Assembly: GCA_007695225.1 (NCBI GenBank) | Contig: REED01000192.1 | Location: forward strand, 1-64,000 | From: Gemmatimonadales bacterium | GTDB taxonomy: Bacteria > Gemmatimonadota > Gemmatimonadetes > Longimicrobiales > Gaopeijiaceae | Direction of reading: 5' to 3' | Length of the DNA: 64,000 nucleotides | Part shown: positions 1 to 64,000 of the stretch, one piece after another | How the letters are laid out: each line of letters opens with the position of its first letter | Numbering within the stretch: the stretch's first letter is position 1 | The notes under the pieces: model-generated | What the model saw: only the letters and a program-made list of their open reading frames with translations | Databases searched by the model: none | Told to the model about the DNA's origin: nothing | Translations under genes and position numbers: made by a program

Positions 1-240
1 GGGAGCGCCAGACGTAGGCCCGCTCCCGGGCCCGCTCCTCCCCGAGGCGCTGCGGGCCGTCCCTGGTTCAACATCCTTCGGAGGTACTGTCTTGTAGAGG
101 GTTCACCGCGAGGCTCATCCCTGCAGGTCCGTCAGGCGGCAAGGAACCATGGCGAGTTCCAGGGGTCCCTTTCGGCCCATCCCAGCCTTACCCGACCTTG
201 TTGGGGTCGTAACCGAATCCAGCCCCGGAGAACCCTCCCC

Positions 241-1908
241 GTGCCGCCGCCCCCCACCCTCATCTTCGGACATCGGAATCCCGACGCCGATGCCATCTGC
301 TCCGCCCTGGCCTACGCCGACTTCAAGCGACGTACCGACGAAGGAACCTTCCATCCGGCCCGCTGCGGCAACTCCAACGTCCGCATCGACGCCATCCTGG
401 ACCGGTTCGGGGTGGCCCTTCCTCCCTTCGTGGGAGATGTGACCCCCCGTCTTCGGGAGCAGATGTCCCGGGATCCCGTCACCGTGGGGCCGGGGGCGAC
501 CCTGGCAGAGGCGCTGGAACTCATCGATCGGTACGACATCCAGGTGCTCCCCGTGGTGGAGGACGGGGACCGCCTGAAGGGGATGGTCTCCATCTTCCAC
601 GTGGGACAGTCGTTCGTTCCCCGAGTGGGTCCCGCCCGGGATGTCCGTCGGGTGACGACCTCCCTGGAAGCCATCATCCGGGCCCTGAAGGCCACGCCCC
701 TGCACCTGGAGAACGAGACCGAGGTGGAGGAGCTGGTTGTCCGGGTCGGAGCCATGGACATCCGTTCCTTCGACCGACGGCAGGATGAGGAGGAGCTGGA
801 TCCGAAACGGACCGTCATCGTGGTGGGGGACCGGTGGGACATCCAGCAGCGGTCCATCCAGCGGGGGGTGCGACTCCTGGTCATCAGTGGGGGGCTCGGC
901 GTGGAGCCCGAGGTCCAGGAAAGGGCCCAGGAAGCAGGGGTGAGCCTCATCGTGAGTCCCTATGACTCGGCCACCACCGCCTGGACGATTCGCGCCGCCA
1001 CCCGGGTCGATGCCGTGATGGGGACGGATCTGGTTTCCTTTCCCCCGGAGGAGACGGTGGAGAGCGTGAGGAGGCGGACGGCGACCCTGGACCCCGCCGT
1101 CTTCATGGTGACCGGGGACGATGGCCGACTCCAGGGCGTCTTCACCCGACGTGACATCCTCCGCCCCACCCAGACCCGGATCATCCTGGTGGACCACAAC
1201 GAGCTCACCCAGGCGGTGGCGGGGGCCGATCAGGTCCAGGTGGTGGAGGTGGTGGACCATCACCGCCTGGGGAATCTGCGCACCGAGGAGCCCATCCTCT
1301 TCGTGAACCGTCCGGTGGGCTCCACCTGCACCATCATCGCCGACCTGTACCGGATGGCTCGCCTGGAGCCCACTCCCGAGTTGGCGGGGATCATGATGGG
1401 CGGTCTGGTCTCGGACACCCTGAATCTCCGAAGCCCTACCACGACGCGGGTGGACGAGGACGTCCTCCGCTGGCTGGAGGGGATCGCCGGTCTCACCGGA
1501 AGTGAACTTGCGGAGACCATCTTCTCATCGGGATCGGTGGTGGTGGCCCACGAACCGGACGAGGTGGTGGGGCTGGACCGGAAGGTCTACCTGGAGGGGG
1601 CCGTCCGCTTCGCCATCTCCCAGGTGGAGGAGCTCGGCTTCGAGGAGTTCTGGCATCGCTCCGACGAGTTGGCCGGCGCGCTGGCCCGGAGCCGATCCCG
1701 GGAAGACCTGGCCCTGGCCGCCCTCCTCGTCACGGATGTGAAGACCCAGAACTCCCTCCTCCTGGTGAGTGGAGACCCGGAATTGGTGTCGGCCATCCCC
1801 TATCCCGTGGTGGAGGAAGACGAGGTCTTCCGGCTGGACGGGGTGGTGAGCCGGAAGAAGCAGGTTCTCCCCCTCCTCTCCGGAATCCTGAAGGGGATCC
1901 CCCGATGA
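241..1908 (+). CDS. DHH-family (manganese-dependent type) inorganic pyrophosphatase with CBS and DRTGG-like regulatory insert
   Basis: GTG start; N-terminal 'FGHRNPDADAICSALAYADF', CBS-like 'MSRDPVTVGPGATLAEALELIDRYDIQVLPVV', DHH motif 'VVDHHRLGN', 'VGSTCTIIADLY', C-terminal DHHA2-like region ending 'SRKKQVLPLL'. Confidence 0.9.
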   Translation: MPPPPTLIFGHRNPDADAICSALAYADFKRRTDEGTFHPARCGNSNVRIDAILDRFGVALPPFVGDVTPRLREQMSRDPVTVGPGATLAEALELIDRYDIQVLPVVEDGDRLKGMVSIFHVGQSFVPRVGPARDVRRVTTSLEAIIRALKATPLHLENETEVEELVVRVGAMDIRSFDRRQDEEELDPKRTVIVVGDRWDIQQRSIQRGVRLLVISGGLGVEPEVQERAQEAGVSLIVSPYDSATTAWTIRAATRVDAVMGTDLVSFPPEETVESVRRRTATLDPAVFMVTGDDGRLQGVFTRRDILRPTQTRIILVDHNELTQAVAGADQVQVVEVVDHHRLGNLRTEEPILFVNRPVGSTCTIIADLYRMARLEPTPELAGIMMGGLVSDTLNLRSPTTTRVDEDVLRWLEGIAGLTGSELAETIFSSGSVVVAHEPDEVVGLDRKVYLEGAVRFAISQVEELGFEEFWHRSDELAGALARSRSREDLALAALLVTDVKTQNSLLLVSGDPELVSAIPYPVVEEDEVFRLDGVVSRKKQVLPLLSGILKGIPR

Positions 1909-1951
1909 TGATCGCCAATCTGGGAGCGCACCCGGATAGCGCGGTGCCGTC

Positions 1952-3379
1952 GTGAGGATCCTGGTTACCGGGGCCACTGGGTATATCGGCGGCCGACTCA
2001 TCGGCCAACTCGTGGAGCGGGGTCACGAAGTCCGGGTGCTGGTTCGGGATCCCCGTCGGCTCCTGGGGAAGTCATGGCAGGACCGGGTGGAGGTTCGAAC
2101 CGGGGACCTCATGGATCCGGAGAGCCTGGAGGGGATCTGCGACGGGATGGATGCTGCATTCTACCTGGTGCACTCCATGTACGGCGGTGCCGACTTCGCC
2201 CAGCGAGACCGGGAGGCGGCCGGCCACTTCGTCCAGGCGGCCGGGGATCTCCCCCTCCTGGTCTACCTGGGAGGGATCCTTCCTGGGACGGAGGAGGAGA
2301 CCCGTTCCGAACATCTCCGGAGCCGGGCCGAAGTCGGTGGGATCCTCCGGGAGGGTCTTCCCACGACGGAACTCCGGGCCGGCCCCATCATTGGTTCCGG
2401 CTCCGCCTCCTTCGAAATGGTGCGCTACCTCACCGAGCGTCTTCCGGCCATGGTGGCGCCCCGCTGGATCCAGAACGAGGTCCGTCCCATTTCCATCCGG
2501 GATATCCTCTTCTACCTGGTGGCTGCGGCAGAACGACAGGAGGCGTTGGGAGTCCTGGAAGTGGGAACCGAGCCTCTCACCTTCCGGGGGATGATGGTGG
2601 AGTACGCCGAGGTGCGGGGACTGCGGCGGATCATCGTCCCGGTCCCTGTCCTCACGCCGTGGCTCTCCGGTCTCTGGGTGGGACTGGTGACCCCCATTCC
2701 CAATGACATCGCCCTCCCTCTGGTGGAAGGGGTGGTACAGCCGGTGGTGGGGGATGTCACCCGGTCCAGGGACCTCTTTCCGGAGATTCGGCCCCTCCTC
2801 TACCGGGAGGCGGTTGGCCTTGCCCTGGAACGGATCGAGACGGGAGATGTCAGCACCCGCTGGAGTGGTGCCCTGGGGATGGGCGAGACCTTCGAGTTCG
2901 AAGACCGGGAGGGGATCCTCCGGGAAGTAAGGACCCTGAAGGTGGATGCACCGCCTGCCGCGGTGTTCCAGGCGTTCAGCTCACTTGGGGGGGAGCGGGG
3001 CTGGCTCTACTGGGACTGGGCCTGGGGGGTTCGTGGCTTCCTGGACCAGATCTTCGGAGGGCCGGGGACACGGCGTGGGCGTCGCCATCCGGTGACCCTC
3101 GAGGCTGGCGAGGCGGTGGACTTCTGGCGGGTAGAGGCCATCGAGCCCGTGCGGCTTCTGCGATTGCGCGCCGAGATGAAGGTCCCTGGCCGCGCCTGGC
3201 TCCAATGGGAGGCCATTCCGGAAGGGGAGGGAACCCGACTGGTGCAGAGCGCACTCTTTGCGCCGGAGGGTCTCGGAGGGATTCTCTACTGGTACGCGGT
3301 CTTCCCCCTGCACACCTTCATTTTTCCAGGGATGGCGCGGGCGGTGGCCCGGCTGGCGGAAGAGTCCTCCCGGCACTGA
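1952..3379 (+). CDS. NAD(P)-binding SDR-family protein with C-terminal DUF2867-like domain
   Basis: GTG start; Rossmann 'MRILVTGATGYIGGRLIGQLVERGHEVRVLVRDP'; C-terminal 'FSSLGGERGWLYWDWAWGVRGFLDQIFGGPGTRRGRRHP' typical of the DUF2867 extension. Confidence 0.85.
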   Translation: MRILVTGATGYIGGRLIGQLVERGHEVRVLVRDPRRLLGKSWQDRVEVRTGDLMDPESLEGICDGMDAAFYLVHSMYGGADFAQRDREAAGHFVQAAGDLPLLVYLGGILPGTEEETRSEHLRSRAEVGGILREGLPTTELRAGPIIGSGSASFEMVRYLTERLPAMVAPRWIQNEVRPISIRDILFYLVAAAERQEALGVLEVGTEPLTFRGMMVEYAEVRGLRRIIVPVPVLTPWLSGLWVGLVTPIPNDIALPLVEGVVQPVVGDVTRSRDLFPEIRPLLYREAVGLALERIETGDVSTRWSGALGMGETFEFEDREGILREVRTLKVDAPPAAVFQAFSSLGGERGWLYWDWAWGVRGFLDQIFGGPGTRRGRRHPVTLEAGEAVDFWRVEAIEPVRLLRLRAEMKVPGRAWLQWEAIPEGEGTRLVQSALFAPEGLGGILYWYAVFPLHTFIFPGMARAVARLAEESSRH

Positions 3380-3495
3380 CGTTGGGCCGTCGCTTGCGTG
3401 TCGGCGGCGCCCCGGGCGGTGCCGCCCCCACCTTTCGCCTGGGAACCGGAGTCTCGGAATGGACCTTGCTTGTCGAGCAATTGTAGATGTATGGT

Positions 3496-3516
3496 GGAGA
3501 TATTGTTGACATCTCC
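3496..3516. promoter_or_regulatory. Inverted repeat GGAGAT-N9-ATCTCC overlapping a putative -35 (TTGACA, 3506-3511); candidate operator/promoter of the CarH-like gene
   Basis: Perfect 6-bp arms read directly; TTGACA in the spacer/right arm and TATCTT (3530-3535) about 18 bp downstream; ATG at 3588. A second nested repeat AGATGT (3485-3490)/ACATCT (3509-3514). Confidence 0.45.
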
Positions 3517-3587
3517 CCAGATTCGACCATATCTTGCCCTCCGGTCGTCGTCACGTCGATAAGGTCCGTTTCCGTCCCGGAGGAACC

Positions 3588-4559
3588 ATGCAGGGATTCA
3601 ACTCCGAACTCTTTCTGACAACCACTGAGGTGGGGGATCTTCTTGACGTCCATCCCTCCACGGTGAAAAGATGGAGTGACAGCGGCGAACTCCGTACGAA
3701 GAAGACGGACGGTGGCCACCGGCGGATCTACCTTCGAGATGTGATGAGCTTCGCGAAGGAGCGGGGGGTGCCGACCTACCTCACCCCCTTCGCGCCTTAC
3801 GAGTCACATGTCTGGCTGGCGGTTCGGGACGCGGTTCGTCATGATGACTTCGACCGGATCGTCTCTCTTTCCATGGGCTGGCTGGTCAGGGGCTACCCAA
3901 GGAGAATCACTGCGCTCCTACGGGAACTGGGTTCCCGGCCGGATCTATCCCTTGCCCGTCTCTGTGATCGCGCGATCCGGCCCCTCATGGCGCAGGTGGG
4001 AACGGCGTGGAGAGAAGGTCGCTTGCGCATTGGGGAGGAGCACATGGCCAGCCAAGCCGCAATGGAGGCCCTCATCTGCCTCTCCCAGGGGAGTGGCCCG
4101 GAGGCCATGCTCACCCCTTCCCGGAATGGGGACGGGTCGCACAGGGTGGCCGTGGTGGGAGCCATGGAGGGAGACCACCATCATCTGGGTGCCATGTGCG
4201 CTCGGGTCCTTCTGGAGCAAGCGGGATGGACCGTGTTCTACCTGGGGGCCGACACTCCGGCGGAAGAATTCGCCGCGATCCAGCGGGCGCAGGGTGCGAG
4301 TCTGATCTGTGTGTCCTTTTCGCCCCCCGGATCTGCAGCCCACATGCGACGTTGTCTCGACGTACTCCGGGAGTTCTACCGATCCCATCTCCCCTATGAC
4401 CTGGTCTTCGGGGGCGTGAGCAGCGAGACCTTCGAGCCGGGCCGGGTGAGCACTCCCTTCCGGTCATTTGAAATCATCCCTTCCATGGAATCCTTCCTGG
4501 AGTGGGGCCGGAATCGAACCGAGGACCAGGGGGGGGATTTGTGGCGGAAACTCGGATGA
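3588..4559 (+). CDS. CarH/LitR-like MerR-type transcriptional regulator with cobalamin-binding domain (putative adenosylcobalamin photoreceptor)
   Basis: MerR-like HTH 'LTTTEVGDLLDVHPSTVKRWSDSGELRTKKTDGGHRRIYLRDV'; W-x9-EH motif 'WREGRLRIGEEH'; B12-binding D-x-H-x-x-G 'DHHHLG'; RBS-like gaggaa upstream of ATG 3588; next to carotenoid genes. Confidence 0.88.
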   Translation: MQGFNSELFLTTTEVGDLLDVHPSTVKRWSDSGELRTKKTDGGHRRIYLRDVMSFAKERGVPTYLTPFAPYESHVWLAVRDAVRHDDFDRIVSLSMGWLVRGYPRRITALLRELGSRPDLSLARLCDRAIRPLMAQVGTAWREGRLRIGEEHMASQAAMEALICLSQGSGPEAMLTPSRNGDGSHRVAVVGAMEGDHHHLGAMCARVLLEQAGWTVFYLGADTPAEEFAAIQRAQGASLICVSFSPPGSAAHMRRCLDVLREFYRSHLPYDLVFGGVSSETFEPGRVSTPFRSFEIIPSMESFLEWGRNRTEDQGGDLWRKLG

Positions 4560-5431
4560 GGTGGAGCCGGCCCTCCTGGTTCGGGGCGCCGGAGGGGTGG
4601 GGGGTCGCTGCCCTCCTGATCTTCACCTTGGTGGCCATTGTGGGATACGCGGTCTTCGGCCTCCATCCGCAGCGGGTTCCCGAGGCGCTCCTGGGGTTCT
4701 GGCGCATTTCCTACAACTTCTTCGCCCAGGCCCACATCCTCCTGGGAGCCGGAGTGCTCTTCTGGGTCCTGGTGCTTCGCGCCGGCCTGCGCTGGGTCCC
4801 GGCAGCGCTGGCGGTGTGCCTCCTTTCCTTTCTGGCGGAGCACCTTGGGACGGGGACCGGGCTTCCCTTCGGTGAGTACGAGTATACCCATCTCCTGGGA
4901 GCCAAGATCGGCGGACGGGTGCCCTGGGTGATCCCCCTTTCCTGGTTCCTCATGGCCCTTCCGGCCTGGCTCATGGCCCGAGCCACCCTTCCTGACGCTG
5001 GACAGTGGGCCCCACGGATCATCTTCGCAGCGGCCCTCCTCACCATGTGGGACCTGGCGCTGGATCCGGCGATGAGCTACCAGATGCCCTTCTACTGGCG
5101 GTGGGCGGACACGGGCCCATACTACGGAATGCCCTGGATCAACCTGGCAGGATGGATGGCCACCGGGGTGATTCTCATGGGGGCCATGGAGGCCCTGGGG
5201 GTCCGGAAGTGGGGGGCGGGTCTGTCATCCTCCTGGGCTCTGGCCTACTACGGGGCGACCCTTCTCATGCCTGTGGGCATGCTGGTCGTGGAGGGACTTT
5301 GGCTGGCGTTGGCGGTAACGGTGCTGGCCTGCGCCCTGGCCTGGGGAATCCACCGAAAATTCTCCCCGGCTGCAGGGGGAGCTCGGACCCTCCCCGGCCC
5401 GTCTCCCCTTGCGGCTGGGGAGGGGGCATGA
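4556..5431 (+). CDS. cruF: CruF-like carotenoid biosynthesis protein (DUF422 family; carotenoid 1',2'-hydratase type)
   Basis: ATGA overlap with upstream CDS; polytopic membrane protein with 'GLPFGEYEYTHLLGAKIGGRVPWVIPLSWFLMALPAW' and 'WDLALDPAMSYQMPFYWRWADTGPYYGMPWINLAGW' typical of DUF422/CruF. Confidence 0.8.
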   Translation: MRWSRPSWFGAPEGWGVAALLIFTLVAIVGYAVFGLHPQRVPEALLGFWRISYNFFAQAHILLGAGVLFWVLVLRAGLRWVPAALAVCLLSFLAEHLGTGTGLPFGEYEYTHLLGAKIGGRVPWVIPLSWFLMALPAWLMARATLPDAGQWAPRIIFAAALLTMWDLALDPAMSYQMPFYWRWADTGPYYGMPWINLAGWMATGVILMGAMEALGVRKWGAGLSSSWALAYYGATLLMPVGMLVVEGLWLALAVTVLACALAWGIHRKFSPAAGGARTLPGPSPLAAGEGA

Positions 5432-7470
5432 GCGGCGTTGAGACTGGCGATGGCCAGGAACTCCGGGAGCGGGTGAGCCGCGCCCTGTCCGAGGTCGGGA
5501 ATCGGTGGGCGATGATCCCGGGGTTTCCAAGGGCGAAGGTGGAGGGCAAGCTACTCCGCCCGTTGTTGGCGACGGCAGCGGCCCTTCCCCCAGGTGCCCA
5601 ACTCTCGAAGGTGGACCAGCTCCCGCAGGCTTTCTGGGAGGGGACGCTGGCCATCCAGATGGTGCATGAGGCATCCCTCATCCATGACGATATCCTGGAT
5701 CAGGCCTCCTGCCGAAGGGGGGTGGCTTCGCTCCAGGCCGAGCGGGGGCTGGATGCAGCCCTGGTGCAGGGCGACCACCTTCTCACCGGAGCGTATCGCC
5801 TGGCGGCGGCAACCGGCTCCCTTGCCTTCGTCCGGCGGATGGCGCAGGCGGTGGAGCGGACGGTGGCCGGAGAAAAGGCACAGGGAGCCAGCCGCGGGCA
5901 GTGGCTGAGCGAGGGGGAGTATCGGGAGATTGTCTCCTGGAAGTCGGGGGGACTCTTCGGCTGTGCCCTGGCCCTGGGCCGTACACTGGCAGGGGACGAA
6001 GACGGTGCCGAGGAAGACTACCGGATGGGAGTCCGGATAGGGTGTCTCTACCAGATGGTGGACGATTTCCTGGACCTCTGCCCGTCCACCGAGTCCGGAA
6101 AGCCTGCGCTTCAGGACCTGGGGCAGGAGAAGTGGACCTGGCCCCTGACGGAGGCCGGGATCCAGGACCTGAGGGACCTTCCCACCGGTGCCGATGCCCC
6201 GAGAAAGGTCCGGGAACTCCTCTTCCGCAAGGACGCTTCCGGTTCATCGCCCATGGGGCGGGCGCTGGCCCGACTCCGGGGCGAGGTGGACGGAGTGGTG
6301 GTGGAATGGCTCCAGGGTCGCCCGGACGAGCATCGCCTCCCCATCGTCCTGGAGGAATGGGTGGAGATGGCGCGGAAGGCCATGGCGCGAGAGGAGGGGG
6401 AACTGGACCGTTCCACCCCTGGGGAGGTCCGGCTTCCGGAGGGGGATCCCGTGCTCGTCGACCGGCTGCCGGGCACGGGCGGCGCGCCCCACCGGGGTCG
6501 GATCCTTGAGGAGGTGCGCGCCGAAGCCCGAGCACTCGGGAGCGAGGAGCAGTGGCTCCGCTACTTCGCCCACCACGGGCGCTCCTTCCGCTTTGCATCC
6601 CGGCTCTTCCCGAAGCAGGAGGGTCGGCTCGTGGCAGGGGTGTACGCCTTCTGCCGCTTCACCGACGACCTGGTGGATCGGGCACCCCACCTCCCCCCAG
6701 AGATCCTGGAGGCCCGGCTTGAGGCCTGGATGGAGCTCACCCGCGCCGCCTATGGTGGCGAGGACACTGGGGTACCCCTCCTCACCGGAGTCCTCGGGGA
6801 GACGGCGGAGCGGGGGGTCCCCCTTCTCTACGCCGAGGAACTCATCCGAGGTGTGGCCATGGACCTGGCGCCACCCCACTATGAGGAATTGGCGGATCTG
6901 CGCCGATACTCCTACCGGGTGGCATCGGTGGTGGGGCTCTGGCTTACGGAGCTTTTTGGAACCCACACCCCCTGGGTCCTCCGGCGGGCGGAGGCCATGG
7001 GACATGCCATGCAACTCACCAACATCCTTCGGGACGTAGGCGAGGATTTCCGGGAGGGACGGGTCTATCTCCCCAAGGCATGGCTGGAGCGGCATGGGAT
7101 CGGGATCGGAGCGCTGGGGGAGGCAGTGGGGTCCGGGGTCCTCCCCGAGAGGTGGGATATCCTCATGGAGGAACTCATGGCCGCCGCCGACGCGGAATAC
7201 GAAGCCGCATTCCCGGCCATCCCGGCGCTTCCCCGATTCTTCCAGGGACCGGTGGCGGTGGCGGCCCGGGTATACCAGGGAATCCATCACGAAATCCGGC
7301 GGAACGGATACGACAACCTGCACCTGCGTGCACACACCTCCTTTCCCGCCAAACTCCGCCTGGGCTCCCGGAGCCTCCTCCAGCTCCGGAAGGCCCGGCG
7401 GCACCCGGGGGCAGACGCGGAGGCTCAATCGGGGCTCCGGGGCTCCCTTCCCGCCCTCCCCAGGATGTGA
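5428..7470 (+). CDS. Fused polyprenyl/GGPP synthase (CrtE-like) - phytoene synthase (CrtB-like)
   Basis: ATGA overlap with cruF; N-half FARM 'IHDDILDQASCRRG' and SARM 'YQMVDDFLD'; C-half 'YAFCRFTDDLVD', 'QLTNILRDVGEDFREGRVYLP'; one uninterrupted 680-aa frame. Confidence 0.88.
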   Translation: MSGVETGDGQELRERVSRALSEVGNRWAMIPGFPRAKVEGKLLRPLLATAAALPPGAQLSKVDQLPQAFWEGTLAIQMVHEASLIHDDILDQASCRRGVASLQAERGLDAALVQGDHLLTGAYRLAAATGSLAFVRRMAQAVERTVAGEKAQGASRGQWLSEGEYREIVSWKSGGLFGCALALGRTLAGDEDGAEEDYRMGVRIGCLYQMVDDFLDLCPSTESGKPALQDLGQEKWTWPLTEAGIQDLRDLPTGADAPRKVRELLFRKDASGSSPMGRALARLRGEVDGVVVEWLQGRPDEHRLPIVLEEWVEMARKAMAREEGELDRSTPGEVRLPEGDPVLVDRLPGTGGAPHRGRILEEVRAEARALGSEEQWLRYFAHHGRSFRFASRLFPKQEGRLVAGVYAFCRFTDDLVDRAPHLPPEILEARLEAWMELTRAAYGGEDTGVPLLTGVLGETAERGVPLLYAEELIRGVAMDLAPPHYEELADLRRYSYRVASVVGLWLTELFGTHTPWVLRRAEAMGHAMQLTNILRDVGEDFREGRVYLPKAWLERHGIGIGALGEAVGSGVLPERWDILMEELMAAADAEYEAAFPAIPALPRFFQGPVAVAARVYQGIHHEIRRNGYDNLHLRAHTSFPAKLRLGSRSLLQLRKARRHPGADAEAQSGLRGSLPALPRM

Positions 7471-7599
7471 CACCTGGGAGTCCACCCCCTCTCCCGCCCC
7501 GTGGAGTGGAACTCGGGAGAAGGACAAGAATAGCCTCCCAGGGAGCCTACCCCTTGAAGCATGGGGATTCGTTCGTCCGACTCCTCCGTGAGGTGAACC

Positions 7600-9159
7600 A
7601 TGAAGGCCCGGGACTTGGCGTCGTCGGCCCCATCCGGAACCGACTTCCACCGCCTGGTGGTTGTGTCCAACCGACTCCCGGTGGTCCTGAGTCCGCTTCC
7701 CGGGGGAGCGTGGAACCTGGAGCGGGGGTCGGGGGGGCTCGTCACCGCCCTCCAGCCCGTCCTCCGACGGAGCGGCGGTCTCTGGCTGGGATGGCCCGGG
7801 GTGGGCGAGGGAGATACGGAGGACATCGACGACGTGCTCCGAACGGAGTCGGAGGCGTTGGGTTACGAACTCCGTGGGGTGGGCCTCACACCGGAGGAGG
7901 AAGAAGGCTTCTACCTGGGGTTCTCAAATCAGGTCGTTTGGCCTCTTTTCCATGATTTCCAGGGGCGCTGCAACTTCCGCCCCCGATATTGGGACGCCTA
8001 CACGTCGGTGAACCGCAAGTTTGCCGCGGCGCTGGCCGGTGAGGCTCGGCAGGGTGACTTCCTCTGGATCCACGACTACCACCTCATGAGCGTGGGGGAG
8101 GGGATCCGAAAGCTGGGGGTCACCCTCCCTGCGGGGTTCTTTCTCCACATCCCCTTTCCCCCCCTGGACCTCTTCCTGAAGCTCCCCTGGAGGTTCCCCC
8201 TCCTCCGCTCACTCCTCTCCTACGATCTGGTGGGCTTCCAGTCCGTCCGTGACCGGGACAACTTCCTGTATACGGTGACTTCCCTCATCCCGGGCCTGGA
8301 GTTGCGGGAGCGGGGACGTCTCGTCTCCATGGAGGTGGCGGGGCGCACGGTGACGGTGGGAAGCTTCCCCATCTCCATCGACGTGGAGGAGTTTGCCGAC
8401 GCTTCCCGAACTCCGGAGGTGGTCCGGAAGGCCGAAGAGCTGGACGTGGCCCACCGTCCGCCTGGGACGGGGCCGTCGAAGCGAGGTCTGATCCTGTTGG
8501 GTGTGGATCGCCTGGATTACTCCAAGGGCATTCCGCACAAGCTGCGCGGCTTTCGCCTGGCCCTCCGGCGATACCCCGAACTCCGGGGACGTGTGAGTCT
8601 GGTGCAGCTTGTGGTCCCGTCCCGGGAGGACATCCCGGAATACCACCGGATGAAGGCGGAAATTGATCGCCTGGTGGGGGAAATCAATGGCGAATTTTCC
8701 CGGCCGGGATGGACGCCCGTGCACTACCGGTACGGGCAGTGGGACCGCCTGGAACTCCTGGCCCACTACCGCATGGCCCGCATCGCACTGGTGACACCCC
8801 TGAAGGACGGGATGAACCTGGTGGCGAAGGAATTCTGCATGGCCAGTCCCGAGTCCGACGGGGTTCTCATCCTCAGTGAGCATGCAGGGGCCAGCTCCCA
8901 GCTTCGGGAAGGCGCCTTCCTCGTGAACCCCTACGACGTGGAGGACGTGGCCGCCACGATCCAGCGTGCCTGCGGCCTACCGGAGGAGGAGCGTCGGCGT
9001 CGGATGGCCCTTCTCCAGGACCGGATCCGGAGCGAGGACATCCACTGGTGGGTTCGGACCTTCCTGGACGCCGCCAAGGGGCGTGGCGAGGGCGACGAGG
9101 TGGAGCCCCTGAAACGGTACGTTCCGCCCCTTCCGTCCGGGTTCATGGAGGGACTGTGA
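7600..9159 (+). CDS. otsA: GT20 family glycosyltransferase, alpha,alpha-trehalose-6-phosphate synthase type
   Basis: 'LVVVSNRLPVVL', 'GGLVTALQPVLRRSGGLWLGWPG', 'FLWIHDYHLMSVGEGIRKLG', 'LLGVDRLDYSKGIPHKL', 'LVTPLKDGMNLVAKEF'. Confidence 0.88.
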   Translation: MKARDLASSAPSGTDFHRLVVVSNRLPVVLSPLPGGAWNLERGSGGLVTALQPVLRRSGGLWLGWPGVGEGDTEDIDDVLRTESEALGYELRGVGLTPEEEEGFYLGFSNQVVWPLFHDFQGRCNFRPRYWDAYTSVNRKFAAALAGEARQGDFLWIHDYHLMSVGEGIRKLGVTLPAGFFLHIPFPPLDLFLKLPWRFPLLRSLLSYDLVGFQSVRDRDNFLYTVTSLIPGLELRERGRLVSMEVAGRTVTVGSFPISIDVEEFADASRTPEVVRKAEELDVAHRPPGTGPSKRGLILLGVDRLDYSKGIPHKLRGFRLALRRYPELRGRVSLVQLVVPSREDIPEYHRMKAEIDRLVGEINGEFSRPGWTPVHYRYGQWDRLELLAHYRMARIALVTPLKDGMNLVAKEFCMASPESDGVLILSEHAGASSQLREGAFLVNPYDVEDVAATIQRACGLPEEERRRRMALLQDRIRSEDIHWWVRTFLDAAKGRGEGDEVEPLKRYVPPLPSGFMEGL

Positions 9160-10136
9160 GCGGCGACGACCGAGGGCTGGAACGCACGCCGCTGAGTCCC
9201 CGGCAGGCCTTCCTGCGCCACTGCACAAAGCCGGTCCTCTGGGGGGTCCCGATTCTGGGGGCCTACCTGGTCCTTCCGGCGATCTTCCCGAACCTTTCCG
9301 ACGACGGGCCCATCGGGCGCCTCTTCTCGGTGGCGCTCATCCTCCTACTGGGCTGGCTGGCCGCGGGTGCGGTCCGGGCGGGTGAGGCCTTGATCCGGGA
9401 TCGATACCGGGTGGAAGTGCGGGACAACCTCCGGGCCAGGAAGGTTCATACGCAGCTCGAGATCACCCGGAAGATCCTCCTGGTGGTCATCGGGCTCGTG
9501 GCCCTGGCAGGGGTCCTCATGACCTTCGACCCCCTGCGTCGCTTCGGCACCGGCCTCCTGGCGTCGGCGGGGCTGGCGGGACTCATTCTGGGGCTGGCGG
9601 CCCAGCGGACCCTGGGGAACCTCCTGGCCGGAATCCAGATCGCCCTCACTCAACCCATCCGCCTCGACGACGTGGTCATCGTGGAGGGGGAGTGGGGGTG
9701 GGTCGAGGAGGTGACCCTGACCTATGTGGTAGTCCGGATCTGGGATCTTCGCCGGATGGTACTCCCGATCTCCTGGTTCATCGAGAACCCCTTTCAGAAC
9801 TGGACCCGGACGTCAGCCAACATCCTGGGAACCGTCTTCCTGCACACCGACTACACTGTGCCGGTGGATGCGGTGCGTGAGGAGTTGGAGCGGATCCTCA
9901 GGGAGAGTCCCCACTGGGATGGGGAGGTCTGGCGACTCCACGTCACCGATTCCGGCCCCCGGACCATGGAACTTCGCTGCCTCATGTCCGCAGCGGATTC
10001 GCCGGCGGCCTGGGAACTCCGCTGCGAGGTGCGGGAGAAGCTGTTGGGGTGGCTTCAGCGAGAGCATCCGAAGGCCCTTCCCCGTATCCGTGCCGAGGTG
10101 GAGGATCCCGTGGAGGGGCGCTCTCAGGATACTTGA
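9156..10136 (+). CDS. MscS-family mechanosensitive ion channel
   Basis: GTGA overlap with otsA stop; 'LLASAGLAGLILGLAAQRTLGNLLAGIQIALTQPIRLDDVVIVEGEWGWVEEVTLTYVVVRIWDLRRMVLPISWFIENPFQNWTR'. Confidence 0.88.
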   Translation: MSGDDRGLERTPLSPRQAFLRHCTKPVLWGVPILGAYLVLPAIFPNLSDDGPIGRLFSVALILLLGWLAAGAVRAGEALIRDRYRVEVRDNLRARKVHTQLEITRKILLVVIGLVALAGVLMTFDPLRRFGTGLLASAGLAGLILGLAAQRTLGNLLAGIQIALTQPIRLDDVVIVEGEWGWVEEVTLTYVVVRIWDLRRMVLPISWFIENPFQNWTRTSANILGTVFLHTDYTVPVDAVREELERILRESPHWDGEVWRLHVTDSGPRTMELRCLMSAADSPAAWELRCEVREKLLGWLQREHPKALPRIRAEVEDPVEGRSQDT

Positions 10137-10431
10137 TCCGCCCTGCCTTTCACGTGACACCTCCCCGGCACACCCGACGGCCCGCTCTACGCGTGGGCCA
10201 TCGGGCCACGATTTCCCCTCCGATTCCTGTCCCCATGAAGACGGCGAGGGCATCCCGCACGCCCACTCCCGCAGCCAGACGGTGCTCGGCTCAGGGGGCG
10301 CTCTCGGTCCAGGCGGCAGCGCGCACGTCGTTCAACAGCCTTCTGGATGTCTCTGGAAGGGTTCTTGCTACATGATATGCAGGAGGAATTTTCACCTTTC
10401 TTCATCCCCTCCCGGCTCCCTGGAGGTCCGC

Positions 10432-10701
10432 ATGCTCTCCGTTCTCCACGCTCGTCTCCTGAACCCCGTTCTCTTCCGGTTCGACCCGGAGAGGGCCCAC
10501 CACGCCTTCGTCTTCCCTGGAAGTGCCCTGGGTAGGACGAGCTTGGGAAGGGGCCTCGTCTTCGGGCTCTGCTGTTACCGCGGTCCCGGAGCCTCGGTCA
10601 GGGCGGGCGGCCCATGGTACTCGAACCCGGTGCTCTTGGTCGCCGGTTCGTATCAGGAGGAGCGCTCCATCAAGCTGGCCGGCCCGGCTTTTCTACGCTA
10701 A
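10432..10701 (+). pseudogene. Probable degraded/truncated 5' fragment of a class-2 dihydroorotate dehydrogenase gene (pyrD remnant)
   Basis: Preceded by 'tggaggtccgc' + ATG; translation 'MLSVLHARLLNPVLFRFDPERAHHAFVF...LCCYRGPGASVRAGGPWYSNPVLLVAGSYQEE...*' resembles the PyrD N-terminus (LLRPLLFRLDPERAHH...V.GL.F.NPVGLAAGFDK) then stops. Confidence 0.55.
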
Positions 10702-10706
10702 AGCGG

Positions 10707-12194
10707 ATGAGCCACGGTAGAGCAAGCGACGAACCAGGAGCGGACGGCCCGTCCCGGACGCGCCGGATCGTTGGACTGCTTCTGGGTCCACTCCTCCTCC
10801 TCGGCACCCTTCTCACCACACCCCCCTCCGGGATGGAGTTGGAAGCCTGGCGCACCGCCGGGGTGGGACTTCTCATGGCCACCTGGTGGATCACCGAGGC
10901 CATCCCCATTCCTGCCACGGCCCTCCTCCCCCTGGTCCTCTTCCCCTTTCTGGGGCTAGGGGATGTGGAGGCGGCGGCGGGCCCGTTCGCGAATCCCATC
11001 ATTTTTCTCTTCATGGGGGGATTCATGATCGCCCAGGCGGTGCAGCGATGGGACCTTCACCGTCGGGTGGCCCTCCACCTGCTCCATTGGGTGGGCTCGG
11101 AGCCGGTTCGCGTGGTGGGCGGATTCATGCTGGCCACCGCCTTCTTGAGCATGTGGCTGAGCAATACCGCCACGGCGGTGCTCATGCTTCCCATCGCCCT
11201 GTCGGTGGTCGACCTGGTGATGCGGAAGCATCCGGAAGCGCCCGACGACCCGGGGGAGCTCGACTTCGGCGTGGCCCTGATGCTGGGGATCGCCTACGGA
11301 GCGAGTATCGGCGGCGCGGCGACGCTCATCGGGACGCCGCCCAACGCCCTTCTCGCCGGGTTCATGGCCGATGAATACGACATCTCAATCGGATTCGGAC
11401 AGTGGATGCTGGTGGGGGTCCCCCTCGCTGCGCTCATGCTTCCCCTCACCTGGTTCGTCCTGACCCGGTGGATGTTCCGGGTCCGGGGAAGCGGGGTTCC
11501 GGAGATGGGGAAGGTCATCAAGGAGGAGTTGGCGAAGATGGAGGCACCGGGTGTGGGGGAACGGCTCGTGGCGGGGGTCTTCGTCCTCACCGCCATCACC
11601 TGGATTGCCCGGCCGGCGCTGGAGGGAGTCCTCCCCGGGATCACCGACGCCGGAATCGCCATTGCGGCCACGCTGCTCCTCTTCCTCCTCCCGGTGGACT
11701 GGAAGCAGGGGGTGTTCGCCCTGGACTGGGAGCACGCCCGGAAGATCCCCTGGAACGTGCTCATCCTCTTCGGAGGGGGGCTCTCCCTCGCGGGGGCCAT
11801 CACCCGGAGCGGGCTGGCGGAGTGGATCGGCGGCGCCCTTTCGGGGGTGGGCACCCTGCCGGTCCTGGCCATCATGGGGGTCGTGACCCTGGTCATCATC
11901 TTCCTCACGGAGCTCACCAGCAACACCGCTTCGGCGGCGGCTTTTCTCCCGGTGCTGGCGGCACTGGCCGTGGAAATCGGACAGGACCCCCTTCTTCTGG
12001 CGGTTCCGGCCGCGTTGGGCGCGAGCTGCGCCTTCATGCTCCCGGTGGCCACGCCACCCAACGCCATCGTCTACGGGAGCAGCTTCGTCCGCATTCCCCA
12101 GATGGCGCGGGCAGGAGTGATCTTCAACCTCCTCTTCGCCCTGGTGATCCCACTGGTGAGCTACCTGATGCTTTTCCTTTTTTTCGATCTTTGA
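10707..12194 (+). CDS. DASS/SLC13-family sodium:anion (dicarboxylate/sulfate) symporter
   Basis: 'GVGLLMATWWITEAIPIPATALLPLVLFPFLG', 'MWLSNTATAVLMLPIALSV', 'ELTSNTASAAAFLPVLAALA', 'LPVATPPNAIVYGS'. Confidence 0.9.
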   Translation: MSHGRASDEPGADGPSRTRRIVGLLLGPLLLLGTLLTTPPSGMELEAWRTAGVGLLMATWWITEAIPIPATALLPLVLFPFLGLGDVEAAAGPFANPIIFLFMGGFMIAQAVQRWDLHRRVALHLLHWVGSEPVRVVGGFMLATAFLSMWLSNTATAVLMLPIALSVVDLVMRKHPEAPDDPGELDFGVALMLGIAYGASIGGAATLIGTPPNALLAGFMADEYDISIGFGQWMLVGVPLAALMLPLTWFVLTRWMFRVRGSGVPEMGKVIKEELAKMEAPGVGERLVAGVFVLTAITWIARPALEGVLPGITDAGIAIAATLLLFLLPVDWKQGVFALDWEHARKIPWNVLILFGGGLSLAGAITRSGLAEWIGGALSGVGTLPVLAIMGVVTLVIIFLTELTSNTASAAAFLPVLAALAVEIGQDPLLLAVPAALGASCAFMLPVATPPNAIVYGSSFVRIPQMARAGVIFNLLFALVIPLVSYLMLFLFFDL

Positions 12195-12206
12195 ACGGAG
12201 GCCATC

Positions 12207-13394
12207 ATGCCTGTCCGGACCCTCGATGATACCCCCGATCTGCAGGGAAAACGTGTGCTGGTGCGCGCCGACTTCAACGTTGCCCTGAACGAGGGCAGGA
12301 TCGAAGACGACACGCGCATCAAGAAGACCCTTCCCACCATCGAGACCCTGAAGAGCCGCGGGGCAATCGTGATTCTCTGCTCCCACCTGGGAAGGCCGGA
12401 CGGAAGTGTGAAGGAAGAACTTCGCCTGGACCCGGTGGCCAGCCGCCTGGAGGAACTCCTCGGGTCACGGGTGCACAAGCTGGACGACTGCGTCGGGGAG
12501 GAGGTGAAGGCGGCCGTGGAGGAGCGGGAAGCGGGGGACGTCGTCCTCCTGGAGAACACGCGATTCCACACGGGGGAGACGCGCAACGAGGAGGAATTCT
12601 CCCGGCAGCTTGCCGAACTGGCGGAGATCTACGTCCACGACGCCTTCGGTGCGGCGCACCGTGCCCATGCCTCCACCGAGGGGGTGGGGCATCACCTTCC
12701 GGCCTTTGCGGGTCAGCTCATGTCAAGGGAAATCGAGGCGCTCGAGGAGGTGCGCGACAGCCCCCGGCATCCTTTCGTCGTCCTTCTCGGTGGTGCGAAG
12801 GTCTCCGGCAAGATCGGCGTGATCGAGCGCTTCCTGGAGGTGGCCGACACAATCCTCGTCGGAGGCGCCATGGCGAACACCTTCCTGGCTGCAGGGGGTG
12901 TCGAGGTGGAGGAATCCCTCGTGGACGAGGACAGCCTCTCCGAGGCGACGCGGCTGGCCGAGAGGGCCGGTGACAAGCTGGTACTTCCCGTCGATGCGGT
13001 GGTGGCAGCCGAGCCTGATCCCGACGCCGAACGGAAGATTGCCTCCGTGAACGCCGTGCCTCGGGGCTGGCATATCCTGGACGTGGGGCCAGAGACCGTG
13101 ACGTCGTTCGAAAAGAAGGTCGCCGAAGCGCGGACCGTTCTCTGGAACGGCCCCCTGGGCGCCTTCGAATGGGAGCCTTTTGCGGAAGGGACCTTCTCCA
13201 TGGCCCGTGCCCTCGCCCGGTCAGATGCCACCACCATCGTGGGGGGTGGGGAGACGGTGGCCGCCATCACGCAACTCGGCCTGGAGGAACGGTTCACCCA
13301 CGTCTCCACCGGCGGGGGCGCCTTCCTGGAGTTCATGGAGGGAAAGGAGCTTCCGGGGATCCGCATCCTGAAGAAGAACGGGCGCTCAGGATAG
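12207..13394 (+). CDS. pgk: Phosphoglycerate kinase
   Basis: 'KRVLVRADFNVAL', 'ILCSHLGRPDG', 'VVLLENTRFHTGETRNEEEFSRQLAELAEIYVHDAFGAAHRAHAST', 'WNGPLGAFEWEPFAEGT', 'TIVGGGETVAAI', 'STGGGAFLEFMEGKELPGI'. Confidence 0.97.
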   Translation: MPVRTLDDTPDLQGKRVLVRADFNVALNEGRIEDDTRIKKTLPTIETLKSRGAIVILCSHLGRPDGSVKEELRLDPVASRLEELLGSRVHKLDDCVGEEVKAAVEEREAGDVVLLENTRFHTGETRNEEEFSRQLAELAEIYVHDAFGAAHRAHASTEGVGHHLPAFAGQLMSREIEALEEVRDSPRHPFVVLLGGAKVSGKIGVIERFLEVADTILVGGAMANTFLAAGGVEVEESLVDEDSLSEATRLAERAGDKLVLPVDAVVAAEPDPDAERKIASVNAVPRGWHILDVGPETVTSFEKKVAEARTVLWNGPLGAFEWEPFAEGTFSMARALARSDATTIVGGGETVAAITQLGLEERFTHVSTGGGAFLEFMEGKELPGIRILKKNGRSG

Positions 13395-13409
13395 AGGGGA
13401 ACCGCGGCT

Positions 13410-13424
13410 CCGCCGCTTCGGCGG
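13410..13424. terminator. Possible stem-loop (CCGCCG-CTT-CGGCGG) between convergent pgk and P-type ATPase genes
   Basis: Perfect 6-bp GC stem in a 64-bp convergent intergenic gap; no U-tract. Confidence 0.35.
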
Positions 13425-13458
13425 GGCCAGCGGGGCCAGCCGGGTCGGTGGGGTCGGG

Positions 13459-16400
13459 TCAGGGGTTCTGCGTCTGCTCGTCTCCTTCTGACTCCGTGGC
13501 CGCGGTCCCTTCGACCTCACTCGTCTCCTCCCTATCCGTCTCCTCCCTATCCGTCTCCTCCCTATCCGTCTCCTCCCCACCCGTCTTCTGCCGGACCTCG
13601 GTTTCCTTCCGGTATTCGACTTCCTTCCGATACTCCCCGTCTTTGTCGGACTCGTAGACGACCTCCTTCCGATACTCGGTTTCCTTCCGATATTCTCCGG
13701 CGTGTTCTCCGCTCGGCGGTGCGGCGTCGCTGTCCCGGTCGTCGCTGTCCCGGTCGTCGTCTGCTTCAGACCGTTCAACTTCTTCGTTCACCTCGTCCTC
13801 TTCGCTCACCTCGTCCTCTTCGTTCATCGAGTCCTCCTCCTTACGTGGTCTCCTCGTTTCGTCGTCGGCTTCCGCGGCGTCGCGGGAAGTCGAACTCCTG
13901 CCTTCCTCCTTGTCCCCCTTCGAGCCGTCCCCGCGCCGTCGGAGAAGCGCCTTGTCCAGTTCGGCCACTCCCACGATGGATAGGCTCACGGCTACGATGA
14001 TCCCCCACCATTCCAGGGAGATGGGTTCGGTGTCGAAGATTCTCTGCATGAAGCCCAGGTGGAGGATACCGAGGTGGGCCAGGAGCGAGACCAATACGGC
14101 ACCGATGACGTAGGGGTTGGCCCGGAGAGACACCTTGAAGACCGAGCGTTTGAAGGAACGGCAGTTGAAGACGTGGAAGAACTGGAGCATGACCATCTGC
14201 GTCATGGCGATGCTGCGGGCGAGTTCGATGGAGACGTCGGTCTGCAGCACCCACCAGAAGACGGCCATGGTGACGAGGGCCATGAACACGCCAAGCCCAA
14301 GCATACGCCAGAGGAGCGGTCGGTGGATCACGCCTTCCTCCGGATCCCGAGGGGGCTCGCGAAGCAAGCCGGGCTCTCCGGGCTCGAACGCCAGGGCCAC
14401 GTCCTGCAGACCCTTGGTCACGACGTTGATCCACAGGACCTGGGCGGCGACAAAGGGGAGAGGCCAGGGAGCCAGCAGGGAGGAGAGGATCACCAGAACG
14501 AGACCGATCCCGGTGGAAAGGAGGAAATACGTGACCTTCCGGATGTTGGCGAATACCACCCGGCCTTCTTCGATGGCATTGGTGATGCTGGCGAAGTTGT
14601 CATCGGCCAACACCATGTCAGAGGCCTCCCGAGCCACGTCGGTCCCGGCCTTCCCCATGGCCACCCCGAGATGGGCTGCCTGGAGAGCCGGGGCATCGTT
14701 CACCCCGTCTCCCGTCACTGCCACGATCTCGCCCTGCTCCTTGAGTCGTTCCACCAGACGAAGCTTGTGCTCCGGGGACACGCGGGCGAAGACATTCACC
14801 TCCCGCAGGATCCCGTCGAGTTCCTCGTCGGAGGCGCCGTCGATGGTCCTTCCGTCCTCGGCCCGGCCCTCGCCGTCGTGCAGGCCGAGCTGGCCCCCGA
14901 TGGCCCGGGCGGTCCGAGTATGGTCACCCGTCAGCATGAGGACACGGACCCCGGCTCCCTTCGCCGCTCGAACTGCGTCCACCGCTTCGGGGCGGACCGG
15001 GTCCTCCATCCCCTGGAAGCCGGCGAAGACCAGGTCCGAGCCGGGCTCGTTCTCCTCAAAGCTCTCCCTGTCCTGGTAGTCCAACGCCATGGCGAGCACC
15101 CGGTATCCATCGTCCGCCATCTCTTCTGCAGCCTCTCTCGCCGCATCCAGGTCCAGGTCGGTCTCGCCGCCATCGGCGGTCAACTGCCGGTTGCATCGCT
15201 CCAGGATGGCTTCCGGGGACCCCTTCAGGAAGACACGGCGCCCATCCGGGGTTTCGTTGAGGGTGGCCATGAACTGCCGGTCGGATTCGAAGGGAATGAG
15301 ATCGAGCTGCTCGTGCTCCCTGCGGGTCTCTTCCAGGTCCAGCCCTGCCTTGGCCGCGGAAACCAGCAGCGCCAGTTCGGTCGGGTCGCCGCCGACGCCG
15401 TTATCGTCATTGTCCCCTTTGTCGCCGTCCTCCCCACCCTCGTCCTCGCCCCCGTCGTCCCCGTCGCTCCCGTCGTCCCCGTCGTCATCCTCGTTGTCCT
15501 CGTCCTCCTCGTCCCGGCGGGGGATCGCCTTGGCCTCGTTGGCCAGGAGCCCCGCCAGCACCGTGAGCCGGACGGCCTCGCCCACCTCCCCATCGTCGTC
15601 TTCCGCGGGAGCGATCTCCCCCTCGACCTCGTAGCCCTGTCCTCCGACCTCGAACCGGCGCCCGCCCGTCCAGATGGCCCGGACGGTCATTTGGTTGCTG
15701 GTGAGGGTGCCGGTCTTGTCCGACCCGATCACCGTGGTGGAGCCCAGGGTCTCCACGGCCGGAAGGGATCGGATGATGGCGTTCCGCTTCGCCATGCGCT
15801 GGACGCCCACCGCCAGTGTGACCGTGAGCACCACCGGGAGGGCCTCCGGAACGGCCCCGACCGCCATGGCCACGGCCGTGCGGACAATCTCGTTGAGCTC
15901 CATTCCCACCAGGAGGCCCCCGGCCACCACCAGCAGGGACAGGATGAAGACCGCCACGCCGATCTGCTTCCCGAGTCGCCCCATCTTCTTCTGGATGGGG
16001 GTCTCCACTTCGCCCACCTCCCGGGTGGCATCGGCGATGCGGCCCAACTCGCTGGCGTCACCGGTCAGGATGACCACGCCCCGTCCCCGCCCTCGCGTGA
16101 TGTGTGTCCCGGAGAAGGCCAGGCTGAACCGGTCCCCGGGGACTGCGTTCTCGTCGTCGACGGGCTCCACCTGCTTCGACACGGGTTCCGATTCGCCGGT
16201 GAGAGCCGCCTCGTCGGCATGGAGCTCCTCGGCGGTCAGTAGCCGCAGATCCGCCGGCACCCGACTCCCCGCGGCAAGCAGGACGATGTCCCCCGGAACC
16301 ACGTCCTCGCTCGGGATCTGCTGTTCCTCTCCCTCCCGAACCACGAGGGCTTCGGGGGCCGTCATCTCGGCCAGGGCCTCGATGGCCCTCCGCGCTCGGA

Positions 16401-16743
16401 ACTCCTGGACGAAACCGATCACACCGTTGATGACCACCACGGCCAGGATCACGGCCGTGTCGGCATACTCCTGGATCAGGAGGGAGACCCCCGCCGCGAC
16501 CAGCAGGATGTAGATCAGGGGATCGGTGACCTGGTGGAGCATGATCTTCCACCACGGCAGGGACTTCCCCGAACGGATGCGGTTGGGACCGTGACGTTCC
16601 AGCCGGTCTCCGGCCTCTTCGGCGGAAAGCCCCTGCTCCGGGTCGGTGTCCAACTCCTGGACCGCGTCGTCGGCCTCCTTCACATGCCAGGGCGTGTCCT
16701 GTCCCGACTCCCCATTCCTCTGCTTGCTTTTCGTCATCCCCAA
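13459..16743 (-). CDS. P2-type cation-transporting P-type ATPase with acidic insert and repetitive charged C-terminal tail
   Basis: 'GSDKTGTLTSNQMTV', 'AALTGESEPVSKQ', 'VGAVPEALPVVLTVTLAVGVQRMAKRNAIIRSLPAVETLGSTTVI', 'VTGDGVNDAPALQAAHLGVAMG'; extra (D/E/G)-rich segment before 'DPTELALL' and EYRKE/EETDR repeats at the C-terminus. Confidence 0.92.
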   Translation of the reverse strand: MGMTKSKQRNGESGQDTPWHVKEADDAVQELDTDPEQGLSAEEAGDRLERHGPNRIRSGKSLPWWKIMLHQVTDPLIYILLVAAGVSLLIQEYADTAVILAVVVINGVIGFVQEFRARRAIEALAEMTAPEALVVREGEEQQIPSEDVVPGDIVLLAAGSRVPADLRLLTAEELHADEAALTGESEPVSKQVEPVDDENAVPGDRFSLAFSGTHITRGRGRGVVILTGDASELGRIADATREVGEVETPIQKKMGRLGKQIGVAVFILSLLVVAGGLLVGMELNEIVRTAVAMAVGAVPEALPVVLTVTLAVGVQRMAKRNAIIRSLPAVETLGSTTVIGSDKTGTLTSNQMTVRAIWTGGRRFEVGGQGYEVEGEIAPAEDDDGEVGEAVRLTVLAGLLANEAKAIPRRDEEDEDNEDDDGDDGSDGDDGGEDEGGEDGDKGDNDDNGVGGDPTELALLVSAAKAGLDLEETRREHEQLDLIPFESDRQFMATLNETPDGRRVFLKGSPEAILERCNRQLTADGGETDLDLDAAREAAEEMADDGYRVLAMALDYQDRESFEENEPGSDLVFAGFQGMEDPVRPEAVDAVRAAKGAGVRVLMLTGDHTRTARAIGGQLGLHDGEGRAEDGRTIDGASDEELDGILREVNVFARVSPEHKLRLVERLKEQGEIVAVTGDGVNDAPALQAAHLGVAMGKAGTDVAREASDMVLADDNFASITNAIEEGRVVFANIRKVTYFLLSTGIGLVLVILSSLLAPWPLPFVAAQVLWINVVTKGLQDVALAFEPGEPGLLREPPRDPEEGVIHRPLLWRMLGLGVFMALVTMAVFWWVLQTDVSIELARSIAMTQMVMLQFFHVFNCRSFKRSVFKVSLRANPYVIGAVLVSLLAHLGILHLGFMQRIFDTEPISLEWWGIIVAVSLSIVGVAELDKALLRRRGDGSKGDKEEGRSSTSRDAAEADDETRRPRKEEDSMNEEDEVSEEDEVNEEVERSEADDDRDSDDRDSDAAPPSGEHAGEYRKETEYRKEVVYESDKDGEYRKEVEYRKETEVRQKTGGEETDREETDREETDREETSEVEGTAATESEGDEQTQNP

Positions 16744-17032
16744 CTCACACCTGCTCGGCCCTGGCCCACGGCCGGAGGGAAGAAGGCAGGTCGTCGGGCT
16801 GGCCAGGATACCGAGGGCGCCCCTCGTTTCCGGAGGAGCTCCGCGAGGCCCGTCGTCTTGTGGTGGTCATTTTGATTGGAGGAGAACCCGCCGTGGTCGG
16901 GAGGATGCCAGTGGTCCAGCATGCAATACCTCATGGGATCGAGCAGGAGGAGAGCCCGCTGGGGTATGATGGATTCCTCTGGGGGACACCCGGGGGGTGA
17001 CGGAGGAGAGGAGCGCCGACCGGGCCGCTCCC

Positions 17033-17542
17033 TCAGGCCTTTCCCTCGGCCTCGAATTCCCGGAGGAAGCCCTCGAAGAGCCGGAGATGCCGTTCCTCAT
17101 CCCGGAGGATCTCGATGACCATGTCCTGGGTGGCCCAGTCCACGCCATCGGTCACCTCGATGATCCTGTTGTAGTGCTGGATCGCGCCCGATTCCGCCTG
17201 AATGACCCCCTTGATGACATGTACGATGTCCGTCTGGGGTGTGGGGGGCTGGAGGTATTCCTGCTCCGCCTGGAATTCCAGGGAGCCCGGAACCACGCCC
17301 CAGAGCTCCTTGATGCGCAGGGCGAACTGACGGGCGTGCTCCAACTCCTCCTGGACATCCTTCCGGAGGGCCTCGACGATCTCCTGGGCCCGCACACCGT
17401 CGGGGTTGATGGAGTTGGCCATGTAGCTCATGACCGTCTCCATCTCCATCCAGTAGGCCTTCTTGAGGAGTTCGATGATCTCTTCCCGCTTCTCGTGGTT
17501 CTCCTGGGAGAGGATTCCGCGGTCGAGGGATGGTCTCGTCAT
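17033..17542 (-). CDS. Ferritin-like domain protein (bacterioferritin/Dps-like)
   Basis: 'EIIELLKKAYWMEMETVMSYMANSINPDG...VQEELEHARQFALRIKEL...AESGAIQHYNRIIEVTDG...ILRDEERHLRLFEGFLREF': E...ExxH-type four-helix diiron pattern. Confidence 0.8.
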   Translation of the reverse strand: MTRPSLDRGILSQENHEKREEIIELLKKAYWMEMETVMSYMANSINPDGVRAQEIVEALRKDVQEELEHARQFALRIKELWGVVPGSLEFQAEQEYLQPPTPQTDIVHVIKGVIQAESGAIQHYNRIIEVTDGVDWATQDMVIEILRDEERHLRLFEGFLREFEAEGKA

Positions 17543-17645
17543 AGCTGCTTCTCCTGTGCTGTGGATTCGTATCGGGTGCTCTGCGGCGAGTTCGGGGGTG
17601 CGGAAGACGGAGGGATGTCCTCTCCGCGCCCGCCCAGTCCGCATC

Positions 17646-19229
17646 TCATTCCGCCGGTCCTGCCTCGCAAACCTCGGACGGGGCGTCCTCCCGGAAGGCC
17701 TCGAAGTTCTCGCGGAACATCTCCACGAGCTCCTCCGCCGTCTCCCGGAAGGCGTCCTTGTCGTCCCAGGTTTCCTCCGGGAGGAGGATCTCCCCCGGGA
17801 CATCGGGCACCTCGGCAGGAACGGAGAGCCCGAAGATCGGGTCCTCCTGGAACTCCACGTCGTCCAGTTCCCCGCGGAGCGCGGCCCGGAGCATGGCCCG
17901 GGTGTGGCGCAGGGCGATCCGCTTCCCCGTGCCGTACCGCCCCCCGGTCCACCCGGTGTTGATCAACCAGACCGAGGGCTCATGTCGGCGGATCTTCTCT
18001 CCCAGCATCTCGGCGTACCGGACCGGGAGGAGGGGGAGGAATGGCGCTCCGAAGCCCGGTGAGAAGGTGGCCTCGGGCTCATCGATGCCCCGCTCGGCCC
18101 CCGCCACCTTGGCCGTATAGCCGGAGAGGAAGTAGTACATGGCCTGCTCCGGGGTCAGGCGGGAAATGGGAGGCAGGACCGAGAAGGCATCGGCGGAGAG
18201 GAAGACGACATGCCGGGGGTGCCCCGAGGTGCCCTCGGGAATGATGTGGTCCAGATGACGGAGGGGATAGGAGCTCCGGGTGTTCTCCGTCTTGGAGTCG
18301 TCGTCGTAGTCCACCCTCCGGGTGTCCTCGTCCACCACGGCGTTCTCGATGATGGCGCCGAACCGGTTCGTGGCCTGGTGGATGAGGGGCTCCTCCTCCG
18401 GGTCCAGTCGGATCACCTTGGCGTAGGATCCTCCCTCGAAATTGAAAATCCCCCCTTCGCCCCAGCCATGTTCGTCATCCCCGATGATGGGACGCTCCGG
18501 GTCCGTGGAAAGGGTGGTCTTCCCCGTGGCGGAGAGTCCGAAGAAGAGGGCGGGGCTCTCGCCCTCCTCGTCCACGTTGGCGGAACAGTGCATGGGGAAG
18601 ACCTCCTCGCCCGGGAGGAGGAAGTTCATGACGGTGAAGATGGACTTTTTGATCTCCCCCCCGTAGCGGGTTCCGCCGATGAGGACCATCCGCCGCTCGA
18701 ATCCCAGGAGCACGAAGGCCTCGCTCCGGGTTTCGTCCTCCTCCGGGTCGGCCTCCAGCGTGGGGGCGTGGAGGACGGTGAAATCCGGCTGGAACTCCTC
18801 CCCCTCCTCCAGGAATCGGCTCCGTTCCAGGAACATGTTCCCCACGAAGATGGCGTGCCACGGGCTCTCCGTGACCACCCGGATGGCTCGGGTGTGGTCG
18901 GGGTCCGCTCCGCAGAAGACATCCTGGACGAAGAGCTCCCGGCCCGAGAGGTGGCGGGTGACCTTCCCGTGGAGGCGGTCGAAGGCCTCCGGGGTGAAGG
19001 GCTGGTTGACCTCCCCCCAGTGCACCTCGTCGTCGGTGCGGTCATCCCGGACGATGAACCGGTCCTTGGGGCTCCGCCCGGAGTAGGGCATGGTGTCCAC
19101 CACCAGCGGTCCCTCCACCGCCAGGACCCCGTCTCCCCGGCGGAGCGCTTCCTCGTAGAGGAAGGGCACCGGCGGGTTCCAGTGGACGGTCTCCTGGGGC
19201 TTGATTCCGTGGGAGGTCAAATCGGACAT
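17646..19229 (-). CDS. pckA: Phosphoenolpyruvate carboxykinase (ATP)
   Basis: '[14 protein letters not shown]', '[26 protein letters not shown]', '[24 protein letters not shown]'; ATG at 19229 '[12 protein letters not shown]'. Confidence 0.95.
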
Positions 19230-19618
19230 GGAGAGTATGTTCCTGCGTTGGAGGGGGGGGTCGGTCCTGGCCGCCGGGCCGCGATGCGAGCGCCGTCTTC
19301 GGACAGGCGCTTCCGGACAGGCGCTTCGAACTCGGCAAAGGTGCCTCCGGAGGATCTTCCTGGAGGGTCCCCCTCCTACCGAAGCAGCTTTCGTACCAAC
19401 CTCGCTTGGCTCGGGGAGGATCTTCCCCGAGGCCTGGAGGGGGTCCCACCAGCGGGTCCATGGGGCCGAGGGGACCAAGTGGACCAGGAGGACCTCCTCG
19501 CCTTTCAGATTTGAACGTGGTGAAATGCGGGGATGGGTTCGGTGTCCGTCGGGAACTCGCCGCAACCGGATTCAGAGTCCGAAGGAATGGGTCTCCAGGA
19601 TCCCCTTGGCCCGTTCCA

Positions 19619-19825
19619 GCTTGAGCTGCCGATGAGCGACACGAAGCGCACATCCATGAGCACCTCCCGCTCAAGGGACATTCCGTCCCCCGAGCGACGG
19701 ATCCGCAGGAATTCCTGTCCCTCCCGGGTGATGCCGGCGGGGATGCGGGGATCGGGGATGCGGGGATGATGGGCCGCCCCCCCGGGCACCTCTTCCATGG
19801 CCTGAAGCACCGCTGGGTCCGGCAC
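19619..19825 (-). pseudogene. Probable 3' remnant of a protein-L-isoaspartate O-methyltransferase gene (pcm remnant)
   Basis: Minus-frame translation 'VPDPAVLQAMEEVPGGAAHHPRIPDPRIPAGITREGQEFLRIRRSGDGMSLEREVLMDVRFVSLIGS' resembles the PCMT C-terminus (VP..LL.QL.PGGRLV.PVG...Q.L..I.R......RE.L..VRFVPL.G); no SAM-binding N-terminal half found upstream. Confidence 0.5.
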
Positions 19826-20166
19826 TCCCCGCGCCCGGACCGGCACTCCCCCGCGCCCGGATCTGGCGGGCCACCACGCTGTGGCGAGCCTCGCTTCCAG
19901 CCGCGGAGTGCAGCGCCCCATTCCTTCCGGATGTCTGACCTTCCGACATGGTCTCTCCCTGCCCAGCGGACCTTGGCATTCCCCTTGCTTTCCAATGGCG
20001 CAAGAGTCGGACCGGGCCTGCCGGCGAGACGCCGGCCGGGCCCCGCCCAAGGAACCCGAGGAATGCAGCCGGGTTGCGGTCAACTGTCCATCCTGGCGTC
20101 TGGTAGAGCTGTGGGAGGCCCGAACTCTTTGACAGCGCGATCGTCTTTTCCAGAGCAGGGGACCTG

Positions 20167-20526
20167 ATGTACCAATCGTTATCTCGGAGTTCAGGAAACG
20201 TCCTCGGGTACCGCTGCGGCGGACGGATCACCGAAGCCGAGGTCAAGGAGATCCACCGGGAGATTCAGGGCGCCCTCGATGAGCATGGGAAGGTCCGATT
20301 CCTACTTCACATCGCGGAACTCGATCTCCCCACGGCGAAGGCCGTCTGGGAGGACCTGAGGCTCCTGCCGGCCTACGTCGCCGACGTTGAGCGCTACGCC
20401 ATTGTCGGCGATGCACGTTGGCAGGAATGGTTGTCGGGGATCACCGACAAGCTCACCCGAGGCGAGGCCAGGCATTTCGAGGGCGATCAACTCGAGGAAG
20501 CCTGGAACTGGGTCCTGGACTCCTGA
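20167..20526 (+). CDS. SpoIIAA-like / STAS-fold protein (DUF3478 type)
   Basis: 119 aa; 'KVRFLLHIAELDLPTAKAVWEDLRLLPAYVADVERYAIVGDARWQEWLSGITDKL...EARHFEGDQLEEAWNWV' matches the SpoIIAA-like family pattern. Confidence 0.75.
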   Translation: MYQSLSRSSGNVLGYRCGGRITEAEVKEIHREIQGALDEHGKVRFLLHIAELDLPTAKAVWEDLRLLPAYVADVERYAIVGDARWQEWLSGITDKLTRGEARHFEGDQLEEAWNWVLDS

Positions 20527-20618
20527 GCGTACCGGAAACCCCGCGTGCCGCCCCCCGCGGTGGAGCGCCCCGCCCGACCGAAACCAACGCCTTCCCCCCC
20601 CTTTTTCTGGAGGTTGAC

Positions 20619-21554
20619 GTGGAGGACATCACCACCCTCACGGTGAACCCCACCATCGACAAGAACACCCGGGTAGAGCGGGTCCGAGCGGGAGGGAAGC
20701 TCCGCTGCGAGGCCCCCCGCCGCGAGCCGGGGGGCGGGGGCCTCAACGTTTCCCGGGCCATCTATCGACTGGGCGGGCGGTCCTCGGCCCACTACCTCTC
20801 GGGTGGTGCCACGGGGACGATCCTGGAGTCCCTCCTGGACGAAGAGGGGGTGGATCATGAACCGATCTCCGTTGAGGGCTGGACCCGGGAGAACCTCATC
20901 GTCTACGAGGATTCTTCGGGAGACCAGTTCCGGTTCGGGATGCCGGGCCCGGACGTCTCGGAGGAGGAGTGGAAAGAGGTTCTGGACCGCTTGGGGAGGC
21001 TGGACCCTTCCCCCGCCTACCTGGTGGCCAGCGGAAGTCTTCCCCCCGGCGTCCCCGACGATTTCTACGCCCAGGTGGCCGTGGTCGCGAAGGAAGTCGG
21101 CGCCCGTCTGGTGGTGGATACCTCCGGCGCCCCTCTCCGTGAGGCGGTGGAAGCGGGGGCCTTCCTCATCAAGCCGAACATCGCCGAGTTCCAGGAACTG
21201 GTGGGTGAGGACCTCCCCGATGAACAGGCCCAGCGGGAAGCCGGTCGGGAGATGATCCACCGCGGATCCGTCCACGCCATCGCCCTTTCCCTGGGACGGG
21301 GCGGCGCCCTCCTCATCACGGAGGGGGGCAGCGAACCCATCCGCACCCCCACCGTCCCCATCCGGAGCAAGGTGGGGGCCGGGGACAGCATGGTGGCGGG
21401 TACGGTCCTGGCGCTGGCCCGGGGGAAGGAACTCCGGGAGGCCGTGCGGTTCGGAGTGGCAGCGGGAGCTGCGGCGGTCATGACCGACGGGACGGAACTC
21501 TGTCGTCGCGAGGATACGGAACGGCTCTACAGGGGAATGGAGGAGCAGGGATGA
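20619..21554 (+). CDS. PfkB-family sugar kinase (6-/1-phosphofructokinase-like)
   Basis: GTG start after cTGGAGG; 'LTVNPTIDKNTRVERV', 'EPGGGGLNVSRAIYRLGGRS', 'ASGSLPPGVPDDFYAQ', 'KPNIAEFQELVG', 'SKVGAGDSMVAGTVLAL'. Confidence 0.88.
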   Translation: MEDITTLTVNPTIDKNTRVERVRAGGKLRCEAPRREPGGGGLNVSRAIYRLGGRSSAHYLSGGATGTILESLLDEEGVDHEPISVEGWTRENLIVYEDSSGDQFRFGMPGPDVSEEEWKEVLDRLGRLDPSPAYLVASGSLPPGVPDDFYAQVAVVAKEVGARLVVDTSGAPLREAVEAGAFLIKPNIAEFQELVGEDLPDEQAQREAGREMIHRGSVHAIALSLGRGGALLITEGGSEPIRTPTVPIRSKVGAGDSMVAGTVLALARGKELREAVRFGVAAGAAAVMTDGTELCRREDTERLYRGMEEQG

Positions 21555-24500
21555 GCGATGGAAAGGCGGAGCCCAATGGCACCTTTGGATTCCGGGCCGC
21601 GATCCTGGACATGGACGGCGTCCTCACCCGGACGGCCGACCTCCATGCCCAGGCCTGGAAGGCCATGTTCGATGAATTCCTGAAGGCCCGGGCGCGAGAA
21701 GACGGGGAGTTCGAGCCCTTCGACATCGAGTCCGACTACCGGGAGTTCGTGGACGGCAAGCCCCGGCTCGACGGCCTCCGAAGCTTCCTGGAATCCCGGG
21801 AGATCGAACTCCCAAAGGGAGACCCCGAGGACCCTGCAGGGGAGGAGACCCTCTGGGGCCTCGGCAACCGAAAGAACGAGCGGTTCAACGAGCTCCTGGA
21901 GGAGGAGGGGGCGGAGGTGTTCCCCGGCGCCGCGGAACGGGTGAAGGAGTGGCGGGAGGCGGGGCTCCAGATCGCTCTCGTGACCTCAAGTCGGAACGGA
22001 AACGCCGTCCTCAAGGCGGCTGGACTCGCTTCCCTCTTCGATGTCGTGTTGGAGGGAGAGGAGGCGGCGGAGCTGGGGCTTCCGGGAAAGCCGGCGCCGG
22101 ATCTCTTCCTGGAGGCAGCACGGCGTCTTGGAGTGGACCCGGAAGAGGCGTTCGTGGTGGAGGACGCAGTGGCCGGCGTCCAGGCGGGCCGGGACGGGGG
22201 GTTCAGACGGGTCGTGGGGGTGGCCGGTAAAGGGCGGGAAGAGTTGCTATCCCATGGCGCCGACATCGTGGTCCAGGGGCTGGGCGAGTTGGAGCTGGCC
22301 TCCCTTTCCGAAGGGGATGGGGCCGACTCGACGACCACGCGACCCGTCATGGAGCACCTGGACGAGGTGCTGGAGCGGATGACCCGGGGGCGCCTCGCCC
22401 TCTTTCTGGACTATGATGGCACCCTGACGCCCATCGTGCGGCGCCCGGAGGATGCCACCCTTTCCCCGGAGATGCGAGACCTCCTGGAGGAACTGGCCGA
22501 CTGTGCCACCGTGGCCATCGTGAGTGGTCGCGACCTGGCGGACGTCCAGGACATGGTCGGGCTCGAGAACCTCCAGTACGCGGGGAGCCACGGCTTCGAC
22601 ATCGCCGGGCCGGCTGGACTGCGGATGCAGCACGAGGAGGCCAGGGAGAGCCTCCCTGAACTGGACGAGGCCGAAGCGGAACTGAACCAGGCCCTGGAAG
22701 GGGTGGAGGGGGCCCGGGTGGAGCGCAAGCACTTCGCCATCGCCGTCCACTACCGGGATGTGGCCGAGGAGGAGGAGGGTCGGGTGGAGGGGGCCGTGGA
22801 CGATGTCGTGGAAGGACGCAGCGGCCTCCGGAAGAAGGGAGGGAAGAAGATCTTCGAGCTGCAGCCCGACGTGGAGTGGGACAAGGGCCGGGCGGTCCTG
22901 TGGCTCCTGGAACAGTTGGAGCTCACGGCGCCGGATGTGGTTCCCGTCTACATCGGGGACGACGTCACCGACGAAGACGCTTTCGAGGCGCTGCGGGATG
23001 TGGGCCTGGGCATCCGGGTGGGGGTGGAGGGAGAGGAGACCCGAGCCCACTATACCCTTCCCGACCCCGATGGACTGGAGGCGTTCTTCCGGAAGCTGAC
23101 GGAGCGTCTGAAGAAGAGCGAAACCCCGGCGCCGCCTCACCGGGAGATGCATCCATGGGAACTCGTCTACCGGGAATGGCGTCCTGATGAGCAGCCCCTC
23201 CGGGAAGCCCTGTGCGCCCTGGGCAACGGGCATCTGGTGACCCGGGGGGCCTTCGAAGAGCGTCCAGCAGGCGGGGTCCATTACCCTGGGACTTACCTGG
23301 CCGGAGGATACAACCGGATGGAGTCCGAGGTCTCGGGGCGACTCCTGGTGAATGAGGACCTGGTCAATTGGCCGAACTGGCTTTCCCTGACCTTCCGACC
23401 CAAGGGGGGGGACTGGCTCGATCTGGAGGCCGCGGAGCTCCTGGACTTCGAAGTACGCCTCGACGTGCGGAGGGGCCTGCTCATGCGGCGGGTGGAGTTC
23501 CGGGACGGAGGAGGCCGGGAGTTCGCCCTTTCCAGCCGACGCCTGGTCTCCATGGCCCGTCCGCATCTCGCCGCGGTGGAATGGAGGCTTCAGCCCCTCA
23601 ACTGGTCCGGGACCCTGGAGATCCGGTCCGCCCTGGATGGATCGGTGATCAATGACAACGTGGAGCGATACCGGGACCTTCGGCAGGACCATCTGGAGGT
23701 CATGGGATCCGGGTGGGAAGGGGAGGAGGGGATGTACCTGACCACCCGCACCCGCCAGTCCCGGCTGGAGATGACCCAGGCCGCCCGGACCCGGGTGTTC
23801 CGGAGGGAGCCCCATGGAGGCGAGGTGCCCGCAACCCTCCATCGGCGTCCCGAGGCCACCCAGAAGGCCGTGGCCCATGTCCTGGAGGTGCCCTGCCGAG
23901 AGGGAGAGGAACTGCGGGTCGAGAAGGTGGTCTCCATCCGGACGAGTCGGGATCCGGCCATCAGCGAGCCCGAGGTCACCGCCCGCCAGGATATCCGGCG
24001 GGCCGCCACCTTCGACGGGCTCCTACGGGATCATGAGACCCAGTGGCGGCACCTCTGGAGCCTCTTCGACATCGATCTCCAGGACGGGGATGTCCAGACG
24101 CAGCTCATCCTCCGTCTGCACCTCTTCCACCTCGTCCAGACCGTGTCCACGCATACCATCGAGCGGGACGTGGGCGTTCCAGCCCGGGGGTGGCACGGAG
24201 AGGCCTATCGGGGACACGTCTTCTGGGACGAGCTCTTCATCTTTCCCCTCCTGGTGCTCCGCATCCCCGAGCTGGCCCGCGCCCTCCTGATGTATCGTTA
24301 CCGACGGCTGGACGAGGCCCGGCACATGGCACGGGAGGCCGGCTACCGGGGGGCCATGTTCCCCTGGCAGAGTGGGAGCGACGGCCGGGAGGAGACCCAG
24401 GTGCTTCACCTGAATCCCGAGTCCGGGAGGTGGCTGCCCGATACCACCCATTTGCAACGTCACGTGAACGCCGCCATCGTCTTCAACGTCTGGGAGTACC

Positions 24501-25561
24501 TGGAAACCACCGACGATCAGGAGTTCCTGGACTATTACGGGGCGGAGATGATCGTCGAGATCGCCCAGTTCTGGGCGAGCCTGGCCACCTGGGATCCTGA
24601 GCGGGATCGATACGTGATCCACGGCGTGGTGGGTCCTGACGAGTTCCATACCGACGACCCCCACACCGAGGAGCCCGGCCTCAACAACAACGCCTACACG
24701 AACGTCATGGGCGCCTGGGTCCTGCGCTGTGCCGGAAGAGCCCTGGAGCGGCTGGACCGGAAACGGAGGAAGAACCTGATGGAGGAGCTGGAACTCCAGG
24801 AGAGCGAGGTCGTTCTCTGGGGAGAGATCAGCCAGAGGCTCCTCATCCCCTTCCACGGGGAGGGCATCATCAGCCAGTTCGAAGGCTACGAAAAGTTGCA
24901 GGAGTTCGACTGGGACGGGTATCGCGAGCGGCACGGCGACATCCAGCGCCTCGACCGCATCCTCGAAGCCGAGGGGGACGACGTCAACCGCTACAAGGCC
25001 AGCAAGCAGGCCGACGTCCTCATGCTCTTCTTCCTCTTCTCCCCGGAGGAACTCGAGGGGCTATTCGAGCACATGGGCTATGAATTCTCCCCCGATATGA
25101 TGCAACGGAACGTGGAGTACTACATGGCCCGCACCTCCCACGGCTCCACCCTGAGCCGGATCGTCCACTCCTGGGTCCTGGCCCGCATTGACCGGGAGCG
25201 AGCCTGGTCCTTCTGGCAGGAAGCCCTTCACAGTGACATCGAGGACGTTCAGGGGGGCACGACGCCGGAGGGGATCCACCTGGGGGCCATGGCCGGGACG
25301 GTGGACCTGATCCACCGGGGGCATGCCGGGCTGGAGATGCGGGAGGATACCCTCTGGTTCAACCCGGTCCTCCCCCTGGAATTGAACCGGGTCCGGATGC
25401 GTATGCGATATCGGGGGCACTGGCTCACCGTCGCCATTGCACGGGACGAACTCACCGTGTCCTTTGACCGGGGGCGGGCCAGCGCCGTCCGGGTGGGGGT
25501 CTGTGGCGAGGTGGTGACCATGAAGCAGGGGGAGTCCAGGACCTTCGCCCTCCCCACCTGA
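21551..25561 (+). CDS. Three-domain protein: HAD beta-phosphoglucomutase-like + trehalose-6-phosphate phosphatase (OtsB) + GH65 (trehalose/maltose phosphorylase-like); M. tuberculosis Rv2006/OtsB1-like architecture
   Basis: ATGA overlap with pfkB; HAD 'AAILDMDGVLTRTADLH'; TPP 'ALFLDYDGTLTPIVRRP', 'IVSGRDLADV', 'VPVYIGDDVTDEDAFEAL'; GH65 'GYRGAMFPWQSGSDGREETQ', 'IHGVVGPDEFHT...LNNNAYTNVMG', 'YKASKQADVLML', 'SHGSTLSRIVHSWVLA'. Confidence 0.92.
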   Translation: MSDGKAEPNGTFGFRAAILDMDGVLTRTADLHAQAWKAMFDEFLKARAREDGEFEPFDIESDYREFVDGKPRLDGLRSFLESREIELPKGDPEDPAGEETLWGLGNRKNERFNELLEEEGAEVFPGAAERVKEWREAGLQIALVTSSRNGNAVLKAAGLASLFDVVLEGEEAAELGLPGKPAPDLFLEAARRLGVDPEEAFVVEDAVAGVQAGRDGGFRRVVGVAGKGREELLSHGADIVVQGLGELELASLSEGDGADSTTTRPVMEHLDEVLERMTRGRLALFLDYDGTLTPIVRRPEDATLSPEMRDLLEELADCATVAIVSGRDLADVQDMVGLENLQYAGSHGFDIAGPAGLRMQHEEARESLPELDEAEAELNQALEGVEGARVERKHFAIAVHYRDVAEEEEGRVEGAVDDVVEGRSGLRKKGGKKIFELQPDVEWDKGRAVLWLLEQLELTAPDVVPVYIGDDVTDEDAFEALRDVGLGIRVGVEGEETRAHYTLPDPDGLEAFFRKLTERLKKSETPAPPHREMHPWELVYREWRPDEQPLREALCALGNGHLVTRGAFEERPAGGVHYPGTYLAGGYNRMESEVSGRLLVNEDLVNWPNWLSLTFRPKGGDWLDLEAAELLDFEVRLDVRRGLLMRRVEFRDGGGREFALSSRRLVSMARPHLAAVEWRLQPLNWSGTLEIRSALDGSVINDNVERYRDLRQDHLEVMGSGWEGEEGMYLTTRTRQSRLEMTQAARTRVFRREPHGGEVPATLHRRPEATQKAVAHVLEVPCREGEELRVEKVVSIRTSRDPAISEPEVTARQDIRRAATFDGLLRDHETQWRHLWSLFDIDLQDGDVQTQLILRLHLFHLVQTVSTHTIERDVGVPARGWHGEAYRGHVFWDELFIFPLLVLRIPELARALLMYRYRRLDEARHMAREAGYRGAMFPWQSGSDGREETQVLHLNPESGRWLPDTTHLQRHVNAAIVFNVWEYLETTDDQEFLDYYGAEMIVEIAQFWASLATWDPERDRYVIHGVVGPDEFHTDDPHTEEPGLNNNAYTNVMGAWVLRCAGRALERLDRKRRKNLMEELELQESEVVLWGEISQRLLIPFHGEGIISQFEGYEKLQEFDWDGYRERHGDIQRLDRILEAEGDDVNRYKASKQADVLMLFFLFSPEELEGLFEHMGYEFSPDMMQRNVEYYMARTSHGSTLSRIVHSWVLARIDRERAWSFWQEALHSDIEDVQGGTTPEGIHLGAMAGTVDLIHRGHAGLEMREDTLWFNPVLPLELNRVRMRMRYRGHWLTVAIARDELTVSFDRGRASAVRVGVCGEVVTMKQGESRTFALPT

Positions 25562-25683
25562 GACCTCGGGATGCGCCCGCCGCCCGGGGGGAGCCCGGGA
25601 ATCCGGTCTGGCCCCGGAACCCGGCCTCGTCCGGGAACCTCCTGGAGAGGCGGCAGGGTTCTTGCGACCTTGTATACACCCTC

Positions 25684-27414
25684 TCAGACCCGGTAGGCTC
25701 GCTCCACGTATTCCTGCATCATTCGGCGGGTGTGAAAGTGGGATCCATTCAGAGCAACGGCGAAACGCATGACCCGGGCCCATCCGTCCGGGTCCCGGTG
25801 GTACAGGGGAAGGATGGACCGCTCCAGCTTCTGCACCAGGGAGAGGAGTTCCGCCTCGTCGTCCGACGGGATCTCCCATCCCTGGTCGATGGCCCATCCG
25901 GTGATCCCCTCCACGTGTCCCTCGATCCACCAGCCGTCCAAGATGCTCAGGCAGGGGACGCCGTTGAGGGCAGCCTTCATCCCGCTGGTCCCCGACGCCT
26001 CCAGGGGCTTGCGGGGCTTGTTGAGCCAGACGTCCGCCCCCGAGACCAGGAGACGGGCCAGTTCCATGTCGTAGTCCTCGAGATAGACCAGGGGGAGTTC
26101 ATGGCCCAGCTGCTGGCCCGCCCGCACCACGAGGCGGATCATCTCCTTCCCCGCCTCATCGTTGGGGTGGGCCTTCCCGGCGTAGAGGATCTGGAGGCCG
26201 CCCGTCCTTCGTGCCATTTCCAGGAGCTGTTCGGGCCGGGAGACCGGGAGGTCCGCCCGCTTGTAGGGAGTGGCCCGCCGGGCGAAGACCAGGGTCAGGC
26301 GATCCTGGGCCAGGGTCCGACCGGTTCGGCGCTCGACTTCCTTGAGGAGAGTGGCCTTGGCTTCCCCGTGGGCCTTCCGGATCTCGTCCAGGGGGATGGC
26401 CACGGCGTGTCGCAAGAGGAAGGGATCCTGCCGCCACCCCGGGAGATGCCGGTCGAAGAGTCGTTGGAAGGAATCCCCTGTCCAGGTGGCGGCGTGCACG
26501 CCATTGGTGATGGCGTGTATGCGGTGCCCCGGAAACATCTCAGCGGAGAGGCGGGCATGGCGGAAGGCCACCCCGTTCGTGAAGCGGGAAAACCGGAGGG
26601 CAACGTGGGTGAGGTTCACCTCGTCGGCCTCCGCGCACCCCACCGCCTCCAGCAGGTCGGCTCCTGGCGCACCCACCACCTCCCGGATCAGGGGAAGGGA
26701 GAAGCGGTCGTGGCCCTCCGGAACGGGGGTATGGGTGGTGAAAACGCACCGCCGGCGCACCGCCTCCACCGCTCGCTCCAGCGCCGCAGGGTCGTCCGTC
26801 GCATCGGCTCCCTCCTCGGAGAGGAGTTCCATGACCAGGAAGGCGGAGTGCCCCTCGTTCATGTGGAAGGTCTCGATCCGGTCGTGCCCGAGCGCTCGCA
26901 GGAGCTTCACCCCGCCCCGACCGAGAATCAGCTCCTGCTGGAGGCGGCGCCGCTTGTCTCCTCCATAGAGTTCGTCGGTGATCCGGCGATCGTCCCCGGT
27001 GTTTTCCTCCACATCCGTGTCCAGCAGGTAGACGGGAACGGACCGTCCGTTGGCGCTTGTCACCTGGTATTCCCATCCCCGGAGGCTGACGTGTCTCCCC
27101 TCCACCTCGACGTGTACCCTGGGCTCGAGGGGTCGGAGGTGATCCTCGGGACTCCAGAGATCGGGAGACTCGCTTTGGAGCCCCTCCTCGTCCAGGGACT
27201 GGCGGAAGTATCCCACCCGGTGGACCAGGGTGACCACCCCGAAGGGAAGGCCCAGGTCGGCGGCGGCCCGGGCGGTGTCTCCCGCCAGGATGCCGAGCCC
27301 CCCGCTGTACGTGGGGATGTCCGACTCCAGGCCGATCTCCATGGTGAACGCGGCAATGCGGAGCGCTTCGTCGGGGTGTGGGACGGCGTCGGTCATGGCT
27401 ATGCCCTTGGGCAT
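25684..27414 (-). CDS. glgP: Alpha-glucan (glycogen) phosphorylase, short GT35 form
   Basis: 'FTMEIGLESDIPTYSGGLGILAGDTARAAADLGLP', 'FHMNEGHSAFLVMEL', 'TNGVHAATW', PLP-site 'KPRKPLEASGTSGMKAALNGVPCLSILDGWWIEG'; alternative ATG at 27396. Confidence 0.93.
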   Translation of the reverse strand: MPKGIAMTDAVPHPDEALRIAAFTMEIGLESDIPTYSGGLGILAGDTARAAADLGLPFGVVTLVHRVGYFRQSLDEEGLQSESPDLWSPEDHLRPLEPRVHVEVEGRHVSLRGWEYQVTSANGRSVPVYLLDTDVEENTGDDRRITDELYGGDKRRRLQQELILGRGGVKLLRALGHDRIETFHMNEGHSAFLVMELLSEEGADATDDPAALERAVEAVRRRCVFTTHTPVPEGHDRFSLPLIREVVGAPGADLLEAVGCAEADEVNLTHVALRFSRFTNGVAFRHARLSAEMFPGHRIHAITNGVHAATWTGDSFQRLFDRHLPGWRQDPFLLRHAVAIPLDEIRKAHGEAKATLLKEVERRTGRTLAQDRLTLVFARRATPYKRADLPVSRPEQLLEMARRTGGLQILYAGKAHPNDEAGKEMIRLVVRAGQQLGHELPLVYLEDYDMELARLLVSGADVWLNKPRKPLEASGTSGMKAALNGVPCLSILDGWWIEGHVEGITGWAIDQGWEIPSDDEAELLSLVQKLERSILPLYHRDPDGWARVMRFAVALNGSHFHTRRMMQEYVERAYRV

Positions 27415-27542
27415 TCGAGAGAGAAGGAGTGGGGTTCGCCGGAAGCGGTTCCAGCGGCCTTGCAGCGCGTACCTACCCGCCTCCCGGGACGGATGGTCCG
27501 GGACAAAGAGCCGACCGGGCCCAGAGGTCCCGGCACCGGCGG

Positions 27543-27560
27543 GGGGGGCTGGAGCCCCCC
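27543..27560. promoter_or_regulatory. GC-only hairpin (GGGGGGCT-GG-AGCCCCCC) in the divergent glgP/glgE intergenic region
   Basis: Perfect 8-bp arms read directly; upstream of both divergent genes. Confidence 0.3.
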
Positions 27561-27623
27561 GGGGAGCTCTCCAGGACTCCCATTTCCCACCTCCACCCCA
27601 GCCCCTGCCACACGTACAGGCCG

Positions 27624-29681
27624 ATGAGCGTATCCGACTCCGCCCCTCTCTCTGAATCCTCCTCCACCCTCCCCACCGAGGGCCGGCGCCGCGTCCAGGT
27701 CGACGCGGTGGCGCCGGAGGTGGATGGTGGACGATTTCCCGTGCGCCGGGAGGTGGGGGAGCGCCTCGTGGTGGAGGCTTCGGTCTTCGCCGACGGTCAC
27801 GACCGAGTCGCCGCGGTGCTCCTTCATCGACCCACCGGCCATCGGAGCTGGACCGAGACCCTCATGGAACCCCTGGGGAATGACCGGTGGCGTGCCGACT
27901 TCTCCCTGGACGGGCTGGGTCGGATGGAGTATACCGTGCTCGGGTGGGTGGATGCCTTCCGGACCTGGGCCGCGGATCTGGCCCAGTGGATCGGGGCAGG
28001 GGTGGATGTCTCCCTCCAGCTCGAAGAGGGGGCCCGCCTGGTGGAGGCTGCGGTCGACCGCGCGGAAGGCGACGATGCGGCGCAGCTCGAAGGGTGGGTC
28101 GAGCGGTTGCGGGCCTGGTCGACCGAACCCGGGCTCGCTGACGATCCCTCCCCCCTCGCCACGGACGCCGGACCCCTGTCGGGGACCCTGCCTTCCCTCA
28201 TGGCCCGGTACCCGGATCGGAGTCTGTCCAGCCGGTATGATCGGATCCTGGAGGTGGCAGTGGACCGGGAGCGGGCACGGTTCAGCGCCTGGTACGAGTT
28301 CTTTCCCCGCTCCACGGCGGGAGAGGCCGGTGGGCACGGGACCTTCCGCGATGCTCAGCGCATGCTTCCGTACATCAGGGAGATGGGTTTTGACGTGGTG
28401 TACCTTCCCCCCATCCACCCTGTGGGGCGAGTCCGGCGGAAGGGGCCCAACAACCGGGTCGATTCCGCCCCCGGTGACCCTGGGAGCCCCTGGGCCATCG
28501 GCGCAGCGGAAGGAGGCCACACCGCGATCCATCCTGAACTGGGCAGCCTCCGGGACTTCCTCGAATTTCGGGAGGAGGCGGAAACGCAGGGGCTCGAGGT
28601 AGCGCTGGACGTTGCGTTCCAGTGTGCGCCCGACCACCCCTGGGTGAAGGCACATCCCGAGTGGTTCCGGCACCGTCCCGACGGGTCCATCCGCCATGCC
28701 GAGAATCCGCCGAAGAAGTACGAGGACATCTTCCCCCTGGACTTCGAGTCCGAGGACTGGCCGGGTCTCTGGAAGGCGCTTCACGGGGTCTTCACCTTCT
28801 GGATGGACCAGGGGGTCCGGATCTTCCGGGTCGACAATCCCCACACCAAGGCACTTCCCTTCTGGGAGTGGGTCATCGAAGAACTCAAGGAGAAGGACCC
28901 GGGCGTCATCCTCCTTTCCGAGGCCTTCACCCGTCCCGCCATGATGTATCGGCTGGCGAAGCTGGGGTTCACCCAGTCCTATACCTATTTCGCCTGGCGG
29001 AACACCCGGCGGGAACTCGTGGAGTACATGGAGGAGCTGACGACCACCGAGGTGCGCGAGTACTTCCGGCCCAACTTCTGGCCCAACACCCCGGACATCC
29101 TGACCGAGGCCCTCCAGGTCGGGGGCCGGCCGGCGTTCATGGCACGACTGGTATTGGCCGCGACCCTCTCCTCGAACTACGGGATCTACGGTCCCGCCTT
29201 CGAACTCATGGAGCACCGTCCCCGGGAGCCTGGGAGCGAGGAGTATCTGGATTCGGAGAAGTACCAGTTCCGGCAGTGGGAGCTGGACCGGGCCGACAGC
29301 CTCCACCCCTTCATCGCCCGGGTGAACCGGATCCGCCGGGAGAATCCGGCGCTGCAGCGGAATGACACGCTCCACTTCCACCCGTTGGACAACGAAAAGC
29401 TCCTGGCCTGGAGCAAGCAGGACCGGGAGGGAGAGAACCGGATGGTCATGGTGGTGAACCTGGATCCCCATCACACCCAGAGCGGGTGGCTGGAGTTGGA
29501 TCACCTCGTTCTGGGAATGGACCCCGAGGAGTCCTACCAGGTCCACGACCTCCTGGCCGGTGGGCGATACCTGTGGGAGCCGGGCCGGAACTTCGTGCAA
29601 TTGGACCCCCGCATCTCGCCCGCCCACATCTTCCGGGTCACCAGGCGCCTCCGGACCGAGGGGGACTTTGAGTACTACTGA
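27624..29681 (+). CDS. glgE: Alpha-1,4-glucan:maltose-1-phosphate maltosyltransferase (GH13_3)
   Basis: 'RFSAWYEFFPRS', 'MGFDVVYLPPIHPVGRVRRKGPNN', 'FRVDNPHTKALPFWEWVI', 'LLSEAFTRPAMMYRLAKLGFTQSYTYFAWRN', 'NFWPNTPDILTEALQ'. Confidence 0.95.
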   Translation: MSVSDSAPLSESSSTLPTEGRRRVQVDAVAPEVDGGRFPVRREVGERLVVEASVFADGHDRVAAVLLHRPTGHRSWTETLMEPLGNDRWRADFSLDGLGRMEYTVLGWVDAFRTWAADLAQWIGAGVDVSLQLEEGARLVEAAVDRAEGDDAAQLEGWVERLRAWSTEPGLADDPSPLATDAGPLSGTLPSLMARYPDRSLSSRYDRILEVAVDRERARFSAWYEFFPRSTAGEAGGHGTFRDAQRMLPYIREMGFDVVYLPPIHPVGRVRRKGPNNRVDSAPGDPGSPWAIGAAEGGHTAIHPELGSLRDFLEFREEAETQGLEVALDVAFQCAPDHPWVKAHPEWFRHRPDGSIRHAENPPKKYEDIFPLDFESEDWPGLWKALHGVFTFWMDQGVRIFRVDNPHTKALPFWEWVIEELKEKDPGVILLSEAFTRPAMMYRLAKLGFTQSYTYFAWRNTRRELVEYMEELTTTEVREYFRPNFWPNTPDILTEALQVGGRPAFMARLVLAATLSSNYGIYGPAFELMEHRPREPGSEEYLDSEKYQFRQWELDRADSLHPFIARVNRIRRENPALQRNDTLHFHPLDNEKLLAWSKQDREGENRMVMVVNLDPHHTQSGWLELDHLVLGMDPEESYQVHDLLAGGRYLWEPGRNFVQLDPRISPAHIFRVTRRLRTEGDFEYY

Positions 29682-29739
29682 CCCGCCACATTCGAATCAT
29701 TCCCCCTGACACCCCTCCGATTTCTCCGCGAGCGATTCC

Positions 29740-32700
29740 ATGAACCCCATCGACGCAGGCGAGCCTATCCTCCGGGAAGACCCACTCTGGTACAAGGACG
29801 CCGTCATCTACGAACTGCACGTGCGCTCCTTCTTCGACGCCAATGGGGACGGGGTCGGAGACTTCCAGGGGCTCACCCGGAAGCTGGGGTACCTGGAGGA
29901 CCTGGGGGTCACCGCGATCTGGCTCCTCCCCTTCTACCCGTCTCCCCTCCGCGACGATGGCTACGACATCGCCGATTACCGAAGTGTGAACCCGGACTAC
30001 GGCACCCTGGACGACTTTCGCGTCTTCCTGGAAGAGGCCCATCGCCGGGGCCTCCGGGTCATCACCGAACTGGTGATCAACCACACATCGGACCAGCACC
30101 CCTGGTTCCAGCGTGCGCGGCGGGCACCCCGGGGGAGCCCGGAACGGGAGTTCTACGTCTGGAGCGACGATCCCCGGAAGTACTCCGAGGCTCGGATCAT
30201 CTTCCAGGATTTCGAGCCCTCCAACTGGACCTGGGACCCCCAGGCCGAGGCCTATTACTGGCACCGTTTCTTCCACCACCAGCCGGATCTCAACTTCGAC
30301 AACCCGGTGGTGCAGGAGGAACTCCTGAGAATCCTCGACTTCTGGCTCGAGATGGGGGTGGACGGCCTGCGTCTGGACGCCATCCCCTACCTCTACCAGC
30401 GGGAGGGGACCAACTGCGAGAACCTCCCCGAGACCCATGCCTTCCTGAAGCGCCTCCGGGCCCACGTGGACCGGAAGCACCCCGGACGCATGCTCCTGGC
30501 CGAGGCGAACCAGTGGCCGGAAGACGCCGCCGCCTACTTCGGGGACGGGGACGAATGCCACATGAACTTCCACTTTCCCCTGATGCCTCGGCTCTTCATG
30601 TCGGTGCGCATGGAGGACCGCTTCCCCATTCAGGACATCCTGGACCAGACCCCCACCATCCCGGAGAACTGCCAGTGGGGGCTCTTCCTGAGGAACCACG
30701 ACGAACTCACCCTGGAGATGGTGACGGACGAGGAACGGGACTTCATGTACCGGATGTACGCCGAGGACCACACGGCCCGGATCAACCTGGGCATCCGGCG
30801 GCGCCTGGCCCCCCTCCTGAGCAACAGCCGACGGAACATCGAGCTTTTGAACTCCCTGCTCCTCTCCCTTCCGGGCACACCCATCCTCTACTACGGAGAC
30901 GAGATCGGGATGGGGGACAACATCTACCTGGGAGATCGGCACGGGGTGCGCACTCCCATGCAGTGGGCGGGGGATCGGAACGCCGGATTCTCCGCCGCAA
31001 ATCCCCAGAAGCTCTTCCTCCCGGTGATCATCGATCCCGAGCACCACTATGAGGCGGTCAATGTGGAGGCGCAGCAGCGAAACCCCAGCTCGCTCCTCTG
31101 GTGGATGCGTCGTCTCATCGCCCTCCGGAGACGTCACCCGGCCTTTGGCCGGGGAACCCTGGAGTGGGTCCCGCACGACAACCACAGGGTCCTGGCCTTC
31201 CTGCGCCGGTATGACGGGGACACGATCCTCGTGGTGGCGAACCTGTCCCGCTTCGCCCAGCCCGTCTCCCTTCGTCTGCCCGAGCACGAGGACGTCGTGC
31301 CCATGGAGCTCTTCGGGCACACGGCCTTTCCCGCCATCGGCGAGGGTCCGTACCCCCTCACCCTGGCGGCCCACGAGTTCCTCTGGTTCTCCCTCCAGGA
31401 GGAAGAGACCGAGGAGCGGGCGCGGGAGGGGGAGGGAGTCCGGTCCGAGAGGGCGCTTCCCCTGGTCCGTTCGGAGGGGAGCTGGACGGAGGTCCTGGAG
31501 GGGGGAGGCCAGAAGCGGATCGTCGGGACGATGGTGGAGTTCGTCCGGTCGCAGCGGTGGTTCGCCCGGAAGGGGAACGTCATCCGGAGCGGATCCGTGA
31601 CCCAGGTCATCCCCCTGGGGGGGCGCCAGGAAAGCGGAGTCCTGGTCCTTCTCGAGTTGGAGTACGTGGGCGCCGAGTCGGAGACCTATCTCGTCCCCCT
31701 GGCCTACGCCACCGGGGAAGCCGCCCGGAGCGTGGTCCAGGACCGGCCGGGTGCGGTGGCCTGGCGGGCGGTGGTGGGAGAAGAGGAAGGGGTCGTCCAC
31801 GACGGGGCCCTGAGTCCCGCCCTCTGCCGACGGCTGCTGGAGTTGGTGGCCCGTGGTGAGAAGGTCGGAGGTGGTGCACTGGAACTCGGGGGGGTTCCCT
31901 ACCTGGATGCCGAGATCCTCCTGGAGGAAGAAGAGCAAGGGATCCCTCCTCTTCTGGGCAGTGGGGATCAGAGCAACACCTCGTTGATCTACGGCGACCG
32001 CTGGATCCTGAAGCTGTACCGCCGGGTCCAGCGGGGTCCGAATCCCGATGTGGAAGTGGGGCGCTTCCTCCGGGACGTGGAGTTCGACGGCACCCCGGAA
32101 TTGGTGGGTGCCCTGGAGCTCCGGGACGAGGGACGTCCCTTCGCGGCGGCCGGTGTTCTCCACCGGTTTGCCCCCAACCGAGGGGACGCCTGGACCTTCG
32201 CCCTCGATGCCCTCGGCCGCTACTTCGAGGCCGGACTGGCGGGGGAGGAGAGTCCCGAGGCGCTACCCCTCCCTGGGGACATGCTCACCCGGGCTCGGGC
32301 GCGCCTGGAGGGGGAGGAGGTTCCACAGGCGGTCCATGAACTCCTGGGTTCCTTCCTGGAATCCAGCAGGAGGCTGGGCCACGTTACCGGAAAGCTCCAC
32401 GAGGCCCTCGCCTCCCGGTCCGACCCGGAGGCCTTCCGGCCCGAGCCATTCTCCACCCTCTACCAGCGGTCCCTCTATCAGTCCATCCGCAGCCTTCTGG
32501 GGACGACCCTCCGGGTCCTGGAGGACCACTCCGGTCGGCTGGGCGAGGAGGAGCGGGGGACGGCGCGCCGGATCACGCGGGCGGCGCCCCGCATCCTGCG
32601 CCGGTTCGAGGCCCTTCTGGAGAGCCGCTTCGACGGATGGCGGATCCGCGTACATGGAGACCTGCATCTGGGCCAGATCCTGAACGCCGACCCGGGCTTC

Positions 32701-33126
32701 CAGATCATCGACTTCGAGGGGGAGCCCGATCGCTCCCTCGGGGAGCGGCGACTGAAGCGGTCCCCCCTCCGGGATGTGGCGGGGATGCTCCGCTCCTTCG
32801 ACTACGCCACCCGCACTGCGCTCCGGGGGCTCCCGGAGAAAGGGCTGGTCCTTACCCCCGGGGACCCCAGGGCCGTGGCGTTGGCCCGGGTCGGATCCCA
32901 GTGGGCCGGAGTGGAATTCCTGGCGGGCTACCTGGAGTCGCCCCGGGTTCGGGAACTCCTCCCGGGGGATCCTGCGGCGCTCCGTCACCTCCTGGATCTC
33001 TTCGTCCTCGAGAAGGCGCTCTATGAGCTCCGGTACGAGATCGGCAACCGGCCGGGGTGGGCGGGGATCCCCCTGGAGGGCATCGCCGCACTGATCCGGG
33101 ACGGAGTGGAGGGGGCATGGGGATGA
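29740..33126 (+). CDS. treS: Trehalose synthase (maltose alpha-D-glucosyltransferase) - maltokinase fusion (TreS-Pep2/Mak)
   Basis: '[64 protein letters not shown]'; C-terminal '[36 protein letters not shown]' and '[55 protein letters not shown]'. Confidence 0.95.
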
Positions 33127-36100
33127 CCTCCCTTCCGGAGGACGAACACGGGACGTCCAAGGTGTCCCTGGAGGCCGACGGGGGAGGGGCGCGCAACTCA
33201 CTGGAGCGCCTGGCCCGCCTCTGGGGCGTGGAGTGCAGCCACCAGGACGGCTTCGAGCGCCACATCCGTCCCGCCTCCGAGGTCCTTCTGGCTCTGCTCA
33301 GCGAACTGGGCGCACCGGTCGCCCGCATGTCCGATGTTCCGGACGCCGTCCGGGAGCGGGAGGCGGAGCGGGCCGGGGAGCGGGTTCCCCCCGTGACCGT
33401 GGCCTGGTTGGGAGCCGGGGGGAGACTGCCTCGGCGTCCGGGCCTTCCCGCCGAAGGGACGGTGGAGCTTCGGGTGACCACCGAGGGGGGAGACCTCCTG
33501 GAGTCGGTCGCCCGAATCGGTCGGCGGGGGATCCCCCTCCCGGAGGGGCTTCCCCCAGGGTACCACCGGGTGCGGGTCACCGGCGCAGGCTGGTCCGATT
33601 CCACCCTCCTGATGGTGGCGCCGCCGCAGGTCTTCGGTGGGGAGGGGCCCGGGGGGGAACCGGTGCGGGAGTGGGGGAGCTTCCTTCCCCTGCACGCGCT
33701 CCGCACCGGGCGGGACTGGGGGACGGGAGACCTGACGGACCTGGAGGAGCTCCTGTCCTGGACGGCGGAGCGGGGGGGGCAGGTGGTGGGCACGCTCCCT
33801 CTCATGGCCGCCTACCTGGATCGGCCCCTGGAACCCAGCCCCTACGCTCCGGTGAGCCGGCTCTTCTGGAACGAGCTCTTCCTGGATCCGAGACGCCTCC
33901 CGGAGTGGCACCAGGCGTCGGAGCTGCGGCGCCACGCGGCTTCCCCAGAGATCCGGGAACGCGTTCGCCAGCTCCGGGAGGGGGGGGCCGTGGAGTACCG
34001 AAAGGCCTACCTCCTTCGCACGGAGTTCCTGGGGCCCCTGGCAGAGATCTGGCGCAAGGAGGGCGGCCTCGAGGATCCGGCATTCCAGTCCTTCCTCCGG
34101 AGGAATCCCGAGGCTCTGCGCTACGCCGCCTTCCGGGCCACCGTGGACGCACGGGGGGAGACGTGGGGGCGTTGGCCCTCCCACTGGCGGGCGTCGGGAA
34201 TCCCGGATGGGGCGTATCGCCGGAGCGACTGCTGCCGCCATCTCTACGCCCAGTTCCGTTTCGAGGAGCAGTTGGACGCGGTGGTGGCCCGGGGTGCGGC
34301 GGGGCTCTACCTCGACCTTCCCCTGGGGGCCCACCCCGAGGGGTTCGATGTCTGGGCCCATCCCCGTCTCTTCGCAGGCGGCGCCTCCTTGGGCGCCCCC
34401 CCGGACGCCTTCTATGAAGACGGCCAGGACTGGGGACTTCCACCGGTCCGTCCCGCGGAGGCCCAGGCCCAGGGCCACCTCCACTTCCGACGAGTGCTGG
34501 GGAAGCTCCTTGCCCGGGCCCGATATCTTCGCATCGACCACGTCATGGGGCTCCACCGACTCTACTGGGTCCCAACGGGACGGACGGCGGCGGAGGGGGC
34601 CTATGTGCGGTATCCGACGGACGAGCTCTACGCGATCCTTGCCCTGGAGTCCCACCGACATGAGACCGTCCTGGTGGGTGAGGACCTGGGGACGGTTCCC
34701 CGGGAGGTCCGCCGGGAGATGGATCGGCGGAAGCTCAGGAGGATGTATGTGGTGCCCTTTGAGCTCCGGCCCGAAGAGGAAGGGGGCGGTCTGGCGCCGG
34801 TGCCTTCCGGGTCGGTGGCGGCTCTCAACACCCACGACATGCCCCCCTTTGCGGCGGAGTGGAAGCGGGAAGACTTCCCCTGCCGGCTCCGGAGGGCACT
34901 GGGGGAGCCGCTGCCGGGCGAGGCGCTCCCCCCGGGGAGTGGATCGGGGCCCCTGGAGGTGCTGGAGAGGGCGTTGACATGGCTGGGCCGGAGTCCGGCG
35001 GGGCTGGTCCTGGTGAACCTGGAGGATCTCTGGTTGGAGGAGGCCCCGCAGAACGTCCCGGGAACGCCGGGGATGGAGAACTGGCGGCGGAAGGCGAAGC
35101 TCCCCCTGGATTCCTTCCCCCGCCATGGGGCGGTGACAGGGATCCTGGAGAGCCTCCGGAGGGCCCGCGTCCTGTCCTGCGCCTCTCCAGCTCCAGCCAC
35201 GGGAGAGGAGACGGGAGGTTCGGGGGGAGATGCGACGGAACGTTCGACGAGAAGTTCGACGGAGAACAGGGAGATGAGGATGGCGAAGGAAACCGGAACG
35301 GGAGCACCGGCAGAGGCGGAGGCGGGAGATGGGCCGGGGGTGCCGTCGCTCCTGAGCGATGACGACCTGCACCTCTTCAACGAGGGGACCCACAACCGAC
35401 TGTATCGGAAGCTGGGGGCCCACCTCTCCCGGGATCCGGAACGGCCGGGGACCCACTTCGCCGTGTGGGCCCCCTCGGCGGAACGCGTCTCGGTGGTGGG
35501 CGACTTCAACGGGTGGGATGGGGAGGCGAGCCCCCTCGTTCACCGGGGAAGCTCCGGCATCTGGGAGGGATTTGAGCCCGGGGTGGAGAAGGGGGCCCAC
35601 TACAAATACGACATCCGGTCCCGATACGGCGGCTACCGGGTGCTCAAGGCGGACCCCTTCGGCTTCCGACACGAGGTGCCGCCGGGTACGGCATCGGTGG
35701 TCTGGGACCTGGACTACGCTTGGGGCGATGGGGAATGGATGGAGAGCCGCCGGGAGCGGAACGCCTCCGACGCGCCCCTTTCCATCTACGAGGTCCACCT
35801 GGGATCCTGGCGGCGGGATCCCGACGACCGGGGGCGCCTCCTGGGATATCGGGAGGTGGCCTCCCGGTTGGCCGCCTACGTCCGGGAGATGGGCTTCACC
35901 CACGTGCAGTTCATGCCCCTCACGGAGCATCCCTTCTACGGATCGTGGGGCTACCAGACCACCGGGTACTTCGCTCCCTCCAGCCGGTACGGCTCACCCC
36001 AGGACTTCATGTACCTGGTGGACCATCTCCACCAGGAGGGGATCGGGGTCTTCCTCGACTGGGTTCCATCCCACTTCCCCTCGGACGAGCACGGCCTCGC

Positions 36101-37244
36101 CTATTTTGACGGGACCCACCTCTTCGAGCACGCCGACCCCCGCCAGGGGTTCCACCCGGATTGGGAGAGTCTGATCTTCAACTATGGGCGGGCGGAGGTC
36201 CGTGCCTTTCTCCTGAGCAGCGCCCTCTTCTGGCTGGAGCATTTCCACGTGGACGGGCTCCGCGTTGATGCCGTCGCTTCCATGCTCTACCTCGACTATT
36301 CCCGCAAGGAGGGCGAGTGGATCCCCAATCGCCATGGGGGTCGGGAGAACCTGGAGGCCATCGATTTCCTGCGCAGGCTCAACGAGGACGTCTACGGCAG
36401 CCATCCCGACGTGCAGACCATGGCGGAGGAGTCCACCGCCTGGCCCATGGTTTCCCGTCCCACCTACCTGGGAGGGCTGGGGTTCGGGATGAAGTGGGAC
36501 ATGGGGTGGATGCACGACACCCTCCTCTACCTCTCCAGGGACCCGGTCCACCGCCGCCATCACCACGACGAGATCACCTTCCGGGCCCTCTACGCCTTCA
36601 ACGAGAACTTCGTACTTCCCCTTTCCCACGACGAAGTGGTCCACGGAAAGGGATCCCTGCTGAATCGGATGCCTGGCGACGCCTGGCAGAAACGGGCGAA
36701 CCTCCGCACCCTCCTGGCCTACCAGTTCCTCCAGTCGGGGAAGAAGCTTCTCTTCATGGGAGGGGAATTCGGACAGTGGCGGGAGTGGGGTCACGACGGA
36801 GAGTTGGAGTGGGACCTCCTGGCCCAGCCGGAACACCTCGGCATCCAACGCCTGGTGAGGGACCTGAATCATCTCTATGTCGAGACGGGGGTTCTCCACC
36901 GGTGGGACTTCCAATCCGAGGGGTTCGAGTGGGTCGATGCCCATGACCACGAGCACAGCGTGCTGGCCTTCCTCCGGAGGGAGCCCGAGGGCCACGGAGA
37001 ACCGCCCCTGCTCGCGGTTTTCAACTTCACGCCCATCCCCTGGGAGAACCACCGGGTGGGGGTTCCCCTGGAAGGACATTGGAGGGAGGTCCTGAACACC
37101 GACAGCCAGGAGTATGGGGGGAGCGGTCGGGGGAACCTGGGGGGGATCTCTTCCGACCCGGTGCCGGCCCACGGGCGGTTCCACTCCCTGACCCTCTCCC
37201 TCCCGCCGCTGGCGGCGGTGGTCTTCGAAGGACCCGCTTCTTGA
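33123..37244 (+). CDS. 4-alpha-glucanotransferase (MalQ, GH77) - 1,4-alpha-glucan branching enzyme (GlgB, GH13) fusion
   Basis: ATGA overlap with treS (ATG 33117 also possible). GH77: '[17 protein letters not shown]', '[18 protein letters not shown]', '[14 protein letters not shown]'. GlgB: '[22 protein letters not shown]', '[45 protein letters not shown]', '[13 protein letters not shown]', '[16 protein letters not shown]'. One uninterrupted frame. Confidence 0.93.
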
Positions 37245-39748
37245 GGCGGTACGTCTGCATCCACGGGCACTTCTACCAGCCTCCCCGGGAGAATCCGTGG
37301 CTGGAGGAGGTGGAGCGCCAGGAGTCGGCCCGTCCCTTCCACGACTGGAACGAGCGGATCTGCAGGGAGGCATACGCCCCCAATGCATTCTCGCGGATCC
37401 TCGACGGCCAGGGCCGGATCGTCCGGATCGTGAACAACTACGCCCGGATGAGCTTCAATTTCGGCCCGACCCTCCTTTCCTGGCTGGAGCGGAAGGCGCC
37501 GGAGACGTATGAGGCCATCCTTCAGGCGGACCGGCAGAGCCGGGAGCGCTTCTCGGGACACGGATCGGCGCTGGCGCAGGCCTACAACCACATGATCCTT
37601 CCCCTGGCCTCGTCCCGGGACCGGCGGACGCAGATCGCATGGGGGATCCACGATTTCCGGCATCGGTTCGGTCGCCCTCCCGAGGGGATGTGGCTCCCTG
37701 AGACCGCGGTGGACCTGGAGAGCCTCGACCTCATGGCCGAGGCGGGGATCCGGTTCACCGTCCTCGCCCCCCGGCAGGCCTCCGCGGTCAGGAACTCCCC
37801 GGACGGGGTCTGGGAGGACGTGACGGGGGAACGGGTCGATCCCAGCCAGGCCTACCGGGTGGCCCTTCCGTCGGGGCGGGAGATGGCGGTTTTCTTCTAC
37901 GATGGAGCCCTCTCCCGGGCCATTGCCTTCGAGGAGCTACTGAGCAACGGCGGGGTCCTGGCCCGACGGCTCCTGGAGGCCGGGGGGGACGGGGCTGCTC
38001 CCGGGGCCGCTCTGGGACCGGGGCTGACCCATGTCGCCACCGACGGGGAGACCTACGGCCACCACCACCGCCACGGAGAGATGGCACTCTCCTACGCACT
38101 GAAGGTCCTGGAGGAGAATCCCGACACCCGGTTGACCAACTACGGCGAATTCCTGGAACGGCATCCACCCACCCGGGAGGCCCGGATCGTGGAGGGGAGT
38201 TCCTGGAGCTGCATCCACGGGGTGGAGCGCTGGCGCTCCGACTGCGGGTGCAGCACCGGGGATCACGTGGATTGGCGCCAGGAATGGCGGGAGCCCCTAC
38301 GGGAGGCGCTGGACTGGCTCCGAGACGAACTGGAACCCCACTTCGAGGAGGCGGCGGGCGCACTCCTGCGGGATCCGTGGGGGGCCCGGGATCGGTACGT
38401 GGAAGTGGTGCTGGATCGCACGCCGGAGAATGTGGACCGATTCCTGGACCAGGAGGGGCTGCGCCCCCTGACCCCGCCGGAGCGGATCCGGGTTCTGAAG
38501 CTGTTGGAGATCCAGCGGCACGCCATGCTCATGTATACAAGCTGCGGGTGGTTCTTCGACGACCTGGCCCGCATCGAGACCCTCCAGGTGCTCCGGTACG
38601 CCGCCCGGGCCCTCCACCTGTACCAGGTCCTGGCGGGGACCGGCATGGAAGCCGAGTTCATGGACCGCCTGTCCCGGGCCCGGAGCAGCGTACCGGGGTT
38701 CGGGACCGGCGCGGACCTCTACCGGACGCGGGTGGCGCCGGACCGGGTGGAGCTCGCCAAGGTGGCCGCCCATCACGCCGTGTCTTCCCTGTTCCTGGAT
38801 GGGACAGCGGTTTCGGGGAGCCGGCACCGGGTGTATGCCTACGATGTGCGGGTGGAAGAGGCTCAGCCCGCCAGCTCCGGGGGGATCCGCCTCTCCATGG
38901 GCCGGATGGAGGTGAGCTCCACCATCACCCGGACCTCGGGGCGCTTCACCTTCGGGGTGCTCCACATGGGCGACCACCTCGTGGTGGGCGGTGTTCGGGG
39001 GTTCGAGGGGATGGAGGCCTATCAGGATCTCATCGGCAGGCTCCGGTCCCGCTTTGAAGAAGGGGATGCGCTCGAGATGATCCGGATCCTGGACCGGGAG
39101 TTCCGTGCCGCCTCCTATTCGCTGTCCTCGCTCTTCCGCGATGAGCAGGAGCGGGTCGTGGATCGGATCCTCAAGGATTCCCTTGCCGGAGCCGAGGGGG
39201 TCCTGCACAACCTGTTCGAGAGCCGGCTCCCCCTCATGCGTTTCCTGGCGGGGCTCCAGGTGCCCCAGCCTCGCCCCTTCCGGGCCGTGGGTGAGTTCAT
39301 CCTCGACCTCCGCCTCGAACGGGCGCTTGCCGCCGAACCCCCGGAGATCTCCCGGGCGGAACAACTCTTCCGGGAGGCCGAACTCACCGGGCTGCGGATG
39401 GACCGGGAACGTCTGGGGTTCGAGGCCGCAGGGGCGCTGGAGCGTACCCTCCGCCACCTGGAGCAGGAGCCGGACAACCTCCGGCTCCTGACCACCGTGC
39501 GTCGATTGGTGGCCTTCATCCGTTCGCTCCCCTTTGCCCTGGATCTCTGGGATGCCCAGAACACCTTCTTCCGCATCCTGGAGGGGGAGTTCCGTCGCCG
39601 GTTGGAGCTCGTGCGGGGGGGGGACCTCGAGCCGCTCCCCTGGATCCTGGAGTTCGGGGGCGTGGGACGGACCCTTGGCATCGCCGTCCCGGAGCCGCCG
39701 CTACCGGTGGTGGAGGCCGGAAGCGGATCCCCGGACCCCGAGAGATGA
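37241..39748 (+). CDS. GH57-family / DUF3536 protein (putative alpha-amylase/4-alpha-glucanotransferase-like)
   Basis: Likely TTG start overlapping GlgB stop (TTGA); '[39 protein letters not shown]', '[32 protein letters not shown]', '[27 protein letters not shown]'. Confidence 0.85.
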
Positions 39749-39784
39749 CCCGGTCCGTTCAGCGGTGACCGGGACGGCGGCCTT

Positions 39785-39950
39785 CTAGTGTGGTGAGTCA
39801 GAGATTCGCCGGCATTCGTGACCCGGCGCATCCACGGTGGCTGCGTTGCTCCGGATCGCGATAGCGGTGCTATCGCTCACCGTCGCGCCTTGCCACCGCG
39901 GCGCGCTGGGCCCCTCAGTACTTCTGCGAATCTCTGACTCACCACACTAG
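39785..39950. mobile_element. MITE-like non-coding palindromic element, 24-bp perfect terminal inverted repeats (CTAGTGTGGTGAGTCAGAGATTCG), possible TA target duplication
   Basis: Left arm 39785-39808 is the exact reverse complement of 39927-39950; co-axial inner arms CGGTGGC/GCCACCG (39835-39841/39892-39898) and GCGATAG/CTATCGC (39858-39864/39870-39876); no ORF of its own. Confidence 0.75.
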
Positions 39951-41485
39951 CGGATCCGGATCCCGGCCTCCAGGAAGTGTTTCACCCACCGATGGACGTC
40001 GTGGGAACGGATCTGGTTCCGGGCCTGGTCCATCCTCGCGCGTCGTTCCTCGGGGGCCATGACGTGGGCCTGCCGGATGGCGGCTGCGACGCTGTCGGAC
40101 TCCGAGGGGTTCACCAGGAGGGCGCTCTCCCCCAACTCTCCGGCGGTCCCCGCGAAAACGCTCAGGATGAGGACACCGGAGCCCGCGTTCGCAGCCACGT
40201 ACTCCTTGGCGACCAGATTCATCCCGTCGTTGAGGGGGGTGACGAGGGCGGCGTCCGCCGCCCGGTAGTGGGCCAGGAGCTCGGCTCGGGTCCAGCTCTC
40301 ATAGCGGTACTCCACGGGAACCCAGTCCGCCGTTCCCCACCGCCGGTTGAGGGCGTCCACCCGCTCCTCGATCTCTGCCTTCGCATCCCGATAGGCCGGG
40401 ACCGTATCGCGGCTCGGGACCACCAACTGCTTGAGGACCACCGATCCCCGCAGCTCAGGCCAGCGCTCCAGGGCCAGGTCCAGCCCCTTGAGCTTCTCTG
40501 GGATTCCCTTCGTGTAGTCCAGACGATCCACCCCCAGGAGAAGGGTTCGGCCCCGCGCCTGATTCCGGATCGCCTGCTCCAGCGCCAGGACCACCGAGCC
40601 GTGGGCATCGCCAGAGTAACCTTGGAAGTCGATGGAGATCGGGAAGATGCCGGTGAGGATCTGCCGGCCGTCCAGGACGGGATCGGGAATCCCGCTCTCC
40701 GGGGGGAAGCTTTCGGGGAAGAGCTGCCGGGCGGCGTCCAGGAAGTGCTCCCGGTCCCGGATCGTCTGGAAGCCCACCAGGTCGAAGTGGAGGAGGCCCT
40801 CCACGAGTTCGCGGTGGCCCGGGATCCGCTCCAGGAGCTCCAGGGGCGGGAAGGGGATGTGCAGGAAGTACACCATCCGGTGGTCCAGGCCCCGTTCCCG
40901 GAGCTCCTTCCCCAGGAGAATGAGGTGGTAGTCCTGGACCCAGATCAGGTCATCCCATCGCAGGCAGGCGGTCAGGGAGTCCGCGAACCGGGCGTTCACT
41001 CGGCGGTAGCTCTCCCAGAAGTGGGGAGCCGGGCGGCAGAGATGGGAGAACCCGTGGAAGAGGGGCCAGAGGACCTGGTTGGAGAAGCCCCCGTAATAGG
41101 ACTCGACCTCCTCCTCCGTCAGGGCCACAGCCTGGAGGCGGCATCGGTCCCCTCCGGGGAGGCTCTCCAGGGCGCCGTCCAGCTCTGCCTGACCCGCGCC
41201 GGGAGCGCCGGTCCACCCCGTCCATACCCCGCCCCTGCGGGAGAGGATGGGCCAGAGGGCGGAGACAAGGCCCCCCGACGCGGGGGAGCTTTGCCATCTT
41301 CCGTCCGGCTTCGGGGTGAGCGTCACCGGGAGGCGGTTCGAGGCGAGGACCAGGCGACCGCCCCCCTTCCGTCGGTTGGGACCCGGATAGGGACCCAGGG
41401 GAGAGTGTCGGCGCTCCCAGGCGTCCCACCGGGTTGGGGGCGGCGGGGTGTACCGGGAACGAAAGGGAACCTGTACCTGGACCAT
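39947..41485 (-). CDS. otsA: GT20 family trehalose-6-phosphate synthase (second copy)
   Basis: 'GGRLVLASNRLPVTL', 'GGLVSALWPILSRRGGVWTGWTG', 'DDLIWVQDYHLILLG', 'LLLGVDRLDYTKGIPEKLKG', 'LVTPLNDGMNLVAKEYVA'; TAG stop lies in the CTAG terminus of the palindromic element. Confidence 0.88.
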   Translation of the reverse strand: MVQVQVPFRSRYTPPPPTRWDAWERRHSPLGPYPGPNRRKGGGRLVLASNRLPVTLTPKPDGRWQSSPASGGLVSALWPILSRRGGVWTGWTGAPGAGQAELDGALESLPGGDRCRLQAVALTEEEVESYYGGFSNQVLWPLFHGFSHLCRPAPHFWESYRRVNARFADSLTACLRWDDLIWVQDYHLILLGKELRERGLDHRMVYFLHIPFPPLELLERIPGHRELVEGLLHFDLVGFQTIRDREHFLDAARQLFPESFPPESGIPDPVLDGRQILTGIFPISIDFQGYSGDAHGSVVLALEQAIRNQARGRTLLLGVDRLDYTKGIPEKLKGLDLALERWPELRGSVVLKQLVVPSRDTVPAYRDAKAEIEERVDALNRRWGTADWVPVEYRYESWTRAELLAHYRAADAALVTPLNDGMNLVAKEYVAANAGSGVLILSVFAGTAGELGESALLVNPSESDSVAAAIRQAHVMAPEERRARMDQARNQIRSHDVHRWVKHFLEAGIRIR

Positions 41486-42052
41486 GGGCCTGAACCTTCT
41501 TCGGGGTCTAAGGTTGGTTCCGCTGGCTGAACCCCCAGCCGTCGGACTTGAGCGGCGCCCCCCAACGCCGACCCCAGCAACCGGGTCGTAAGGCAGGGGG
41601 CGTGCCAGAAAACGTCGGGAGAGGAGCGGGGCATGCCTCCCAGACGGGGGAGGCCGGTTGGTGTAGCTTTCCGGCGACGCCTTCCCCCGGGGGAAACGGG
41701 CTTCGGATCGGCTGGGGGAGGACGGTGGGAGTTTTCGGCCCGGCCCTGCTGGGCGGGAACGGGACGGGGTGTCACCTGGAGGTCCTTGGGGGCCGGCAGG
41801 AGGGGGAGGGGAGGGACGTGGCGTGGCATGCATTTCGCTTCTCTCCCCGAGACGGTGCTCCGGGGCGGGGAGCGGGGCCATGGAAGGCCGTTTAAGAAGT
41901 ACAGGGGCTGCCGGAAGGCGTCTTGCAGTTCTGATCGAAACGGGCCGCTGAAATGAAAGCAATGCGGTAGGACCGGTGAGGGGACCCAACGAAGATGCAG
42001 GGCCCTGCCGATGATCCGCCATTGGCCGAGACCCCTGCGGGTTGGGGTGGCA

Positions 42053-42102
42053 GGGGCCCACCTCGGTGCTTGGGATGGCCGGGGCCCACCTCGGTGCTTG
42101 GG
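42053..42102 (+). repeat. Two-copy direct repeat (GGGGCCCACCTCGGTGCTTGGG, 28-bp period) in the otsA/glgX divergent intergenic region
   Basis: Exact 22-bp copies at 42053-42074 and 42081-42102. Confidence 0.8.
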
Positions 42103-42194
42103 GCGGCGCGCCCAACGGCGGGTCCTCTACTTCTACGACAGCCCCTCAGGCGCTTGCGCTGGACAGCCCGGGAAATCTGACGGAGAAGGAGACG

Positions 42195-44384
<2,190 letters not shown>

Positions 44385-44392
44385 GGGGGCAG

Positions 44393-46267
44393 ATGCCGAC
44401 CCCGCACCCGTCCCCCGGGCCCCCGTCGGGCCGCCGCGGCGTTCCCATCGGCGCGACCCCCGACGCCGACGGCGTCCACTTCCGCCTTTGGGCCCCGGCG
44501 GCGGAACGGGTTGACCTGGTCGTGGAGGACGAACGGGGCGGGAACACCCGTCGGCCCATGGAGGAAGAAGGGGGGGGGTGGTTCGGCCTCCATGTCCCGA
44601 GTCTTTCCTCCGGGGTGCTCTACCGGTTCGCTCCGGACGGCGGCGAGCCGATTCCCGACCCCGCCTCCCGGTTCCAGCCGCAGGGGGTCCACGGCCCCAG
44701 CCAGGTGGTGGACTCCGGCCGCTACCCCTGGCGCCACAACGGGTGGCAGGGACGGCCCTGGCCGGAGGCGGTCTTCTACGAGCTCCATGTCGGGGCCTTC
44801 ACCCCCGAAGGGACCTTCCGGGGTGTCATGGAGCGCTTGGACCACCTGGTGGATCTGGGGATCACTGCCCTCGAGCTCATGCCCTTGGCCGCCTTCCCGG
44901 GAATACGCGGATGGGGGTATGACGGTGTCTTCCCCTATGCGCCCCATGTGGGGTACGGGGCCCCGGACGAACTCAGGCGCCTGGTGGACGAGGCCCATGG
45001 CCGCGGGCTCATGGTCTTCCTGGATGTGATCTACAACCACTTCGGGCCGGAGGGGAATCATCTCCACCGCTACGCTCCCGACTTCTTCACCGACCGGTTC
45101 AGCACGCCCTGGGGCGAAGCCCTCGATTTCCGTTCTCGCCCGGTGAGGGAGTTCTTCATCCAGAACGCCCTCTACTGGCTGGAGGAATACCGGTTCGACG
45201 GCCTCCGGCTGGACGCCGTCCACGCGATCCGGGACGACAGCTCCCCCCACTTCCTGGAGGAACTCGCCGACCGGGTCCACCGCCGCTTCCATGGGGAACG
45301 GGAGGTCCATCTCGTCCTGGAGAACGGGCGGAACGAGGCCCGGTACCTGGATCGCAGAAGGGAAGGGGTCGGTCCCCGCTACGTGGCGCAGTGGAACGAC
45401 GACTTCCACCACGCCGCTCACGTCCTGGCCACCGGTGAAGGAGACGGCTACTACGCTTCCTTCGCCGACGATCCCCTGCGGCACCTGGGCCGAGCGTTGG
45501 CCGAGGGATTCTCCTTCCAGGGGGAGCCCTTTCCCGCCTGGGACGGGCGTCCCCGGGGGGAGCCCAGTGGACACCTCCCTCCCACCGCCTTCGTGGCCTT
45601 CCTCCAGAACCATGACCAGGTGGGGAACCGTGCCTTGGGCGAGCGCCTCACCCGTCTCGTGGAGCCCCCGGTGGAGGAGGCCCTCCTGATCCTCCTCCTC
45701 CTGGCGCCCCCACCTCCCCTCCTCTTCATGGGCGAGGAATGGGGGGCGCCGGAGCCCTTCCTCTTCTTCTGCGATTTCCATGAGGAGCTGGCGGAGAGGG
45801 TGCGGGAGGGGCGCCGCGAGGAATTCTCCTCCTTCCCCGCCTTCCAGGAGGCGGAGGCCCGGGAGCGCATCCCCGACCCCAACGCGCCGGAGACCTTCCA
45901 GCGATCGGTCTTGGCATGGGACCGTGCTGCAGAGGGAACCCACCTGCGGCGCAGGGAGCGGGTCCGGGAACTCCTGGAGGTGCGTCGACGGGAGATCGTC
46001 CCCCTCCTGGGTCGGATGGATGGAGATGGAGTGGAGATGGGGCGATCCGCCCGCTGGGCCCGACCGGGAGGTCGGGGGCTTCGTGTCACCTGGACGCTGG
46101 CAGAGGGGGTGGAGCTCACCGTCGTGGCCAACCTGGGGCACGAGCCGGCGCCATCGCCTCCTCGCCCCCTGGGGGGGCGGAGGATCGCAGGCACCCATCC
46201 CCCTGGGGAAGACGGCGGACGGGACGACATCCTTCCTCCCTGGTCCGTCACCTGGTTCCGGTCATGA
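44393..46267 (+). CDS. treZ: Malto-oligosyltrehalose trehalohydrolase
   Basis: 'GVHFRLWAPAAERVDLVVED', 'FYELHVGAFTPEGTFRGVMERLDHLVDLGITALELMPLAAFPGIRGWGYDGVFPYAPHVGYGAPDEL', 'YRFDGLRLDAVHAIRDDS', 'QNHDQVGNRALGERL'. Confidence 0.95.
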   Translation: MPTPHPSPGPPSGRRGVPIGATPDADGVHFRLWAPAAERVDLVVEDERGGNTRRPMEEEGGGWFGLHVPSLSSGVLYRFAPDGGEPIPDPASRFQPQGVHGPSQVVDSGRYPWRHNGWQGRPWPEAVFYELHVGAFTPEGTFRGVMERLDHLVDLGITALELMPLAAFPGIRGWGYDGVFPYAPHVGYGAPDELRRLVDEAHGRGLMVFLDVIYNHFGPEGNHLHRYAPDFFTDRFSTPWGEALDFRSRPVREFFIQNALYWLEEYRFDGLRLDAVHAIRDDSSPHFLEELADRVHRRFHGEREVHLVLENGRNEARYLDRRREGVGPRYVAQWNDDFHHAAHVLATGEGDGYYASFADDPLRHLGRALAEGFSFQGEPFPAWDGRPRGEPSGHLPPTAFVAFLQNHDQVGNRALGERLTRLVEPPVEEALLILLLLAPPPPLLFMGEEWGAPEPFLFFCDFHEELAERVREGRREEFSSFPAFQEAEARERIPDPNAPETFQRSVLAWDRAAEGTHLRRRERVRELLEVRRREIVPLLGRMDGDGVEMGRSARWARPGGRGLRVTWTLAEGVELTVVANLGHEPAPSPPRPLGGRRIAGTHPPGEDGGRDDILPPWSVTWFRS

Positions 46268-49140
46268 CCCCACCTCCCGACTCTCCTTCGCCCATGCCCC
46301 CGGGTGCCCCCACGGCCACCTACCGCCTGCAGTTCGGCCCCTCCTTCGGGTTCGACGATGCGCGGAAGCTCGTCCCCTATCTCTCCGCCCTGGGCGTGAG
46401 CCACCTCTACGCTTCCCCCATCCTGGCGGCCCGACCCGGCTCGACGCATGGGTACGACATCGTGGATCATGGCCGACTGAACCCCGAGCTGGGAGACACC
46501 ACCGCCTTCGACGCCCTGGTGGACGCCCTTCACCGACACGGAATGGGTCTCATCCTGGACTTCGTCCCCAACCACATGGGCGTGGGCACGGACAATCCCT
46601 GGTGGACGCACGTCCTGGAGTGGGGGGTATCGTCCCCCTTCAGCCGCTTCTTCGACATCGACTGGAAGCCCCTGGAGGCCAGCCTCCGGAACAAGCTCCT
46701 ACTCCCGGTCCTCGCCGACCACTACGGCGCCGTCCTGGAGCGGGGTGAACTCCTTCCCGACTTCGACCCGGAACGGGGCGTCTTCTCCGTCCGCCACGGC
46801 GAGTCCCGGTTCCCCCTCTCCCCCCGGGTGTACCCCGACCTCCTGAGGAGTGCGGCCCGCACCGCTCCCGAAGCGGCGTGGATCCTGGAGCCCCTGGCCG
46901 AGGAGATGGCGGCCGCCCTGAGGGAGAGGGGGAGCCGCCGGCGTGACGCCGCGGCTCGGGAGCGGGTGGAGGAGCTGAAGCTCCGTCTCGCCGAAGCGGT
47001 GGCAGATGAGGCAGTGGCCGCGGACGCCATCGCCGACATGGTGAAAGCACTCAGGGGACGGGAGGGGGAGCCGAAGAGCTTCGATCCGCTGCACCGCATC
47101 CTGGAGCGCCAGCACTACCGCCTCGCCTTCTGGCGGGTGGCGGCCCACGAGATCAACTACCGCCGGTTCTTTGACATACCGGATCTGGCGGGTCTCCGGA
47201 TGGAGGAACCCGCGCTCTTCCGGGCGAGCCACGACCTGGTGGGCCGCCTCGTGGCGGAGGGGAAGGTCCAGGGGCTGCGGCTGGATCACGTGGATGGTCT
47301 CCGGGACCCGGAAGCCTACCTCGGCGAGCTCCGGGATCGGGTATCCCCGGGCTACCTGGTGGTGGAGAAGATCCTGGCTCCCGACGAGGAGCTTCCCCCC
47401 ACCTGGCCGGTGGAGGGAACGACGGGCTACGACTTTCTGGCCGAGGTGAACGGCCTCCTGGTGGACCCCGCGGGGGAGGCGGCCCTTACCCGGTTCCATG
47501 GACGATTCACCGGGGAGACCCGTTCCTTCCGGGAGGTGGAAGAGAGCTGCCGCCGCAGGGTCATGGAGGAGAGTCTGACCAGCGAACTGAACGTCCTCGC
47601 CCACCAGTTCAACCGGCTGGCGAAGCAGAGCCGGGCCACCCGTGACTTCACCTTCACCGGCCTCCGCAGGGCCCTTGCAGACGTCGTGGCCCACTTCCCC
47701 GTCTACCGAACCTATCTCACCCCCGGGGCCCGGCGCGACGGGGATCTGGGGAGGGTGGCCCACGCCGTGGATCATGCCCGACGAGGCTCCCGGCTCCCGG
47801 ACACGAGCGTCTACGACTTCATCCGGGATATCCTGACCCTGGGGCCGGAGCGAGGGCTGAGGTGGTCCCACCGCAGGGCGGACGTGGTGGATACGGCGCT
47901 CCGGTTCCAGCAGTACACGGGACCGGTGACGGCCAAGGCGGTGGAGGATACCGCCTTCTACCGCTACCTGCGCCTCGTATCCCTGAACGAGGTGGGCGGG
48001 GATCCCCAGTTCTTCGCCATCTCGCCGGCGGCCTTTCACGAGGCGAACCAACGGAGGGGGGAGAGGCACCCGCTCTCCATGGTGACCACCGCCACCCACG
48101 ATCACAAGCGCGGAGAGGACGTTCGGGCCCGGCTCGCGGTCCTGAGCGAATCCCCCCGGGAGTGGACGGGGCGGGTGCGCCGATGGCGCCGCATGAATCG
48201 GGGGGCGACGACGGAGCTCCCCTCCGGACGCGCGCCGACACCGGCCGATGAATACCTCTTCTACCAGACCTTGGTGGGGTGCTGGCCCCCGGAGCTCGAT
48301 TCCTCCCAGGCCGAGGCATTGGCCGCCCTGGTCCGCCGATTGAAGGCCTATGCGGAGAAAGCGGCGCGGGAGGCGGGGACGCGCACGAGCTGGCTCGCCC
48401 GGAACGAAGAGTACGAGGACGCCCTCGCGGCATTCATTGACGGCGTGCTGGATCCGGAGCGAAACCGGTCCTTCGTGGACGAGGTGGTGGCGTTCGTCCA
48501 GGAGATTGCCCCGGCGGGTGTCGTGAACAGCCTGGCCCAGGTGGTCCTGAAGGAGACGGTTCCCGGGGTGTCCGATCACTTCCAGGGAACTGAGTTCTGG
48601 GACCTCAGCCTGGTGGATCCGGACAATCGGCGGCCGGTGGACTACGTCCCCCGGGTCGAATCCCTGGCCCGCCCTCCGGTGGGTCGAGAGGGGTGGGCGA
48701 AACTCCTGGCCGAATGGCCCTCGGGCCAGGTGAAGCAGCACCTCATCGCGCGGCTCCTGGACCTCCGGCGCCGTGACCCGGCGCTATTCCTGGAGGGGAG
48801 GTATCATGCCCTGGACTGCTCCGGATCCCAGGCCCCCAGGGTGATGGCCTTCGCCCGGGTTCAGGGCGAGCGCGCCCTGATGGTCGTGGTCCCTCGCCTG
48901 GTGGCGGGCCTGATCCCTCCTGGGGGGCATCCCCTTCCCCGGGAGTGGGGGGACACGGTGGTGGAGGTCCCCGAGGAACTCCTTTCCCCGGATGGGGCCG
49001 CTCCGCACCCCTCCCCCTGGCGGGATGTATTCACCGGGAGCACGACCCAAGGAGCCCGCCTGAAGGTGGCGGAGCTGATGGATCCTCTTCCAGTGGCGGT
49101 CCTCCTGGGGCCGCGCCCCTCCGACTCCCACGACTCCTGA
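46264..49140 (+). CDS. treY: Malto-oligosyltrehalose synthase
   Basis: ATGA overlap with treZ; 'ATYRLQFGPSFGFDDARKLVPYLSALGVSHLYASPILAARPGSTHGYDIVDHGRLNPELG', 'DFVPNHMGVG', 'RRFFDIPDLAGLRMEEPALF', 'GLRLDHVDGLRDPEAYL', 'ATHDHKRGEDVRARL'. Confidence 0.96.
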   Translation: MTPPPDSPSPMPPGAPTATYRLQFGPSFGFDDARKLVPYLSALGVSHLYASPILAARPGSTHGYDIVDHGRLNPELGDTTAFDALVDALHRHGMGLILDFVPNHMGVGTDNPWWTHVLEWGVSSPFSRFFDIDWKPLEASLRNKLLLPVLADHYGAVLERGELLPDFDPERGVFSVRHGESRFPLSPRVYPDLLRSAARTAPEAAWILEPLAEEMAAALRERGSRRRDAAARERVEELKLRLAEAVADEAVAADAIADMVKALRGREGEPKSFDPLHRILERQHYRLAFWRVAAHEINYRRFFDIPDLAGLRMEEPALFRASHDLVGRLVAEGKVQGLRLDHVDGLRDPEAYLGELRDRVSPGYLVVEKILAPDEELPPTWPVEGTTGYDFLAEVNGLLVDPAGEAALTRFHGRFTGETRSFREVEESCRRRVMEESLTSELNVLAHQFNRLAKQSRATRDFTFTGLRRALADVVAHFPVYRTYLTPGARRDGDLGRVAHAVDHARRGSRLPDTSVYDFIRDILTLGPERGLRWSHRRADVVDTALRFQQYTGPVTAKAVEDTAFYRYLRLVSLNEVGGDPQFFAISPAAFHEANQRRGERHPLSMVTTATHDHKRGEDVRARLAVLSESPREWTGRVRRWRRMNRGATTELPSGRAPTPADEYLFYQTLVGCWPPELDSSQAEALAALVRRLKAYAEKAAREAGTRTSWLARNEEYEDALAAFIDGVLDPERNRSFVDEVVAFVQEIAPAGVVNSLAQVVLKETVPGVSDHFQGTEFWDLSLVDPDNRRPVDYVPRVESLARPPVGREGWAKLLAEWPSGQVKQHLIARLLDLRRRDPALFLEGRYHALDCSGSQAPRVMAFARVQGERALMVVVPRLVAGLIPPGGHPLPREWGDTVVEVPEELLSPDGAAPHPSPWRDVFTGSTTQGARLKVAELMDPLPVAVLLGPRPSDSHDS

Positions 49141-49450
49141 AGGAGTTGACCAGGACCCGGAGGAGGAGTCGAAGGACGATGGAAGGATGCCCAGGGATTG
49201 AGAAAGGTTGATGCCGGGGGAATCGATGGCGGAGATGCGGCCCGGCGCCGCGCAAGCCCCGGAACCCCGACGACCCCGAGCGGTATCCTCCCCTCCACGA
49301 CCCCCCCGCGGTGCCCCCGTTCCGGGGTACCGCAGTCTCCCTCTGCGGGCAGGATGCCGAGCCGAAGCCCGAACCCGGCGCTGCGTCTCGTCCCTTCGCC
49401 CGCTTCCCAAGCGTTCGAGCCGCCGGTGCGGTCCTTCCCAGGAGTTGCAG

Positions 49451-51037
49451 ATGGATGTTTCCCCCTCGGGCCGCACGGCGGTCGTCATTGGAAGTGGATT
49501 CGGCGGACTCGCCCTGGCGGTGCGCCTCCAGGCCGCGGGACTCCAGGTCACCCTCCTGGAGAAACGGGAGAAGCTGGGAGGGCGGGCCTACCAGCTCAAG
49601 GACCGGGGGTACGTCTTTGACATGGGACCCTCCCTGATCACGGCCCCCCACGTCATCGACTCCGTTTTCCAGGCGGCGGGTAAGAAGCTCTCCGACTACG
49701 TGGAACTCATGCCCCTGGATCCCTACTACCGGATCTACTTCCATGACGGCACCCACATCGATTACGTGGGGGACCCGGACCGGATGAAGGCCCAGATGGC
49801 GAAATTCAACCCCGAGGACGCCGACCGTTTTGACGCCTTCATGGGGAAGATCCGTCCCATCTACGACAGCGTCATCGGGGACCGCCTGGGCTCCAAGTCC
49901 TTCGGCGACATGAAGACCATGCTGGGGTTCATCCCCGACCTGGTCCGCCTGGAGGCCTACCTTCCGGTGACCATGCTGGTGAATCGGTATTTCAAGGACT
50001 TCCGCCACCGGTTTGTCTACTCCTTCCACCCGCTCTTCGTGGGGGGGAATCCCTTCCACACCCCCTCCGTCTACCTCATGATCCCCTACCTGGAGCGACG
50101 GGGCGGCGTCTGGTTCTCCCGGGGGGGGATGTACTCGCTGGTGGAGGCGCTGGCCACCCTCTTCACCGAGCTGGGGGGTGAGATCCGGACCGGGCAGGAG
50201 GTCAACCGGATCGGGGTGGAGAACCGCCGCGTGACCCACGTGGAGGCCGGCGGAGAGCGATTCGACGCCGACCTCGTGGTCTCCAACGGGGATCCGGGGC
50301 ACACCTACCGGGACCTCATCGAGCCCCGCCACCGGAGGAAGTGGACGGATCGGAAGGTGGCGAAGCTGGACTACGCCATGTCCTGCGTCCTCCTCTACCT
50401 GGGGACCCGGAAGCAGTATCCGGCCCTGGAGCACCACACCCTCATCCTCACGGAGCGCTACAAGGGGCTCCTGGAGGACATCTTCAAGAGGAAGATCCTC
50501 CCCGACGATTTCTCCATGTACCTTCACGTCCCCACCCGCACCGATCCCTCCATGGCGCCGGAGGGGTGTGAGAGCATGTACGTCCTCATCCCCGTGGCCA
50601 ACCTGGCGTCGGGCCTGGACTGGGAGGAACTGCGGGAACCCTTCGTCGACAAGGTCATCGACTTCCTGGAGGAATGGGGGATGGAGGGTCTCCGGGAGAA
50701 CCTGGAGGTTCTCCACGTCATGGATCCCCGGGACTTCCGCGACGAACTCAACTCCCTCCACGGGAACGCCTTCGCCATCATTCCCAAGTTCACCCAGACT
50801 GCCTGGTTCCGCCCCCACAACCGGAGCGAGGACGTGAAGGGGCTCTACCTGGTGGGTGCCGGAACCCACCCGGGAGCCGGGGTGCCGGGCGTCTTCCTCT
50901 CGGCCGAGACCACCTATGGGTGCATCGCCCAGGACCTGGGGCTCCCGGACCAGTGGGACTGGAATGAGCCGGGGAAGGTGGAATGGAGCCACGACGAGGG
51001 GAAGCACGGAGCGGCGGAAGTCACCGGGGGTGGCTGA
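49451..51037 (+). CDS. crtI: Phytoene desaturase-family FAD oxidoreductase (CrtI)
   Basis: 'TAVVIGSGFGGLALAVRLQAAGLQVTLLEKREKLGGRAYQLKDRGYVFDMGPSLITAPHVID', C-terminal 'GLYLVGAGTHPGAGVPGVFLSAETT'. Confidence 0.92.
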   Translation: MDVSPSGRTAVVIGSGFGGLALAVRLQAAGLQVTLLEKREKLGGRAYQLKDRGYVFDMGPSLITAPHVIDSVFQAAGKKLSDYVELMPLDPYYRIYFHDGTHIDYVGDPDRMKAQMAKFNPEDADRFDAFMGKIRPIYDSVIGDRLGSKSFGDMKTMLGFIPDLVRLEAYLPVTMLVNRYFKDFRHRFVYSFHPLFVGGNPFHTPSVYLMIPYLERRGGVWFSRGGMYSLVEALATLFTELGGEIRTGQEVNRIGVENRRVTHVEAGGERFDADLVVSNGDPGHTYRDLIEPRHRRKWTDRKVAKLDYAMSCVLLYLGTRKQYPALEHHTLILTERYKGLLEDIFKRKILPDDFSMYLHVPTRTDPSMAPEGCESMYVLIPVANLASGLDWEELREPFVDKVIDFLEEWGMEGLRENLEVLHVMDPRDFRDELNSLHGNAFAIIPKFTQTAWFRPHNRSEDVKGLYLVGAGTHPGAGVPGVFLSAETTYGCIAQDLGLPDQWDWNEPGKVEWSHDEGKHGAAEVTGGG

Positions 51038-51061
51038 CCCGCCGCCATCCACCCCGCCGGC

Positions 51062-52339
51062 TCACGCAGTTCGGAGTACCTCCTTGGCCGCCCGTCCGCC
51101 AGAGACCAGGGCACCGTGCAGCGAGGCGTTCTCCCGGTGGTCGCCGGTGACGAAGAGACCGTCCTCCAGGCGGACGGGACGGGAGGGTGGTTCCATCCGT
51201 TCCGGGGTCTGGAGGGGCTGGCCATGGGGGATATGGTAGTGGGGCAGCGCCCTCCACTCCCCGACCTGGTCCCCGAACCACTCGGTGAGATGGGCCCGGA
51301 CCCCCGCCTCGATGGCGCCCACGTCGGGGTCTACGGTCCCGCCGGCCAAGGGCCAGTGGGGCTCGCCGGGAAGGACGGTGACGGAGATTAGCGCCCGGCC
51401 GGGGGGGGCGTACTCCGGGGCCACCTCGGAAAGGACGGCAAGGTTGTTCACCGGTCCCTTCCCCTCTCCATTCAGCACCAGGATCCCTTCCTTCACCGGA
51501 GGCTCGGGAGCATCGAAATAGAGGCAGAGCACGGGGCGGGAGCCGGGGTCGGGAACCCGATCCCCCAGGAGACGGGATGCCTCCGGTCCCTCCACCGCCA
51601 CCACCACCGAGCGGGCCTGGAGGAGTTGGCCGTCCGTGGTGCGGACTTCCCCCGGCGCCACGTACGCCACCCGGGTGCCGGTCCGGACGACTCCGGCAGG
51701 GAGCCCCGCAGCCAGTTGGCGGGGGAGGGCCTCCATCCCCGTGGCGGGAAGCGAGGCCCGGCCCTCGGCGAAGACCCGGAAGTAGAACCGGAAGAGGCGG
51801 GCGGAGACCTGGAGGGTGGGGTCCAGCAGCACTCCGCCCAGGAAGGGCCGGAAGAAGCGCTCCATCATCTGAGGGGAGAATCCACTGTCCTGGAGCTCCT
51901 CCCACGTGGTCCCCGCCGGCTCGACCAGGAGGGCCTCCGGCGGGCGGCCCCCCAGCCGTTTTCGGAGCACCGCCACCCGGAGCTTGTCCGCCACCGAGCC
52001 CACCGGTGACGTCACCGAGCGCAGGGCGTCCATCATCTCCTGTGTGGGATCGGCCACCCGGTGGAATGCCCCCTCAGCGCGCACCAGCGCTCCCGGGTAG
52101 AAGGAACGCAGGTCCAGCTCGTCCAGGTTCAGTCGGCGGCGACACTCGGGGTAGGCCTCGAGGAGGACCTGGAACCCCCGGTCCAGCCGGAAGCCGTCGA
52201 CCTCGTCGGTCCGAACCCTCCCACCCACGCGATCCGAGGCTTCCAGCAGGACCACCGACCGACCGGCGTCCACCAGGTCCCGGGCACATGCCAGACCTGC
52301 CAGGCCTCCCCCCACCACTACCGTGTCCAGACTCCCCAT
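51062..52339 (-). CDS. FAD-dependent amine-oxidase-like / protoporphyrinogen-oxidase-like oxidoreductase
   Basis: 'DTVVVGGGLAGLACARDLVDAGRSVVLLEASDRVGGRVRTDEVDGFRLDRGFQVL'; C-terminal 'DGLFVTGDHRENASLHGALVSGGRAAKEV'. Confidence 0.85.
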   Translation of the reverse strand: MGSLDTVVVGGGLAGLACARDLVDAGRSVVLLEASDRVGGRVRTDEVDGFRLDRGFQVLLEAYPECRRRLNLDELDLRSFYPGALVRAEGAFHRVADPTQEMMDALRSVTSPVGSVADKLRVAVLRKRLGGRPPEALLVEPAGTTWEELQDSGFSPQMMERFFRPFLGGVLLDPTLQVSARLFRFYFRVFAEGRASLPATGMEALPRQLAAGLPAGVVRTGTRVAYVAPGEVRTTDGQLLQARSVVVAVEGPEASRLLGDRVPDPGSRPVLCLYFDAPEPPVKEGILVLNGEGKGPVNNLAVLSEVAPEYAPPGRALISVTVLPGEPHWPLAGGTVDPDVGAIEAGVRAHLTEWFGDQVGEWRALPHYHIPHGQPLQTPERMEPPSRPVRLEDGLFVTGDHRENASLHGALVSGGRAAKEVLRTA

Positions 52340-52626
52340 CGTGCATTTCCTCCCTGTTTCCCCCGATCCGGTGCGACGACCCTGGCCGGAGATACACGCA
52401 TCCCCGAGCCCACACCGTGAAGCTACGGCGTGGGGGGAGTCGTGGAGGGGAGGAGACCCCCCAGCCCGGGCCAGGATCCAGAGTGCAGGAAGGGTCGGTC
52501 ATGGCCGGCAGCGAGGCCAGGGATCCGGGGGCGGAATCCTGGGTGGGTAGGGGAGTGGGTCTGGGCGTGCGTCGGGGGGGCGGTATGGGATGGTCCCTTC
52601 GGGGGGCACTTCCCTAGATTGGGGCG

Positions 52627-55600
52627 ATGATGGGAATGCTGCCTGCTACCTTTCGCGGCCGGATCCTCGCCCTGGGGACCCTGGCCCTCGCCCTGGTCCT
52701 GGGCTTCATCGCCCTTGAAGTGGCCCGGGAATACCGGATCTCCTTTGCGGAGACCCGGGAGGCAGTGGTGGACCTCTCCGATGGCCTGGCTCGGGATCTG
52801 GATCGGTGGGTGGGGGATGCCCGGGGCGTCGTGACCCGTATGGCGGCGCACCCCGATGTTCGGGCTCTGGATGCCACCGGCTGCGCCCCCTGGATCGAGG
52901 AGGTGGGATGGCTCCTTCCGGGCTATGGCGATCTTCGGGTGGTGGATGCCGGGGGGACCACGGCCTGCGCCGCCTCGGACTTCGGCGGATGGACCGACGA
53001 CGCCCGGGGGCTGACCTGGTTCCGTATGGTCCAGGAAGAGGGAGGCTTTGTTGTGACTCCTGCCGAAGGGGGCAGCGAACCCGATGGGGCGGCAGGCGGG
53101 GGTGATTGGAGGGTGGTCCTGTCCCACCCCATCCTGGCGGAAGACGGGGCCTTCCTGGGGGCAGTGGCCGTGGCGCTCTTCCTCTCCGACCTCCAGGAGC
53201 GGCTCCCCCTCCGGGGACTGCCCGTGGGATCGGTGATCAGCGTGGTGGATTCCTCCGGAATGGTGCTGGCCAATTCCCGGGCGCCTGAAGAGCTGGTGGG
53301 AACGAACTATCGCGCTGCAGGCCGAGTGGATCCTCCCCCCGGCCAGCGGGGGGTGATGGAGCAGGAGGGGTTGGACGATGTGGAGCGGCTCTGGGGGTAT
53401 TCCAGGACCACCCTGGCCCCGTGGACGGTGGTTTCCGGGGTGCCCCACGCGGCACTCCTGGGTCCGGTGCGGGCCCGGGCGTTGGAGCGGAGCGGGGTGG
53501 GCCTCGCCGTCCTCCTTCTCATGAGTCTCGGGCTGTTTGGAGCCGACCGGACCATCCGGCGGGGATTTGACGTACTCCAGCGGGGGGCACGGGAAGCCGC
53601 TCGGATTCGGGGAGTCCGGGTGCGGGAGACGGGTCTCCGGGAATTCCAGGAGGTAGCCCGGGTTCTCAACCACACCCTGGAGGCCCGGGATCAGGCGGAG
53701 GAAGAGCTCGCGTCGGCCCTGGAGCGGCATGAACTCGTCCTCCGGGCCACCCGTGACATGATCTGGGACTGGGATCCCGTCGCTGGCCGGGTCCAGCGGA
53801 ATGAGGCCCTGCGGAGTTTTACCGGGGACGAGGGTCCCATCTCGCAGGTCAGCGGGACGGAGGCCCTGTGGTTCCATCGCATTCCGGAACCTCATCGTTC
53901 CCGGGTACGACTGAGCCTGGAGCAGGCCCTGGAGAGCGGGGATTCCATCTGGATCCAGGAGTACCCCATGGAGCGCTATGACGGCTCCATCCGGCGCATT
54001 CTGGACCGGGGGTACGTGGTCCGGACCGAGGGCGGCCAGCCGGTCCGGGTGGTGGGGATCATGTCCGACGTCACCGAGGAGAGGGAGCGGGCCGAGGAGG
54101 TCCGGCGGGCCAAGGACCGATATGAGTCCATTCTCCGGCACGCCCCCTTTGGCGTATTCCTCACCACCGGGAACGGACTGATCCTGGAGTGGAATCCGGC
54201 GCTGGAAGCCATCCTCGGAGAGACGTGGACCCCGGACCGACCCGGTCGGACGGCGGCAGAACTCTTTCTGGATCCTCGCTCCTGGGAGGAACTCCTGGAG
54301 GATGCGGAGCGGGAGGGGACGGTGATGGGGCGGGAGGCCAAGTGGACCCGGGGTGACGGGGAGGAGATCTTCGTCCGCCTCACGGCCAGCTCCTTCCTGG
54401 GAGAGGGCCGCCCCACGCTGGAGGTGCTTGCGGAGGATGTGACGGAGCGCCGGCGTTTGGGGGAGCAGATGCGCCAGGTCCAGAAGATGGAGGCTGTGGG
54501 CCGGCTGGCGGGAGGCGTGGCCCACGACTTCAACAATCTCCTCACCGTGATCTCCGGCGAAGCCCGGCTCCTCATCTCCGATGATCTTCCGCCGGAGATG
54601 AGGGAGAGTCTGGAGGCCATCCGGGAGGCGGGAGACCGGGGGTCCGCCCTCACACGTCAGCTCCTGGCCTTCTCCCGCCGCCAGGTGACCCGGCCCAGCC
54701 CCCAGGACCTGAACCAGGTGGTGGACAGGATCCAGCGCATGCTCCTTCGTCTCATGGGCGACCATATCCATCTCAGGACGGAGTTGACACCGGACCTTCC
54801 CCCCGTGGTGGTGGATTCCGGAGAAATGGAGCAGGTCATCATGAACCTGACCCTGAACGCCCGGGACGCCATGCCCGAAGGAGGAACTCTCTGTATCTCC
54901 ACTTCGCTGCGGAACCTCACCGCGACAGAGGCCCGACTCCAGCACCCGAAGCTCTCGGCGGGGAAGTACGTGGTCCTGTCGGTGGTGGACGGAGGAACCG
55001 GAATCGACCCCGAGGTGGTCTCTCGCATCTTTGATCCCTTCTTCACCACGAAGCCGGTGGGGAAAGGGACCGGGCTTGGTCTCGCCACTGTATACGGGGT
55101 GGTCACCCGGGCCGGCGGCCAGGTGGTGGTGGACAGCCGGATGGGCGCAGGGACCACCTTTCGGGTGTTCCTGCCCGTTTCCCCAACCGGCTTCGAGATC
55201 ACCCCGGAGGAGGCGTCAGCGACCCCAGTCCCGGTGCCTAGCCAGGGCCATGTACTGGTGGTGGAGGACGAGGAGAGCGTCCGCCGGATGGCGGGACGCA
55301 TCCTGAACCGGGGGGGATACGATGTGCGTCCCTTCGCAACGCCGGCCTCGGCGCTGGCGGCCATCCGGGATCCTGCCATTCCCGTCGACCTTCTCCTCAC
55401 CGATGTGAAAATGCCTGGAATGAGCGGAGAGGAGCTCGCCCTTCAGGCCCGACGCCTTCGACCTGATCTTCCGGTTCTCTTCATGTCGGGCTATCCGGAA
55501 GAGGCGGAGATCGAGGATCGCCTCAAGGAGGGGGGGGCGGCCTTTCTTCCCAAGCCCTTCACTCCCGAGGCCCTTCTGCAGCAGATCCGTCGTCTCCTGG

Positions 55601-55632
55601 AGGTGACCCGGGCCGCACGAACGCCTCCCTGA
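52627..55632 (+). CDS. Hybrid sensor histidine kinase (membrane sensor, two PAS-like domains, HisKA, HATPase, C-terminal REC)
   Basis: H-box '[20 protein letters not shown]'; '[20 protein letters not shown]'; '[14 protein letters not shown]'; REC '[18 protein letters not shown]...[18 protein letters not shown]'. Confidence 0.93.
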
Positions 55633-55658
55633 TCTCCCCTGAATTGTCTGGGGAGATC
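55631..55658. terminator. Stem-loop GATCTCCCC-N10-GGGGAGATC at the 3' end of the hybrid kinase gene
   Basis: Perfect 9-bp inverted repeat overlapping the stop codon; no obvious U-tract. Confidence 0.45.
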
Positions 55659-55683
55659 TCCGTGCCAACCCAACATCCCACTT

Positions 55684-55717
55684 CACGTCTACGTCTCACG
55701 TCTACGTCCACGTCCAC
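55684..55717. repeat. Array of ACGT-containing tandem units (cACGTctACGTctcACGTctACGTccACGTccACG) upstream of the S9 peptidase
   Basis: Five ACGT tetramers within about 34 bp in the intergenic region, read directly. Confidence 0.6.
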
Positions 55718-55761
55718 GCGGTTCGGCTCCGGCCGGATCCCGGTCAGACCGGAGCTGGCGC

Positions 55762-58107
55762 ATGACCCATCCTTCCTCCTCTTTCCGCTTCTTCCGCCTC
55801 GTCTTGGCGGCGGGACTCCTGCTGGTGGTCCCCTCGGCCCTTCTGGCACAGGTGGACCCGATCCCCGGTGGACAGCTCACCGCCGCCGACTACCAGCGCG
55901 CCGAGGCCTTCCTCTCCGGCAACCTGGAGACACGGCTCTTCCGGGCCCAGGTTTCCCCCGTCTTCCATGAAGGAGACCGCTTCTGGTACCGGGTCCGGGT
56001 GCCTGGAGGATTCGAGTTCGTGGCGGTGGATCCGGAACGGGGGGTACGGGAGCCCGCCTTCGATCATTCCCGGCTCTCCGCTGCCCTTAGCCGGGCCGCG
56101 AACGGTTCCTTTGAAGCGTGGCAGCTGCCCCTCACGTCCCTCCATCGATTCAACCCTGGAGTGGAGGTGGAGGTGGAGGTGGAGGGGACCCGGTTCCGCT
56201 GCGACCTGGGGGGCTACGAATGCGACGAGGTGGGGGAGCCGGTCCGGCCCCCGGCCGGGGTGACCTCGCCCGACGGACGATACACGGCGTTCCGCAGGGA
56301 CCATGACCTCTGGGTCTTCGACTCGGAGGAGGGTGAGGAGATCCGCCTCACCACCGATGGTGAGGAGCGCTACGGGTACGCTTCCGATTCCCAGGGATGG
56401 CGGAGGACCGAGATGCCCATCCTTCTCTGGTCCCCGGATTCCAGGAGGATCGCCACCTACCGTCTGGATGAGCGAGGGGTGGAGGAGATGCACCTCCTGC
56501 GCACCGCCGAGCCCCGCCCGGAGCATGTGGCCTGGCCCTATGCCCTCCCGGGGGACTCGGTGGTTCCCATGTTGGAGCGGGTGGTGATCCACCTGGAGGA
56601 TCGCCGGGTGGTCCCCCTGGAGACGCCCCCCGATCACCAGCGGACCTCCTCCTGTTGCGGACTCGCCCGGGGCCAGGACTGGGCCGACGTGGAGTGGAGC
56701 CGCGATGGGAGCCGGCTGGCCTTCGTGTCCGTATCCCGGGACTATCGAACCGCCACCCTAAGGGTAGCGGACCCCGAGACCGGGGCCGTGCGAACGGTCC
56801 TGGAGGAGAGCCATCCCATCTTCTTCGAATCCCACGTGGCTTCGGGCGGCGTCCCCAACTGGCGGGTCCTGGATGGACGCAGGGAGGTGCTCTGGTTCTC
56901 CCAGAGGGACGGATGGGGGCATCTCTTCCTCTATGACCTGGACTCGGGCGCCCTGAAGAACCGGATCACCGGAGGGGACTGGAATGTCCTGGACGTGACC
57001 CGTGTGGACCCGGAAGCAGGCACCCTCCACTTCACTGCGGTGGGACGGGAGGCGGGAGAGGACCCCTACCACCGACACCTCTACCGGGTCGGGCTGGACG
57101 GGTCGGGGCTCACCCGCCTCACCAGCGAGTCCGGAGATCACGAGATCACCCTGACCCCTTCCGGCGCCTTCTTCGTGGCCCGCGTGTCCACGGTGGAGGT
57201 GCCTCCGGTCACCACCCTTCGGAGGACGCGGGACGGTGGGGCGGTCCGGCTCCTGGAAGATGCGGATGTCAGCGAGCTGGAGCTGCTCGGGTGGAGACCT
57301 CCCGAGTCCTTCCGGGCCAAGGGGAGAGACGGCGTCACCGACGTCTACGGCCTCCTCATCCGACCCTCCCACTTCGATCCCGAGAAGCGCTATCCGGTGG
57401 TGAACGCCATCTACCCCGGCCCCCAGACCGGAAGCGTGGGGACCCGGGGGTACGCCGTGAGCCGACGGGGCCAGGCCCACGCCCTGGCGGAACTGGGATT
57501 CATCGTGGTCCTGGTGGATGCCCTGGGGTCTCCCCTCCGATCCAAGGCGTTTCACACCGCGTACTATGGGGACATGGGAGACAACGGCCTCCCGGACCAG
57601 ATCGCGGCCATGCGGGAACTGGCTTCCCGGCACCCCTGGATCGACCTGGATCGGGCGGGGATCTACGGCCACTCCGGAGGCGGGTTCGCCACGGCTGCGG
57701 CCCTGCTTCGCCATCCGGACTTCTTCCACGTGGGAGTGTCGGGAGCTGGGAATCACGACAACCGGGGATACACCTACTACTGGGGGGAGAAGTACCAGGG
57801 GCTCCTCACGGTGGACGAGGACGGCGTCGACTCCTACGAGAACCAGGCGAATCACCTCCTGGCGGAGAATCTCAGGGGAAGGCTCCTCCTGAGCTACGGG
57901 ACCATGGACACCAACGTCCACCCCAATACCACCCTCCTCCTCATCGATGCCCTGGTGGACGCCAACAAGGACTTCGACCTCCTGGTGTTGCCGAACCGGG
58001 GCCATGGCTACGCCAACGAGCCCTACGCCGTTCGCCGCACCTGGGACTACTTCGTGGAGCACCTCATGGGGAAGGCACCGCCCCGGGAGTACCGGATCGG
58101 GGGCTAG
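55762..58107 (+). CDS. S9 family prolyl oligopeptidase / dipeptidyl peptidase IV-like peptidase, exported
   Basis: Signal peptide-like 'FFRLVLAAGLLLVVPSALLAQ'; beta-propeller DPP4 N-domain 'LWVFDSEEGEEIRLTTDGEE...YASDSQGWRRTEMPILLWSPDSRRIATYRLDERGVEE'; catalytic 'GIYGHSGGGFATAAALL', 'NRGHGYANEPYAVRRTWDYFVEHLMG'. Confidence 0.92.
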   Translation: MTHPSSSFRFFRLVLAAGLLLVVPSALLAQVDPIPGGQLTAADYQRAEAFLSGNLETRLFRAQVSPVFHEGDRFWYRVRVPGGFEFVAVDPERGVREPAFDHSRLSAALSRAANGSFEAWQLPLTSLHRFNPGVEVEVEVEGTRFRCDLGGYECDEVGEPVRPPAGVTSPDGRYTAFRRDHDLWVFDSEEGEEIRLTTDGEERYGYASDSQGWRRTEMPILLWSPDSRRIATYRLDERGVEEMHLLRTAEPRPEHVAWPYALPGDSVVPMLERVVIHLEDRRVVPLETPPDHQRTSSCCGLARGQDWADVEWSRDGSRLAFVSVSRDYRTATLRVADPETGAVRTVLEESHPIFFESHVASGGVPNWRVLDGRREVLWFSQRDGWGHLFLYDLDSGALKNRITGGDWNVLDVTRVDPEAGTLHFTAVGREAGEDPYHRHLYRVGLDGSGLTRLTSESGDHEITLTPSGAFFVARVSTVEVPPVTTLRRTRDGGAVRLLEDADVSELELLGWRPPESFRAKGRDGVTDVYGLLIRPSHFDPEKRYPVVNAIYPGPQTGSVGTRGYAVSRRGQAHALAELGFIVVLVDALGSPLRSKAFHTAYYGDMGDNGLPDQIAAMRELASRHPWIDLDRAGIYGHSGGGFATAAALLRHPDFFHVGVSGAGNHDNRGYTYYWGEKYQGLLTVDEDGVDSYENQANHLLAENLRGRLLLSYGTMDTNVHPNTTLLLIDALVDANKDFDLLVLPNRGHGYANEPYAVRRTWDYFVEHLMGKAPPREYRIGG

Positions 58108-58119
58108 GTCCCCTCCGGC

Positions 58120-58140
58120 GGGCCGTGTCCGGGGCGGCCC
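58120..58140. terminator. Possible stem-loop GGGCCG-N9-CGGCCC between convergent S9 peptidase and P5CDH genes
   Basis: Perfect 6-bp arms in a 39-bp convergent gap. Confidence 0.35.
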
Positions 58141-58146
58141 TCTTCC

Positions 58147-59775
58147 TCACCCCCCCATGTGGGGATAGCGCCAGTCGGTGGGGGGGTCGAAGGTCTCTTT
58201 CAGGACCCGAGGAGAGACCCACCGCAGGAGGTTCAGGTGGGAGCCCGCCTTGTCATTGGTTCCCGATGCCCGGGCGCCACCGAAGGGCTGCTGGCCCACA
58301 ACGGCGCCCGTGGGCTTGTCATTGATGTAGAAGTTTCCAGCCGCGTTGCGGAGGGTCCGGGCAGCCTCCCGGACCGCACGTCGGTCCTGGGAGAAGACGG
58401 CACCGGTGAGGCCGTAGGGGCTGGTGGTGTCCACGAGCTCCAGGGTCTCGGCCCAGCGGGCGTCGTCGTAGACGTGGATGGTGAGGATGGGCCCGAAGAG
58501 TTCCCGCTCCATGGTGTCGTACCGGGGGTCGTCCGTGACCAGCACGGTGGGTTCGACGAACCAGCCCTCCGCGTCATCGGTTCCCCCTCCCACCAGGATC
58601 TCCACCCCCGGGGCGGCCCGGGCCGCCTCGATGGCGTCCTGGTGTTTCTTGAAGGCGCCCCCGTCGATGACGGCCCCCATGAAGGTGGAAAGGTCCTCCA
58701 CGTTCCCCATGGTGATCTCCTCCGCCAGGGCCACCAGCCCGTCCCGCACCTCGGGCCAGAGGGATCGGGGAATGTAGGCCCGGGAGGCGGCGGAGCACTT
58801 TTGTCCCTGATACTCAAAGGCGCCCCGCCCCAGGGCCACCACCAGGGCATCCACGTCGGCGGAGGGGTGGGCCACCACGAAGTCCTTTCCTCCCGTCTCC
58901 CCGACGATCCGTGGGTAGGTACGGTAGCGTCCCAGTTGGTCGCCGGCCTTCTTCCAGAGGGACCGGAAGACCCCGGCGGATCCGGTGAAGTGGAGGCCGG
59001 CGAAATCCCGGTGGGCCATGGCCACGTCGGAGATGGCCGCTCCGTCTCCGTGAACGACGTTGATCACCCCATCAGGTAAGCCCGCTTCCCGGAAAACCTC
59101 CATGGTGTAGTAGGCCGAGAGGGCCTGCTTCTCCGACGGCTTCCAGAGCACCACGTTCCCCATGATCGCCGGCGCTGCGGGGAGGTTACCCCCGATGGCG
59201 GTGAAGTTGAAGGGGGTGATGGCCAGGACGAAGCCTTCCAGGGGACGATACTCCAGCCGATTCCAGACGCCCTCGGAGGAATGGGGCTGGCCCTCGTAGA
59301 TGGCTTCGGCGAAGTGGACGTTGAAGCGGAGGAAGTCGATGAGTTCGCAGGCGGCGTCGATCTCCGCCTGGATCACCGACTTGGACTGTCCCAGGATGGT
59401 GGAGCCATTGAGCACGTCCCGATAGGGACCGGAGATGAGTTCCGCCGCCTTCAGGAAGATGGCGGCCCGGTCCTGGAAGGGCATGGTGCCCCATTCGCTC
59501 CGTGCGCTCCCGGCCGCCTGGATGGCCGACTCCACCTGCGGAGTTCCGGCAGCCTGGACACGGGCCAGTTCGCGATGCCGCCGATGGGGAGAGAACTGGG
59601 TGAAGGTGCCCTCCCCCTTCTCGTCCCGTCCGCCGATGATGAGGGGGACGTCCCGTACCACATCGTCCTGAGCGGCGAGCCACCGGCCCAAGGAGTCGCG
59701 TTCGGGGGAATCGGGGGCGTAGTCCAGGACCGGCTCGTTGTCCGGGAAGGGAACGTGGAAGCGACCGTTGGTCAT
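58147..59775 (-). CDS. L-glutamate gamma-semialdehyde (1-pyrroline-5-carboxylate) dehydrogenase
   Basis: 'VNEPVLDYAPDSPER'-type N-terminus, 'AITPFNFTAIGGNLPAAPAIMGNVVLWKPSEKQ', 'IVGETGGKDFVVAHPSADVDALVVALGRGAFEYQGQKCSAASRAYIPRSLW', 'AGNFYINDKPTGAVVGQQPFGGARASGTNDKAG'. Confidence 0.94.
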   Translation of the reverse strand: MTNGRFHVPFPDNEPVLDYAPDSPERDSLGRWLAAQDDVVRDVPLIIGGRDEKGEGTFTQFSPHRRHRELARVQAAGTPQVESAIQAAGSARSEWGTMPFQDRAAIFLKAAELISGPYRDVLNGSTILGQSKSVIQAEIDAACELIDFLRFNVHFAEAIYEGQPHSSEGVWNRLEYRPLEGFVLAITPFNFTAIGGNLPAAPAIMGNVVLWKPSEKQALSAYYTMEVFREAGLPDGVINVVHGDGAAISDVAMAHRDFAGLHFTGSAGVFRSLWKKAGDQLGRYRTYPRIVGETGGKDFVVAHPSADVDALVVALGRGAFEYQGQKCSAASRAYIPRSLWPEVRDGLVALAEEITMGNVEDLSTFMGAVIDGGAFKKHQDAIEAARAAPGVEILVGGGTDDAEGWFVEPTVLVTDDPRYDTMERELFGPILTIHVYDDARWAETLELVDTTSPYGLTGAVFSQDRRAVREAARTLRNAAGNFYINDKPTGAVVGQQPFGGARASGTNDKAGSHLNLLRWVSPRVLKETFDPPTDWRYPHMGG

Positions 59776-59834
59776 GAGAGGTTCCTCGATGGGGTTGGTG
59801 GGTGTCGGTCCGGTGCGTGGATCACGGTTGGCTG

Positions 59835-60356
59835 TCAGGAATGGACATCGGGAACGGGCGTCCTGCCGCCATCACCGGCGGCGGCCAGTTGGACCAGGGT
59901 CTCGGCGTCGATCCGATAGGTGTGCCACTCGGAGAGCTGGATGGCTCCTCGGCGTTCATAGAAGCGGATGGCTCCGTCGTTCCAGTCCTGGACCATCCAC
60001 TCCATGCGACCGCAGCCCCGGCGCACGGCTTCCTCGACCAGGTACTGGAACATGGTGCCTCCGAATCCCCGTCCCCGGTATGCATCCAGGACGAAGATAT
60101 CCTCGAGAAAGAGGGTGGGGCGAGCCAGGAAGGAAGAATAGGCCTCGAAGGTGATGGCGTATCCCACATCCTTCCCGTCGATGGTGGCCAGGAAGGCGGC
60201 GTAGCGAGGAGGGTTCGCCAGCCCGTCCCGGACCAGGCGGTGGCGAGCCGTGGGAGAGGGCCGATCCATCTGTTCGAAGTCGGCGTGGGCGTCCACCAGG
60301 GTGAGGAAGACCTCCATGTCGGCCTCTCCCAGGGGTCGGATCCGGACATCGGTCAC
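59835..60356 (-). CDS. GNAT-family N-acetyltransferase
   Basis: Likely GTG start overlapping the upstream stop (GTGA); 'TLFLEDIFVLDAYRGRGFGGTMFQYLVEEAVRRGCGRMEWMVQDWNDGAIRFYERRGA'. Confidence 0.88.
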   Translation of the reverse strand: MTDVRIRPLGEADMEVFLTLVDAHADFEQMDRPSPTARHRLVRDGLANPPRYAAFLATIDGKDVGYAITFEAYSSFLARPTLFLEDIFVLDAYRGRGFGGTMFQYLVEEAVRRGCGRMEWMVQDWNDGAIRFYERRGAIQLSEWHTYRIDAETLVQLAAAGDGGRTPVPDVHS

Positions 60357-60832
60357 GGCTCCGCGGAGGGAATGACGGTGATCTCCAGGAAGGCGGAAGC
60401 CCGGGCTCCGTTGAACTCGATCACTTCCAGTCCCGCCAAATAGATACCCGGGTCCTCGTAGACCCATTCCACCTCCAGACTGGCCCGACGGGCGCCGCCG
60501 GCTTCACTGGTCTGCTGTCCTCCGTCGCCGAAATTCAGGACCAGTGCGCCCAGCCGGTCTCCTGTTCCCTCGGCGGAGAATCGCACCGTCTGGCCTGCGA
60601 CCAGGGAAAGCTGATCCGCCTCGAGGGACGCCGAGAGGGCGAGGGGGGATTCGGCGGTAATGAAGTCGCACCCCGCCACGAAGAGAAGCAGGGGGAGGAC
60701 CAGGGGAAGGATTCCGGCGGGGACGTCCGGTGGGAATGGCCAACGGACCCCAGGACGAAAGGGGGAACGCCGTCGATCTCCGAGTCGATGTCCTGGTCGC
60801 GGCTTCGGATGCGGGAGATGGTACGGAGTCAT
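60353..60832 (-). CDS. Putative lipoprotein with PKD-like fold
   Basis: Lipobox-like 'LLFVAGC' then 'LVAGQTVRFSAEGTGDRLGALVLNFGDGGQQTSEAGGARRASLEVEWVYEDPGIYLAGLEVIEFNGARASAFLEITV'. Confidence 0.6.
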   Translation of the reverse strand: MTPYHLPHPKPRPGHRLGDRRRSPFRPGVRWPFPPDVPAGILPLVLPLLLFVAGCDFITAESPLALSASLEADQLSLVAGQTVRFSAEGTGDRLGALVLNFGDGGQQTSEAGGARRASLEVEWVYEDPGIYLAGLEVIEFNGARASAFLEITVIPSAEP

Positions 60833-61863
60833 CCGGTGCCTCCGGATCGGGCGTCCATGATGCGCTCTCCCCGCCGATCGGCCAGGAGGATGAAGTCCAG
60901 GATGGTCTCCACTGCTTCAACGTAGAAGCCCGGTGTGATGTCCTCCACCACGTCGGTGGGGTCGTGGTATCCCGGATGGTCCTCCACTCCGAAGTAGAGG
61001 AAGGGGATCCCCGCCTGGTGGAAGGGCCCGTGATCCGACGCCATGGTCCAGTCCTCTCCGGGGGGAAGGTCGGGCCGGTCATGGCCCATGAGTAGGGAGA
61101 TGGACGAGGCAGCGGCCACCTCCTCCACCAGGGGCCTGAGGAAGGGGTAGTGATGCGTGCCTACGGCGTAGAGCTCCCCTGCCTCGCTCCGGCTCACCAT
61201 GTCCAGGTTGACGTTCATCACGATGCGGTCGAGGGGGACCGGGGGGTCCTGGATGAAGGCCCGGGCACCCTGGAGCCCCATCTCCTCGGCGTCGAAGGCG
61301 ACGAAGAGCAGAGAATGTCGGGGGAGGTTCCGGCTGAACCAATCGGCCAGGGCCAGGATGGCTGACGTCCCCGACGCATTGTCGTCGGCCCCGTTGAAGA
61401 TATCGCCGTTCTGGATTCCCAGGTGGTCGTAGTGGGCCGATACCACGATGAACCGATCCGGATGCGTTGTCCCCGGGACCAGGGCATGGAAGTTCACGCC
61501 CTGGTATGTGGCCCCGTCCTGGCGGGCGACGAACTCGAAGGACCGGGTTCGCTGGCCATCCACTAATCCCAGCCCCCGCTCCTCCATGGCCCGGCTCAGG
61601 AAGCGCCGGGCCCGTTCGATCCCCGGGGTGCCGGTGCGACGACCTTCCATGGAGTCGTGGGCCAGGATCCTCTGGTCTTCCAGCAAGCGATCCCCATCGA
61701 TGCGGGGGCGCTCGCCGAACCGGTCGGAGACCTGCCCCAGGACGGGGCCGGTGTGAACCGTTGCCGGAGTCCCGACGGTGGGTGCGCCCAGGGCCAGAAG
61801 CAGGAGAAAGGGCAGCATCCCCCCCCGAAGAAGGGGGAGAAGGGTGGAACGTGATGAGGTCAT
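60829..61863 (-). CDS. M28-family metallopeptidase (aminopeptidase), exported
   Basis: 'VVSAHYDHLGIQNGDIFNGADDNASGTSAILALADWF', 'LLFVAFDAEEMGLQGARAFIQDP', 'TMASDHGPFHQAGIPFLYFGVEDHPGYHDPTD'. Confidence 0.92.
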   Translation of the reverse strand: MTSSRSTLLPLLRGGMLPFLLLLALGAPTVGTPATVHTGPVLGQVSDRFGERPRIDGDRLLEDQRILAHDSMEGRRTGTPGIERARRFLSRAMEERGLGLVDGQRTRSFEFVARQDGATYQGVNFHALVPGTTHPDRFIVVSAHYDHLGIQNGDIFNGADDNASGTSAILALADWFSRNLPRHSLLFVAFDAEEMGLQGARAFIQDPPVPLDRIVMNVNLDMVSRSEAGELYAVGTHHYPFLRPLVEEVAAASSISLLMGHDRPDLPPGEDWTMASDHGPFHQAGIPFLYFGVEDHPGYHDPTDVVEDITPGFYVEAVETILDFILLADRRGERIMDARSGGTG

Positions 61864-62012
61864 GTGCCCTCCGCGCCAGGGAACTGTCGGCATCGCTCTG
61901 GGGAAACAAGAATAATATCCCCGCGGGGGAGACGGAGCCTCTACTCAGGTTTCCTGATTCTCCCCCTCAGGGATCGTGCCTCCTTCCAGCTTCCACTCCG
62001 GTTGACCCTCCC

Positions 62013-63491
62013 GTGTTCCTTCGCCTGCTCCAGTCGCTGCGATTCGTCCTCCTTCTCCTGGCCATTGCCCACCCCCTTTCCGCTCAGATCGCCCACGAGG
62101 AATTCGAGGGACGGCGGGCGGCCCTGGCGGCCGTCGTGGGGGATGGGATCATCCTGGCCATGGGGAGCGCCGCGCCTCCCCAGGATTACATCGCTTTCCA
62201 CCAGAATTCCCTCTTCCGCTACCTCACCGGGTTCAGGGAGACCAACGCGGCCCTGGCCATGGTGGTCCGCGACGGCGGGATCGAGGAGATCCTCTTCGTG
62301 AATCCCCGGGACCCGGCGACGGAGACATGGGAGGGGTACCGGGTGGGTCCCGACGGTGCCCAGGCTGCCACGGGAATCCGGGGGAGGGCGATCCAGGAGC
62401 TCCCCGGGTTCCTGAACCGGAGGCTCCGCGCCGGCGCCCGGCTCCATATCGTCGGGAACTACCAGCCTGCCGCCCCTCTGCGGGATGACGTCACGCAGCG
62501 ATTCCTCTCCCTCCTGGCCCAACTCCCGCAGCTGGAGCTGGTCCCGGTGAACGACGAGGTGAACCACCTCCGGGGAGTGAAGTCCGAAGCGGAGCAGGAT
62601 CTCCTGAGGAAGGCCACCGCCATCACCGTGGAGGCGCATCGGGAGGTGGCCCGGGCCCTGGCTCCGGGACACAACGAGTTCGAGATCCAGGCCTTGGTGG
62701 AGTACACCTTCCGCCGCTATGGGGCCGAACGCCCCGCCTTCGCATCCATCGTGGGGTCCGGCCCCAACTCCACCATTCTCCACTACAACGCCAATGACCG
62801 ATTCATGGAGGATGGGGACGTGGTGGTGGTGGACATCGGGGCCAGTTATGGGGGATATGCCGCCGACGTGACCCGGACCTATCCGGTGAACGGTCGGTTT
62901 TCCGATGAGCAGCGAGCGATCTACCAGCTGGTCCGGGACGCCCAGGCGGCCGCCGAGGCCCGAGCCGCCGCCGGGGTCTCCGTGGCGGAGCTGAACCAGG
63001 TGGCGGATTCGGTCCTGGCCCGGGGGCTGGCGGAGCTGGGCCTCATCGAGGCCCCCAATGCCACCTTCGAAGGGCCGGGGGGCCAGGCGATCCCCCAGCT
63101 CCGTCTCTACTACATGCACGGTCTGGGACATGGCATCGGGTTGGACGTCCATGACCCCTGGCCACCGGTGCTGCAGCCTGGCGTCGCCTTCACCCTGGAG
63201 CCTGGGGTGTATGTCCGCCCCAACCTCCTGGAAGAGGTGATTCCCGACACGCCGGCCAATCAGCGGACCATCGAGGCCATTCGTCCCGCTTTCCAGCGCT
63301 TCATCAACATCGGCGTCCGCATCGAGGACGACTACATCGTCCGGGACGACGGCACCCTGGAATGGATCTCCCCGGCCCCCCGGGAGGTGGCGGAGGTGGA
63401 GGCCCTCCTCGCGGAGGCACGGGCGGAGCCGAGGGTCGGACCGGCCGAGCGAAGGGATGAGTGGGTGGAGTGGTATCGGCGGATGAAGTGA
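62013..63491 (+). CDS. Aminopeptidase P family (Xaa-Pro aminopeptidase, M24B), exported
   Basis: Putative GTG start and signal peptide 'FLRLLQSLRFVLLLLAIAHPLSAQ'; 'VVVDIGASYGGYAADVTRTYPVNGRFSDEQRAIYQLV', 'LYYMHGLGHGIGLDVHDPW', 'FTLEPGVYV', 'GVRIEDDYIVRDDG'. Confidence 0.92.
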   Translation: MFLRLLQSLRFVLLLLAIAHPLSAQIAHEEFEGRRAALAAVVGDGIILAMGSAAPPQDYIAFHQNSLFRYLTGFRETNAALAMVVRDGGIEEILFVNPRDPATETWEGYRVGPDGAQAATGIRGRAIQELPGFLNRRLRAGARLHIVGNYQPAAPLRDDVTQRFLSLLAQLPQLELVPVNDEVNHLRGVKSEAEQDLLRKATAITVEAHREVARALAPGHNEFEIQALVEYTFRRYGAERPAFASIVGSGPNSTILHYNANDRFMEDGDVVVVDIGASYGGYAADVTRTYPVNGRFSDEQRAIYQLVRDAQAAAEARAAAGVSVAELNQVADSVLARGLAELGLIEAPNATFEGPGGQAIPQLRLYYMHGLGHGIGLDVHDPWPPVLQPGVAFTLEPGVYVRPNLLEEVIPDTPANQRTIEAIRPAFQRFINIGVRIEDDYIVRDDGTLEWISPAPREVAEVEALLAEARAEPRVGPAERRDEWVEWYRRMK

Positions 63492-64000
63492 CGCCCCCCC
63501 CCGGCTCCGCAGACGGCCGTCCGCCCCTTCACCTCGCCCGGCGTCTCACCGGGATCGGGCTGGGGCTGGGGGCCCTGGCGGCATTCCATCTCCTTTCCCG
63601 GTCTCCAGGGGCCGCCGAATTCCTGGTGGGGCAGGGTCCCATCCCGGCCCTGACCCGGGGTCTTTCCCGCCTCACCGGGGCGGTCCCCATCTCCCTGGCG
63701 GAAGCCGTGGTGGTGATCGTGCTGGCCCGTCAGGGGGTCGGAATCGGCCGAGGGCTCCTCCAGCTACGTCGGGGAGCGGACGGTTTCCCCCGGACCCTGG
63801 CCCGGGGAGGACTCCGACTGGCCCAGGATGCGGGGGTTCTCCTCTTCCTCTTCTACCTTCTCTGGGGGTTCCAATACGCCCGTCCAGGGGTGGAGGCGCA
63901 ACTGGGGATCACCAGCGCCGGAGAGGTCCCCACCGCGGAGCTTCGGGCCCTGGCCGCCCGGTCCGTCCAATCAGGCAACGTCCTCTATCGTGCCCTTCAT
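63488..64000 (+). CDS. DUF3810-like membrane protein (partial; runs off the window end)
   Basis: GTGA overlap with upstream stop; TM segments and 'LLFLFYLLWGFQYARPGVEAQLGI' typical of DUF3810. Confidence 0.6.
   Translation, partial: MTPPPGSADGRPPLHLARRLTGIGLGLGALAAFHLLSRSPGAAEFLVGQGPIPALTRGLSRLTGAVPISLAEAVVVIVLARQGVGIGRGLLQLRRGADGFPRTLARGGLRLAQDAGVLLFLFYLLWGFQYARPGVEAQLGITSAGEVPTAELRALAARSVQSGNVLYRALH

Follow-up and report, generated by a model that had tools for sequence, protein, structure and literature searches.

The trehalose-6-phosphate synthase gene otsA of a Gemmatimonadales bacterium ends at the very edge of a near-perfect 166-bp palindrome, and the locus raises the question of whether this palindrome is a mobile element or a terminator placed between two convergent genes. 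It occupies positions 39785-39950 of the window, i.e., the whole stretch of 64,000 nucleotides of contig REED01000192.1 (assembly GCA_007695225.1) that was analysed. The features of the locus are as follows.

37079..39748, plus strand: convergent neighbour, a GH57 / DUF3536 protein, whose stop codon TGA lies 36 bp before the CTAG
39786..39787, no strand: left TA of the target duplication
39788..39947, no strand: element proper, 160 bp, GTGTGGTGAGTC...GACTCACCACAC, starting with G and ending with C
39788..39809, plus strand: terminal inverted repeat on the left, 22 bp counted inwards from the TA
39813..39921, plus strand: conserved 109-bp core, scoring 97 bits against covariance model R1
39860..39874, plus strand: central hairpin GATAGCGGTGCTATC
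39926..39947, minus strand: right terminal inverted repeat, 22 bp, a perfect match to the left repeat
39948..39949, no strand: right TA of the duplicated target; read on the minus strand, it makes up the otsA stop codon TAG together with the element's last base at 39947
39947..41299, minus strand: otsA, trehalose-6-phosphate synthase (Glyco_transf_20), with the insertion in its stop codon

The palindrome starts with CTAGTGTGGTGAGTCAGAGATTCGC at 39785, and the exact reverse complement of this sequence ends at 39950. Its inner arms share a common centre near 39867, and the whole 166-bp stretch folds as a single hairpin of -116 kcal/mol, compared to -78 +/- 5 kcal/mol in shuffled sequences (z = -8, none of 200 shuffles being equally stable). 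The coaxial palindrome reported in a preliminary description of this DNA is thus confirmed in sequence, coordinates and centre. The perfect terminal inverted repeats of 24 bp given in that description had to be redrawn: the two ends do agree perfectly, over 25 bp including the CTAG, but only 22 bp lie inside the TA repeats. The CTAG was rejected as part of the terminal repeat, as its TA is duplicated target and the element owns only the G on the left and the C on the right; these borders were set by comparing 44 copies and from the empty sites of family members. With 160 bp, 22-bp perfect terminal repeats and no gene, the element has the size and structure of a miniature inverted-repeat transposable element (MITE; 50–500 bp, terminal inverted repeats, no transposase gene). 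It has no match in Rfam at E values up to 1.

The palindrome is a mobile element and belongs to a family of miniature transposons that is widespread. The draft assembly of the host genome (4.18 Mb in 229 contigs) contains two full copies, C29 and C210, which are 96 % identical, together with about ten reduced copies that are internally deleted or degenerate, and matches were found in 15 of 57 other genomes searched. Dispersed copies flanked by a target-site duplication, as anticipated, are what a MITE should leave behind. A locus-specific sequence, without other copies and conserved at this site, would look quite different, and the otsA genes of the nearest relatives do not carry the element. 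Empty sites are known for three other insertions of the family, at atpD|atpC, scpB|rluB and DinB|penicillin amidase, all from genera other than that of the host: when the element and one TA are deleted, the junction aligns without gaps to congeneric genomes that have no insertion. All three empty sites read CTAG and already constitute a TAG stop codon. At a fourth locus, in G309, ten congeners are without the insertion. Empty orthologous sites, which the preliminary description had suggested looking for, therefore exist for family members in congeneric genomes, but none was found for the otsA copy, the relatives searched all being from genera other than its own. At DinB|penicillin amidase, the junction also harbours decayed element remnants of about 50 bp in two genomes (L417 and L419, in G198 and G232), and in G185 it is a clean CTAG.

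The nature of the target follows from comparing edges. Among 44 end pairs, collected by a terminal repeat pattern that excluded the base next to the TA, seven have both TAs intact and flanking 4-mers that differ from each other, and in all seven it is an outer base that differs; the inner G and C never vary. The duplication is thus TA, as for IS630/Tc1 elements, and the preferred target C-TA-G. A 4-bp duplication of CTAG, as in the IS5 group with its YTAR targets, would account for the CTAG present at both edges of 36 of 57 copies (a set whose search forced the inner G and C, such that its outer-base count lends no independent support to TA either) and for two edges in the host's own genome that read CCAG...CCAG, without TA. 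We nevertheless consider it highly improbable, as every clean edge difference concerns the outer bases and the ends match those of IS630-type elements with DDE_3 transposases; the four-base duplication was rejected on the outer-base differences. The CCAG...CCAG edges may be mutated or represent rare targets. Covariation between the two arms is strong, with 14 of 21 outer pairs changed on both sides (0.378, compared to 0.141 in shuffles), which fits a transposase that has to recognise either end.

Candidates for this transposase are found in sister genomes. IS630-type elements of about 1.15–1.23 kb are present in G020 (1151 bp), G024 (1227 bp) and G029; their transposases carry PF13358 (DDE_3) and HTH domains and their ends are TAGTGTAGTGTTGCAGAAGTC, TAGTGTAGTGTCCG and TAGTGTCCCGTCCCAGAGAT. 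These ends match those of the short elements, and in G029 the first 17 bases of the autonomous end TAGTGTCCCGTCCCAGAGAT are common to the MITEs of that genome. No homologue of an IS630-type transposase was found in the 229-contig draft assembly of the host. A full-length insertion sequence with matching termini, which one would look for, turned up in the three sister genomes but not in the host, where the copy must be non-autonomous for want of a matching full element. As the host lacks a detectable IS630 transposase and most of its copies are shortened, the family looks like a relic there. The assignment to TA-targeting IS630/Tc1-type MITEs made in the preliminary description agrees with the dispersed copies, the TA duplication, the matching sister-genome elements and the empty sites of the family. 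As a separate observation, at least three sister-genome transposase genes (in L139, L143 and L146) end on a TAG made up of the terminal G of the element and the flanking target TA, so that the gene needs its insertion site to end properly.

What did the insertion do to otsA? The open reading frame runs on the minus strand from 42115 to 39947, and its stop codon TAG (39949-39947) is composed, as previously noticed, of the flanking TA and a G contributed by the last base of the element (39947). Removal of the element and one TA gives ...CGC TAG AAGG... on the otsA strand, i.e., the same stop codon, and the earlier view that the insertion is silent for OtsA holds. We are confident that the otsA copy is best explained as one silent stop-codon insertion. 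The nearest otsA orthologues (53–57 % identity) have a different gene order as well as no element, which speaks against a conserved terminator at the level of the locus rather than of the insertion site. The surroundings (33057-44384) form a glycogen/trehalose gene cluster that includes the GH57/DUF3536 gene, otsA, a gene for a glgX-type debranching enzyme and a long open reading frame resembling a glucanotransferase joined to a branching enzyme.

The position in a stop codon is a habit of the family: it is found in about half of the copies examined, and leaves the protein unchanged. The survey covered 57 copies with about 1.5 kb of flanking sequence. At 32 of 92 edges, a frame of 200 codons or more that runs into the element reaches its in-frame stop, compared to 21 of 199 control CTAG edges (p = 1.5e-6). 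Classifying sites by the longest frame proved useless because of long shadow frames in the GC-rich DNA, and a codon-usage gene caller was employed instead. With this caller, for which the MITE loci themselves had supplied the training frames, the stop codon of a predicted gene is the site of 30 of the 53 full copies, compared to 17 of 150 other CTAG sites (p = 2e-10); four of the 30 form stop codons on both sides. A gene with Pfam support ends exactly at the edge in 26 of the 53 copies, namely otsA and 25 others, among them genes for ribosomal protein S9, an ATP synthase alpha/beta-type subunit, ScpB, CcmF, UbiE, NifU and ExbD, and at three loci both convergent genes are supported by Pfam. The arithmetic of the ends explains why such insertions are harmless: a sequence beginning with G and ending with C, when inserted into CTAG with duplication of the TA, leaves CTAG at both edges and regenerates TAG on both strands.

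As the ends, targets and relatives suggest, a transposase would recognise the terminal repeats of about 20 bp, excise the element and insert it at a TA, preferably in the context C-TA-G. Given the terminal G and C and the duplicated TA, each insertion into CTAG would leave CTAG at either edge and restore a TAG stop on whichever strand has it, including the case of convergent genes sharing a single CTAG. In the window, only six CTAG occur compared to 38 expected from trinucleotide frequencies, and two of the six are the element's own edges. With CTAG this scarce in the host and silent stop-codon insertions retained, copies would accumulate in stop codons and beside other CTAG-bounded elements. 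The scheme combines what has been observed, i.e., the dispersed copies, TA duplication, CTAG preference, stop-codon occupancy, sister-genome IS630 elements and congener empty sites, with two suppositions, which concern the identity of the transposase that moved the otsA copy and retention, rather than an active choice of gene ends, as the cause of the stop-codon excess.

Neutral retention of silent insertions can explain this excess only in part. When intragenic sites are left aside, the ratio of stop-codon to intergenic positions is 30:20 for the copies but 17:76 for CTAG sites (p = 6e-7), which leaves room for an active preference or for a benefit at gene ends. The family might actively choose stop codons or gene ends, for example via transcription termination or a local DNA structure at 3' ends, and the persistence of the excess once intragenic sites are set aside is what one would then expect. 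However, decayed CTAG-bearing repeats may inflate the number of intergenic control sites, stop-codon edges are shielded from mutation and stay recognisable for longer, and beyond CTAG no target preference is evident in the flanks as listed; we regard active choice as rather unlikely. A benefit could also come from the hairpin itself, if the palindrome were a locus-specific bidirectional terminator, perhaps derived from a MITE but kept for that role, and its great stability between the convergent GH57/DUF3536 and otsA genes is suggestive, as is a concentration at gene 3' ends that exceeds the retention of silent insertions. Yet an intrinsic bidirectional terminator combines a GC-rich hairpin with a T tract on each strand, and no T tract follows this hairpin on either strand (0 found). 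The otsA genes of the nearest relatives manage without the element, and the orientation of the core relative to the gene is unbiased (14 to 16). Moreover, several copies sit between co-directional genes in operon-like arrangements, with the next gene 5–80 bp further on, positions at which important genes would be lost from the transcript if the element terminated strongly: these include atpD/atpC (beta-/epsilon-type), scpB/rluB (pseudouridine synthase) and rpsI/rpsB, as well as copies followed by a second ABC permease gene and by nrdR. A terminator role, which the preliminary description had entertained, is therefore not supported and appears improbable for this locus; a passenger that the host tolerates is the best reading of the element. 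Taken as a whole, the feature is very probably a non-autonomous MITE of the IS630/Tc1 type, silent at otsA, whose family is retained in stop codons.

The conserved core has a distribution of its own. Searched for with a covariance model built on the inner 109 bp, it turned up in 27 of the 120 genera of the phylum (68 of 298 genomes), while nothing above noise was found outside the phylum in 57 loci from named genomes. It is also shared by elements whose ends are unrelated, namely GTACCTCCTTGGGGGAGTCCGCG in the host (L402/L303, in C105), GCAGCCYGCGGACAAA in G024 and GTGGACTGTARCAG in G036 (L318); the G024 elements (L320, G024:C1:3738514-3739318) form a tandem array with a period of 171 bp. The core matched none of the IS630-bearing loci, and its origin from an IS630 element was therefore rejected. 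Tentatively, one may envisage a phylum-wide MITE superfamily specialised on stop codons, with an excess at gene 3' ends beyond neutral retention and a core repeatedly equipped with transposase-specific ends; such a superfamily is conceivable, though we would not favour it. The open-access literature, a restricted source and hence weak evidence, yielded no description of stop-codon-dwelling MITEs or of the core sequence.

Among known systems, the element belongs, by the features tested, with IS630-type MITEs such as the repeat unit of pneumococcus (RUP), a 107-bp intergenic sequence mobilised by IS630-Spn1 (PMC2229807). Set side by side by description, both are short, non-autonomous and of the IS630 type, with a TA target and terminal repeats matching an IS630 element, and both often adjoin or lie inside other mobile elements (PMC2229807); in contrast to the 160-bp host element, RUP is 107 bp long and intergenic, with no stop-codon habit reported. 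The TA duplication is shared with IS630 of Shigella, ISY100, which transposes by cut and paste (PMC2170065), and their relatives, which are autonomous whereas the host element has no gene. IS630 prefers the TA in 5'-CTAG-3', according to the title of Tenzen and Ohtsubo (1991) as cited in PMC2170065. Going by its title in the reference list of PMC10969869, the Chunjie MITE of Geobacter uraniireducens is likewise palindromic and has a copy within an operon, the structure of which is reported as undisturbed; its size is given as 178–235 bp, compared to 160 bp here. A rare tetranucleotide target that contains a stop codon, together with ends that restore TAG on either strand, offers a simple route to a nearly harmless transposon. 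As related species contain many such stop codons, both with and without the element, the choice of gene ends can be tested directly against survival there, and the same loci can show what effect, if any, a hairpin of this stability has on expression when it separates a stop codon from the following gene of an operon. Annotators of these genomes should view strong hairpins at gene ends with caution, as such structures are often mobile elements rather than terminators.

The host also contains another palindromic family, which is far more abundant: its ends, GAAGGCYGTTGAAGAAGTA, gave 148 matches when up to 2 mismatches were allowed, and its units of about 271–316 bp are likewise flanked by TA in CTAG (e.g., L089:1501-1772 and L323:212-527). 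A decayed copy is located in the window at about 41884-42143, between otsA and glgX. Several copies of the 166-bp family abut ends of this second family, and on the other side of the window copy the sequence AAGGCCG is present.
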